The notes below the pieces were generated by a model. The model saw only the letters and a list, made by a program, of their open reading frames with translations. It was not told where the DNA came from and searched no databases. From positions 1 to 41,520 of the IMG/VR virus record IMGVR_UViG_3300044655_001122: 41,520 nucleotides of DNA; one strand, given 5' to 3'. This stretch comes from a virus. The position numbers were made by a program, and so were the translations under genes. Shown here one piece after another: positions 1 to 41,520 of the stretch. Within the stretch, counting starts at the first letter, position 1. Each line of letters begins with the position of its first letter.

Positions 1-177
1 TGACAGATATACAAAATCTTTATCATTTAAATTAATAGAATATAAGCTTTCTAGAGTATTAATTTCAATAACATCAATTCCATTCCATTTAAATCCTTCA
101 CATAATTTTTTTACATGAAATAAATGTGTTCCAAAAATTGGTACTTCTGGTGTGTTTAATATAATTATTCTTTTCAT
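1..177 (-). CDS. Partial protein, N-terminal 59 aa, possible GT-B glycosyltransferase
   Basis: An open frame starts at an ATG (complement 175-177) and runs off the left edge of the window. The visible N-terminus begins MKRIIILNTPEVPIFGTH and continues with an amphipathic helix (HLFHVKKLCEGF) and a second beta strand (GIDVIEIN). This beta-alpha-beta pattern resembles the first Rossmann unit of GT-B glycosyltransferases, but no catalytic region is present. It is the last visible gene of the minus-strand glycan operon and starts 6 nt after the stop of the GT2 gene. No clear Shine-Dalgarno sequence is seen. The family assignment is an inference from context and the short N-terminal pattern. Confidence 0.5.
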   Translation of the reverse strand, partial: MKRIIILNTPEVPIFGTHLFHVKKLCEGFKWNGIDVIEINTLESLYSINLNDKDFVYLS

Positions 178-183
178 AAATTT

Positions 184-927
184 TTATAATGATTCAATTT
201 TTGAGTAAATAGGAGAATTTCTTATTGAAAATTCACATCTTAGTTGTTCATCTAATGATACTTTATCATCATTAATTGGATTAGTTTTATTGTAACTATA
301 AAGAATAGTAGAAATAAATTTGTGGCGGTGTCCAGCCATTTCTAACATCGGAAACATATATCCCATATCACCTGACATTTTATACCAGGTTCCAGTTACT
401 GGATCTATAAAATCTTTTCTATTTATTTTTTGAAATAGGCTTTTTTTAAACGTTCGTAAATGCGTTGATCTCCATTTATCTGATCTAAATTTATTATTCT
501 CAACTATATCTTTTGGATAATCACTTAACGCTCTATGATCTACTGTTAAATTTTTAGAATAGTAATCAACATAATTTCCATATGTCATCCATACATCTTC
601 ATTATATGTATCATTTAAAATAGAAAGTACATCGTCTCGTAACAACCAATCATCAAAATCCAAAGCACACATTATACTGTCATCTGGAGCATTATCTACT
701 GCAATACATACATTTTCTGAAACATACTTGCGTTCATCATTTCTTATTAATTTAAATCTTGAATCAGATTCATATTCTTTTAATATTTCATATGTACCAT
801 CATTAGTATGTGCGTCTACTGCAATTACTTGAAAATTTGTATAATTTTGTTTTAATGCACTTTCTACTGATTTTCTTATCCAATCAACTGAATTATATCC
901 CAGCATCATTATTGTAAAATTTTTCAC
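184..927 (-). CDS. Family 2 (GT-A) glycosyltransferase
   Basis: The 247-aa product is a GT2-like glycosyltransferase that would transfer a sugar from a nucleotide-sugar donor to a glycan acceptor in the infected cell. The N-terminus FTIMMLGYNSVDWIRKSV and the following SALKQNYTNFQVIAVDAHT are the usual first strand, helix and nucleotide-binding strand. LDFDDW gives the DXD-type metal/donor site. A longer reading from an ATG at 972 is possible. I chose the GTG at 927 because a strong GGAGG (complement 934-938) lies 6 nt upstream, and the longer reading would add 15 residues that do not belong to the fold. The gene overlaps the upstream gene by 35 nt, which suggests translational coupling. The sugar and acceptor cannot be told from sequence. 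Confidence 0.85.
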   Translation of the reverse strand: MKNFTIMMLGYNSVDWIRKSVESALKQNYTNFQVIAVDAHTNDGTYEILKEYESDSRFKLIRNDERKYVSENVCIAVDNAPDDSIMCALDFDDWLLRDDVLSILNDTYNEDVWMTYGNYVDYYSKNLTVDHRALSDYPKDIVENNKFRSDKWRSTHLRTFKKSLFQKINRKDFIDPVTGTWYKMSGDMGYMFPMLEMAGHRHKFISTILYSYNKTNPINDDKVSLDEQLRCEFSIRNSPIYSKIESL

Positions 928-2113
928 GTGAAACCTCCAACCATTTTTTGTGTTCTTCTTCTGTTGCAACATTCATAAGCCAATTAGAAATAAATAAAGG
1001 AAAATATGGATATCTTTTATCTGTTTCTGTTAACGGATGATACATATGAAACAATTCAACATCTGTATCGTGTGAAAATACAGTATTAGAAAAAAATGGT
1101 TCTGACTTATATTGTTCTGTATATTTATACGTTTTAAAATAAATTTCTAATTTTAACCAAAAAATAATATCCTCTGGAGCATATCCCCAAACAATTTCAG
1201 GATCATATCCTCCAATTTCTTTAAATACTTCATATTTTACTACAATAGATCCACCAGTTGAACCTACTGCATATGGAGTATTTCTGGTTGGGGGAATATC
1301 TATTATATGAATTGGAAGTGAATTTCCCTTTTCTATTTCACTTTTAAAATATTTTGTTTGTTCATCAGTTAAAGAAATAACTCTACTTCCTCTATATGGT
1401 TGTAACCACATAAAAGATTCATTTTTTGTTTTTCTTTCTATATTATCAATATAATTTTGTCCAAATAAAAGATCTACATCATGATTTATTTGAAAGTCGC
1501 ATTCTACAAACATAGATGCTACATTATAACACAATGATCTGTTCATGTTATTCCCATATTGTAAAATAAATTCATCATTATGTGGCATATCAATAACATG
1601 AACATTTGGACAATCAGATACAAGAGATAAAGTTTTTTCAAAATTTTCTGTGTTATCTTCTTGAAAAATAATTGTAAGACACCAATCTGGATTGGATTTA
1701 AACAAGTGAATAGCATTTTTTAAAAATGTTTTTAAATGATCTTCTCTATTTTTTACTGGAATTATAAGATTATATTTTGGTTTTTTATAACAATTTGTAT
1801 AATGTTTACAATTTTTAATAATTGAAGCATAATCTATTTGATTATTTTTTATTTCTATAAAATCATTAAAATCAAGAGAAGCATACACTTTATTATAGGT
1901 TTCTTCTGAAAATTTTAAAGATCTCCACATTATAAACAAAAATTTTTTCATAACATCGCGGTCATAATTTATATCTTTACCACATCTTCTATCTATTTCC
2001 ATTTCATAACCAGAACCAATATCCATATTTGTAAATATATTACAATTTGGTTCGGTATCTTCTAAAGATTTTTTAATTTTTTCATCTAATATTTTTATTT
2101 TAGTATTAAGCAT
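893..2113 (-). CDS. Chondroitin-synthase / galactosyltransferase-like glycosyltransferase
   Basis: The 406-aa protein has an N-terminal region of about 110 residues without a recognised domain, followed by a GT-A fold. This begins at YNLIIPVKNREDHLKTF (about 114-130), carries a DXD motif in NHDVDLLF (about 210-217), and has the block GSTGGSIVVKYEVFKEIGG then YDPEIVWGYAPEDIIFW near residues 284-322. That GGYD...WG...ED pattern is typical of the C-terminal region of GT7 galactosyltransferases and bacterial chondroitin-type polymerases, where the ED acts near the donor site. A late HMYHP also fits. The gene overlaps the GT10 gene by 8 nt upstream and the GT2 gene downstream. The likely role is adding Gal/GalNAc-type sugars; exact specificity is unknown. 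Confidence 0.8.
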   Translation of the reverse strand: MLNTKIKILDEKIKKSLEDTEPNCNIFTNMDIGSGYEMEIDRRCGKDINYDRDVMKKFLFIMWRSLKFSEETYNKVYASLDFNDFIEIKNNQIDYASIIKNCKHYTNCYKKPKYNLIIPVKNREDHLKTFLKNAIHLFKSNPDWCLTIIFQEDNTENFEKTLSLVSDCPNVHVIDMPHNDEFILQYGNNMNRSLCYNVASMFVECDFQINHDVDLLFGQNYIDNIERKTKNESFMWLQPYRGSRVISLTDEQTKYFKSEIEKGNSLPIHIIDIPPTRNTPYAVGSTGGSIVVKYEVFKEIGGYDPEIVWGYAPEDIIFWLKLEIYFKTYKYTEQYKSEPFFSNTVFSHDTDVELFHMYHPLTETDKRYPYFPLFISNWLMNVATEEEHKKWLEVSREKFYNNDAGI

Positions 2114-2984
2114 TGTGATTCATATCCTCATAAATTAATTTTACACATTTTTCAAAAGATGGAGTATATTCTTTAGTAGCTATTTCAAAGTTTCTTTGAA
2201 TATATGGTAGCATTTGATAATATAAATCCTTTGAAAGTTCAATTGTTGTATTTATCATTTCTTCAGTATTTTTAAAAATAATCATACCTCTAGTGTCATA
2301 ATGATTACCTATGTCTGGATCCCCGATATAAATTGGTATACATCCAGTCACAAAACAATCCATAACTTTTTCTGTATGATATCCTCTATATATTCCATTT
2401 TCAATTGCATAACAAAACATTGTGTTTTTGAGAACTTCAGACTTACAAGTTATTGATTTATAACCATGCCCAAATACTTGTATCCCCTTTTCTATTAAAC
2501 TGTGTGCCAATGAAACTCTAAATTTATGAAGCGTTGTCATTGTTTTATTAGTTGTTATAAATGTTAAAAGATTTGTTTTTTCGTTTGTATACAAATCCAT
2601 TTTATCATTTGATATAGTAGGAAAACATGTTTGTCCCATTATTACTGTATTGGGTAGTCCATCATATCTTTTATCAAAAGTATACAATTTTTTAAATTTA
2701 TGATTACCTGTAATCATTTTTTCAGAAAGAATTTCAAAAAAACTTTTTTCTGTTACTTTAAAGACATTTTGATGATACCATTCAATAATATCTGGAGATT
2801 CTATTAAAATTGCATAACATTCTTCATTATCATGATAATCTGAAATTATTGTATTATCAATAATTAAATTCATAATTTGATTATTTATTTCTAAATTATT
2901 TTTTAACCATTCATATACTCCATGGTTAGACCAACCATCCCACGTTACAGGGTCTGTTATAGATGTAGCATTAAATCGTCTCAT
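2106..2984 (-). CDS. GT10-family alpha-1,3/4-fucosyltransferase-like protein
   Basis: The 292-aa protein ends in the conserved donor-binding block of GT10 fucosyltransferases. Around residues 190-222 it reads FCYAIENGIYRGYHTEKVMD then CFVTGCIPIYIGDPDI. This matches the family pattern F-x-ENS-x(4)-YxTEK-x(5)-G-x-PV-x-G, whose Glu and Lys bind GDP-fucose. The N-terminal half is divergent, with strands such as YAILIESP where the acceptor domain should be. The product probably transfers fucose from GDP-fucose to a glycan. It follows the GT11 gene after a 40-nt gap and overlaps the next gene by 8 nt. Having GT10 and GT11 enzymes in one phage operon implies a doubly fucosylated structure; this is inference. 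Confidence 0.8.
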   Translation of the reverse strand: MRRFNATSITDPVTWDGWSNHGVYEWLKNNLEINNQIMNLIIDNTIISDYHDNEECYAILIESPDIIEWYHQNVFKVTEKSFFEILSEKMITGNHKFKKLYTFDKRYDGLPNTVIMGQTCFPTISNDKMDLYTNEKTNLLTFITTNKTMTTLHKFRVSLAHSLIEKGIQVFGHGYKSITCKSEVLKNTMFCYAIENGIYRGYHTEKVMDCFVTGCIPIYIGDPDIGNHYDTRGMIIFKNTEEMINTTIELSKDLYYQMLPYIQRNFEIATKEYTPSFEKCVKLIYEDMNHNA

Positions 2985-3024
2985 GAGTTAATTCCAGATA
3001 TATATTCTGTAATATAAAATAACA

Positions 3025-3813
3025 TTATATTATAATCCAATCTTTGCAATAAATATCTGACCAATTTTTTGGCATATCTGGTGATTCTCCAAACCATTTA
3101 CTAGGAGCAATCACTTGTTTACTTTCGCTCAACCATGCACCCCACCAACTAAAAGAACTGTTTGCAATTATATGATAATCGCACATAGTCATTAAACATA
3201 TATCAATGTTTTGATTTTTTGTATCAGGAATACAAAAAGGTCTTTTTAAATCTTTAAATAGTTCTGCAGCTTTTTCATTATCGTCACTAATAATATAAAG
3301 AAAAGCATTATCTGGAATTTGATTTAATGCCTCTTCATAATATTCCATAGTACAAATAGGATGTTTATCTGTTAAATTAGTATAATCACCTAACCGTATA
3401 TGTAGTGCAACTGCTAATTTTTTACCAATTTGCCGTATTATTTCTGCTTGAATTTTAATTTCTGGAGTAAATTCAAATTCTTTTAATAAATCTTGTCGAT
3501 AATCAATAAAATATTTTTCACTTTGAAAATAACCTATGATATCAGTGTGATCAGGAATACCAAATATACCAGCATTATATGTAAAATTTCTTTCTTGTGC
3601 TCTATTTGGATTAAGAATATTACTACTATCTTGTGCAGTAAGATTATTAAAAGCATCATTTAAACAAAAATTAATATATGGATTAGAAGATTTTAATGAA
3701 TATGGAACACCAAATTCATATCCTCTAGTTTTTGCTATTGAATATAGGGTTGCGTATTGAAACATTTGGTTTCCCATACGTCCATACATACCCATATGGT
3801 TATACGTAATCAT
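3025..3813 (-). CDS. GT11-family alpha-1,2-fucosyltransferase
   Basis: The 262-aa protein carries the hallmark motifs of GT11 in order. They are the N-terminal GRMGNQMFQYATLYSIAK (from residue 11), the donor motif HIRLGDY (138-144, family consensus HxRRGDY), the strand FLYIISDD (171-178), and the C-terminal NSSFSWWGAWL (218-228). Length matches the bacterial family (about 260-300 aa). It would transfer fucose from GDP-fucose in alpha-1,2 linkage to a terminal sugar. The Leu in HIRLGDY replaces the second Arg of the common HxRRGDY, a substitution also seen in divergent members. Its ATG overlaps the stop of the upstream GT25-like gene in an ATGA arrangement, indicating coupled translation. Confidence 0.92.
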   Translation of the reverse strand: MITYNHMGMYGRMGNQMFQYATLYSIAKTRGYEFGVPYSLKSSNPYINFCLNDAFNNLTAQDSSNILNPNRAQERNFTYNAGIFGIPDHTDIIGYFQSEKYFIDYRQDLLKEFEFTPEIKIQAEIIRQIGKKLAVALHIRLGDYTNLTDKHPICTMEYYEEALNQIPDNAFLYIISDDNEKAAELFKDLKRPFCIPDTKNQNIDICLMTMCDYHIIANSSFSWWGAWLSESKQVIAPSKWFGESPDMPKNWSDIYCKDWIII

Positions 3814-4448
3814 ATTGGAAATTCCGTATTTCTATCCTCTAAACCACAATCAGTAAACCCTTGCCATTTATTAGCATTTTCTCTATCATTTGATTGATAA
3901 AACATTGGTTGATTTGTTGCATAAACTCTATGATAGAATTGAATCTGTGCAGTACCCATATCCCATGGTTGTTGCAACACATGCAGACAATGATTACCTA
4001 CATCAGCCATATTTTGTCGATATGTGGGAGTAACATACAAAATTGCATGAGCAGCAAGAATTCCACCAATTCTTAAATAATTTTCATTATATCTTTTTGA
4101 GGCGTAATATCTATTTCCACTTGATACACCAAGATATATTCCATCACTATCTTCTGGAATATCAATAATTGGATTAAAATTTTCAGCAAATTCCACATCA
4201 TCTTCTAAAATTAATAGAGGTGTAGTATACTGTAAAGATTCAAGTATATCAATATGTGATTGACCACACCCCATAAAATGATATATATCTCTTGGTGTTC
4301 CTTCTGGAGGTGGGATAATCAAACCAGATTTTCTATGAGTATTTTGAAACCCATGTTTTTCAAATCTGTTTTGCATAATTTCAGCATTTTTAGTTGCTGA
4401 ATCTAAATTAATCCATACGGTTGGAATTTCACGTAAATCAATAATCAT
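3810..4448 (-). CDS. GT25-like (LPS-type) glycosyltransferase
   Basis: The 212-aa product resembles the GT25 family of LPS glycosyltransferases. VWINLDSATKNAEIMQNRF (from residue 11) matches the family start (V-x-NLD-x(2)-x-R-x-E-x-M). MGCGQSHIDILE (59-70) matches GC-x-LSH, and LLILEDDVEF (78-87) supplies the acidic EDD site. The C-terminal region with HVLQQPWDMGTAQ corresponds to the DW/D-x(3) acceptor part. It is the first gene of the glycan operon and has a good ribosome site, GAGGT, 5 nt before the ATG. It shares a short divergent promoter region with uvsY. Sugar specificity is unknown. Confidence 0.75.
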   Translation of the reverse strand: MIIDLREIPTVWINLDSATKNAEIMQNRFEKHGFQNTHRKSGLIIPPPEGTPRDIYHFMGCGQSHIDILESLQYTTPLLILEDDVEFAENFNPIIDIPEDSDGIYLGVSSGNRYYASKRYNENYLRIGGILAAHAILYVTPTYRQNMADVGNHCLHVLQQPWDMGTAQIQFYHRVYATNQPMFYQSNDRENANKWQGFTDCGLEDRNTEFPI

Positions 4449-4462
4449 ATAACCTCATGTTA

Positions 4463-4490
4463 AATATAATACAACTTATAAAGATGTCAA
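4463..4490 (-). promoter_or_regulatory. Sigma70-like promoter for the glycan operon
   Basis: On the minus strand TTGACA (complement 4485-4490) and TATATT (complement 4463-4468) are separated by 16 bp, about 15 nt before the ATG of the GT25-like gene. The -35 box is a perfect consensus. It sits back to back with the uvsY promoter. A variant late motif, ACTAAATA (complement 4493-4500), lies just upstream, so the operon may be read both early and late. Confidence 0.55.
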
Positions 4491-4499
4491 GTTATTTAG

Positions 4500-4527
4500 T
4501 TGACATTTTCTTGACTTATATTATAAT
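4500..4527 (+). promoter_or_regulatory. Sigma70-like promoter for uvsY (leaderless layout)
   Basis: TTGACA (4500-4505) and TATAAT (4522-4527), both perfect consensus, are separated by 16 bp. Only 6 nt lie between the -10 box and the uvsY ATG at 4534, so transcription should begin at or next to the A of the ATG. No Shine-Dalgarno sequence is present between them. Confidence 0.65.
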
Positions 4528-4533
4528 ACTCAT

Positions 4534-4971
4534 ATGAATCTAGAAGACCTTAAACTCAATATTTCTAAAGACGCTTCTGTTGACTCTTCAGAACTAGGAA
4601 ATGAGGCTATTAGAACTCCTCAACTACATAGTAAATACCTGTGCCTTCATGCAGACTTTAAACTAATTCTATGTAAGCAGGTAAATGATCTAGCAATTCT
4701 TAAACTCCGTAAGTGGAAGATCTTTACTGGTAAGGCTAGTCGTGAAGAATTGGAAGCCTGGGGAGAGGATCCAAATGGACTGACTCTACTAAAGACTGAT
4801 GTAGAAAAGTTTATAGAGGCAGATCCAAAGATTATTGAATTAAAATTGAAGATTGCTGTGATTGAAGTTAAAGTTAAGATGGTTGAAGAATTTTTAAAAG
4901 TTCTTAATAATAGAAACTTCTCTATCAAGTCCGCTATTGATTGGTTTAAGATGACTCAGGGTATTGTCTAA
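4534..4971 (+). CDS. uvsY: UvsY recombination mediator
   Basis: The 145-aa product matches T4 UvsY (137 aa) in length and in its N-terminus (MNLEDLKLNISKDASVDSSE against T4 MRLEDLQEELKKD). The basic helical middle and the C-terminal helix around FSIKSAIDWFKM (T4 FAIKHIQDM) also match. UvsY forms hexamers that bind ssDNA coated with gp32 and load the UvsX recombinase for recombination-dependent replication and repair. It lies directly upstream of uvsW with an 18-nt gap. The start is fixed by the homology although it has no Shine-Dalgarno sequence. Confidence 0.92.
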   Translation: MNLEDLKLNISKDASVDSSELGNEAIRTPQLHSKYLCLHADFKLILCKQVNDLAILKLRKWKIFTGKASREELEAWGEDPNGLTLLKTDVEKFIEADPKIIELKLKIAVIEVKVKMVEEFLKVLNNRNFSIKSAIDWFKMTQGIV

Positions 4972-4977
4972 TATTAC

Positions 4978-4985
4978 CATAAATA
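4978..4985 (+). promoter_or_regulatory. Late-promoter-like CATAAATA before uvsW
   Basis: CATAAATA matches the T4-type late -10 element (TATAAATA; NATAAATA in cyanophages). It ends only 4 nt before the uvsW GTG, so a transcript would start inside the start codon. It is either a non-functional match or a promoter for a later start. uvsW is a late gene in T4, which is why it is listed. Confidence 0.35.
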
Positions 4986-4989
4986 TTGA

Positions 4990-6492
4990 GTGGATGTAGA
5001 AGTTGAATCTGTAGACGAAGTTCGTTACTATATAAAAACAGAAAAGGGAGTCAAACAAGAACTGAGAGATTATTTCTCGTTCATGATTCCTGGTGCTGAG
5101 TATATGCCATTATTTAAACGGCGTATATGGGATGGTAAAATACGATTATTTGATATTCTATCTTCCACTCTTCCAAGAGGTCTTAAATCTTACCTTAGTA
5201 AGTTTTGTAAAGACCGCCAATATACTTTAAATATTAAAGAGAGCAGGAATCCCCTATGCATAACGGAGGAGAAACTTCTGGATTTCTACGAGACACTGAA
5301 AGTTTCTGTAAAGAAACAGAGGGTCAAAATGCACCCTCACCAAAGCCAAGCAATTCTTCACGCTATAAACGCTCATCGGTGTGTAATAATATCTCCGACA
5401 GGTTCTGGAAAAAGTTTAATAATCTACGTCTTGCTCCGCTATCTACTCTCCGTAATAAAATCAGACAGAAAGATTTTAGTTTTGGTTCCAACTGTGGGGC
5501 TAGTTACACAGATGGAAACAGATTTCTTTGATTACTCAAAGGCAGATCCTTCTTGGCTATCAAGAAAATATATTCATAAAATCAGTGCAGGGCTTGAAAA
5601 AGATACCAACAAACAAGTAATTGTTTCTACTTGGCAATCTATCTACAAGTTACCTAGAGAATGGTTTGATCAGTTTGATGCAATCTTCTTTGATGAATGC
5701 CACCAAGCCAAAGCCGAATCTATTAACCTAATTGGTCAGAAGTTAACTAAAGCATGGTTTCGTATTGGTACTACGGGCACATTAGATCAAACGCAGGCAC
5801 ATCGTTTAAGCATAGAAGGCATTCTAGGACCTGCTGTACAATTTATTCAGACAAAGAGCCTAATGAACAAAGGTTTACTTGCTACTCTTGCTGTTGACTG
5901 CATTGTATTGAAGTATACAGACCAAGAGAAACAGGATATGAAGAAGCAAAAATATCCTGATGAAATCAAAACTATAATAAGTAATAGTAGGAGGAATGAA
6001 TTTGTCAAAGAACTCGCAATTCATACCAAAGGTAACACACTCATCCTCTTCAACTACGTCGAAGGACACGGGAAACCTCTCCACGCTCTCATTGATGCAG
6101 CAGGAACGGATAAGAAAGTATATCTTATTCATGGAAAGACAGAAAGTGAAGCAAGAGAATCGATCCGACGTATCGTGGATACACAAACTAATGCCATATT
6201 GGTTGCGAGTTACGGTACTACTAGTACTGGCATTAACATTGTCAACATTGATAATATTATTCTTGCCTCTCCTACGAAATCTATAATTCGTTTATTGCAA
6301 AGTATTGGTAGAGGTTTACGTATATCTGCTAAAAAGAAAACTTTAAAAGTTTATGATATTGTTGATGACCTTTGTTACATGTCATACAAGAACCATGTTT
6401 ATAGACATTTTGAAGAACGAATTAAAATTTATAAAAAAGAAAAGTTTGATTATAAGATAATGTCTATGCCACTACCTACCGATGATAAATAA
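4990..6492 (+). CDS. uvsW: UvsW DNA helicase (SF2)
   Basis: The 500-aa superfamily 2 helicase aligns end to end with T4 UvsW (about 500 aa). The N-terminal DNA-binding domain has LRDYFSFMIPGAEYMPLFKR then RIWDGKIRL (25-53). Helicase motifs follow: Walker A SPTGSGKS (135-142), DECH box (235-238), motif III TGT (262-264), ASYGTTSTGIN and the motif VI QSIGRGLR near the C-terminus. UvsW unwinds R-loops and branched recombination intermediates and switches replication from origins to recombination-dependent initiation. The start is a GTG, chosen because the residues after it (DVEVESVDEVRYYI) match the T4 N-terminus. It is transcribed with uvsY. Confidence 0.95.
   Translation: MDVEVESVDEVRYYIKTEKGVKQELRDYFSFMIPGAEYMPLFKRRIWDGKIRLFDILSSTLPRGLKSYLSKFCKDRQYTLNIKESRNPLCITEEKLLDFYETLKVSVKKQRVKMHPHQSQAILHAINAHRCVIISPTGSGKSLIIYVLLRYLLSVIKSDRKILVLVPTVGLVTQMETDFFDYSKADPSWLSRKYIHKISAGLEKDTNKQVIVSTWQSIYKLPREWFDQFDAIFFDECHQAKAESINLIGQKLTKAWFRIGTTGTLDQTQAHRLSIEGILGPAVQFIQTKSLMNKGLLATLAVDCIVLKYTDQEKQDMKKQKYPDEIKTIISNSRRNEFVKELAIHTKGNTLILFNYVEGHGKPLHALIDAAGTDKKVYLIHGKTESEARESIRRIVDTQTNAILVASYGTTSTGINIVNIDNIILASPTKSIIRLLQSIGRGLRISAKKKTLKVYDIVDDLCYMSYKNHVYRHFEERIKIYKKEKFDYKIMSMPLPTDDK
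6484..6491 (+). promoter_or_regulatory. Late-promoter-like GATAAATA
   Basis: GATAAATA overlaps the uvsW stop codon and stands 16 nt before the ATG at 6508. The predicted start would give a leader of about 11 nt containing most of a GGAGGG ribosome site. Spacing is compatible with a late promoter for the Sm-like gene. Confidence 0.45.
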
Positions 6493-6507
6493 ATTAGGAG
6501 GGTTACT

Positions 6508-7182
6508 ATGGCTGACGAAGTACAAGAAACTCCCTTTGGTGGAATTCTAAGAGTTATTAAACTTACTACTGGCGAAGAAATTGTTGGTTTAGTAAGTGAA
6601 GCATCTTCAGAAAAAATATTCATAAAAATGCCTGCTCTAATCGAATCATATATGATGAGAGATGCGTTAGGTGAAATGATTGAATATTGTAAATTAACAA
6701 ATTATCTTTCAAATATAAGAAGTTCCGAAGTTTCAATATTTCGCCACGTTATCGTATACATTGGTAGTGCAACAGTTGAACTAGAAAAAATGTATGAAAT
6801 ATATCATACTGCAATGGAAACTGATCCCAAATCATTAATTACAAGTGCCCCAGAAAATACAGAATTTGGTCCAGAAGCAGGACTTCATCTATTGACAGAT
6901 CTCTTTAATAATGAAGATTTTGTTAATTTTGTCAATGATTTGATAGATACGTATGAAGGTGCTGAAATTATGGTAGATGGTGACGATGACGGAGAAGAAA
7001 TAGAAGAATCTGACAAGCAGGAACCCTCTGTAGAGGATTTGTTGATCGAAGAGGCTCCGAAGCAACCTAAGCCTATAAAACGATCTAAAGGCAAGCCTGG
7101 TCCAAATAAATTGTCTTATGATCCCAACCTTCCATCAGATAACCCAGAAAGTTGGTCTGATAATCCAAATGACTATATTTAA
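6508..7182 (+). CDS. Sm-like (LSm-fold) hypothetical protein
   Basis: The 224-aa protein has an N-terminal segment (about 13-50) reading LRVIKLTTGEEIVGLVSE then KIFIKMPALIESY. This is the strand-turn-strand pattern G-E-E-I-x-G-x-V common in LSm/Hfq-like folds. The middle (about 110-160) is helical. The C-terminal 65 residues are low complexity: an acidic run with DGDDDGEEIEESD, then a Lys/Pro-rich tail. A strong GGAGGG stands 6 nt upstream of the ATG. A smaller protein at 33632-33922 shares the N-terminal pattern. RNA or protein binding is possible, but no function can be assigned. Confidence 0.8.
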   Translation: MADEVQETPFGGILRVIKLTTGEEIVGLVSEASSEKIFIKMPALIESYMMRDALGEMIEYCKLTNYLSNIRSSEVSIFRHVIVYIGSATVELEKMYEIYHTAMETDPKSLITSAPENTEFGPEAGLHLLTDLFNNEDFVNFVNDLIDTYEGAEIMVDGDDDGEEIEESDKQEPSVEDLLIEEAPKQPKPIKRSKGKPGPNKLSYDPNLPSDNPESWSDNPNDYI

Positions 7183-7715
7183 CTCAATACACTGGGTGCA
7201 TCGGGAGTTATTGTATAGTATGAATATTTAAAGGCACATGTTGTTTTTTGAATAGATGTATCACTTGCGTCTGATTGAAACTGTAGTCCACCAAGTGAAA
7301 CTGGTACAATATTAATAAAGGTTACAGTTATTGGTGTATTACACCCATTAATAGTATATGGTGCAGAATAGATATTTAATGTTGCAGTTGTATGCCATTT
7401 ATAATATTCTAAATTATTACTACTATCATCTTTAATATTAGAAATATTGCGTATCCATGAATATAGTGACTTCCAATTAGTCATATTTTCATCAACTATA
7501 AATTCTACAGATAAATCAGCAAAGGCTGCTACCATACTTGGAACTGGAATTGTTGTTCCTAACGTTGTTGGTTGCACTAAACTAGGTACAGAAATTCCTG
7601 GAAGATTTACACGTTGACATAGTAATTCAAATTGTGATGTACCTCTATTAAACAATAAAGAAAAATAACTGTTATATAGAGGATTTGTATTACCTGAACA
7701 ATTTAGATTTGCCAT
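7179..7715 (-). CDS. Tail-tube-fold virion protein (gp19-like, possibly cyanophage-style gp3)
   Basis: The 178-aa product has the phage tail-tube pattern. An N-terminal strand FELLCQRVNLPGISVPSL is followed by a loop rich in Pro/Thr, then LSVEFIVDENMTNWKSLYSW (about 88-107), where FIVDE-x-M-x-NW is the tube signature. C-terminal strands are VTFINIVPVSLGGLQF and CAFKYSYYTI. It lies directly downstream of gp23, separated by a terminator, and has its own late promoter. A protein at this position in T4-like cyanophages is, as I recall, annotated as tail completion protein gp3, so it could be that or a tube paralogue. It overlaps the 3' end of the convergent Sm-like gene by 4 nt. Confidence 0.75.
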   Translation of the reverse strand: MANLNCSGNTNPLYNSYFSLLFNRGTSQFELLCQRVNLPGISVPSLVQPTTLGTTIPVPSMVAAFADLSVEFIVDENMTNWKSLYSWIRNISNIKDDSSNNLEYYKWHTTATLNIYSAPYTINGCNTPITVTFINIVPVSLGGLQFQSDASDTSIQKTTCAFKYSYYTITPDAPSVLS

Positions 7716-7720
7716 ATGAA

Positions 7721-7728
7721 TATTTATA
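7721..7728 (-). promoter_or_regulatory. T4-type late promoter TATAAATA
   Basis: A perfect TATAAATA on the minus strand is followed by 5 nt and then the ATG at 7715. In T4 the motif occupies about -13 to -6, so the transcript would start exactly on the A of the ATG (leaderless). Confidence 0.65.
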
Positions 7729-7736
7729 GATAAAAG

Positions 7737-7769
7737 AAAACCCTCCCAATTTCTTGGGAGGGTTTTATT
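7737..7769 (-). terminator. Bidirectional rho-independent terminator after gp23
   Basis: A 9-bp perfect stem, CCCTCCCAA / TTGGGAGGG (7741-7749 and 7754-7762), has a 4-nt loop and is flanked by AAAA and TTTT. On the minus strand it follows the gp23 stop by about 25 nt and ends in a T-rich tail. It isolates gp23 from the tube-like gene downstream. Confidence 0.85.
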
Positions 7770-7794
7770 GTTAACTTACAGTCTAACTTAATAC

Positions 7795-9246
7795 TCAGGC
7801 ACCGTTACCGTGTAGATTGGCGATTGCGCTCAATCTGTAGTATTGGTTCAACCCAGCAGAGAGAGTTTCTGCATCCGGAACTTTATTGGCATTAAGTACA
7901 AACGGATTGGCAACAATACCATAACGAGTCTTAAACCCGATACGTGGTTGGAAGCTAGCAGGATCAACAGCACGAACCATTTGGAGCGGAACGTATGGGC
8001 AGTAGAACAGACCTGCGTCATATGCACTTTCACCCTTGTAGCCAGCTACAAAGAAGTTAGCACCAAGTGGGGCGTACGGGTCAATGTAAACCTTGACCTT
8101 ACCGTTAAGTACACCAGCAAATGTTGATTGTGTGTCATCAGCATTTAGTTGTGGTGCAATACCGGGGGAGAGACTCATAAAGCCTGACATTGCAAGAGCT
8201 GCAGCAGTATCACTGTCGCAGATGATAAAGTTACCCTTACCACGACGTGTTTCCTTGGCGATTGCATTGCATTCACGCTCGATTTGGAAACTAAGACCAC
8301 GGAAACGTTCTGCAGACCAACGACCATCAGAGTCGCCAGAAAGGTTATACATACCCTTTAGACCCAAATCACCTTGTTGTGATCCTGGTTTTGCAACATA
8401 ATAGATGGTACGGACTAGTTCGCGGTTAATTTCAGCAAGAATTTCAGTGCTGAGAAGATTTGCGAGTTCGGCTTCTGCATCTAGACCATGGACTGCCTTT
8501 AGATCCTGTGCCAATTCAACAGTGTAATTACTGCTCAGAGCACGTGTACGTGCTTGAACTGCAACTCTATCAATCGAGAATGACATTTGATTAAATGCTT
8601 GGTATGGTGATGTTGCATTGGCTGAACCAATACCTTCACCAAAATTGGTCAACATACCACGAAGGGCATTGAATGAGTTGATACCAGCAGCAGCATAACC
8701 TTGAGCCCATGCAGTACCACCACCACATGAACCAGCAATAATGTTACGGTCAGCATTGAGACCAGAACCAGCAGTAACACCAGCACCAGAAAGACCAGTT
8801 AAGGTATAACCAGAACCACCGTACTGTGGGAATGGCTCCTGGAAAAGAGCTTCTGTGTAGTCATTACTAGTATAATTGGTACCTTTACCATATTGTGTAC
8901 GCATTGCAAAGATCAACCCAGTTGGGGCTGTCATAGGCTGAACGCCACAGATATCGTATGCCATTAGATTTGGCATAGAACGACGAACAAGACTGATAAG
9001 CACTGGATCATATCCAGAAACTGCACCAGTATTGTAACCAGTAGAGGTCGATGGACCACCAAAGTTACCAGAAGACATATCTTCTGTTAGGTGCTGGGTG
9101 CGAATGGCTTGTTCTTGGTTCTCTAAAAGAACGGCAGTAACTTTCTTACGGTAATCATCACCGATTGGAGCCAGAGCTGCGTGATTGAGCACTGGATTCC
9201 ATTTCTCGGTTAAAACATCATACGGGGTATTTTCTTGAAATTGCAT
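7795..9246 (-). CDS. gp23: Major capsid protein gp23
   Basis: The 483-aa protein is the T4-type major capsid protein (T4: 521 aa, HK97 fold). The N-terminus (NTPYDVLTEKWNPVLNHAAL) is the pro-region. Family regions such as YDICGVQPMTAPTGLIFAMR, ELAQDLKAVHGLDAEAEL, the RGKGNFIICD strand and the C-terminal RIGFKTRYGIVANPF are all present. A prohead-protease site fitting (L/I)-x-E is present as L53-T54-E55, so the mature protein would start at about residue 56. It forms the hexamers of the head. A GGAG site stands 9-11 nt before the ATG. It follows gp22 in T4 order and is closed by a strong terminator. Confidence 0.97.
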   Translation of the reverse strand: MQFQENTPYDVLTEKWNPVLNHAALAPIGDDYRKKVTAVLLENQEQAIRTQHLTEDMSSGNFGGPSTSTGYNTGAVSGYDPVLISLVRRSMPNLMAYDICGVQPMTAPTGLIFAMRTQYGKGTNYTSNDYTEALFQEPFPQYGGSGYTLTGLSGAGVTAGSGLNADRNIIAGSCGGGTAWAQGYAAAGINSFNALRGMLTNFGEGIGSANATSPYQAFNQMSFSIDRVAVQARTRALSSNYTVELAQDLKAVHGLDAEAELANLLSTEILAEINRELVRTIYYVAKPGSQQGDLGLKGMYNLSGDSDGRWSAERFRGLSFQIERECNAIAKETRRGKGNFIICDSDTAAALAMSGFMSLSPGIAPQLNADDTQSTFAGVLNGKVKVYIDPYAPLGANFFVAGYKGESAYDAGLFYCPYVPLQMVRAVDPASFQPRIGFKTRYGIVANPFVLNANKVPDAETLSAGLNQYYRLSAIANLHGNGA

Positions 9247-9275
9247 TTTATTAGTATCTCCTTGTTGGATAAAAT

Positions 9276-9283
9276 TATTTAGT
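9276..9283 (-). promoter_or_regulatory. Variant late promoter ACTAAATA before gp23
   Basis: ACTAAATA on the minus strand lies 29 nt before the gp23 ATG, leaving room for a leader of about 24 nt that contains the GGAG ribosome site. The same octamer precedes gp18, which makes a functional element more likely. Confidence 0.45.
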
Positions 9284-9294
9284 AATTAGTAAAT

Positions 9295-10344
9295 TTAAAG
9301 TTTCTTATTCAATCTTCCCAATACATTTGCATAACCTTCTACAAGTGTGGTTGGAGCAGATACAGCCTGTGAGAACGACATATCCTCATCGACTGGTTTA
9401 GAGGGTGCAGAAACGCGACCACCCTGTAAATAGTTTTCTCGGATTGCAACCAACTTGTTACGATACTCGTCAGGAGTATTGAAGTTGATGTTTTCCATTA
9501 GATTTTGTAATTTGGAAACTTGTGTATCAGCCATGTTTCTGGTTTCAGAAACAAAGATTCCGGCACACTCAGTTAGAGCAACTTCCTTCTTAAGATCAAT
9601 TGAGAACTTAATAGATTCGTTGAGACGGTTTTCAAGTTCTCTATTTTGTGCATATAGATCATCAAGAACATTATATTTTTCATTTGGAACATCGATGTAA
9701 TGATTCTCAAAGAGATTTTTAAGACCAGAGATGAAGTTCTCAGCAATAGTGGTTTTTACACCTTGCTCAACTGCAACTGCATTCTCAGTCATCCACTCTT
9801 CGACAACGTACTCAAGATAGTCATCTACCTTTTCTACGAGCGAATTTGTTACATTCTCAAGATAACCCTTTGCACCTTCATCAAGGTCAACAAGAATCTT
9901 GGCAACTTGTGTTTCAACACGGTCAGCAACAGCAACTTCAAAGATTGCTTCGAGTTGACCTAGTGCATCCTCATTGATATTTTCTTCACCTAGGAGAGAG
10001 ATAAGAGCATTGCGGAAATTCTCTTGAACTTCTTTCTTCTTCTCATCTTCATCTTCTTCTGATTCCATCTCTTCTTCCGAACCTTCAGCTTCATCAGATT
10101 CTTGAGCTACTGGAGCAGCTCCACCTTGACCAATTGAAGCAAGGTATTTTTGTGAAATCATTGCTGCTGCTGGAACTGATGGCATACCGTTGGTTGGGGT
10201 AGTGGCTGGGGGCATACCGGTAATTGGTCCGGGTAACATGGAACCTCGACCAGATGCGTCAGCATCCGACTTTCCGGTGGCATCCAATACACCCATAACT
10301 TGGTTAGCGGCTTCTGATAGATTTAGTTTTTTATTTTGTTTCAT
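9295..10344 (-). CDS. gp22: Prohead scaffold core protein gp22
   Basis: The 349-aa protein is the major scaffold of the prohead, later degraded by gp21. A Pro/Met/Gly-rich N-terminus is followed by an acidic run (about 82-101, with EEEMESEEDEDEKKK) and a long helical region. This contains VDDYLEYVVEEWMTENAVAV and FISGLKNLFENHYIDVPNEK, the signature block of T4-like gp22. The C-terminus has a coiled-coil-like stretch (YAQNRELENRLNESIKFSI). It is longer than T4 gp22 (269 aa), mostly through the N-terminal extension. Its position between gp21 and gp23 supports the call. Confidence 0.92.
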   Translation of the reverse strand: MKQNKKLNLSEAANQVMGVLDATGKSDADASGRGSMLPGPITGMPPATTPTNGMPSVPAAAMISQKYLASIGQGGAAPVAQESDEAEGSEEEMESEEDEDEKKKEVQENFRNALISLLGEENINEDALGQLEAIFEVAVADRVETQVAKILVDLDEGAKGYLENVTNSLVEKVDDYLEYVVEEWMTENAVAVEQGVKTTIAENFISGLKNLFENHYIDVPNEKYNVLDDLYAQNRELENRLNESIKFSIDLKKEVALTECAGIFVSETRNMADTQVSKLQNLMENINFNTPDEYRNKLVAIRENYLQGGRVSAPSKPVDEDMSFSQAVSAPTTLVEGYANVLGRLNKKL

Positions 10345-10369
10345 AGTGTGTTAATCCCTAAGCTTAAAT

Positions 10370-10377
10370 TATTTATA
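10370..10377 (-). promoter_or_regulatory. T4-type late promoter TATAAATA before gp22
   Basis: A perfect TATAAATA on the minus strand lies 25 nt before the gp22 ATG and just after the stop of the 279-aa gene. The predicted leader is about 20 nt and contains an AGGGAT ribosome-site candidate. It would drive gp22 and gp23 independently of the upstream genes. Confidence 0.65.
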
Positions 10378-10383
10378 ATATTC

Positions 10384-11223
10384 TTATCTTCCATAATATC
10401 CAAAACCAGATGGGTGACCCATACTTGATTGCGCCCCAGAACTTTGGGCTGCTCCAATTTCTCGTGTACGTTTGAGAATTTCATTTCCACCAAGCATTTC
10501 ATAACCCAATTTTAATCCCAATAAAGGATTAAGTGGATCTAATGCCCCTAAATTTTGTGAGTATTTGAACACCTTATCCCCAAGAGGACCAAGATTTTTT
10601 CCACCAGCATATTCTTTAACTTTATTCATAACATCAATATTAAAGCTATCAAGAGCTGGATTACCACTAGAAGGAATACCGGTATTAGGATTTTTACCAT
10701 CATCACCATCAGGAGTTTTTTTAACTTTTTTACCAAATAATGAAGCAGCTAAAGCTAATTTAGCTGCTGCTGGTAACATTTGATCTGCATAATCAACAAT
10801 ACTTGCACCCTGTGCTACATTGGTAAGATAATCTAATCCACCACTTTCATCGGTCTCTTCGGGACCATCCTCACCATTAGCACCTTTCTTTAGCATCTTG
10901 CCTTTATTATTTGGTAGGTTGCTACCACCAAATAAAATAGGAGTAACTAAACTGTCATTCTTTTTTGTTCTGTCGTATGGTTTTGTCTCAAGAAATTCAT
11001 CGTCCCATTTTGGTTTACTATTTCTAAAAAACTCCTCACTACCACCAGATCCAGCAGCCTTAATTGGACGTTTTTGATCCTCAGTAGGAACATTAATAAC
11101 AGGTTTTGACTCTGTTGGTAAAGTTTTTTTGGGTTTAGTAGTTGATGACTTTTTTGCCTCAGATAACTGAAGTACATATTTCATGTAATCTTTGGATCCT
11201 TCAGTTATTAGATTAAAACTCAT
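10384..11223 (-). CDS. Hypothetical protein inserted between gp21 and gp22
   Basis: I do not recognise this 279-aa protein. The first 130 residues are Lys/Ser/Pro/Gly-rich and look disordered. A short hydrophobic helix, MLPAAAKLALAASLFGKKV (about 149-167), follows, then a Gly/Asn/Pro-rich stretch and a hydrophobic C-terminal part (ALDPLNPLLGLKLGYEMLG). It overlaps the gp21 stop by one base (TAATG), so it is translated with gp21. T4 has no gene here. The context suggests a prohead core or internal head protein; this is inference only. Confidence 0.8.
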   Translation of the reverse strand: MSFNLITEGSKDYMKYVLQLSEAKKSSTTKPKKTLPTESKPVINVPTEDQKRPIKAAGSGGSEEFFRNSKPKWDDEFLETKPYDRTKKNDSLVTPILFGGSNLPNNKGKMLKKGANGEDGPEETDESGGLDYLTNVAQGASIVDYADQMLPAAAKLALAASLFGKKVKKTPDGDDGKNPNTGIPSSGNPALDSFNIDVMNKVKEYAGGKNLGPLGDKVFKYSQNLGALDPLNPLLGLKLGYEMLGGNEILKRTREIGAAQSSGAQSSMGHPSGFGYYGR

Positions 11224-11867
11224 TACATACTCCTAAAGTAATTGTTAAAGAGTTTTAACATATTTTCATTTAATGCACTCTTTGAAGAATTCTTTATAAT
11301 TTTACGAGCATTCTCATAATCTTTTACTGACCAGGATCCGTTTTCAAGAATCCATTCTCTACCTTCCATAATACCGTTTACAAAGGCATTAGGAGCTGAT
11401 GGGTCTGCAACAATATCAACAGCAGCAAGCATAAAATCTTCTTGAACTTCTTGGTACCCATTTTTTGACTTAAGAGAACCCATACCACGAGTCGATACTC
11501 CAAGTTGAGCACCTTCTTCAATGAGATTCTTTACAATACGACCCATTGGAGTATCCATTACTTTGGCTTTTCCGTAAATGGTATTACCATCTTCGTGAAG
11601 CTCTTTTACAATATGGGAGACTCTATCAAGATTGACTGTAGGACCAGTTGGATGGTTTAATTCACCCAATGCACGACCCTTATCAACATATTCAGTAATA
11701 TATCGTTTGCACTCTTTGAGTAAAGTGCTTTGAGGATATACACGACCATTGCGGTTCTTTACACCAGATTGCATAAAAATACCTTCGATGAAATAATTCT
11801 TTTCACCGTTTCCAGTATTTTCTTTAACGTACTTTATATCTTCGTTAATTTCAGTTATTAGTTTCAT
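11223..11867 (-). CDS. gp21: Prohead core protease gp21
   Basis: The 214-aa protein is the T4-type prohead serine protease (U9/S80-like, herpes-assemblin fold). It shows the catalytic His in GELNHPTGP (H72), the Ser in GVSTRGMG (S125) and the acidic region VDIVADPSAPNAFVNG (from about 150). Length matches T4 gp21 (212 aa). It cleaves scaffold and gp23 at (L/I)-x-E sites during head maturation, and gp23 in this window has such a site. Its ATG overlaps the stop of the upstream 54-aa gene (ATGA) and its stop overlaps the next start. Confidence 0.95.
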   Translation of the reverse strand: MKLITEINEDIKYVKENTGNGEKNYFIEGIFMQSGVKNRNGRVYPQSTLLKECKRYITEYVDKGRALGELNHPTGPTVNLDRVSHIVKELHEDGNTIYGKAKVMDTPMGRIVKNLIEEGAQLGVSTRGMGSLKSKNGYQEVQEDFMLAAVDIVADPSAPNAFVNGIMEGREWILENGSWSVKDYENARKIIKNSSKSALNENMLKLFNNYFRSM

Positions 11868-12028
11868 TTGGATTTATTTTGATTTAAAAGATTTTGAGCA
11901 ACTGTTTGATAGACGCTTTCAATTTTTTTACCAGTTTTTTCATAAAGAACCTTGGCAGTGTTCTCTTTGAAAGCCACAACATTCTCATCAATCATATTCT
12001 TAATCATTTCATTTACTTGTTGATTCAT
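11864..12028 (-). CDS. Small prohead-core-like protein (54 aa)
   Basis: This short gene sits between the 142-aa gene and gp21, with ATGA overlaps on both sides (12025-12028 and 11864-11867). The product is 54 aa and begins MNQQVNEMIKNMIDENV, continuing with a predicted helix FKENTAKVLYEKTGKKIESV. It is almost entirely helical and charged, and ends in Lys/Asn/Gln-rich residues. T4 has two small prohead-core genes (67 and 68) between 20 and 21, so this is a positional counterpart of one of them. The tight double overlap is the best evidence that it is real. Confidence 0.7.
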   Translation of the reverse strand: MNQQVNEMIKNMIDENVVAFKENTAKVLYEKTGKKIESVYQTVAQNLLNQNKSK

Positions 12029-12453
12029 TTTATTAGTACCTTTGTTTTTCCGTAAAACTCCAAATGTTGATCCAAACTATTTTTATTTTCAAAAATTGTT
12101 TCAGCCATCTTTTGTCTATTATTTGGGCTCAGTTGATTAAATAGACTTTTAATCTCTGCAATTTCTTGCTCAGTAATATTTATAACACTATCATTTTTCA
12201 ATTTTAATTTTGTATTAGTTTTAGGATCATATGATTCTAAAAATTCAATAAAAAGTTTTATATTTTCAGTAAGTTCAGTTGATTTATACTTACTGTATAA
12301 TAAACTTTTATTTGTTTGAAGTGTTAAAAAATTGATATTTTCATTCAATTTAAACGACAAAACATCAATCAATGACTTTTTAAACATGGGCTCATTTTTT
12401 TGAATGAGGTGTTGCATACCACTTTTTAATATCAATGATTGAAAATCTTTCAC
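12025..12453 (-). CDS. Prohead-core-like protein (gp67/gp68 position)
   Basis: The 142-aa protein starts at a GTG that overlaps the portal stop (GTGA). It is helical and charged. The N-terminal part has FKKSLIDVLSFKLNENINF (about 24-42), followed by a region ending in ITEQEIAEIKSLFNQL. Its length is like T4 gp68 (141 aa), which together with gp67 belongs to the prohead core between portal and protease genes. Sequence similarity to T4 is not obvious by eye, so the call rests on position, size and composition. It probably helps build the scaffold core. Confidence 0.7.
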   Translation of the reverse strand: MKDFQSLILKSGMQHLIQKNEPMFKKSLIDVLSFKLNENINFLTLQTNKSLLYSKYKSTELTENIKLFIEFLESYDPKTNTKLKLKNDSVINITEQEIAEIKSLFNQLSPNNRQKMAETIFENKNSLDQHLEFYGKTKVLIK

Positions 12454-14015
12454 TGTTGAGTTCCCTGTTGCTGGTCTGCTGCTGCTTGTTGCTGTGCTTG
12501 AAGTGCAAGTTGTTCTTGTTGAATTCGTTGACGATCAACTTCCATTTCTCCATCCATCTTGCGCATTTCTTCTTCGGTTTGTTTCAAAATATTTCTACGA
12601 ACATACTCTGAAGAAAAATATTTTCCAACATATGCATCAACAAACTGAACCATCTTTAATCGTTCTGCAAGAATTTCTGATTCTTTTAGGTCCCAGAAAT
12701 AATTATCTGTATTGAAGACAATATTAATATCTGGACGTAATTCTTTCCAATCATCTTCCGTCATGATTCCTTTAAGAATCATTTGAACACGTAATAAATC
12801 TAAAAATAGTTTGCTAAACTGATGACGAATACGTTCAATGAACTTATAGAACTTTACTTCTTCTCTTGTAATTTCTACAGATCGTCCCATATTAAATCCA
12901 GTTTGATCAGATGCCAAACGACTTAATGGAACATTTAAAGATGCATAAAGTTTCTTCTTAAAGTAATCTACGTCTTCAATTTGTGACATAGCATTACCAC
13001 CCGGAAGTGTGGTAATTTGAGTTCCGTTTGAACCTTCACGACGTGGAATCCAATAGTCTTCAAGAACAGATAGATGATTACGCTCATCTCGTACTTCACC
13101 TGTTGCTTGGTTATATGTGAGTCGTGTTCTAAAGCGACTCATCATATCACGAACATATTGTTCTGCTTTTTGTTTTGGTAATTGACCAACGTCTACATAA
13201 AACACTCGACGTTCTGGTGCACGAGCCACTCTATAAACTAAAAGAGCATCTTCTAGTTGACGTAACATATTTAATGGACGAATTGTTTTATGGAGATATC
13301 CAAGAACTCGTTTGGTATTTAAATCAATTACACCAGATGGAACATATACAACACTGTCGGTAGATAGATGTAATCCACCAGGACCAGTTAACATATATGA
13401 TTCTCTATCTGTGTTTGTATACAGATAATATTCTTCAATTTTCTTGATTACAGAAACTTGAACATTTCCAAGTTTATCTTGTTGTTTTTCAACTTTTCTG
13501 ATCTTTTTAATTTTTAAAGGATCGAGTGGAACAATTTCTTGAATACCTAGAATAGGTTGATCCTTGTCGATAACAATGTTATAAAATATTCTTGAATCAA
13601 TATACCAGCGTCGAAACACTTCATATGATTTAGAATTAAAATCTAATAAATGAATTATAGTATCAAATTCTTTATAAATTTTAGTTTTAATAGATTCACT
13701 AATTGGAAGATCTTTAAGGTCTAATTTAACTGCTTTTCTATCTGTCCCCAATACAATTGCGGCTGTTACAATTTCATCAATTGCATTATCAATTTCTGGA
13801 AAAATTGACATATTACGGTATTGTATAATAGAACCGCTATCATCTCGAATATTAGCAGCATAGTCAAGGGCAGTTCCAAAAAATCCACCAGCATCTACAG
13901 TTACTGTACCATCAAAAATTTCAGGTGCAGCAATATTCTTAGAGACAATATCCTTTGTCTCTTCCTGATCAGGTTTCTTTTTACCAAACTGAAATCCAAA
14001 AAGATCAATTTCCAT
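12450..14015 (-). CDS. gp20: Portal vertex protein gp20
   Basis: The product, about 521 aa, is the T4-type portal (T4: 524 aa). It forms the dodecameric ring through which DNA is packaged and on which the prohead starts. Recognisable blocks are RNMSIFPEIDNAIDEIVTAA (about 68-87), RRWYIDSRIFYNIVID, YRVARAPERRVFYVDVGQLP, MSRFRTRLTYNQATGEVRDE then LEDYWIPRREGSNGTQI, and VPLSRL. The C-terminus is Gln-rich. An in-frame TTG lies 6 nt upstream (14021), but the AAGGA site stands 7 nt before the ATG at 14015, so I chose that start. Its stop overlaps the next gene (GTGA). Confidence 0.97.
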   Translation of the reverse strand: MEIDLFGFQFGKKKPDQEETKDIVSKNIAAPEIFDGTVTVDAGGFFGTALDYAANIRDDSGSIIQYRNMSIFPEIDNAIDEIVTAAIVLGTDRKAVKLDLKDLPISESIKTKIYKEFDTIIHLLDFNSKSYEVFRRWYIDSRIFYNIVIDKDQPILGIQEIVPLDPLKIKKIRKVEKQQDKLGNVQVSVIKKIEEYYLYTNTDRESYMLTGPGGLHLSTDSVVYVPSGVIDLNTKRVLGYLHKTIRPLNMLRQLEDALLVYRVARAPERRVFYVDVGQLPKQKAEQYVRDMMSRFRTRLTYNQATGEVRDERNHLSVLEDYWIPRREGSNGTQITTLPGGNAMSQIEDVDYFKKKLYASLNVPLSRLASDQTGFNMGRSVEITREEVKFYKFIERIRHQFSKLFLDLLRVQMILKGIMTEDDWKELRPDINIVFNTDNYFWDLKESEILAERLKMVQFVDAYVGKYFSSEYVRRNILKQTEEEMRKMDGEMEVDRQRIQQEQLALQAQQQAAADQQQGTQQ

Positions 14016-14042
14016 TAACAATTCCTTTATAATTAATTAGCA

Positions 14043-14606
14043 TCAGTTATTCACATTATCTGTGATACCAGCAATTGCTACAGTATCGTAAACAAACACA
14101 ACGTTAAAAGTATTTAACACATTTGGACGAGATGAATTGAATGAGATTTCATTAATCGTTCGGGGCCAAAGTCCATTTAAGTAAAATGTTTTCTGTACTG
14201 CCCCATTTAAATCTAGATGCTGAATAGTCCAGTTAACTTTATAGTTTGACCCATTAACATAATTTGTATTATTATTTACATGATTATTAATATAATTGTG
14301 CCACCGCTGAAATGATACCCACAGATCTCCGCTACCCGTATCATCTAGAATAGAAGCAGACCATGTTGAATATAATTTTTCACCAGGATAATATAGTTTT
14401 CGACCAAAATGGTCATATGCAATGGTACTAGTTTGCAATGTGGGAATTAAAGTAGATCTTACATGAAATTCTGATATTAAATTATTAGTATTTGAACTGT
14501 TTACAGTATCTCCACCAGATGGAAATCCACCCAGAATCTTAAAACGATTTTGTCTTGTTCCACCACCTAAAAAATTATCTTTAAATTGATTTAATGAAGT
14601 AGGCAT
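14043..14606 (-). CDS. Second tail-tube protein paralogue (gp19-like)
   Basis: The 187-aa product parallels the preceding gp19. It shares the N-terminal pattern SLNQFKDNFLGGGTRQNRFK (gp19: SLNTFKAAFKGGTRANRFK), the central YYPGEKLYSTWSASILDD (gp19: YFAGDRQYSVWPIKVYDD) and FYLNGLWPRTINEISF (gp19: IKLFRCWPSEVGGINF). It is therefore a tandem duplicate of the tail tube gene that has since diverged. It could form part of the tube, a tube terminator or a specialised ring. A ribosome site AAAGGA lies 8-9 nt upstream, and a late-like TATAAATG (complement 14623-14630) overlaps the end of gp19. Confidence 0.88.
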   Translation of the reverse strand: MPTSLNQFKDNFLGGGTRQNRFKILGGFPSGGDTVNSSNTNNLISEFHVRSTLIPTLQTSTIAYDHFGRKLYYPGEKLYSTWSASILDDTGSGDLWVSFQRWHNYINNHVNNNTNYVNGSNYKVNWTIQHLDLNGAVQKTFYLNGLWPRTINEISFNSSRPNVLNTFNVVFVYDTVAIAGITDNVNN

Positions 14607-14625
14607 AGGTAGTTTCCTTTAGCAT

Positions 14626-15168
14626 TTATATACCAGTTAAAATTTCTAAATGGTCAAACGTTAAAGTTACGTCAAAAGTTACAAACTCAGAAGATCCCAT
14701 ATCAAAATTTATACCACCAACTTCACTGGGCCAGCATCGAAATAATTTAATTTCACGATAGATTTGACCATTTGCTTGTAATTGTTGAATAAAAAAATTA
14801 GTTTGAAGATTTTTATATCCAAAATCATTATTAGTTAATTTATGTGTTTGATGTCCGTCTAAAAGTTCTTTCCATTGCTGAAAAGCTTTCCACAAAACTT
14901 TATCACCGTCATCATATACTTTAATTGGCCAGACAGAATATTGTCTATCACCAGCAAAGTATGCCATACGACCTCTATATGGAACACCTATGACACCAAC
15001 ATCTGCTTTTGGTAAAGCTGCAGACGATATAGTATATGCTGATTTTGTTTGAGCAAAATTGGCATTATTAATACCAGTTGGAAATGAAGGAATAACCTTA
15101 AATCTATTGGCACGAGTGCCACCTTTAAATGCTGCTTTAAATGTATTTAATGAATTATTGATTGCCAT
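14626..15168 (-). CDS. gp19: Tail tube protein gp19
   Basis: The 180-aa protein matches T4 gp19 (163 aa). TRANRFKVIPSFP corresponds to the N-terminal strand, and AGDRQYSVWPIKVYDDGD matches T4 AGDRTFDDWTVTVMND. The C-terminal REIKLFRCWPSEVGGINFDM then EFVTFDVTLTFDHLE matches T4 GLWPTNVGELQLDW...TFEVTLALDYWE. Stacked hexamers form the rigid inner tube within the gp18 sheath. It lies one base after the gp18 stop with no clear ribosome site, so it may be translated by re-initiation. Confidence 0.95.
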   Translation of the reverse strand: MAINNSLNTFKAAFKGGTRANRFKVIPSFPTGINNANFAQTKSAYTISSAALPKADVGVIGVPYRGRMAYFAGDRQYSVWPIKVYDDGDKVLWKAFQQWKELLDGHQTHKLTNNDFGYKNLQTNFFIQQLQANGQIYREIKLFRCWPSEVGGINFDMGSSEFVTFDVTLTFDHLEILTGI

Positions 15169-15169
15169 T

Positions 15170-16480
15170 TTACTGTGCGAGTGTTATATTGATGGTAAAT
15201 GTAGTTGTTCCAATCAATGGAGTCACAGACACAAATATAGTTAATGATGCTGCATTATCAGTGTTGTTAGTAGAATTGCATACAACTTGTGTTTGTGCTG
15301 TATCAATATTTGTTGCATATTGAAGAAGATAATTTTGTATTTCAGCTGTAACCAATAGTCTAGTAGTAGCATTATTAATTTGATACAAATATTTAATACC
15401 AATATCTGTAATATCTCGTTTCATTGCAGATTTCATTTGAGCTGGACCTACACGCTCATCTACAATTGGAGCTGAAGTAGATGCAGTTGCTCCTACTAAA
15501 TCTGATCCCAAGAAATTTCCAGAAGTAAAGTTTAGAAAATAATTTACTCTAGCACTTGTAAGTAAAGTTTTTAATGCACTATCAGACCAGTTAACAGTTC
15601 CAGTAACAGCACCATTTAATACAGTACCACGACCAGATCCTGCAATAGTTAAGTATAATTCACCACGAGAATTTGCTCGTGTAAAAAATCCAGCAATATC
15701 AGCTGATAAATTATTTGTATATGTAATTGTGCCACCATTTAATAATGAAGGTACTGGAAATGCTGTAACTGTTTTTTGTCCATATACTGAAAATACTCTA
15801 TCTGAAACAGTTGCACCTTCTGTAAAGGCTGTAGAAGCAAAAGCAAATGTTGCTAATGTCTGTCCAGCACCATTGTTTATGGTAGGAAATATACCAATGG
15901 TATAAGGAGATTCTGTTTCAAGCCATTTTTGAATACCAGTAAATCCTGCACCAGTACCTGTGCACAATGCAAGATCTATATCATCTGAGGTATCAGCTTT
16001 ATATTGATTAAAACCAATAGTTGCACCAGCAATTATAAGATTACCACCATACGAAAGATAATCAAGAGCGTATAGAAAATCCAAACCAGCATTACCGGTA
16101 CCACCAAAACCTATTGGATTTGTTCCAGTATTAGCAAAAAAGCCAAATGGATTAGTTGTACCTGCAGTTGAAACTTCATTAATTAAACATCCAGTAACTC
16201 CAGACAGTTTATTTAAATCATTAATCAAACCACTTGGAGATGTGTAAAAGATATACTTATCTCCTGTAGTTCCTGTAGCGGGTGTTGATTTAACTGCTTT
16301 AGCATATAGGAGCCATCCAAACAATCCACCTGGATCATTTGTAGGAATTCTACTATTAAAATTTATTGTTGTATTATTATAAGTAATACCAGTTAAAAAT
16401 GCTGCAGTCATTTGAGCCGCAGTAGATACAGTTTCGCTATTAAATTGATTCGTACTAGTAAAAGAACTGAGAGTTGCCAT
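15170..16480 (-). CDS. gp18: Tail sheath protein gp18
   Basis: The 436-aa protein occupies the gp18 position between gp17 and gp19. It has contractile-sheath features: an N-terminal part with GLFGWLLYAKAV and LDYLSYGGNLIIAGATIGFN, and a C-terminal domain with DERVGPAQMKSAMKRDITDI and LYQINNATTRLLVTAEIQNYL (the sheath insertion-strand region). T4 gp18 is 659 aa. This shorter form lacks the outer variable domains, as in simpler contractile sheaths. It polymerises around the tube and contracts at infection. An AAAGGA site precedes the ATG and a variant late promoter lies further upstream. Confidence 0.9.
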   Translation of the reverse strand: MATLSSFTSTNQFNSETVSTAAQMTAAFLTGITYNNTTINFNSRIPTNDPGGLFGWLLYAKAVKSTPATGTTGDKYIFYTSPSGLINDLNKLSGVTGCLINEVSTAGTTNPFGFFANTGTNPIGFGGTGNAGLDFLYALDYLSYGGNLIIAGATIGFNQYKADTSDDIDLALCTGTGAGFTGIQKWLETESPYTIGIFPTINNGAGQTLATFAFASTAFTEGATVSDRVFSVYGQKTVTAFPVPSLLNGGTITYTNNLSADIAGFFTRANSRGELYLTIAGSGRGTVLNGAVTGTVNWSDSALKTLLTSARVNYFLNFTSGNFLGSDLVGATASTSAPIVDERVGPAQMKSAMKRDITDIGIKYLYQINNATTRLLVTAEIQNYLLQYATNIDTAQTQVVCNSTNNTDNAASLTIFVSVTPLIGTTTFTINITLAQ

Positions 16481-16502
16481 AATTGTCCTTTTTAATCAAT
16501 AA

Positions 16503-16510
16503 TATTTAGT
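16503..16510 (-). promoter_or_regulatory. Variant late promoter ACTAAATA before gp18
   Basis: ACTAAATA on the minus strand lies 22 nt before the gp18 ATG in the gap after gp17. It is identical to the octamer before gp23. The predicted leader of about 17 nt contains the AAAGGA ribosome site. Confidence 0.45.
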
Positions 16511-16516
16511 AATTTT

Positions 16517-18169
16517 TTATACCTTCTTCCAAATAACACTACCATCTGAATATTCATCGGAATCAAAAGATTCATCGCTTACAATGAATAAGGTGTTATT
16601 ATCTTCTGGTTTTACGGCTTCTTCATAATTAAATTTGGCACTTTCAATTAAATCTGCAAAATATTCTTGTCTAGAAAGCCAAGCAAAAAATACTAAGGTC
16701 ATTACCAAATCATCATTATGGCTATCTTCTGCTCTAAAAGTATTTGATTTGGATACAAATGTTGTAAGTTCTGTAATGATTCTTTCATCATTTAGCAAAA
16801 TTTTATCTTCTTCTACCAACCGCTTTAATATAGCACATCCCAATTTTTTTGTCTGAGTAGTGGTTCTAAGTCCCATTTCAGTGCGGCTACTCCCACCAAA
16901 TCCTTGAGATAAAACCTGTCCTTTTCTTCCTAAAATTTTAGTCATAAGAACATTTTCATATTCTAAGTCATTATAAAGAATACTTGAAACTTGTCCCCCA
17001 ATGTCATTTGTTTCAATTAAAACATATGCATTATTATATTTTTCTGCAGCACTTTTAATTGAAACAGGAAAACTAAATGGACTAACCGTATTATTTCTGT
17101 AACTGGCTACAACCTTATATGGTGATGTAGTTCCGTCAATTACAGTAAACGCAGAATAATCAGATCCTTGACCACGAGAAACATCTGCCTGTAAAAAATA
17201 AATTTGATCTTTGACTGGCTGTTCAAATATTCTTAAACCTTCAGAGTTTTCTTCTAGGAAATCTTCTGGTGCCAAAACATTTAATTTTGATGTGGCTACA
17301 AGCGTATTAGAAGAGCCAAGAAAACTACAACCATATTCCTGTTCAAACTGTTCTGGACTCGTATTTGCTAACTGCTCCGCTGCCCAGGCATCGTCTCGTT
17401 TTGGTCCACCGGGGGTTATGGGGACATCCCTCCAACTTACCTCGATAGGGACGAAGTTATTCTTAGACTTGTGCCCAGCCGGTCTATTGGCATCTACCCA
17501 CAGTTTATGAAAGTGATTCATTCCATTAGGAGTAGATACAATGATAAGTTTGGTAGTTAAACCAGCAGAAATGGTTGGATAGGTAGATGAATAAAACTCT
17601 TCTGCAATATGAGAAGGTAAGAACGCATATTCATCTAGTAGGAGTAAATTATACGAACCACCACGGATAGCGGATGAGGAGGTTGCATCACACACAACTC
17701 TAGATCCATTTTCTAATTTAAAACTTGTCTTATTCCACTCTACCACACCTTGTTGTAGAAAGTGAGGTAGATTTTCATATGCCATTTGTAATTTTGCAAA
17801 TAGTTCGTCTTTGGCAGTTTTTAATTTATTTGCTAAAATAGCAACATTAACAGATTGGTTGAATGTAACATAATGTGTAATATAACCAATAACAGAGGTA
17901 GATTTACCAGACTGCCGGGGCCATTTAGAAATAACAAAACGATTATCGTGAATAGTCTGTACAAATTTTTCTTGGTAATCATATAACTTGAAAGGCATTA
18001 TACCTTTATCAAGAGTTTTAACTTTTACGTATTTGCTACAAAAATAAACAGGGTCCTTGGCGCATTTAATATATTCGTCAAGTTGTTCTTTTGTATAACT
18101 TAACTCTATGCCTGGAGGCTTTAGTTTTGGATTATTTCTATAACCTTGATTTTTATTGTTTAGGCTCAT
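16517..18169 (-). CDS. gp17: Terminase large subunit gp17
   Basis: The 550-aa packaging motor has both domains of T4 gp17 (610 aa). The ATPase has Walker A WPRQSGKST (83-91), Walker B with catalytic Glu LLLLDE (175-180), and coupling motif IIVSTPNG (209-216). The RNase-H-like nuclease has acidic residues D329 (QADVSRG), E386 (LIETND) and D486/D487 (HNDDLVM). It cuts concatemeric DNA and pumps it through gp20 with gp16 as regulator. Its start overlaps the end of gp16 by 17 nt. Confidence 0.97.
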   Translation of the reverse strand: MSLNNKNQGYRNNPKLKPPGIELSYTKEQLDEYIKCAKDPVYFCSKYVKVKTLDKGIMPFKLYDYQEKFVQTIHDNRFVISKWPRQSGKSTSVIGYITHYVTFNQSVNVAILANKLKTAKDELFAKLQMAYENLPHFLQQGVVEWNKTSFKLENGSRVVCDATSSSAIRGGSYNLLLLDEYAFLPSHIAEEFYSSTYPTISAGLTTKLIIVSTPNGMNHFHKLWVDANRPAGHKSKNNFVPIEVSWRDVPITPGGPKRDDAWAAEQLANTSPEQFEQEYGCSFLGSSNTLVATSKLNVLAPEDFLEENSEGLRIFEQPVKDQIYFLQADVSRGQGSDYSAFTVIDGTTSPYKVVASYRNNTVSPFSFPVSIKSAAEKYNNAYVLIETNDIGGQVSSILYNDLEYENVLMTKILGRKGQVLSQGFGGSSRTEMGLRTTTQTKKLGCAILKRLVEEDKILLNDERIITELTTFVSKSNTFRAEDSHNDDLVMTLVFFAWLSRQEYFADLIESAKFNYEEAVKPEDNNTLFIVSDESFDSDEYSDGSVIWKKV

Positions 18170-18596
18170 TATTCACAATTTCAGCATCAATGATTTTATT
18201 GGTGCTTCTATCTTTATTTAAGATGTTCTGTAGATCAGTTGTAGAACCAAGAAATACAGAATTATTGGTTTGTTTAATTTCTGTTTTTACTGCTGTTGTA
18301 TCTTTTACTTTTTTATGTACATCAATAACGTTATTATTCAGATCTGCAAGCGTTTTAAGTAAAATAGCAACTACTTCAAATGCTCTGGGACTATCTGATT
18401 CAGTAGCAACTTTCAAAGCACTTTCAAGAGCAATACTTCCATTATTCAATAAATCTTTAAAATTACCTTGAACTAATTCATAGTCTTTTTGAAAATTGTT
18501 ATTATTAAAAGTTCCACCAGCTATATTGGATGGTTTAGTATCTGGTTGAACAGGCACATTAAAAAATTGAGATAAATTTTTATTCATCGAATCCAT
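18153..18596 (-). CDS. gp16: Terminase small subunit gp16
   Basis: The 147-aa protein matches T4 gp16 (164 aa). The central helical hairpin includes LESALKVATESDSPRAFEVV then ALLKTLADLNNNVIDVHKK (T4 has KNADSPRHMEVFATLM...NREILKLHKD). The C-terminus has NNSVFLGSTTDLQNIL (T4 NATVFMGSPTELMDEI). It forms rings that regulate the gp17 ATPase and nuclease and recognise packaging sites. Two in-frame ATGs exist (18596 and 18587); the first is kept but the choice is uncertain. The start overlaps gp15 by 17 nt. Confidence 0.93.
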   Translation of the reverse strand: MDSMNKNLSQFFNVPVQPDTKPSNIAGGTFNNNNFQKDYELVQGNFKDLLNNGSIALESALKVATESDSPRAFEVVAILLKTLADLNNNVIDVHKKVKDTTAVKTEIKQTNNSVFLGSTTDLQNILNKDRSTNKIIDAEIVNNEPKQ

Positions 18597-19248
18597 TTCG
18601 TCCAGCAGTTAAACCCCTCAAAGAAATACTGTCAATATCAGTAATCGTTTGTACTTTACCAAAAATATAACTTTTAGCCACAAAACTAAATGATGAAATA
18701 TTAATACGCCTTCCAGACATATCTCCATCATATCGTTCACTAATACTATTTGATATCATTGATATAGGAATTTTTACATTATCCTGTGCTGAATTCAATG
18801 ACATACTAATAATATGATCTGGATTAAAATATGGTATAATTTGTTCAACAATCTGTAATGTATCATCAATGTGTCTAGTATAAATGAATAAACTAAAACC
18901 AACATTAACAGGTACTTGTTCTGTTATAATTGATGGATTGTCTATACAAGCATTTCTTGATAGTAGTGGTGTGTTTCTATTTCTACGACGAGATGCATCT
19001 GTAGCAACATTCGTCATAATATAACTCATACGTGGAAGTTGGTTTTCAATACGAATACCATCATTTATTGATGATGGTTCCAACAATCTTCTAATGAATT
19101 TTTCTTGTGAAGCATAGGTAATTGGAACACGTATACTTAAATCAGTAGCACTATCTGGATTATCATGATTAACAAAAATATTATTAAATAATGATCCAAA
19201 ACCTACAACTAATTTTCTTAAATTTTTATTATAAAAATAGTCAAACAT
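18580..19248 (-). CDS. gp15: Tail sheath stabiliser / completion protein gp15
   Basis: The 222-aa protein aligns with T4 gp15 (272 aa). The N-terminus MFDYFYNKNLRKLVVGFGSL then FNNIFV matches T4 MFGYFYNSSFRRYATLMGDLFSNI. SIRVPITYASQEKFIRRL matches T4 IRVPITYASKEHFM, and FIYTRHIDDTLQIVEQIIPY matches T4 IFTRYEDDMFQIVEQILPY. It lacks the Pro-rich C-terminal tail of T4. The hexamer caps the completed tail and joins it to the neck. An AAGGAT site lies 7 nt before the ATG. Confidence 0.96.
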   Translation of the reverse strand: MFDYFYNKNLRKLVVGFGSLFNNIFVNHDNPDSATDLSIRVPITYASQEKFIRRLLEPSSINDGIRIENQLPRMSYIMTNVATDASRRRNRNTPLLSRNACIDNPSIITEQVPVNVGFSLFIYTRHIDDTLQIVEQIIPYFNPDHIISMSLNSAQDNVKIPISMISNSISERYDGDMSGRRINISSFSFVAKSYIFGKVQTITDIDSISLRGLTAGRNGFDE

Positions 19249-19257
19249 GTTTTATCC

Positions 19258-19923
19258 TTATGTGCAGTCTTCATCTGCGAATGGATTATTTGGATCAAAG
19301 GTATATCCTGCTGATTCAGTCTTGAGAACATCATTAATACCTGCAGTAGTTCCAAGATTATTATTAATAGGAATAATTTGTGACCCAGAGTAGCCCCGAG
19401 TTTGGCTAAGAAGAGCATCAATTGCTTGGTTATCTGTAGTAATTTTCTCGTAACTATAAGTGAAGAGTTCTGCAGTTATCATATAACTATACAATTTACC
19501 CATTACATATAATGGATTTTCATGTTCTACAAAATTAATTTCAAATAAAGATTTGGAAAGAGGAAAATATATAAGATCTCCTTCTCTTGGTCTCGTAACT
19601 GCAGGAGCCCTATAAGTTACTTCTTCATTAAACCGTTTTCTTGCAAAGAGTAAAGTAACCTTATCTTTAATCTCTAACCCAAATTGTGTAATCATATCCG
19701 TACCATCAAATGACTTATAGTTTAGTAAATACATCTCTAATGTAAATGCTTTTGTAAATGCAGAGGCTGGGTCTTCTCCAAACAACTTATCAATAGCAAA
19801 ATAATCACGTGGAACATATATGCAGTCTTGCCCCATAGCCTGAATTATTTCTATAGTTATACCTTCAACAAGATTTTGTTCTTGTGTATTAGTATAATTG
19901 CTAATGTATGGGTTTGTTGTCAT
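19258..19923 (-). CDS. gp14: Neck protein gp14
   Basis: The 221-aa protein lies between gp13 and gp15 as in T4 (gp14, 256 aa). Family features include EGITIEIIQAMGQDCIYVPR (about 20-39), EDPASAFTKAFTLEMYL, REGDLIYFPLSKSLFEINFV then EHENPLY, and the C-terminal NPFADEDC. gp14 and gp13 complete the filled head so that the tail can join. It follows gp13 with a 1-nt gap and is itself followed by gp15 after 9 nt. Confidence 0.93.
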   Translation of the reverse strand: MTTNPYISNYTNTQEQNLVEGITIEIIQAMGQDCIYVPRDYFAIDKLFGEDPASAFTKAFTLEMYLLNYKSFDGTDMITQFGLEIKDKVTLLFARKRFNEEVTYRAPAVTRPREGDLIYFPLSKSLFEINFVEHENPLYVMGKLYSYMITAELFTYSYEKITTDNQAIDALLSQTRGYSGSQIIPINNNLGTTAGINDVLKTESAGYTFDPNNPFADEDCT

Positions 19924-19924
19924 A

Positions 19925-20752
19925 TTATCCGATCATAGGATCTGGTGGCAGTTCTTGTGTCTTCTTTAATAGTTCTTCAATCGCATTAAGTTCCTGTTGT
20001 GCATCTTGCATCATGGCTGGTGCATTCAAAGAAGCACCACCGGGAAGTGGAACACCAGAAAATTTAATAAGATTCTGAGCCCATTGTTTTTTCAATAATG
20101 CTGTATAATGTCTTTTAAATATTCTATCATTCCATGTTTTAGGATATCGTGTCGTATCAACTTCAACATATGCTTCGACCATAAGAACAGATCCAACAGG
20201 AATTTTACTATAATCTGTTTCTAGATACAAACGATCTGTTGTTTTTGTGTAGGTATAAGAAACCGGATAATTAAAAATATCATTAATAAGTTTAATATAA
20301 CTCATACCTTCCATATAACTTGCAATGGGTCCAGCTGAAAATGAAGACTGATTCATGTATAATCCAAAGAAATCAAAAAGAGTTAATTGATACCTTAAAT
20401 CAAACATGTAATCTCCAACAGAAGTACTGGGAGCATATACTTTTGTAATACTTCTAATCGCGGATGCATTTGGCCAATAACCTGTAAGACCATTCTCATT
20501 AGTTTTAATTTGTGCACCAAGAGCTGGTCCAAAAGTAGTTGTATCAAATGATCGAGTAGCTAAATCATTTGCAGTAACCGTATATGCATATAAGGCTCTT
20601 TGATTAAAATCAAAATGCCTTTCATACATGTATTCTAAAGATTCATCTAATCGATCTTCTGCTTGCTGAGAATCAATATTTACTTGTACAACAGGTGATC
20701 CCAATGTACGGTAACAATAGTTGATAAAATCTTGTCGTGTAGTTATAGCCAT
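19925..20752 (-). CDS. gp13: Neck protein gp13
   Basis: The 275-aa protein begins TRQDFINYCYRTLGSPVVQV then NIDSQQAEDRLDESLEY, the conserved N-terminus of T4-type gp13 (309 aa). A region with KLINDIFNYPVSYTYTKTTD and VEAYVEVDTTRYPKTWNDRI follows, then YTALLKKQWAQNLIKFSGV and a helical C-terminus rich in Gln/Glu/Pro. It binds the portal vertex after packaging with gp14 and holds DNA in the head. A late promoter immediately precedes it and would drive the neck/terminase/tail block. Confidence 0.95.
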   Translation of the reverse strand: MAITTRQDFINYCYRTLGSPVVQVNIDSQQAEDRLDESLEYMYERHFDFNQRALYAYTVTANDLATRSFDTTTFGPALGAQIKTNENGLTGYWPNASAIRSITKVYAPSTSVGDYMFDLRYQLTLFDFFGLYMNQSSFSAGPIASYMEGMSYIKLINDIFNYPVSYTYTKTTDRLYLETDYSKIPVGSVLMVEAYVEVDTTRYPKTWNDRIFKRHYTALLKKQWAQNLIKFSGVPLPGGASLNAPAMMQDAQQELNAIEELLKKTQELPPDPMIG

Positions 20753-20760
20753 ATTAAAAA

Positions 20761-20768
20761 TATTTATG
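20761..20768 (-). promoter_or_regulatory. Late promoter CATAAATA before gp13
   Basis: CATAAATA on the minus strand lies 8 nt before the gp13 ATG, at the end of the upstream Cys-rich gene. The predicted start leaves a leader of about 3 nt with no ribosome site. Confidence 0.55.
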
Positions 20769-21210
20769 TATTTTCTATAATCTTATTAATTTTATCAAAC
20801 ATTTCTTCATTGACCGGATTACTATTTACAGTTATTTGAACCAATTGTACTGTTTCAGGGGGCAATTGTTCGATTACCTTTTTTCGATCCCCATCTTCAT
20901 TATCATAAAAATTTGGATCATAGTTGGTAAATCCTGGCATTTTAAGTGGGCAACTTAAAGTTGGATAGTCTAATTTACAATATTCACCCGGTTCTTTAAT
21001 TAACCAAGTATTGGGTTTGTCACCACAACCACACTTACCACAAAAAAAATAATTCGAGTTACGACTTTTATTTAAAAATTTACATGGTGGAAGTATACCA
21101 TTCCCATAACAAGAAATATACCTCAATTGCTTAGTTGGTATATCTGTCTTAGTATTTTTGAATCCACGTGATGCAACTGACATTGCATACAACATAATTT
21201 TAGTAATCAT
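20764..21210 (-). CDS. Cys-rich hypothetical protein, possible zinc ribbon
   Basis: I do not recognise this 148-aa protein as a named T4 gene product. Seven cysteines lie in the first 90 residues (C34, C43, C57, C60, C62, C78, C87), with the cluster YFFCGKCGCGD resembling half of a zinc-ribbon knuckle. The C-terminus is Pro/Asp/Glu-rich and ends in a helix. It is co-directional between the gpI-like baseplate gene (1-nt gap) and gp13, so it is probably a virion or assembly protein. No clear ribosome site is visible, and the start may be an internal Met (residue 6 or 10). Confidence 0.75.
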   Translation of the reverse strand: MITKIMLYAMSVASRGFKNTKTDIPTKQLRYISCYGNGILPPCKFLNKSRNSNYFFCGKCGCGDKPNTWLIKEPGEYCKLDYPTLSCPLKMPGFTNYDPNFYDNEDGDRKKVIEQLPPETVQLVQITVNSNPVNEEMFDKINKIIENT

Positions 21211-21211
21211 A

Positions 21212-21835
21212 TTATGGGGTTGTATAAATATAACTCATTCCGGCTGGTAGCACACTTCGTTGTAAAAAAGCTTTATGTTCTTCCGATATATCTGCAACAA
21301 TTTCGATAATATTAGAACCATAATTTGATACAGCAGTAGTGGTATAATCATATCCCAACAATGTTACCAAAACATATTTGATCGCTGCAGTTGTTCCTTT
21401 GATATCAAAATATTGAGAATCAACTTGAATAGAGAAGCGTCGAATATTTGGTAAGATTTCTACTAATCCTACAGAAGAAAAATCTTCTCCAGGAAAATAA
21501 AATTCAGCTAAACCCTGTAGTAACTCTTCAGGCATTTCCATAGGAGATCGTAAAGTCTCCCATTCAATATATGCTCCGTAACCATATTTAAGACTAAACA
21601 ACCACCTTAAATAATTTTTTAAAATTGGAACAATTTTAACATTATTAGTATCAGCCTCATATTCTCGAATAATCCATTCTGGTAATAAAGATTCTAATGT
21701 AAGCTGATCACCGATAAATTTATCTTTACCTACATTTAATAACTCTGAGCCATATATTTTTTGTACATATGCTTGCATTAAATTTACTTTAGCTGCTAAA
21801 GTTACAGGTAGTCTATTAAAAAATAAAGGAATCAT
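21212..21835 (-). CDS. gpI-like baseplate wedge protein
   Basis: The 207-aa protein directly follows gp6 with an ATGA overlap. In minimal contractile tails (P2 type) the J gene (gp6 homologue) is followed by gene I. The C-terminal half carries the gpI-type pattern: RRFSIQVDSQYFDIKGTTAA then IKYVLVTLLGYDY (about 135-168), where KGT-x-A-x(3)-L-x(3)-GY is characteristic. The N-terminal half has ESLLPEWIIREYEAD and an aromatic-rich helix LRWLFSLKYGYGAYIEW. It would form part of the baseplate wedge, equivalent to the core of T4 gp7. The call is inferred from motif and position. Confidence 0.65.
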   Translation of the reverse strand: MIPLFFNRLPVTLAAKVNLMQAYVQKIYGSELLNVGKDKFIGDQLTLESLLPEWIIREYEADTNNVKIVPILKNYLRWLFSLKYGYGAYIEWETLRSPMEMPEELLQGLAEFYFPGEDFSSVGLVEILPNIRRFSIQVDSQYFDIKGTTAAIKYVLVTLLGYDYTTTAVSNYGSNIIEIVADISEEHKAFLQRSVLPAGMSYIYTTP

Positions 21836-22905
21836 AATGCGTAGACTACTCCTATACCAGCAATAGTACGTGATTGTAGGTAGTCAATTAGAAGAGTTTG
21901 ATTGCTTGAAGATAATCCAGTAACATATACATTAACGGTGCCTGGTGTATCACCATTTCGTACTGAAATCAAAGTAGAATCATTTGTTCCAGTAATACTA
22001 GAACTTAAAATAGCTTTTTCAAAATCTTTCAATGTAACACATCTATCTTGACCATTTGCATTAAATAACACTTTTGCTCTTGCAGTGTCAACAGATATAG
22101 TATCATAACCGCCAGAAGCTGAACCAATAATATTTAATAAACCGGTTGGATCAATAATAGTACCACCATTTCCAGCTTTACCATTTGATACAATAGCACG
22201 AACAATAACAGATTTTGATGTTGGAACAATTGCAGCATTAGCAAAATTATTAGTAACCAAATATCCATTTGAGCCATGTGTTACAGTAAAGAAATTATTA
22301 TTAATTGATGTAGTTGTATTTCCTTTACTTACTCTTGTCCATTTAATTTTTTCAGCTTTATTTAATGAATCTGGAATAACATAAAAAGAAATTGTATTAG
22401 GATCTATATTATATGGAAGTATAATGGATTGGCTTACATGATCGTAATTGGAAAATGTTGCAACAGATGATCCCGAATATAAATAAGTTTCAACTGCAGC
22501 TGATGCTCCTGAAGTTTCATTATATAGATAGAATCTTAAATTTGCACCACTTGTAGATGTTGCTGCAAATCCTGTATAATCATCCATTGCAGCTGTAGTT
22601 ACAACTCTAGCAGATGCAGATTGTATCAAAGGAACTATAACTGAATGATTTGAGGCAATTGAAACTATAGATTCTAATAGCGTTGCTGTAGATAAAAATG
22701 ATTCAGTAAATCCAAATTGAGCATATACCCCATTATATGCTGTGGCAGTTGCAAGAGTTCTTAATAATAAATTAGCTGTACTAGCTTCATCTCTAAAAGA
22801 AATATCAGTTAGACCGGGTTGAACTTCTAAAAAAGAAGTCAATGAATCCATAATATTTTCAAAGTCTAAAGAAGCAACATTTAAGGATTTTAAATTATAT
22901 GTCAT
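21832..22905 (-). CDS. gp6: Baseplate wedge protein gp6 (baseplate J-like)
   Basis: The 357-aa protein has the gp6/gpJ N-terminal region LDFENIMDSLTSFLEVQPGL then NLLLRTLATATAYNGVYAQF and ESFLSTATLLESIVSIA (residues 13-87). This corresponds to the helical start of T4 gp6, where the gp6 dimer contacts gp25 and gp53. The C-terminus has VSVDTARAKVLFNANGQDRC-like and DFEKAILSS segments found at the end of gpJ-type proteins. At 357 aa it is much shorter than T4 gp6 (660 aa). It overlaps gp25 by 4 nt at its start and the gpI-like gene at its end. Confidence 0.85.
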   Translation of the reverse strand: MTYNLKSLNVASLDFENIMDSLTSFLEVQPGLTDISFRDEASTANLLLRTLATATAYNGVYAQFGFTESFLSTATLLESIVSIASNHSVIVPLIQSASARVVTTAAMDDYTGFAATSTSGANLRFYLYNETSGASAAVETYLYSGSSVATFSNYDHVSQSIILPYNIDPNTISFYVIPDSLNKAEKIKWTRVSKGNTTTSINNNFFTVTHGSNGYLVTNNFANAAIVPTSKSVIVRAIVSNGKAGNGGTIIDPTGLLNIIGSASGGYDTISVDTARAKVLFNANGQDRCVTLKDFEKAILSSSITGTNDSTLISVRNGDTPGTVNVYVTGLSSSNQTLLIDYLQSRTIAGIGVVYAL

Positions 22906-23285
22906 GTTAGTGGTATTTCAATTCTACAAGAAGATTTGTTTTGTGAATTTAAACTCAATTCTGTTAAAAAACTAATATCAAAAATTATTACAGTATCTGA
23001 ATAGTAATTAATAGAAACTTTAACATCAAAGATTTTTTTAATTGATGATTTGATTGCTGCCTGTAGAATATTAACTATAAGCTGTCTATTGATACCAATA
23101 TCATAGATATAATCACTAATATTTGCACCAAAAGAAGGATTCATCATATTTTCTCCTTTATTGGTACGTAAAATATTTTCAATTTGTTGAACAATAGAAT
23201 TTGTTCCATCAACATATGCGATATCTTTTGTTCCATTAATCGTGAACGCAGGTTCTAATAAAATTGAAAAGTCTTTAGTACGCAT
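22902..23285 (-). CDS. gp25: Baseplate wedge protein gp25
   Basis: The 127-aa protein is of the gp25/GPW family (T4 gp25: 132 aa). Key features are DIAYVDGTNSIVQQIENILR (about 21-40), then TNKGENMMNPSFGANISDYI (41-60), with the family EPR-like turn replaced by ENM before the conserved P-x-FG. A helix ILQAAIKSSIKKIF and two strands follow. gp25 joins the gp6 dimer to the sheath and starts sheath polymerisation. A late promoter lies 6 nt upstream of the ATG. Confidence 0.93.
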   Translation of the reverse strand: MRTKDFSILLEPAFTINGTKDIAYVDGTNSIVQQIENILRTNKGENMMNPSFGANISDYIYDIGINRQLIVNILQAAIKSSIKKIFDVKVSINYYSDTVIIFDISFLTELSLNSQNKSSCRIEIPLT

Positions 23286-23291
23286 ATCAAA

Positions 23292-23299
23292 TATTTATA
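23292..23299 (-). promoter_or_regulatory. T4-type late promoter TATAAATA before gp25
   Basis: A perfect TATAAATA on the minus strand lies 6 nt before the gp25 ATG, so the transcript would begin on, or one base before, the start codon. No ribosome site fits between them. Confidence 0.65.
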
Positions 23300-23302
23300 T
23301 CT

Positions 23303-24160
23303 TTAGGACCAGTTCTCGTAAGTGTTAGGTGGATTGAATGGATTATTAAAAACACCTGGGTTATTTGGAATATTTAAGGTATCATTCCATGGATTTTCTG
23401 GAGGAGTTTCACCACCACCCTCACCACCTGGAGTTGCTGCAACAGATGTTGGTGGTAAAATACTTGTAAGAGCAAGTTGTGTTTCGTGTGTACCCGTATT
23501 GGTAAACATGTGTTTAATACCCAAAACCCAATATATTCCATTAATAGGAGATGATCCGGCTGAATACGGATAGCCACTAGTATTGTTTGCTACAACTTCA
23601 ACAAAATCACCAGATCTTAAACTCATATCTCCAGAAATATTAATAGTTACTTTTCTTCCAAAGGTTATAGAATCTAAAAACTCTTTACGTTTAACGGGAG
23701 CATCTTTAGGAGTATTCCAAAAAGTAGCAACATTTAAACGTAATTTTAAATACGCTTCAAATTTTTCACCAATCTCTGGACAACTGCAGTTAAATGGTGC
23801 TTCTGGAAGTCCCCACAAACAACCAAAGAAATCTTCACCAAGTTCTGTATTAGATTTAATCTTCATACATTCATTAGATGCCGTACCTAAATAAATATCA
23901 AATGGTGGTGTAAGACCAGCAGAACCACACATTCCAGGAAAAGACCATAAAGATGCTGATCCTGTTATACCTATTGCTTCTGCAATAGTAGCAATTTTGG
24001 GAAAACGTGTCAAACAATCATCTAATGATGTTGGAGATGATGTTATGCCTTGAGTGATTTGTGCATTTGCACAGACATATTCACCACGTGCACCAAAATT
24101 ACCAATAGGTGTTGATAACACATTTGAACCAAGAGTTACAATTTTTCCTTTTTGTGGCAT
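23303..24160 (-). CDS. Probable baseplate hub protein, C-terminal-type domain
   Basis: The 285-aa protein has a Cys-containing N-terminal half. A later region reads RKVTINISGDMSLRSGDFVE then VVANN, and INGIYWVLGIKHMFTNTGTH then ETQLALTS (about 210-238). That pattern, a strand followed by (N/S)G-x-Y-x-V-x(2)-(I/V)-x-H-x-F and T-x-L-x-L, is typical of the last domain of gp27/gpD-type hub proteins. The C-terminal tail (about 245-285) is Gly/Pro/Asn-rich. It follows the 651-aa gene with a 1-nt overlap, so the two could be halves of a split hub. The function is inferred. Confidence 0.6.
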   Translation of the reverse strand: MPQKGKIVTLGSNVLSTPIGNFGARGEYVCANAQITQGITSSPTSLDDCLTRFPKIATIAEAIGITGSASLWSFPGMCGSAGLTPPFDIYLGTASNECMKIKSNTELGEDFFGCLWGLPEAPFNCSCPEIGEKFEAYLKLRLNVATFWNTPKDAPVKRKEFLDSITFGRKVTINISGDMSLRSGDFVEVVANNTSGYPYSAGSSPINGIYWVLGIKHMFTNTGTHETQLALTSILPPTSVAATPGGEGGGETPPENPWNDTLNIPNNPGVFNNPFNPPNTYENWS

Positions 24161-26115
24161 TAGCAGTTCCCATCTAAAACGTTTTCGGCACTAAAGTAAT
24201 ACAATGCTTTACCTCTTAATTCTGGTGGTACTGTTATATTACCATCCATTGCCATTTTTTCTGCACTTGTACGATACATTTTTACAATATGTGCTATAGT
24301 TGCACCAGTTGGAGTGACAGTGCTCGTATTACATCCAATAGGTCTATATTTAAATCCACCAACTTCAGAAACCCAACCGGGTGGTAGATACTTTGGATCA
24401 CCTAAACCAGCAGTTCTCTCATTTAAATTTATCGCCCAAGTATCTTGGGTTGCACCAGCCATATTAGTTTCATCAGTTTCCCATAATTCCATTAATGACC
24501 AATATGTACTACCAGCAGCATTAATAAACTTTAAACCTTCCCATTTATATCTCCACTTTAATTCGGGACCCATTGATTGTGTTGTTGAAGTTGCTGCTGC
24601 ATAATCTGCAACCAATTTATCTGGTTCATATCTTATTAAATTTGCAAAGAAGGTTTCGTCATCACCAAGACAACACAATACATATAAAACAAAGTTTTCA
24701 CGTTCAATTTTTCTACGTGTTTCCAAATTATCAGGAGAATACGATGAACCTTTATATAATTCTGTAAGATTTTTTTGAATTTGATTATAATAGAAAGTAC
24801 TAGTATCTGGTTCAGCTTCAGGATCTGCTGTTAGTGATCTAGGATAATCAGGGTGAACTGCTGTCATATCAAACATATTTTTCCACATTTCAGTATTATC
24901 TGCACGTGAAAAATAACCACTGTGACCCATGTAATCATTAGTTGAATATGTCTTTGCTAACCCAAATTCACCCGACCCATGTGTAGCTGGAGCGTTATCA
25001 TTTGTAGTGTTGGTATCAGAAACCCATCCATAATCTTTTTCATAAAATACTTCATCTGCACCAGATGTTATTCCACCAATTAAACCATTAGATGCAATGG
25101 TTTCAATATTATATTTTTCACCATCATCTTGAAAATGGAATGTTAGAGCTTTGGTTGTATATTTTACTGAATCAGTTATTTCAGGTGGAATAATATCTAA
25201 AAACTTAGGAGTTTTTCTAACATAAACATAATTTTTAGAAACAAATTGATTTGTAGGATCAGTATTTAAAACATAAATCTTTTTATATGTTTCTCCATTT
25301 GTAGATAGCTGAGTAGGACTATCACCATTATAAACACTATATCTATAGTTATTGTTATTATATTTGGTAATACTAACAGGATCTTTACTCAAATCAGATG
25401 GAAAATGTTTAAAATTAATGTAATCACCAAATTCCGTCCAAAACATAAATCTGGGTTCAAATGATGTTTTATCTACAGCCAATGAAGAAAGGTAATTTAA
25501 ATATTGAAATGCATTATCTGTAACAGATAAATTTAATTTATTACTTCCAACATTTAATTGTTTTAATGAAAAGAAATTGTCTGCAGGAGTTAGTGTTCCA
25601 ATATGAGTATCTTGAGTTGAACTAAGTCTATTTTTAATATTATTACTTGCAGAAGTAAATAATTCTTCAATTGTATAAACTCTATCTTCAAGAGTGTCTA
25701 CACTAATAAGTAAATCTGCTGCTGATGTTTTTTGTGATAATTTATAAAAACTATTAGTAAAATTAATTGAAACAAAACTATCTTCATTATCAGAAGCCGC
25801 ATTGGTTACATTTGCAGTACTGGTTATTGATAATAAACGTGGTTTAGCACCATCATTAAATGAAACCAAAATGCTATCAATTTGATTTTTTTGAATAAAA
25901 TTTATTATATCTCCTGTATCACGTACAACAAGAGCACCTACTGGATAAATCTCAAATACACTTTCTTCCATTTCCAATCGTGTAAATTTACACTCAGCAT
26001 TCTCTCTTGTATTTTGGCTCAATATATCAAATGAATAGTTTGGAAACTTTGAACTTTTAAAAAGTAAAGATCTTATTGTAGAATCAAAGGCGTTTGAATT
26101 TGTATTTATTGCCAT
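24160..26115 (-). CDS. Large baseplate structural protein, possible gp27-like hub
   Basis: The 651-aa protein is not similar by eye to a single T4 protein. The first 300 residues are beta-rich, with FPNYSFDILSQNTRENAECK then FTRLEMEESVFEIYPVGALV, and KPRLLSITSTANVTNAAS. These resemble the first barrel domains of hub proteins that sit below the tube. The region 390-560 is aromatic-rich and helical and contains DDETFFANLIRYEPDKLVAD. It lies between the gp53 gene and the 285-aa hub-like gene and is translated with both. Assignment as the T4 gp27 counterpart is by position and domain pattern only. Confidence 0.55.
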   Translation of the reverse strand: MAINTNSNAFDSTIRSLLFKSSKFPNYSFDILSQNTRENAECKFTRLEMEESVFEIYPVGALVVRDTGDIINFIQKNQIDSILVSFNDGAKPRLLSITSTANVTNAASDNEDSFVSINFTNSFYKLSQKTSAADLLISVDTLEDRVYTIEELFTSASNNIKNRLSSTQDTHIGTLTPADNFFSLKQLNVGSNKLNLSVTDNAFQYLNYLSSLAVDKTSFEPRFMFWTEFGDYINFKHFPSDLSKDPVSITKYNNNNYRYSVYNGDSPTQLSTNGETYKKIYVLNTDPTNQFVSKNYVYVRKTPKFLDIIPPEITDSVKYTTKALTFHFQDDGEKYNIETIASNGLIGGITSGADEVFYEKDYGWVSDTNTTNDNAPATHGSGEFGLAKTYSTNDYMGHSGYFSRADNTEMWKNMFDMTAVHPDYPRSLTADPEAEPDTSTFYYNQIQKNLTELYKGSSYSPDNLETRRKIERENFVLYVLCCLGDDETFFANLIRYEPDKLVADYAAATSTTQSMGPELKWRYKWEGLKFINAAGSTYWSLMELWETDETNMAGATQDTWAINLNERTAGLGDPKYLPPGWVSEVGGFKYRPIGCNTSTVTPTGATIAHIVKMYRTSAEKMAMDGNITVPPELRGKALYYFSAENVLDGNC

Positions 26116-26116
26116 A

Positions 26117-26941
26117 TCATGTATATTTAACAGTAATTAAATTACGTGTAACTTTAGATAATTCGCTTGGAACAAATGTATTTATTTTTTTGTTGACCAC
26201 AACTACAGCTTCTTCTTTAGTATATTGTGCTGTTGGTGGTTGTCCTGCAATTGGATTATAACTTGGAGGAATATCCGCTATTGCCATGTTTCTAAAAGAA
26301 ATAACATTTGAAACAGTAGAATACTGAAGTACTTCATCAGTTTGTAAATACTTTTGTGTATCTATACTAACAATTTCATCTACAGTAGACATGATGTAAC
26401 CAGTTGGTGATTTAAAATCAATATATTGATAATTTGGATTCAAATCAATAAATGAAGTCACACCGTTTACTTGTGGTTTAATTGTTATTTTTTTAGTATA
26501 CGAATCCTGGTCTTCAACAACAAATATTTGACCATCTAAATCAAAATTACCAACATAGCTATAGTCATATGGACTCCCACCTGTTGCTGCGTATGGTAAA
26601 ACAATACTTCCAGGAAGCATATAAAATCCAGTTAAACCAATCTGAAGTCCTAATGTGGTCACATACTTTTCTTTATTCTTTTTATTAAATTCTGTTGAAT
26701 TATCCTCTAATAGAGTAAATGGGTTAATCCAACTATTAGCTAAAAGCAGAAGCCAAAAAGAATTTGGATCTTCATATAACTTTGATGCTGCTTCCACTAA
26801 AGTGGTTTTTGAATCAAATTCAAATTCTTTTTTAGAAACTAAATCAAAATTAAATTTATAATAACTAAAAAAATCACTAATAGAATATGTACCATTTGTA
26901 GTTTCAAAATTACGTTTTGGTAATTGATCAAAATATTTCAT
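26117..26941 (-). CDS. gp53: Baseplate wedge protein gp53
   Basis: The 274-aa protein has the gp53 N-terminus. SISDFFSYYKFNFDLVSKKE is followed by LVEAASKLYEDPNSFWLLLL then ANSWINPF (about 48-75), matching T4 gp53 ELANAIYGNPQLYWVLLMCNDNYDP-like sequence. The remaining 200 residues are beta-rich and longer than in T4 (196 aa total), ending in TKEEAVVVVNKKINTFVPSE. gp53 clamps neighbouring wedges around the hub. It follows the gp48-like gene with a 2-nt gap and a GGTGG ribosome site. Confidence 0.82.
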   Translation of the reverse strand: MKYFDQLPKRNFETTNGTYSISDFFSYYKFNFDLVSKKEFEFDSKTTLVEAASKLYEDPNSFWLLLLANSWINPFTLLEDNSTEFNKKNKEKYVTTLGLQIGLTGFYMLPGSIVLPYAATGGSPYDYSYVGNFDLDGQIFVVEDQDSYTKKITIKPQVNGVTSFIDLNPNYQYIDFKSPTGYIMSTVDEIVSIDTQKYLQTDEVLQYSTVSNVISFRNMAIADIPPSYNPIAGQPPTAQYTKEEAVVVVNKKINTFVPSELSKVTRNLITVKYT

Positions 26942-26943
26942 AA

Positions 26944-27768
26944 TTATCCACCGTATCCAAAATAATAATCTGAAATTTCAGATTTAGATAACGTTGCATT
27001 GAGTTCCGGAACATATGTTCCTGTTTCAAATTCGGTAAAGTTTAATCCAAGCAAAACAGCAGAAGATCTTAGATCTGGTAAAAAACGAACAATTGGATCA
27101 CCATAATCAGCATGTTTGACAACTAGTCCACTAAGTACGCATGGAAGAGGTTCACCAAACCAATCGGCAGTTGCGTTTTGGTTGTAGTCACCATTACCAG
27201 ACTGTCCATTGGAATTACGTAATACACTAACATTCCATAATCTCTGTGGATAACTGCGTTCTGGTAGTCCAGTTGCCACTACAGGGTATGAACCTTTACG
27301 AAAGGTTCCAATAATATCTGCAACAGTCAAAGATTCTTCAGCACTTTTTGGTGTAAAAAGATATTCAAAATAATAACTTTTTCTTGCTTCAGAAATCATA
27401 GTAAGTTCAGTAATATTACTGAATCTTCTATATGTATCTGTTGCATACTGTCTTTCTGCAAAGAAACTGATTGGTTGCATAACTCGAGAATATAATGTTC
27501 CAAAGTTCTCTAAACCACCACTATTTGCTGCTCCTGCCATAGAAATAACAGGTCCTACAGGATTCTGACCTTCACCAAATTGGTGGATGACACTATATCC
27601 TGGTTCTTTTGGCATAGGAAGCACTATACGAGCAGCAGAACGGGATATGATGCTCTCACGTGTTCTTTCAAAGTTCTTCAATGAGTAGTTTGCTACATCA
27701 AAACACAACTGTAGAGGAACTTCATTTTTGGAAGCATTTGAAAGAGGATAAATATAGGTTGAAGGCAT
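26944..27768 (-). CDS. gp48: Baseplate tail-tube cap, gp48-like
   Basis: The 274-aa protein contains ARIVLPMPKEPGYSVIHQFG (about 46-65), the block SYYFEYLFTPKSAEESLTVA then DIIGTFRKGSYP (about 130-162; compare T4 gp48 FTWDLTPRSTEDLMAIINIYQYF), and PLPCVLSGLVVKHADYG (T4 PCQIQSIRFD) followed by a tube-like strand VLLGLNFTEFETGTYV. It would sit on top of the hub and start the tail tube. At 274 aa it is shorter than T4 gp48 (364 aa). A late promoter faces it, back to back with that of gp4. Confidence 0.75.
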   Translation of the reverse strand: MPSTYIYPLSNASKNEVPLQLCFDVANYSLKNFERTRESIISRSAARIVLPMPKEPGYSVIHQFGEGQNPVGPVISMAGAANSGGLENFGTLYSRVMQPISFFAERQYATDTYRRFSNITELTMISEARKSYYFEYLFTPKSAEESLTVADIIGTFRKGSYPVVATGLPERSYPQRLWNVSVLRNSNGQSGNGDYNQNATADWFGEPLPCVLSGLVVKHADYGDPIVRFLPDLRSSAVLLGLNFTEFETGTYVPELNATLSKSEISDYYFGYGG

Positions 27769-27776
27769 TCTTATAA

Positions 27777-27784
27777 TATTTATA
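27777..27784 (-). promoter_or_regulatory. T4-type late promoter TATAAATA before gp48-like gene
   Basis: A perfect TATAAATA on the minus strand, 8 nt before the ATG at 27768, gives a predicted leader of about 3 nt. It is one half of a divergent pair with the gp4 promoter. Confidence 0.65.
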
Positions 27785-27790
27785 AAATAT

Positions 27791-27798
27791 CATAAATA
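27791..27798 (+). promoter_or_regulatory. Late promoter CATAAATA before gp4
   Basis: CATAAATA lies 6 nt before the gp4 ATG at 27805, so the transcript would start one base before the A of the ATG. Only 6 bp separate it from the opposing motif for the gp48-like gene. Confidence 0.6.
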
Positions 27799-27804
27799 TT
27801 TTAA

Positions 27805-28239
27805 ATGGCATACAGAACACAATTTTTTCCGCAAAATAAACAAAAATACGTTGGTGATTCTCAAAAAATCATTTGTAGATCATTATGGGAACGAACTGTC
27901 TGTAAATTTTGTGATGATCACCCCAGCATTATAAAGTGGTCATCTGAAGAAATTGCCATTCCATACTTTCACCCAATCGACAATAGAGTCAGAAATTACT
28001 ATCCAGATTTTTTAATTCAGTTTCAACAAAAAGAAAAGTTATGTTTATGGATGGTCGAAGTTAAACCAAAAAAACAAACAATCTTAAAAGAAAATGCTTC
28101 TAAAAATGAAAAGTATACTTGGGTAGTTAATAATGCAAAATGGGAAGCAGCCAAAAATTATTGCACTAAGAATAATATTGAATTTAAACTTCTAACAGAA
28201 AAAGAGTTATATAACAAATGTCATCTTCACAAAATTTAA
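27805..28239 (+). CDS. gp4: Head completion nuclease gp4
   Basis: The 144-aa protein matches T4 gp4 (gp50/65; 150 aa). The N-terminus NKQKYVGDSQKIICRSLWER then VCKFCDDHPSIIKWSSEEIA (11-51) is highly conserved. PD-(D/E)xK nuclease residues are visible as NYYPDF (D68) and VEVKPKK (E85, K87). gp4 joins late head completion, probably trimming protruding DNA before tail attachment. It is first in the plus-strand block and its 3' end overlaps the next gene by 22 nt. Confidence 0.93.
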   Translation: MAYRTQFFPQNKQKYVGDSQKIICRSLWERTVCKFCDDHPSIIKWSSEEIAIPYFHPIDNRVRNYYPDFLIQFQQKEKLCLWMVEVKPKKQTILKENASKNEKYTWVVNNAKWEAAKNYCTKNNIEFKLLTEKELYNKCHLHKI

Positions 28240-28781
28240 ATAATATTGAAACCATAAAAACCTATTTGGATACCCATCAAGGTCTTCAAAGAGCTAACAG
28301 GTATTCTGTTGTAATAAAAAATATAGCATCAAATGATGATGCTTTGACATGCTATCCGGAAGCAGTATCTTTTGGTGCAAGAGCTACAAATTACATATAT
28401 GACAATTTACAAGGATATGGTTATGGTCGGGCTGTTCCCAACTCAAGTAAGTTTGTTGGTGGAATAGTAATGACATTTATGGTTACTGGAGATTTAAGTA
28501 TTTTAACATACTTTAATGACTGGTTTGATTCTATGTATGCAAAGAATGCTAATAGTACGTTTACAGTGCCTTACTATGATCAGTCTGTTTTAGGTTCTGA
28601 ACTATATTTGACATACTTAGATCTAAACGGCAATCCTTCTCCAGGACGTTCTGTGTGGACATTTAAAGAAATTTATCCTGTCGAGTGTATGCCATTAGAA
28701 ATGTCATCAAAACCCGACTCTCCACTTTTATATCAAGTTGTACTAAATTATCGAAACATTGAAAGATCTACAGGAGATTAA
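28218..28781 (+). CDS. Tail-tube-fold protein, possible gp54-type tube initiator
   Basis: The 187-aa protein has a tube-like pattern: RANRYSVVIKNIA (about 20-32), AVSFGARATNYIYDNLQGYG, VMTFMVTGDLSILTYFNDWF (about 76-95, the strand-helix unit with a W-F end), YLTYLDLNGNPSPGRSVWTF then KEIYPVECMP (compare tube IKGLWPTNVGEL) and VVLNYRNIE. It is encoded between gp4 and the gp26-like gene, next to the divergent gp48-like gene. In T4, gp48 and gp54 are neighbours and start the tube, so a gp54-like role is plausible. A third or fourth tube paralogue is the alternative. Confidence 0.7.
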   Translation: MSSSQNLNNIETIKTYLDTHQGLQRANRYSVVIKNIASNDDALTCYPEAVSFGARATNYIYDNLQGYGYGRAVPNSSKFVGGIVMTFMVTGDLSILTYFNDWFDSMYAKNANSTFTVPYYDQSVLGSELYLTYLDLNGNPSPGRSVWTFKEIYPVECMPLEMSSKPDSPLLYQVVLNYRNIERSTGD

Positions 28782-28782
28782 T

Positions 28783-29439
28783 ATGGATATTTTAAATTTA
28801 TTTAAAGATGCTCAACCAAAGTTTGAAACAACTTTACCGTTTAGTAAGAAACAAGTTTTATTTACTGCATTTAAAGTCAAAGACGCAAAAAAAATTGCGT
28901 TAGTCTTACAAGAAAATAATAAGAAATTATCTTTAATTGCTCTTTATGAGTGTATTAAAGAAAATTCTAATTTAAAAAATATTGATGATTTATGTTTGGC
29001 AGATGCTGAATATTTATTTTTACAAATTAGATCTAAAAGTGTTGATGAACTTTTAAATGTCCTAGTTAATGGTAGTAAATATCAGATTCAAATTAATAAC
29101 ATTATTACAAAAAATAATTTACAGATCAAAACAATTTTAATAGGATCTTCAATTGTTTTAAATTTAGAATCTCCAGTACTATCAGATCTGTTAAAACAAG
29201 ACAATTTTGATGACCAAACTTATGCTAAAGCATGTATCAAAAGTATAAACATATCTGGACAAGTATTTTACCTAGATAAATTTTTAAACAAAGAATGTCA
29301 AGATATTATTGACAACATGCCAATTTCAACAATTAAGGATCTTAACAAATTTGTAGAAACCGAACCCAGACTTTATTTTGCTATAAAGGATGAAATAAAT
29401 GAAAGTGAGGTAAACGGTTTCCTAAGTTTTTTTATCTAG
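28783..29439 (+). CDS. gp26-like baseplate/tail assembly protein (unshifted product)
   Basis: The 218-aa product resembles the T4 gp26-type baseplate family. LPFSKKQVLFTAFKVKDAKK (about 18-37) matches the F-x-V-K start. NIDDLCLADAEYLFLQIRSK then SVDELLNV (about 66-93) matches the D-x(2)-YL-x-LQ-x-R-x-KS block. I chose the ATG at 28783 over 28759 because AGGAG lies 6-7 nt upstream and overlaps the previous stop. T4 gp26 (208 aa) acts in baseplate hub assembly. The last codons read CTA AGT TTT TTT ATC TAG, and a T7 run there continues into a second frame (see the next entry), as in phage tail-assembly chaperones. Confidence 0.78.
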   Translation: MDILNLFKDAQPKFETTLPFSKKQVLFTAFKVKDAKKIALVLQENNKKLSLIALYECIKENSNLKNIDDLCLADAEYLFLQIRSKSVDELLNVLVNGSKYQIQINNIITKNNLQIKTILIGSSIVLNLESPVLSDLLKQDNFDDQTYAKACIKSINISGQVFYLDKFLNKECQDIIDNMPISTIKDLNKFVETEPRLYFAIKDEINESEVNGFLSFFI

Positions 29440-29636
29440 CATCTAGTTACTTTGATATAATTGATTATTATAAAACCAATTTTTCATTATTTAAAGAACT
29501 AAAATGGTCTATATCTGATATTGAAAATATGTATTTTTGGGAGAGAGAAGTTTATATAAGTGTTTTAGTTAGTTACAATCAAGATTTACAACAACAACAA
29601 CAGCATAACTCAGCAGCAGGACAATACATTGGATAA
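28783..29636 (+). CDS. Predicted -1 frameshift fusion, 284 aa
   Basis: A frame without any canonical start is open from 29409 to the TAA at 29634-29636. It overlaps the end of the gp26-like gene. A -1 slip on T TTT TTT (29427-29433) joins the two exactly: 28783-29433, then 29433-29636. This adds 67 residues, starting YLASSYFDIIDYYKTNFSLF and followed by KELKWSISDIENMYFWEREV. The W-S-x-x-(D/E)-I-x-x-M-x-x-W-E pattern is like the GpE/T extensions of P2- and lambda-type tail chaperones. The first ATG of the extension is only at 29529. The tail is Gln-rich. An SD-like GAGGT (29407-29411) lies about 15 nt upstream of the slip site. A homopolymer sequencing error is the alternative. Confidence 0.6.
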
Positions 29637-30129
29637 CACAAGTAAAATTGATATTCAGGCAGAAAAGTTAGCCTTTAATGATTCTATTGTACAATCAGGT
29701 ACATATAACGATATGGCAAAACCATCAGAACCTGTTACAAAAATGGAATTGCCACAAACTGAATTGATAGGAGAAAAGGCAAATATCCCATCGATTGTAA
29801 TGGCACCTGTTACCCCACCAAGTAACTATGAGACTGATGATAGAATTAGTATTAATCCAGTTGTACCGGCTTCTCGTGAATCTAAATTATTAAATATGCA
29901 AACCAGTTCACCAGATAATGTAACTAGTAAAAAAACAACAAATATAGAAAAACAGATATCACAGAGCATACTACCTTCAATTCAAAAAATTGCACAACAG
30001 GTAAATGATATGGGTACGTCTCAAGGAAAAAAAACCAGTATGACTGAAGAACGACCTACACTTGCCCCCGTAAATTTAATTTTTATGGAAAGAAGTGCTA
30101 AGGCATCTCAATCACCTGCATGGTCATAA
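29629..30129 (+). CDS. Hypothetical low-complexity protein (166 aa)
   Basis: The frame opens after 29566 but contains no ATG early, so the best start is the TTG at 29629, which has AGGA 7 nt upstream and overlaps the preceding stop by 8 nt. The product is rich in Ser, Thr, Pro, Gln and Lys, with no hydrophobic core. It has a helical stretch EKQISQSILPSIQKIAQQVN near residues 105-125. I do not recognise it. Coming directly after a chaperone-like frameshift pair, it occupies the place where many phages have a tape measure, but it is far too short. It ends in a terminator. Confidence 0.65.
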   Translation: MDNTSKIDIQAEKLAFNDSIVQSGTYNDMAKPSEPVTKMELPQTELIGEKANIPSIVMAPVTPPSNYETDDRISINPVVPASRESKLLNMQTSSPDNVTSKKTTNIEKQISQSILPSIQKIAQQVNDMGTSQGKKTSMTEERPTLAPVNLIFMERSAKASQSPAWS

Positions 30130-30156
30130 AAAAAGCCCCCTTGCGGGGGCTTTTTT
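30129..30156. terminator. Bidirectional terminator between the 166-aa gene and gp32
   Basis: GCCCCC (30135-30140) and GGGGGC (30145-30150) form a 6-bp GC stem with a TTGC loop, flanked by A6 and T6 that extend the stem and serve as U tracts on both strands. It overlaps the stop region of both convergent genes. Confidence 0.92.
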
Positions 30157-31016
30157 CAGTCGTTTTCCATTTCAGAGAAGTACTTCAGAGGATCCTTTTC
30201 CTCTACATCTTCTGATGCAATTGGGTTTGAATCCACATCATCTTCAATACTCTTAGCTGATGCAAACTGTGCACGAATGTCATCACCCGTGATCTTATTA
30301 AAACGATCCTTGAGTTCTTGATGGCTCTTAAACTGACTCTTGTCAGTAAACTCCTTAAGAGGATACTGTGTCTTCCAAAGTTCTTCTAACTTCTTATCAT
30401 CTCCACCAAGAAGAGGTGCAGGAGATGAAAACTCAGAACGATCATAGTTTACATAACCACCTACGTTGCGAATCTTGATCTTAAAGTCAGCACCAGTCCA
30501 AAAGTTAAAGGGATCTACTGCCTTCTCGTCTTGGTATTCTGGATGAGCAAGTCCCTGAATCTTTTGGAAGATCTTGGTACCGTACTGATAAAGGAAAACC
30601 TTTCCCTTATTCTCTGGGTTTGCAGGATCTTCAAGAACAAGAATGTTGGAGATGTAAGTCAACTTACGCTTACGGTTTCTTGCAATATTTTTGTCATCTT
30701 CGATACCACTGTTCCACAGTTCTGTGTTTGCTTCACATATAGGGCACTTCTCTCCAAGAGTCGTTGGGCAGTTCTCAAATAGCCAGCCACCCTTTCCCTT
30801 GAATGCGTGACTATAGATAGAAACAAACGGACTATCTTCTCCTGCAATCTCTGGAAGGAATCGAATTACTGCATAACCGTTTCCCGACTTATCAATACCG
30901 GGCTTCCAAATACGTTCATCTTTGTAACTCTCCTTTGAGGTGAGCTTATCCATACGCTCGGTTAGGGATGCGACTGAGTTCTTACTCTTCTTCTTGAAAT
31001 CTGAAAAATTTGCCAT
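30156..31016 (-). CDS. gp32: Single-stranded DNA-binding protein gp32
   Basis: The 286-aa protein aligns with T4 gp32 (301 aa). The basic N-terminal cooperativity motif is in FKKKSKNSVASLTERMDKL (7-25). The OB-fold core carries a zinc site H70-x12-C83-x7-C91-x2-C94 (T4: H64-x12-C77-x9-C87-x2-C90). The C-terminus is acidic (EDDVDSNPIASEDVEEKDPL) for contacts with replication and recombination partners. It coats ssDNA and works with UvsY, UvsX and the replisome. It has its own sigma70-like promoter and a hairpin in the leader. Confidence 0.97.
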   Translation of the reverse strand: MANFSDFKKKSKNSVASLTERMDKLTSKESYKDERIWKPGIDKSGNGYAVIRFLPEIAGEDSPFVSIYSHAFKGKGGWLFENCPTTLGEKCPICEANTELWNSGIEDDKNIARNRKRKLTYISNILVLEDPANPENKGKVFLYQYGTKIFQKIQGLAHPEYQDEKAVDPFNFWTGADFKIKIRNVGGYVNYDRSEFSSPAPLLGGDDKKLEELWKTQYPLKEFTDKSQFKSHQELKDRFNKITGDDIRAQFASAKSIEDDVDSNPIASEDVEEKDPLKYFSEMEND

Positions 31017-31032
31017 ATGTAACTTTCTTTCC

Positions 31033-31049
31033 CCAGGGATCTACCCTGG
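31033..31049 (-). promoter_or_regulatory. Hairpin in gp32 mRNA leader, possible autoregulatory site
   Basis: On the minus strand CCAGGG, loop TAGAT and CCCTGG form a 6-bp GC-rich stem ending 16 nt before the gp32 ATG, next to the GGGGAAAG ribosome site. T4 gp32 represses its own translation by binding from a structured site upstream in its leader, so an equivalent function is plausible. The structure lacks a U tract and is not a terminator. Confidence 0.5.
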
Positions 31050-31062
31050 CCTTTGTCTTTTA

Positions 31063-31090
31063 ATTATATCATCAATACACGGTCAGTCAA
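31063..31090 (-). promoter_or_regulatory. Sigma70-like promoter for gp32
   Basis: TTGACT (complement 31085-31090) and a perfect TATAAT (complement 31063-31068) are separated by 16 bp. The -35 box lies in the 3' end of gp33. The transcript would start near 31056 and carry a leader of about 40 nt containing the hairpin. Confidence 0.75.
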
Positions 31091-31316
31091 CTGGTAGTTT
31101 CTTTGTTTTACAGTTTTTTAATAAATGTTTTTCTTTGGCTTCAATTTGAATTTTTTCTACAATTGGTCTACTGACCAATTTTCCAGCAGTTCCGGGATCT
31201 ATACCCATTTCTTCTGCTAATTCTATAATTGCATCCATAAAACTTAGTTTTGTTAGAGTTACTCTCTCTAAAACTTGGTTTGAAAATTTTTCTTTGGCGG
31301 TCTCATCTATATACAT
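31083..31316 (-). CDS. gp33: Late transcription coactivator gp33
   Basis: The 77-aa protein matches the C-terminal two-thirds of T4 gp33 (112 aa). SFMDAIIELAEEMGIDPGTA (about 25-44) parallels T4 FIIEKMVEEFGMSYLEA. KLVSRPIVEKIQIEAKEKHL then LKN parallels T4 KFIPSGIIEKIQSEAIDENLL. gp33 binds the beta flap of host RNA polymerase and, with the sigma-like gp55, links it to the sliding clamp gp45 to activate late promoters. It lies upstream of gp32 on the same strand, in the general order of T4 (33-59-32) but without gene 59. It fits the many late promoters in the window. Confidence 0.85.
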   Translation of the reverse strand: MYIDETAKEKFSNQVLERVTLTKLSFMDAIIELAEEMGIDPGTAGKLVSRPIVEKIQIEAKEKHLLKNCKTKKLPVD

Positions 31317-31322
31317 GACTAC

Positions 31323-31350
31323 AGTATATATCGTAAATCAAAATAATCAA
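31323..31350 (-). promoter_or_regulatory. Sigma70-like promoter for gp33 (leaderless layout)
   Basis: TTGATT (complement 31345-31350) and TATACT (complement 31323-31328) are separated by 16 bp. The -10 box stands 6 nt before the gp33 ATG, the same arrangement as at uvsY. Confidence 0.45.
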
Positions 31351-31362
31351 TAATTAAATACA

Positions 31363-31370
31363 TCTAAATA
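31363..31370 (+). promoter_or_regulatory. Variant late promoter TCTAAATA
   Basis: TCTAAATA lies 26 nt before the ATG at 31397. It leaves a leader of about 21 nt containing TAGGT 7-8 nt before the ATG. It is similar to the ACTAAATA motifs before gp18 and gp23. Confidence 0.4.
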
Positions 31371-31396
31371 TTGATGACTCATTCTAGGTAAAAACT

Positions 31397-32338
31397 ATGG
31401 GAAGCACAACAGACACAATTCCAATTCAAACATCTGGTATTACCGCAAATATTGCTACTGATTATATCGGTACAGGTGGAATTACTGGACATTACCAATT
31501 AATCAAACTTGCATATGGCGTTGCTGATTCTGCAACCATAGTTAGTAGCTCGAATCCCTTCCCCGTAACCATTGCGGCTGGTATGACTGCTACAATTTCT
31601 GGATTTACCGGAACCATTCAGGTTCAGGGTGTTGGTGGTGGTACTCCGGTACCAGTATCTGGAACTGTTGTAGTTACCGGTATCACTACTTCACAACTGT
31701 ATGTTACTACTACAAGTGGTTCTAGAGTTGAAATCACTGGTGGTATTCCGCTTACTAAAATTCGAGATGCAGTCTCAGTATTTGGTCCCAATGGTATAAC
31801 TTATGTTTATACTCACCTAGTTGACGCTGCAGGAAACTCATTAAGTTATACTAACGGTGCCTTGAATGTTAATATTCAAGGAGTTACTATCAGTACAACC
31901 ATTCAATCTACTGTTGGTGTATTTGGAATATCTGGAGCCACTGCTGTAGGTGTAAATGTTGGTAACACTGTTGGTATTAACGACACTGCTATTCTTTCTG
32001 GTATCACTGCTATGTATGGTCAGATTGTTGGACTACGTAGTGATCTGGGTGGCTTTGCCGTTATTCGTCCTACCGGTGGCACAGCATATAGAATTTCTAG
32101 TACTTCGACATCAACAGTTTTATCAGGCTTTACTTGTAAGTCTGGAGTCAATCTTAAAGCCGCATCAAGTAATACAGACATAATCTATATTGCAGATAGT
32201 TCCAGTGCAGGATCAACAACTAATACAGGATATGAATTAGATCCGGGTGAGTCGCTCTTTATTGATATTATCAATATGAATTTGATTGCACATAGAGCAA
32301 AATCTTCATCCCAAGTTCTAAGTTATATCGCCACATAA
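31397..32338 (+). CDS. Probable virion surface/fibre protein (313 aa)
   Basis: I do not recognise a named family. The protein is rich in Thr, Ser, Gly, Val and Ile, almost without Cys or Trp. It has repeated short strands (TIQVQGVGGGTPVPVSGTVV, VTGITTSQLYVTTTSG) typical of beta-structured fibre or decoration proteins. The C-terminal domain (about 215-313) reads GVNLKAASSNTDIIYIADSS, then TGYELDPGESLFIDIINMNL. That resembles small phage structural domains with a G-x-E-L-x-PG-(E/D)-S turn. It is the first gene of a plus-strand pair with the next gene, 1 nt apart. A role on the capsid or tail surface is inferred. Confidence 0.75.
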   Translation: MGSTTDTIPIQTSGITANIATDYIGTGGITGHYQLIKLAYGVADSATIVSSSNPFPVTIAAGMTATISGFTGTIQVQGVGGGTPVPVSGTVVVTGITTSQLYVTTTSGSRVEITGGIPLTKIRDAVSVFGPNGITYVYTHLVDAAGNSLSYTNGALNVNIQGVTISTTIQSTVGVFGISGATAVGVNVGNTVGINDTAILSGITAMYGQIVGLRSDLGGFAVIRPTGGTAYRISSTSTSTVLSGFTCKSGVNLKAASSNTDIIYIADSSSAGSTTNTGYELDPGESLFIDIINMNLIAHRAKSSSQVLSYIAT

Positions 32339-32339
32339 A

Positions 32340-33653
32340 ATGTTAAAAGACGCTTTAACAACAGTTAAGACATCATCTTCCTATACAGCACAATTTATAG
32401 GAAATACTGCAGATCCATGCTTTACTAAAGGTAAATTAAATGGATCTGCAAATGTTTTTGTAACTGGTAACTCTTTCTTCTTTGATTATTCTGAATTAAA
32501 GAATGGAACAGATTTAAAATTTTTAAATAAGTTTTTTAATGGTCGTACTGGTGGAGATACGTTTAATTTTTCAAGTGGTACATACTATGAACCTACTACC
32601 GGTTCTCAAATTACTTGGAATGGTACATTTACGCTTCAAGGTAAAACAGGAACATATAACCAATATATTTTATGTTCTGGGGTTACTGGTACTGCAGCAC
32701 TAACTGCTGGATATTATGTAAATAAGAACTTTACAAGTCCCATACAGTTTACAGCAACTACTGGGAATACAGCAAATATTCTTATATCAAAGACTCCAAG
32801 AAATACACCATTAAATTTAGATTATTTGGGTATATACGGATCTGACTATGGTTTAGAAGAGTATGTTGAAGTATTAGAAAGTGTATCTAACACTGGTCGT
32901 TTAACACTTAAAAACTTTGTTAAATTGAATGACGAAACAGAAGTTGTTTACGTAACAAATTCTCTAACAAATGAGAATTTATTCTTTAAGAAATCTACAA
33001 TTAATATATTGAATCGTGGTATTCCTTCACTAGAAGTATTATCATCAACTCAGATTCAAAATGGTGTTACAAAGATAGCCGATGCTACAACAGAAAATAC
33101 TATTTTACTTTTAGAAAATCAAAATACATATCAGTATGATCTAAAACAAAAAAATAATCCAACACAACACTGCTACTATTATCCAAATTCTACATTAAAA
33201 TCAATAACATCAAATAGTGAAAATATTTCAGAATATAAAAATTTATCATTCTTTTATTCTACAATTTATATTTTAACTACACAAACTGTTTATAATTTGG
33301 TTTATAATTCCGAAGGATTTAATATTTCGGAATTTGTAGGATTTAATAATTCTGAAGATAGAATTTATATTAATGGAAATGAAACTGATATTTTATCAAT
33401 AACAAAAGCATCAGTAATTTTACCTATGAAATTTGATTTATCAGATGCCTCAAATAGAGGTTCTGTTATAGAACTATTTACAGATTTTCAATGCACACAA
33501 ACGCTTATCTCTGATTATTATTTAACAGGATCACCAGGATATGAAGGTGCTGCTTTTATATATTTTGCTAACAGACCATCATCTGTATCAAATATTTATA
33601 TGAGATGTATTAAAAATACAACAAATATTATTCAAATTTCAATATCAGCCTGA
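32340..33653 (+). CDS. Hypothetical structural protein (437 aa)
   Basis: I do not recognise this protein. The N-terminal third is beta-rich with Gly/Thr/Tyr, as in FNGRTGGDTFNFSSGTYYEP and WNGTFTLQGKTGTYNQYILC. The middle has VEVLESVSNTGRLTLKNFVK, and the C-terminus has strands such as RIYINGNETDILSITKASVI. Composition fits a virion protein. It begins right after the stop of the 313-aa gene without an obvious ribosome site, so translation may be coupled. It ends in a 22-nt convergent overlap with the Sm-like gene. Confidence 0.75.
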   Translation: MLKDALTTVKTSSSYTAQFIGNTADPCFTKGKLNGSANVFVTGNSFFFDYSELKNGTDLKFLNKFFNGRTGGDTFNFSSGTYYEPTTGSQITWNGTFTLQGKTGTYNQYILCSGVTGTAALTAGYYVNKNFTSPIQFTATTGNTANILISKTPRNTPLNLDYLGIYGSDYGLEEYVEVLESVSNTGRLTLKNFVKLNDETEVVYVTNSLTNENLFFKKSTINILNRGIPSLEVLSSTQIQNGVTKIADATTENTILLLENQNTYQYDLKQKNNPTQHCYYYPNSTLKSITSNSENISEYKNLSFFYSTIYILTTQTVYNLVYNSEGFNISEFVGFNNSEDRIYINGNETDILSITKASVILPMKFDLSDASNRGSVIELFTDFQCTQTLISDYYLTGSPGYEGAAFIYFANRPSSVSNIYMRCIKNTTNIIQISISA

Positions 33654-33922
33654 ACAGATTCATCTTTAAATGGTTCTGTTCTCCATTTATTATAATATTG
33701 TATAAATTCAGGTTGTACATCAGCAGTAAATAAATATGCTTTTTCTGGAAGAAAAAATCCATCTTGTACATTAGTATATGGTAACCACGTACCCAAAATC
33801 AGTTTACCTTGTTCTACAGACATAATTATTGCAGCATCTTTAATAAAGATACCTTTTCTTTTTTCAACACAATCGGCAACAATTTCTTCATTATATGAAA
33901 TTTTAATAAATTTTATTGGCAT
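33632..33922 (-). CDS. Small Sm-like protein (96 aa)
   Basis: The 96-aa protein starts PIKFIKISYNEEIVADCVEK then RKGIFIKDAAIIMSVEQ. This is the same strand pattern (I-K-(I/L)-x-x-x-E-E-I-V-(A/G)-x-V) as the 224-aa protein at 6508, so both probably share an LSm-like barrel. The C-terminal half (LPYTNVQDGFFLPEKAYLFT) has no recognised motif. It is the last gene of the minus-strand Cys-rich operon and overlaps the end of the convergent 437-aa gene. Function is unknown. Confidence 0.75.
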   Translation of the reverse strand: MPIKFIKISYNEEIVADCVEKRKGIFIKDAAIIMSVEQGKLILGTWLPYTNVQDGFFLPEKAYLFTADVQPEFIQYYNKWRTEPFKDESVQADIEI

Positions 33923-33925
33923 ATA

Positions 33926-34330
33926 TTATACTTTCTTTTTATTTGCACATCCACATGGTTTTTTAATAGTATTAGAAGATTTACTACTATCATCACTTAA
34001 ATCTAAAATGTTATTGTTTGATACATTGATCAGTGGTTGAAATTTTAAAACAATATATGGTATAGAGATATATTGGTTAAATTTTTTTCTTCTGGCTTCA
34101 CATCCACAGTTACCTTTAGTTATTTTTATAATAAGATATTTGATGCCTGTGAACTTTGTCACAAAATCAATAACATCTCCCAATCCAATTGTTTTTATTA
34201 AAAGAATAATTGTTTTTTTGTATATTGTATTATTGCTTTGATTTGATTTCCAGTTAGCAGGAACATTATATGTTCCACCGTTTCCATCAGATGTTGAACT
34301 TGTATTAAATGTGAATCTACCTGTAAACAT
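33926..34330 (-). CDS. Small protein with GLGDxIxxxT and CGCxxRR motifs
   Basis: The 134-aa protein has IGLGDVIDFVTKFTGIK (48-64) and GNCGCEARRKKFNQ (73-86). Together these resemble a short domain seen in many phage and some bacterial proteins (GLGD-x-I-x(3)-T-x(3)-GIKPC-x-GC-x(2)-R-x(2)-LN). Here about ten extra residues separate the two halves. A second Cys pair, KKPCGCANKKK, ends the protein. The N-terminus is Ser/Asn/Gly-rich. Cys pairs suggest metal binding or a disulfide. It lies 3 nt upstream of the Sm-like gene in the same operon as the 1844-aa protein. Confidence 0.72.
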   Translation of the reverse strand: MFTGRFTFNTSSTSDGNGGTYNVPANWKSNQSNNTIYKKTIILLIKTIGLGDVIDFVTKFTGIKYLIIKITKGNCGCEARRKKFNQYISIPYIVLKFQPLINVSNNNILDLSDDSSKSSNTIKKPCGCANKKKV

Positions 34331-34355
34331 ATATCACTAATCTCCTCTAATATAG

Positions 34356-37300
34356 TTATGGCTCTGTTACAATAGCCTGACAAGTAATATCTCCAGATTG
34401 TACTACGGGAGTTTGTTGATTAGGATTAGGACCAGTTTGTGGAGAAACTATAACTTGATATGAACTAAGAGGTGGAGGATTTGGATTAATAAATCCTGAA
34501 AAACTTACTCTATCAAACGTTACACCATTAAACGAATTTGGTCTAAAGGCATTTATTAAATGCCATTTTTTAAGATCTCCACCCAATGGAGGAGCATAGT
34601 TATAAGTATTTCCAACATCAAAAACTAATAATTTTATATTTAATTGATCGTCTGTACACCCTGAGCTGTAACACGGTAATGTTGCACCTAACCAAGGATT
34701 ATCTGTGACACCAACATAACTGCTAGCAAGTTTATAAGGCGAACCTACTGGTACATTACGTTGATATGATACTATCCCATCATCTGCAGTACCATCTGTT
34801 TGCCAACCTAATGGTGTATCTTGACCATCTGGTGATACATACCAAATCCAACCACCAGGACCTAATATTGATGCTCCTGGATCTGCCAAAATACATCCAA
34901 CTGTTCCATTACCATCACATGGTTTACCTGTTTGACTTTGGTTTCTTAATGCAAAGAAATAGGAATCTTGTAACTTATCTAATCTAGCTTCACCCAAATA
35001 AACATAAGGGTACTGTAAAACACTATCATATGGAAATATTTTTAAAGCATTTGATGGTTTATTATATTCGTGTCGATATGGATCTTTGGTAAAAAATGTT
35101 TTATAAGTTGATGAAGCTTCATCATATCCAAAGTATGTTAATTTTTGTACATAATTAAAATATGAAATATTTGTAATATGTGTTTTACAACATCCATTTT
35201 TTCTTGAAAATTGTTTATACGATTGTATAAAATAATCTTTATTAGAATTAAATCCTACTTTTCCTACTGATGTAGCACATATGTCAGAGAAAGAAGGTCC
35301 ATCTGGACAACAATTTCTTATACAAGTACCACCCTCACAATTTGATTCACATACTAAAGCACATCCACTATCTTGTGGAGCCCAACCTCTTGCAGCTTCT
35401 AATAGCGGCATTCCAGTAGACTGCCAACAAATATCTGCTTTTTCTGGACATCCAGCACTAATGCTACTATTACCATCACTCAATCCACTTGCTTGATTAC
35501 CAAAGTCCAAATATTGTGTACATTGTGTAATATCATCTACTTCAACACTATGATTTGGTACATACGATTGGTATCTTCGAATAAAAGAATTCATCCACCA
35601 ATATTGAGGATTTCCACTATATTGCCAAGATATATCTTCTGTTCCTTCAAAATTATATCCTAAAATACTGCAAGGATCGGGTTGAGCAACTGGATCTCCA
35701 GAATTAGTTATTCTTTGGTCACAAAATCCACCATAAATCCATTTTGAAAAATCCCAATTTCCAGGAACTGCTCTAAAAAAAGCTTGGCGTTGAAAGTATT
35801 TTGGAATATTACTGGTACCCGCACCGAATTGGGCTGTTACAGCTTCAGGATCAACAAAATCTCGATAATTCCAAGTAGGAGATACAACATCACCGTATTT
35901 TAAAGCAATAGCATGCCCATATCCAAATGATATATCACTGTAACCAAATTCACTTATATCATCAGGATCTGGAGTAGACAAACCATAATAGTTTTCATTT
36001 TTTCTTGTCCATATAAACGTTTTATTTACACGAAAGAATTCTGTTCCAAATAGTTGAGAATCATTTCTAGTTTTATATAAAACAGCAAATCCATTTGATC
36101 CTGCTGTAATTTTTATTATATCTCCATCAAAAGTTTGAGACCAAGATCCAGTTGCACCGGGTAAATCTGTTGTTTTGTATGTAGGAAGCATTTCAGTTCT
36201 TCCCCATACATATACAGTAGAATTAGAAGCAACCATACTATAGTCTGGTCCACCATCAACAAATATTAATTTATCTGTAGGACTATGTTGAGAAAGTAAA
36301 TCAAAAGATTCTGCAAGTAAAGATTCATCCTGAGAACTACTAGGGATATCTGTTTTATAGGTTACAGTCCACTGATCTGCTAAATTTTTTACAGAATCTG
36401 GAAGAAAGGTTGGTATTGTAGTTCCAATTTTTTCACCTAAAGGATTAATATAATAATATGCACCCCAAACTCTTACTTGATTATCAGATTGTATTGCAAT
36501 TGCATGATAATTACCAGATCCAATTTGGGTATAATATGGTCTACTATAACCTGCAGTAAGACCATTAATAGTATTACCAGAATCGTCAATAGGAACACGT
36601 TGTATTAATCCTGTACGCGCATCCTTTAAATCATCAGGTGTAGATGAACTATATCTACAAGTTTCATTTATATTTCCATATGTTATGCCATTGTATCTAC
36701 CATAAAATAGTCCGCTACTATTTATTTGTAATGTAACATTATATTCGCCTTCAGATACGTAGCCTGGTTTAGCGTCATATCTATTAATAATATTATTTGT
36801 TCCAGGAAGATTTTCATTATTTTGACCATACTGAAATATATTATCAGTATTATCACCGGTTACTGCTAATTCACCCATAGAAGATATTGCAACGGTATGT
36901 TTACTTCCATTAGCAACATCAGACCAAACCATTTCTCTATTGTCAGCATAATCACCATATCCACCTGGATTTGAAAAACTAGAACGAACAAACGTTCCGT
37001 AATCGCATGCTTTATTACCCCAAGAACGTAATCTATATTGAGGGAGTTTTGCATCATAATTATAAACTGGATAATTTTCTCCAGGTATTCTTGGAATAAC
37101 ACCATCAGCTAGATCACAGAAAGAATCTTGACTAGGTGATGATGTACAAGATGTTGATGTTTGATTAAAATCAAAAAACTCAGGATATTCAACTAATGCA
37201 ACTTCAAAGGTACTACTTTTACCACCAAGTTTTACTAAAATACCTAAAGTAGGATCTGCACCAGCAGCTTGATTATCTTGATCTGCAACCAAATCTCTTG

Positions 37301-39890
37301 GTAAACAATTTGCAAGATTTTGCTCACCATATCCAGATGCAACTAATTTTCCTTGATATGTGTGCCAAAAATTAGTATTTAATCCTGCAGTAACTTTACT
37401 AATTCCTTTTGGAAACCATGGATTAGTTAAACTGACTACAGTGAGTATAGATGGAACTGTAATTTGATCATAAACATTATTTCTACATGAATCACCAGTA
37501 CACCCCCATGCTACTGCTATACCGGATTCAATATAAGATGGTAAAACTGCACGTCTAGGAAAAGGAAATGTTTGTAAATCTTGGAACTTACTTACCGTTG
37601 TGTCTGACAATAATTTTTGTTTAATTATTTTTGGAGTTACACTTCCAGTTACTGGTTCAACATCTAAAAATTCAACTAAATTTTTATAACCGGCTGTACC
37701 ACCAACAATTGAAGAAATATATGGATTTAATACAATATCATTATTTACATCATATTCTGCAGATTGAATAATTTGTGTTGTTTCTGTTGCAATATCTATT
37801 GCATGATCCTTTACACGTAAAATTCCTGCTCGTACCATTTCTTCTAATGCAGCACTAACATATGCATAATCTGATATTAAAGTAGTTCCATCAATATCAA
37901 TAGGTGTTGGTGTTGGGGCTCTATTACCTTTTTCTATTAAACTATAAAAATAGTTATAATAACCCTTTAAAAATCTTTCAGGATTAAATAATTCACCTGC
38001 TATTAAAAGATTGTTATTTAAAGAATAAAGTTTAAATGTATAAAGATCAAAATGAAATATTGGAATCTGTGAACCAACATACATTACTCTTCGGGGACTA
38101 GTTCTTATTAACGAGTAACGTATAGCTTCTTGTCCATGAAAATTCATATCATTTCCACTTATATTACCACTATATGGTATTTCAAATGGTGATGATAATA
38201 CATTACCATGATTTAAATTAGCTGCTAGATTAGGATGCTTAACACCATCACCAGATCTATGTGCCCATGCTTCAAAATGATGTTCTAATGTTACATATCC
38301 TATTAGCTGATCTTTTAATCTGGTTTTATTTACTGTAACTTCTTTGTAGCGTATATCGTATTCAATTGGCATATCATTAGATGATATTTTTTGAAAACGT
38401 GTAGGGTCATACGATGGTCCAAAATCTCTATTTGGATCATCAGATCTACCAAAAGTCCAAATATCAAATCCGGATTTTAGTTTACCATTATTTTTATCTT
38501 CTTGTAAAGCAAGTCTCATTAAATATGGAGAAATTCCATATGCAAAACATAATTTTCTATATCTTGGATTATAAATCTCGGCAGGAATATTTGCTGGTAT
38601 AGATGGATTACTTGAAGGGGAAAATGAACAATGTTCTCCAGCCATACCACCTTGTGTCCAAAGTCTAAATTTTCCAGAATGAAAAGGATATGTTATATTA
38701 TTTCTTGCAATTGCTGAATTCCGAGCAAAGACACCTGCAACTGTATCCATACCAGGACTACCACACCAACAACATCCTATTTCGGATTTTTTCATTGGTG
38801 ATTGAAATGGATTCATAAATGGCAGATAGCCATATTGATATTCTTTTTTAGAAATATTTTCTTTTTTAAATACTGTATCTTGAATACCACCCTTAATGTG
38901 TGCAAAACGCCTACATTCACACGGTGTTGAGGGCCAGGTACCAGATAATGGTGGTGATCCACCAATACACGGAGAATCCAGTGCATTTGGATTAAGTATT
39001 CCTGCATTATTAGTGGTTACATTAAAAGCAGGAGAACATGATCTATCTACAGATCCAAATAAACTACTATGATGATATGCTTGACACTGAGGTATCATAG
39101 GTTCGCCACCAAAAGCATATTCTGGAGGATACCAAATAAAATAGCATGCAGTGTGTCGATACATTATATCAAAATCATCACCACCAGGTGCACCATTACC
39201 AAATAAACATTGTTTACATGCGTCAGGTGGAGCATTTTGATTACATCCACCACCACCACCAGGACCATCGGGACCACCGGGACCACCACCCGGATCAGTA
39301 TCAACCCCACCACCTGGAGTAATGACTCCTGGATCACCCGTACTTAGTTGACCACAACAAGAATTACAAAATGATGAACATGCGGCTGCAATTGCCGGAT
39401 CACGTCCACACAATCCAGTTCCACTTATAGGTGGACCATATAGTCCAGAACATTTTGGACAAACAAGACGAATTAAAGCAGCTCTATCTATACCACCAAA
39501 GGGAGCTGGTCCAGTATTATCTCCCGGTCCAATACTATAACCTGCATCTTGGATTGCGGCATAACATCCTTCACCAAATATTTCATTTGGAGAACGTTGA
39601 GAACTCCCAAGTCCACCCCCACCTCCACCAAGACCTGTTGCAATATTTGTACCACCACCATAATCAGGATTACATATGTTTGGACATACGTTTGCACAAG
39701 TTTCACATTTTGATTTTGCATCATCTATACAATTATTTGAAAATGATTCTTGGCAAGGATTATTATCATTTTGAAATAAACAATCACAACATTCTTGTGG
39801 ATAATATTTATTACACGGAGAATATGGTTGATCAATAGTTTCACTTTTTAAAAATGAAAGATATTTACTAACTGTTTTTCTATTTAACAT
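34356..39890 (-). CDS. Giant Cys/Gly-rich protein with RCC1-like repeats (1844 aa)
   Basis: The N-terminal 250 residues contain 22 Cys in clusters (ECCDC, CETCANVCPNIC, CNSCCG, CKQC) and Gly/Pro runs near 77-95 and 190-215. Residues about 250-780 are mixed and include ISPYLMRLALQEDKNNGKLK. Residues about 790-1340 hold at least five RCC1/BLIP-II-like blades with the pattern (I/V)-x-x-G-x-x-(H/Y)-x-x-(A/V)-(I/V)-x-x-x-G-x-(V/L)-x-x-(W/T)G: examples are VANGSKHTVAISSMGELAVT, IGSGNYHAIAIQSDNQVRVW and FGYGHAIALKYGD. A second Cys-rich part spans about 1410-1640. This suggests a propeller presented on the virion, perhaps binding host or glycan. No tape-measure-like coiled coil is seen. Confidence 0.85.
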   Translation of the reverse strand: MLNRKTVSKYLSFLKSETIDQPYSPCNKYYPQECCDCLFQNDNNPCQESFSNNCIDDAKSKCETCANVCPNICNPDYGGGTNIATGLGGGGGGLGSSQRSPNEIFGEGCYAAIQDAGYSIGPGDNTGPAPFGGIDRAALIRLVCPKCSGLYGPPISGTGLCGRDPAIAAACSSFCNSCCGQLSTGDPGVITPGGGVDTDPGGGPGGPDGPGGGGGCNQNAPPDACKQCLFGNGAPGGDDFDIMYRHTACYFIWYPPEYAFGGEPMIPQCQAYHHSSLFGSVDRSCSPAFNVTTNNAGILNPNALDSPCIGGSPPLSGTWPSTPCECRRFAHIKGGIQDTVFKKENISKKEYQYGYLPFMNPFQSPMKKSEIGCCWCGSPGMDTVAGVFARNSAIARNNITYPFHSGKFRLWTQGGMAGEHCSFSPSSNPSIPANIPAEIYNPRYRKLCFAYGISPYLMRLALQEDKNNGKLKSGFDIWTFGRSDDPNRDFGPSYDPTRFQKISSNDMPIEYDIRYKEVTVNKTRLKDQLIGYVTLEHHFEAWAHRSGDGVKHPNLAANLNHGNVLSSPFEIPYSGNISGNDMNFHGQEAIRYSLIRTSPRRVMYVGSQIPIFHFDLYTFKLYSLNNNLLIAGELFNPERFLKGYYNYFYSLIEKGNRAPTPTPIDIDGTTLISDYAYVSAALEEMVRAGILRVKDHAIDIATETTQIIQSAEYDVNNDIVLNPYISSIVGGTAGYKNLVEFLDVEPVTGSVTPKIIKQKLLSDTTVSKFQDLQTFPFPRRAVLPSYIESGIAVAWGCTGDSCRNNVYDQITVPSILTVVSLTNPWFPKGISKVTAGLNTNFWHTYQGKLVASGYGEQNLANCLPRDLVADQDNQAAGADPTLGILVKLGGKSSTFEVALVEYPEFFDFNQTSTSCTSSPSQDSFCDLADGVIPRIPGENYPVYNYDAKLPQYRLRSWGNKACDYGTFVRSSFSNPGGYGDYADNREMVWSDVANGSKHTVAISSMGELAVTGDNTDNIFQYGQNNENLPGTNNIINRYDAKPGYVSEGEYNVTLQINSSGLFYGRYNGITYGNINETCRYSSSTPDDLKDARTGLIQRVPIDDSGNTINGLTAGYSRPYYTQIGSGNYHAIAIQSDNQVRVWGAYYYINPLGEKIGTTIPTFLPDSVKNLADQWTVTYKTDIPSSSQDESLLAESFDLLSQHSPTDKLIFVDGGPDYSMVASNSTVYVWGRTEMLPTYKTTDLPGATGSWSQTFDGDIIKITAGSNGFAVLYKTRNDSQLFGTEFFRVNKTFIWTRKNENYYGLSTPDPDDISEFGYSDISFGYGHAIALKYGDVVSPTWNYRDFVDPEAVTAQFGAGTSNIPKYFQRQAFFRAVPGNWDFSKWIYGGFCDQRITNSGDPVAQPDPCSILGYNFEGTEDISWQYSGNPQYWWMNSFIRRYQSYVPNHSVEVDDITQCTQYLDFGNQASGLSDGNSSISAGCPEKADICWQSTGMPLLEAARGWAPQDSGCALVCESNCEGGTCIRNCCPDGPSFSDICATSVGKVGFNSNKDYFIQSYKQFSRKNGCCKTHITNISYFNYVQKLTYFGYDEASSTYKTFFTKDPYRHEYNKPSNALKIFPYDSVLQYPYVYLGEARLDKLQDSYFFALRNQSQTGKPCDGNGTVGCILADPGASILGPGGWIWYVSPDGQDTPLGWQTDGTADDGIVSYQRNVPVGSPYKLASSYVGVTDNPWLGATLPCYSSGCTDDQLNIKLLVFDVGNTYNYAPPLGGDLKKWHLINAFRPNSFNGVTFDRVSFSGFINPNPPPLSSYQVIVSPQTGPNPNQQTPVVQSGDITCQAIVTEP

Positions 39891-39896
39891 ATAAAA

Positions 39897-40139
39897 TTAA
39901 CCACCACTCTCAGCACACCCACTACCACAATTAACATTATTTGTTGATGATTGACCATAAATTGTTCTTGGTGATCTCTGTACACCTGGTCTTTTTATTT
40001 TTAAAATTATTAAATCGTCGGGGTGTACTGGGTTTGCAGTTACCATTGTAGCACCAACTAAAGTAATAAATTCATCAAATAAAAATGGGCTACAACATGT
40101 ACGATTAGCAGTACCACAACAACATGATTTTTTAGGCAT
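39897..40139 (-). CDS. Small Cys-rich protein (80 aa)
   Basis: The 80-aa protein begins MPKKSCCCGTANRTCCSPFL and ends with NCGSGCAESGG, giving seven Cys. Between them lies a short strand-rich part, FITLVGATMVTANPVHPDDL. It is the first gene of the minus-strand operon, 6 nt before the 1844-aa gene, under a perfect late promoter. The shared Cys richness suggests that it works with the large protein, perhaps through metal or disulfide links. No family is recognised. Confidence 0.7.
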   Translation of the reverse strand: MPKKSCCCGTANRTCCSPFLFDEFITLVGATMVTANPVHPDDLIILKIKRPGVQRSPRTIYGQSSTNNVNCGSGCAESGG

Positions 40140-40156
40140 AATAAGGTCTCACATCT

Positions 40157-40164
40157 TATTTATA
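40157..40164 (-). promoter_or_regulatory. T4-type late promoter TATAAATA for the Cys-rich operon
   Basis: A perfect TATAAATA on the minus strand lies 17 nt before the ATG at 40139, giving a predicted leader of about 12 nt. It sits just downstream of the terminator of the preceding HTH gene. Confidence 0.65.
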
Positions 40165-40173
40165 CCCATAAAA

Positions 40174-40204
40174 CAACAAAGGCTCCCAGAAGGAGCCTTT
40201 GTTG
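40174..40204 (-). terminator. Rho-independent terminator after the HTH-like gene
   Basis: A 13-bp perfect stem, CAACAAAGGCTCC / GGAGCCTTTGTTG (40174-40186 and 40192-40204), has a 5-nt loop. On the minus strand it is followed by TTTT. It lies 20 nt after the stop of the 78-aa gene and shields the late promoter behind it. Confidence 0.85.
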
Positions 40205-40223
40205 CAAATAAATTAGTCAAATT

Positions 40224-40460
40224 TTACCGACTACGAGAGCGAACTACTCGATAGTGTGCACGACCCTTAATGGTCTCACAAACTACGGTATACTTCAGAT
40301 CCATGCGATCAAAAGCCTCACGAAGGTTACTCATAGTTGCGCGCATATTTGCAACCTTAAAACGCTTACGAGCCTCGCACGCATTCAGGGGGGTACCTGA
40401 GCGCATATAATCAAACACCTTCTGAATCTTCGTCGGACGGTCAACAGTAGTAATATCCAT
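40224..40460 (-). CDS. Small basic HTH-like protein (78 aa)
   Basis: The 78-aa protein is basic and mostly helical. TKIQKVFDYMRSGTPLNACE then ARKRFKVANMRATMSNLREA (10-49) has the spacing of a winged helix-turn-helix (helix, turn at PLNACEA, recognition helix NMRATMSNLREAF). It is followed by a two-strand wing (YTVVCETIKGRAHYRVV). A DNA-binding regulator is likely; the target is unknown. It has its own sigma70-like promoter and terminator and a GGAAAG ribosome site, consistent with an early single-gene unit. Confidence 0.75.
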   Translation of the reverse strand: MDITTVDRPTKIQKVFDYMRSGTPLNACEARKRFKVANMRATMSNLREAFDRMDLKYTVVCETIKGRAHYRVVRSRSR

Positions 40461-40491
40461 AGAACTTTCCTTTCTTATAAGAAGTTGCTAT

Positions 40492-40519
40492 ACTATACAC
40501 TCTAGATTTAACCTGTCAA
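40492..40519 (-). promoter_or_regulatory. Sigma70-like promoter for the HTH-like gene
   Basis: TTGACA (complement 40514-40519) and TATAGT (complement 40492-40497) are separated by 16 bp. The transcript would begin about 25 nt before the ATG and carry the AAGGAAAG ribosome site. Confidence 0.65.
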
Positions 40520-40527
40520 GTGATTAT

Positions 40528-40535
40528 TATAAATA
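40528..40535 (+). promoter_or_regulatory. T4-type late promoter TATAAATA before the metallopeptidase gene
   Basis: A perfect TATAAATA lies 21 nt before the ATG at 40557. The predicted start (about 40541) lies after an alternative ATG at 40539 and before the GAGGAGGG ribosome site, which supports the downstream start codon. Confidence 0.65.
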
Positions 40536-40556
40536 ATAATGACTGAGGAGGGCTTT

Positions 40557-41156
40557 ATGGAACAGAAGAGTCATCAGTTTATAAAATTTGTACGCAAACA
40601 TCTTGCCCAATATGGCATGAAACTTATACTTGGACGCGGTAAATGCGTCAATGTAGACGGTTTTCGCTGTTCTGGGTGCTTTGATGAGTCTGGAAAGGCG
40701 ATTCGGATAGCCAGACATTGTAATGAATTTTTACATGTTCTAGTTCATGAATATTGTCATTTTTTACAGTACATTAATAGCAGTAAAGTGTATGAAAAGT
40801 CATATAAAGCCTCAAATATTGTAGATGGATGGTTAAAAGGTAAAAATTATGCGGCTAAAGATGTTAAAAGGGCATTTTTTATCGTTCGTTCAATGGAAAG
40901 AGACTGTGAAAAACGAGCAGTTCGTTTAATAAATGAATTTAAATTAAAAATTGATACAAAAATGTATTCGAAACGGGCTCATGTATACATCTATAGCCAT
41001 TTCATGATGGAAAAATCACGAAAGTTCTATTCTTTTAAACAAGATCCATATTATAGCAAATGCGTTTTACGCATCATGCCTTCTAACATGGCTGTTCTAA
41101 GTCATGTATCTATTCCAACAAAGGTCTATTCTGTTTTAGAATCTTTGATGAAATGA
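40557..41156 (+). CDS. HExxH zinc metallopeptidase-like protein (199 aa)
   Basis: The protein has a zinc-peptidase motif VLVHEYCHFLQY (HEYCH at residues 64-68). A later helix with SMERDCEKRAVRLINEF (about 112-128) could give the third ligand. The FRCSGCFDE segment (37-45) before it may form a strand-turn. I chose the ATG at 40557 because GAGGAGGG ends 4 nt before it, whereas the ATG at 40539 has no ribosome site. Substrate and role are unknown; protein processing during infection is possible. It has a late promoter and overlaps the convergent gene by 31 nt. Confidence 0.8.
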   Translation: MEQKSHQFIKFVRKHLAQYGMKLILGRGKCVNVDGFRCSGCFDESGKAIRIARHCNEFLHVLVHEYCHFLQYINSSKVYEKSYKASNIVDGWLKGKNYAAKDVKRAFFIVRSMERDCEKRAVRLINEFKLKIDTKMYSKRAHVYIYSHFMMEKSRKFYSFKQDPYYSKCVLRIMPSNMAVLSHVSIPTKVYSVLESLMK

Positions 41157-41491
41157 CTTTGAGCATATTTGGCAACAAACTTGGTAAATGGTTGTTCGCC
41201 ATAGGGCCAGCGATCAATTGGATCCATAAACCCATGTTGAATTAGATCATCAATATGTTCATCCATCATTGATAGAGTTACATCATCTACATTCCATTTG
41301 AGTTCACCATCGTAATCTATTGATGGGTCTTCTGCTGCATTATGTTCTGCAACAGCAAGATCGGATATCTTTGCAAGATTTCCAAGAATTTCTAATGATT
41401 TAGCACATTGATAAAAAAGATCCTTGTTGATAGGATCTTCTTCTTTGCGTGCTAGTTTTCGGACTTCGTAAACTAGTTCTGAAATTTTCAT
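41126..41491 (-). CDS. Hypothetical protein (121 aa)
   Basis: The 121-aa protein is acidic and helical (ISELVYEVRKLARKEEDPIN; AKSLEILGNLAKISDLAVAE). A C-terminal part has WNVDDVTLSMMDEHIDDLIQ and DPIDRWPYGEQPFTKFVAKY. No family is recognised. The start is supported by AGGAG 5 nt before the ATG. Its 3' end overlaps the metallopeptidase gene on the other strand by 31 nt. No promoter can be placed because the upstream region leaves the window. Confidence 0.8.
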   Translation of the reverse strand: MKISELVYEVRKLARKEEDPINKDLFYQCAKSLEILGNLAKISDLAVAEHNAAEDPSIDYDGELKWNVDDVTLSMMDEHIDDLIQHGFMDPIDRWPYGEQPFTKFVAKYAQSHFIKDSKTE

Positions 41492-41520
41492 ATTAACTCC
41501 TAGGACAAGGTTAGTAAGTA

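Follow-up and report, generated by a model that had tools for sequence, protein, structure and literature searches.

A probable frameshifted tail assembly chaperone gene of the T4-like type

The window, by which we mean the whole stretch of 41,520 nucleotides analysed here (IMG/VR record IMGVR_UViG_3300044655_001122), very probably carries a tail assembly chaperone (TAC) gene of the T4-like (gp26/gp51) type which, judging from its sequence and that of its relatives, would give two products by a −1 frameshift. The gp26-like ORF (28783–29439, + strand) runs from ATG 28783 to the stop TAG 29437–29439, encodes a short product of 218 aa (TAC-N type) and ends, as read from the sequence, with ...CTA AGT TTT TTT ATC TAG. 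Across this stop the −1 reading frame is open (29409–29636, +, ending with TAA 29634–29636), and its first ATG, GTG or TTG is ATG 29529, 40 codons in. The slippery heptamer T TTT TTT (29427–29433, +), located one codon upstream of the 0-frame stop, is in register with the form X XXY YYZ and joins both frames before the stop. A −1 slip at this point gives exactly a product of 284 aa; the 67 aa read after the slip (29433–29636, +), which were aligned with 33 relatives, correspond to the gp51 C-terminal domain (TAC-C type, phrog_634). A probable 5′ stimulator, the SD-like GAGGT, is found in the sequence 15 nt upstream of the heptamer (29407–29411, +). The gp26-like ORF is preceded by a tail-tube-like ORF (28218–28781, phrog_45 match), and a downstream ORF of 166 aa (29629–30129, +) shares 8 nt with the end of the extension. 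On recheck of the sequence, all coordinates given by the initial annotation for the ORF end, the −1 frame, the heptamer, GAGGT and the 284-aa product were correct.

The two frames encode halves of one known protein

The short product matched PF12322 (T4_baseplate) at positions 2–218 of 219 (E 1.2e-21) and the gp26 family phrog_150 (E 4e-24), and the extension alone matched phrog_634, the 'baseplate hub assembly catalyst' gp51 (E 1.1e-15). With the 284-aa fusion, the phrog_150 match spanned residues 8–262 and crossed the frame junction; the two frames therefore join halves of one known protein. The initial annotation had likened the extension to GpE-type parts of tail assembly chaperones. Sequence comparison with P2 gpE′ showed no similarity, and what stands in place of this likeness is a recognisable gp51 C-terminal region. 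Other Pfam matches of the extension (KNOX2, LemA, DUF6760 and others) were weak and scattered, and were rejected.

The AlphaFold2 model of the short product reached a pLDDT of 91, and the extension was predicted to be mainly helical (pLDDT 69). A Foldseek search of the short-product model against the PDB returned no significant match; TAC chains came on top only in a second comparison (VIA), where the first two chains were the HK97 TAC 2ob9 (Z 7.1, rmsd 4.4, 87 aligned) and 3fgx (Z 7.5), the next scoring 2.9. As all these values are below Z 8, the modelled resemblance of the gp26 N-terminal domain to the HK97 tail assembly chaperone is taken as support rather than proof.

Frame and heptamer are conserved among relatives

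By tblastn, 462 phage records were matched, nearly all of them cyanophages and none above 60% identity; records in which both parts matched showed two separate match pieces. Two IMG/VR searches contributed about 160 further loci. Locus searches were queried with the gp26 protein, and one pattern of the second search held the FF residues, but neither their codons nor the frame of the extension. The initial annotation spoke of related marine phages; a marine origin is not established for the window and its nearest IMG/VR contigs.

Eleven annotated relatives, Caulobacter phage Cr30 among them, all had the second part in the −1 frame (11/11), and their first part ended with ...FFx*, encoded by T TTT TTC, but by T TTT TTT in Cr30. 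More generally, wherever an extension could be detected in a homologous locus it was in the −1 frame (172/172), far beyond what chance would give, and each of the 160 distinct loci carried the heptamer, either as T TTT TTC (138) or as T TTT TTT (22), one codon upstream of the gp26 stop in 141 cases. This pattern reaches proteins down to about 22% identity with the window. Codon choice at the site is peculiar: TTT TTC was used in 138/160 loci, versus 3 among the 152 Phe-Phe pairs found elsewhere in the same genes, the remainder being TTC TTT (95), TTT TTT (49) and TTC TTC (5); formal P values would overstate this bias since the sequences share ancestry. The codon preceding Phe-Phe at the site can specify Ser, Asn, Ala, Asp, Arg, Thr or Gly, and its third base was T in every case. 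Conservation of frame and heptamer thus exceeds protein constraint and provides strong comparative evidence for a programmed −1 frameshift. Both the overlap and the slippery run that the initial annotation suggested comparing are kept across the aligned loci, which argues well for its proposal of a programmed slip on the T run and of short and long products of the TAC type.

Other routes to the extension

The gp51-like protein could instead come from a gene of its own with a separate start, which would make the overlap incidental. We consider this improbable. Many cyanophage annotations do list gp51 separately, because most of these phages have an ATG near the gp26 stop (in 116/146 cyanophage-like loci it follows the stop by no more than about 15 nt), and separate initiation may occur there. 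However, under such a model neither the fixed −1 frame nor the T TTT TTY invariant across 160 loci needs to be conserved, and the candidate M occupies no fixed position in the alignment. In most members of the window lineage, the window included, the first start moreover lies within the conserved domain, 75–90 nt beyond the gp26 stop, and initiation there would cost the extension roughly a third of its length or more. Exceptions are L024 and L027, with ATG at the gp26 stop, L023, with TTG immediately ahead of it, and L025, L026 and L029, with a start at +42. Since no start codon serves the domain in most of the lineage, the frameshift looks to be the sole route to the full gp51 domain there.

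Still less probable is transcriptional slippage on the T run yielding the second frame. The 7 Ts of the window would suit it, but the runs at which bacterial polymerase is described to slip hold 9 As or Ts (PMC5009743). It is unlikely because most relatives (138/160) have just six Ts followed by C; this C, the most frequent third base of the A-site codon, is what tandem tRNA-Phe slippage on TTT TTC would permit. Homopolymers are error-prone in sequencing and assembly, yet an error splitting one continuous gene has a negligible probability, as the same two-frame geometry is present in independent contigs and in the sequenced isolates P-SSM4, S-SSM7, Cr30 and others, and the isolates refute this reading; for the window itself, the identical T run in three near relatives (L002–L004) and in the 71%-identical L005 excludes sequencing error.

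Candidate stimulatory elements

Among 14 distinct members of the window lineage, AAGGAGGT was present in 7 and GAGGT or GAGGTG in 6, located 14–15 nt upstream of the heptamer. The Glu codon within this SD-like site was GAG in 13/13 members versus 29/217 at the remaining Glu codons of these genes. The commonest form in other lineages is GGAGG or GAGG, 10 nt upstream. A lineage of uncultured phages with gp26 39–47% identical to the window (L019–L030), which has no member among the phage records listed, kept TTTTTTTA without exception in the aligned members. A stimulatory role of the SD-like site is likely from these patterns, and conservation of the site and the fixed GAG codon in the window lineage speak for the GAGGT noted in the initial annotation as a probable stimulator.

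Downstream, RNA starting directly after the heptamer folded more stably than shuffled sequences, with mean z values of −1.6 and −1.8, against 0.5 to −1.0 when it started at other offsets. RNAalifold on 13 members of the window lineage detected neither a conserved downstream stem-loop nor a common fold. A palindromic-looking VHMD hairpin in cyanophages was rejected: its pairing was no better than column composition predicts, and protein constraint may account for the weak association of one position pair (p 0.0016).

Proposed mechanism

Most ribosomes would terminate at TAG 29437 and release the 218-aa short form. We infer that a minority, while tRNA-Phe occupies both the P site and the A site over T TTT TTT, would slip back one base, probably assisted by GAGGT base-pairing to the 16S rRNA anti-SD, and would yield the 284-aa form that bears the C-terminal domain of gp51. 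If lambda gpG/gpGT is taken as the model, the two forms would act as a tape-measure chaperone pair, the shared part binding the tape measure protein and the extension recruiting tail-tube subunits. PMC3004832 counts T4 gp26 and gp51 among the hub assembly chaperones, gp51 being required for assembly and absent from the particle.

Relation to known chaperone systems

Frameshifting is reportedly conserved in several T4-like groups, T4 itself being said to use the separate genes 26 and 51. T4-like tail assembly chaperone genes were identified by Vladimirov, Gautam & Davidson (Virology 2022, 566:9-15), and PMC12846349 refers to that work for −1 frameshift signals of the poly-T type in the TAC-N genes of T4-like phages. 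The claim of the initial annotation that T4-type gp26 had no such description was consequently wrong: poly-T frameshift chaperones are already described for T4-like phages, and the window adds a divergent further case. Novelty may reside in a lineage-specific cassette and in the common absence of an alternative start. The T4-like TACs share with the window the families phrog_150, PF12322 and phrog_634, a poly-T signal and, as proposed for the window, short and long products; the window has T TTT TTT where T TTT TTC is usual, and a stronger SD-like site marks its lineage.

Similar organisations exist further away. Phage P2 E/E+E′ is, as proposed for the window gene, one gene with a −1 frameshift near its end and a long product, but the extensions share no sequence similarity; in P2 the overlapping gene directly downstream is the tape measure gene, and the overlapping next ORF in the window has just 166 aa. 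In lambda, low-level −1 frameshifting gives two chaperone forms, gpG and gpGT (PMC5009743), as proposed for the window, although protein sequences and slip site are different. In the TAC locus of Vandenendeviridae and Andersonviridae (PMC12846349), as in the window, a poly-T −1 site is conserved towards the 3′ end of TAC-N and the −1 frame is open throughout; these are other phage families, with the motif GTTTTT.

T4 has gene 26 (208 aa) as a minus-strand gene and gene 51 (249 aa) as a plus-strand gene. All of T4 gp51 matched phrog_150, its residues 1–201 matched PF12322 (E 4e-52) and its C-terminus phrog_634, and direct alignment of gp26 with gp51 gave 20% identity (E 2e-6). On these comparisons gp51 is a gp26 paralogue with the extension fused in one frame, and T4 therefore holds one short copy and one that is long and fused. 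In their summary of Vladimirov et al., PRFect's authors give the same arrangement. Thus T4 devotes two genes on opposite strands to what the window encodes in one frameshifted gene.

The downstream ORF and neighbouring genes

Homologues of the 166-aa ORF were found only in the window lineage, with a variable size (140–202 aa) and a conserved C-terminus, NLIF..R....S..P.W[AS]; family searches with this ORF gave no match. At its position, cyanophages carry a large ORF annotated 'endolysin' or hypothetical, which possibly looks more like a tape measure protein. We offer only tentatively, as a somewhat doubtful reading, that the window lineage has a distinct and stronger recoding cassette (near-perfect AAGGAGGT at 14–15 nt with T TTT TTT A, mostly without an alternative start), its chaperone being paired with an unusually small, variable protein that replaces the large tape-measure-like gene. 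Elsewhere in the window, a 651-aa protein located among baseplate genes (24160–26115, −) and an ORF of 1844 aa (34356–39890, −) had no PHROG match.

Implications for annotation and for T4-like phages

Annotation of gp51 is inconsistent among the annotated cyanophages examined (L007–L017): it appears as a separate gene with varied starts or is missing, as in S-WAM2, S-MbCM25 and S-SSM4, and the −1 frame is intact throughout. Hundreds of cyanophage records list gp51 as separate or lack it, and a joined CDS is probably due in them. Our comparison bears out the spread of frameshift-made chaperone pairs across T4-like phages, the separate genes 26 and 51 of T4 representing the same pair, arisen by duplication. 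If the window lineage does possess a distinct cassette and so small a chaperone partner, its short:long ratio or its length-control partner would be unlike those of other T4-like phages.

Follow-up and report, generated by a model that had tools for sequence, protein, structure and literature searches.

The stretch of DNA analysed here, referred to as the window, comprises positions 1 to 41,520 of the IMG/VR virus record IMGVR_UViG_3300044655_001122. This 41.5-kb record belongs to a T4-like myovirus, with PHROG matches for the major head protein, portal, large terminase, sheath, tail tube and baseplate genes. The closest matches of its head protein are found in cyanophages, at no more than 53% identity. 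A cyanobacterial host, considered on the basis of photosystem genes, was dropped as a proposal, as PF00124 occurred in 0 of 10 contigs (all of them possibly fragments). The window also encodes three tail-tube-like proteins (phrog_45), two in tandem on the minus strand (14043-14606 and 14626-15168) and one on the plus strand near the baseplate genes (28218-28781), as well as a 205-aa protein at 40539-41156 (+) with an HExxH-type motif (HEYCH), whose weak match to DUF6782, a putative metallopeptidase family, stays below the cut-off.

The locus of interest is an operon on the minus strand (Table 1). An earlier note on this DNA had described an 80-aa ORF with seven Cys followed by an 1844-aa ORF with Gly/Pro linkers, and both ORFs, as well as the linkers, are present as described. 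The same note had placed a perfect late promoter ahead of them. What holds is its location: TATAAATA lies just before the 80-aa ORF, and its position behind a terminator-like repeat is kept in 14 of 14 loci, either as TATAAATA or as CTAAATA. The octamer as such is not rare in the window, where 11 copies were found and 9.2 are expected by chance. With a TATAAATA-type late promoter ahead, the genes can be classed, judging from sequence, as a T4-like late operon.

Table 1. Features of the operon and its surroundings, in window coordinates.
Feature	Position	Strand	Conservation
Terminator-like inverted repeat, then T-rich stretch; ends the upstream HTH gene	40175..40203	-	Similar repeat ahead of the operon in 14 loci
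TATAAATA, late-promoter-type octamer	40157..40164	-	Exact in 9/14 loci, CTAAATA in 5/14
80-aa Cys-rich ORF, 7 Cys; corresponds to the N-terminal module of fused relatives (2050-2283 aa)	39897..40139	-	
1844-aa Cys-rich protein with RCC1-type propeller	34356..39890	-	
Residues 1-84, N-terminal Cys cluster	39639..39890	-	8 Cys kept in 11/11 sequences
Residues 215-777, conserved, without recognised fold; motifs WYPPEY, HHFExW, KDHAxD	37560..39248	-	
Residues 778-1345, seven-bladed RCC1/BLIP-II-type propeller	35856..37559	-	
Residues 1346-1844, C-terminal region, conserved and again rich in Cys	34359..35855	-	
Small Cys protein of 134 aa with motifs GNCGCEARR and, at the C-terminus, CGC; next gene of the operon	33926..34330	-	
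96-aa protein, phrog_527 (function unknown); next in operon after the 134-aa gene	33632..33922	-	
437-aa protein, same diverged block, convergent	32340..33653	+	
313-aa protein, same diverged block, convergent	31397..32338	+	

Relatives of the large protein were found on 22 IMG/VR contigs, many of them near-duplicates and all from one T4-like clade. The protein of L001 is 100% identical to that of the window, a near group (L007-L013) shares 46-50% identity with it, and a distant group approximately 27-38%, depending on segment and method. Rescans of the viral contigs with other alignments added L023 and L024 only, and then nothing more. A pattern scan of genome contigs gave 120 matches with no relative among them, and tblastn against INPHARED returned nothing with the window protein (E<=1e-5), L005 (E<=0.1) or L017 (E<=1) as the query.

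Surveying the neighbours in related phages, as the earlier note had suggested, revealed a core gene order that does not vary among the 17 mapped loci, within the reach of each contig: HTH gene, terminator-like repeat, late-type promoter, 80-aa module, large gene, small Cys gene, phrog_527 gene, two convergent genes, gp33-like gene, and gp32. The gp33-like gene, named for its position next to gp32, as in cyanophage S-CAM1, did not cluster with the others in the case of L017, and the distant group carries an extra 93-aa gene before the convergent pair. A search by the 437-aa gene yielded seven new contigs; four end before the slot, and all three that reach it contain the large gene. We saw no counterpart of the operon in the annotation of S-CAM1 around gp33/gp32. 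A single ORF of 2050-2283 aa encodes both the large protein and the 80-aa module in the full-length relatives L005, L014, L016, L017, and L018, and a single fused ORF is likewise present in L015, L019, and L020, which are cut; two adjacent ORFs are found in the window, L002-L004, L007-L010, L012, and L013. Given that they are fused into one gene in relatives, which the earlier note had not recognised, we treat the two ORFs as one unit. The large-protein tree groups the split L002/L004 with the fused L005/L018, and the fused or split state has therefore changed more than once or been exchanged.

The 1844-aa protein contains 58 Cys. The earlier note had counted 22 of them in the first 250 residues, and this count is exact (binomial P 5e-14; the background is 1.04% Cys, taken from the remaining 44 members of a greedy set of 46 ORFs that may include spurious ones). 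Ten Cys fall into residues 1-84, eight into a Gly-rich linker (residues 85-214), 14 into residues 215-460, none into residues 461-777, and seven into the propeller; the second Cys-rich region reported previously is borne out by 14 Cys in residues 1346-1610. Conservation of the Cys had been set beforehand as a point on which the proposal could fail, and it held: 35 of the 58 (60%) are kept in at least six of seven distant relatives. No other residue type is as well conserved across these seven sequences, Trp reaching 45% and Gly 29%, and C34, C37, C46, C54, C62, C65, C69, and C73 are kept in each of 11 sequences compared, including the window.

Under any of the functional readings discussed below, these Cys might, instead of forming disulfides, be cytoplasmic ligands of a metal (Zn or Fe-S). 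Phage proteins are assembled in a reducing cytoplasm, which would suit this option, as would the C-x2-C-x3-C-x3-C arrangement (residues 62-73) and further closely spaced Cys pairs, shared by 11 of 11 sequences. However, CxxC spacing is not clearly enriched (6 versus 3.0 by local shuffle, p 0.07) and zinc or ferredoxin families gave no match, so that we regard metal binding as possible but somewhat doubtful. CxxxC spacing is weakly enriched (7 versus 3.0 by local shuffle, p 0.02). A [4Fe-4S] ferredoxin reading of C62-C73 was dropped, as the x2/x3/x3 pattern is unlike ferredoxin spacing and comes without a family match, and the parity of Cys numbers was abandoned as an argument for disulfides because odd counts are common.

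For the centre of the protein, at least five RCC1/BLIP-II-like blades had been claimed, and a propeller is indeed found at approximately residues 788-1335, where seven blades can be read from strands and repeats. In a search against RCC1 families, Pfam RCC1_2 (PF13540) scored 31.9 bits and passed its cut-off of 22, and WD40_RLD (PF25390), which models the full RCC1-like domain, scored 40.3 bits and did not reach its curated cut-off of 150; matches to both recur in 15 of 15 family members (E<=0.01). A profile of residues 760-1844 retrieved only RCC1-superfamily chains from the PDB, with HERC2 as the best match (E=2.4e-12). Structure prediction of the region gave an RCC1/BLIP-II fold, and VIA-align matched it over model residues ~30-573, corresponding to protein residues ~789-1332, with Z-scores of 24.5 for the HERC2 RLD (296 residues at 3.7 A) and 22.5 for BLIP-II (261 residues at 3.0 A), both of which share fold and repeat type with the model. 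Foldseek returned an E-value of 2.6e-11, and the viral proteins matched by fold include RCC1-type ones from giant viruses and from several phages. Mean pLDDT of the model is 40 overall, and mostly 50-80 in the propeller strands, a region of moderate confidence; the propeller call stands despite this weak model, given that the profile match is independent of it. A curated family model and the predicted fold both assign the propeller domain, taken alone, to the RCC1/BLIP-II superfamily.

The whole-protein models are of low confidence (mean pLDDT 40 and 34). Residues 215-777 had no profile match in the PDB, and their model (mean pLDDT 34) had no fold match at E<=0.001. Structure prediction provided no usable model or fold match for residues 1-800, and we therefore do not claim a new fold there. 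BLIP-II and the RCC1-like domains of the eukaryotic proteins HERC2, UVR8, and RPGR match the propeller only, with the flanking regions unmatched.

RCC1-type proteins have been detected by virion mass spectrometry in phages phAPEC6 (PMC7247149) and W70 (PMC11370258), and gp1 of GAP32 has been reported as an RCC1-type structural protein (PMC5259590). As far as the relevant passages go, the phrog_4219 protein of W70, the 'DNA condensation' proteins of phAPEC6, and GAP32 gp1 are RCC1/BLIP-II-type proteins of the particle, and the window protein is of a similar type. Those of these published phage proteins that are tabulated there have 30-43 kDa, the size of a propeller, whereas the window protein reaches 1844 aa and carries Cys-rich flanks. 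Literature searches turned up no Cys-rich RCC1 phage protein that we recognised. Searches of the 15 members found no match to phrog_4219 at E<=1 (HMMER filters can drop weak matches), and weak matches to phrog_16766 in five of 15 (best E 0.012) and to phrog_7220 in one of 15 (E 0.0043). Propellers of other kinds are also known from virions. The C-terminal propeller of phiKZ gp131 (PDB 4gbf) is described as seven-bladed and located at the baseplate periphery of a myovirus (PMC4901313); its VIA-align score against our model (Z 14.7, rmsd 5.7) is below those of RCC1/BLIP-II proteins (22-24), and it has no sequence match to the large protein. Gp45 of Staphylococcus phage phi11 is a propeller-containing virion receptor-binding protein, five-bladed and trimeric (PMC4901313), which we liken to the window protein by description, and for which the passages concerned mention no Cys-rich regions. 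We conclude that the large protein is a new, unusually large, Cys-rich version of a propeller protein known from a few other phages, and the published RCC1-type virion proteins, together with the phiKZ and phi11 propellers, support a virion or adhesion type of role.

Comparison of the related genomes G001 and G003 places the large gene more closely. The eight genes with PHROG labels for DNA metabolism, DNA binding or dehydrogenase are all 87-99% identical (helicase 98%, SbcC 98%, SbcD 99%, gp32 97%, dehydrogenase 96%, clamp loader 94%, DNA-binding 88%, clamp 87%). In contrast, 14 genes taken as structural or packaging, labelled partly by gene order and window homologues (one being, we presume, the prohead protease), share 42-80%, and the large gene, at 29%, is among the lowest. 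In the rank test of these groups, five of the 13 'non-virion' genes are unlabelled small genes, and we rely on the eight PHROG-labelled ones; left out were a 132-aa gene (82%), a 141-aa gene (74%), a 407-aa glycosyltransferase-like gene (67%), unmatched sugar genes, and other diverged tail-block genes (e.g. 33%, 36%). The division into conserved and diverged genes, drawn from a single genome pair, is broken by some unlabelled genes (67-82%) and by sugar-modification genes. The sugar-modification block is almost wholly replaced between these otherwise close phages (G003:C1:24011-33785 versus G001:C1:59788-72712). Nucleotide similarity by blastn (89%) covers the HTH gene, the terminator, the promoter, and the first four codons, ends 12 nt inside the operon, and resumes as a long block at gp32 (87%). 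Gene trees show a comparable picture: L005/L018 lie inside the window clade in the gp32 tree and join the distant clade in the trees of the large gene, of its two small partners in the operon, and of the 437-aa, 313-aa, and tube-cap genes. As read from sequence comparison, the large gene falls with the virion genes, irrespective of whether exchange or faster divergence shaped the block.

Given that it diverges together with structural genes in G001/G003, we place the large protein among virion genes; as a search for virion proteomics of this clade found none, its presence in the particle is inferred, and very probable. An alternative outside the virion would be a released product: a late non-virion protein, secreted or freed at lysis, might target nearby cells or rival phages. 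Since propellers of the BLIP-II kind can be soluble inhibitors, the fold match to BLIP-II, like the Cys-rich composition, would agree with such a role. Yet the large gene diverges with structural genes, and no enzyme or toxin match of the protein was found among families or solved structures, which makes this option very unlikely.

Within the virion, we lean, at slightly better than even, towards the 80-aa and 1844-aa ORFs encoding one late component, most likely an appendage on the outside of the particle for adhesion or decoration. The seven-bladed RCC1/BLIP-II-type propeller might serve as the interaction surface of this appendage, and the Cys-rich N- and C-terminal regions could be structural, anchoring or stiffening the large protein by means of bound metal or of disulfides that form once the particle is released. 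The small Cys protein of the following gene would be a probable partner. External placement is less sure than presence in the virion, and host-surface binding and the role of the Cys are inferred more weakly still. A hypervariable receptor-binding tip was considered and dropped: no strongly hypervariable tip of the kind to be expected in a receptor-binding protein was seen among close relatives, the Gly linker varying most and blades 1-3 only moderately. Relatives also encode long proteins with collagen-like repeats as candidate fibres (G003:C1:2894-16260 and G001:C1:84664-91107), which, together with the missing tip, disfavours a sole receptor-binding role.

The even divergence among close relatives would also fit a protein of the head or tail surface, or of the head interior, whose role would be to stabilise the particle or to order DNA and not to bind the host. 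Dense conserved Cys suit a stabilising role, and a DNA-ordering role has been suggested by the authors of the phAPEC6 (PMC7247149) and W70 (PMC11370258) studies. However, that suggestion, as presented there, was argued from eukaryotic RCC1 without a test, and the block diverges along with tail and baseplate genes; we consider this reading rather unlikely. An extended form of the appendage proposal would have the three Cys-rich ORFs (80-aa, 1844-aa, and next small) build a covalently cross-linked structure in which extracellular oxidation locks the binding form of the propeller, the clade exchanging one cassette under a fixed late promoter; we hold this combination to be improbable.

RCC1-type propellers in phage particles have, in the published accounts as far as these go, been described without tested function. 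Here, the propeller is embedded in a 200-kDa-class, Cys-dense protein that is conserved across an uncultured T4-like clade and diverges with virion genes. The operon thus offers a concrete test case for whether phage propellers are adhesion modules, and for what dozens of conserved Cys do in a phage protein produced in a reducing cytoplasm.

One further observation concerns the start of contig G001 (L030:1-9500). Eight copies of a 60-nt element, at 63-93% of the reference copy and spaced 0.4-2.6 kb, occur in this stretch; the core of the element is absent from the window. The stretch is partly common to G003 and also contains four tRNA genes.
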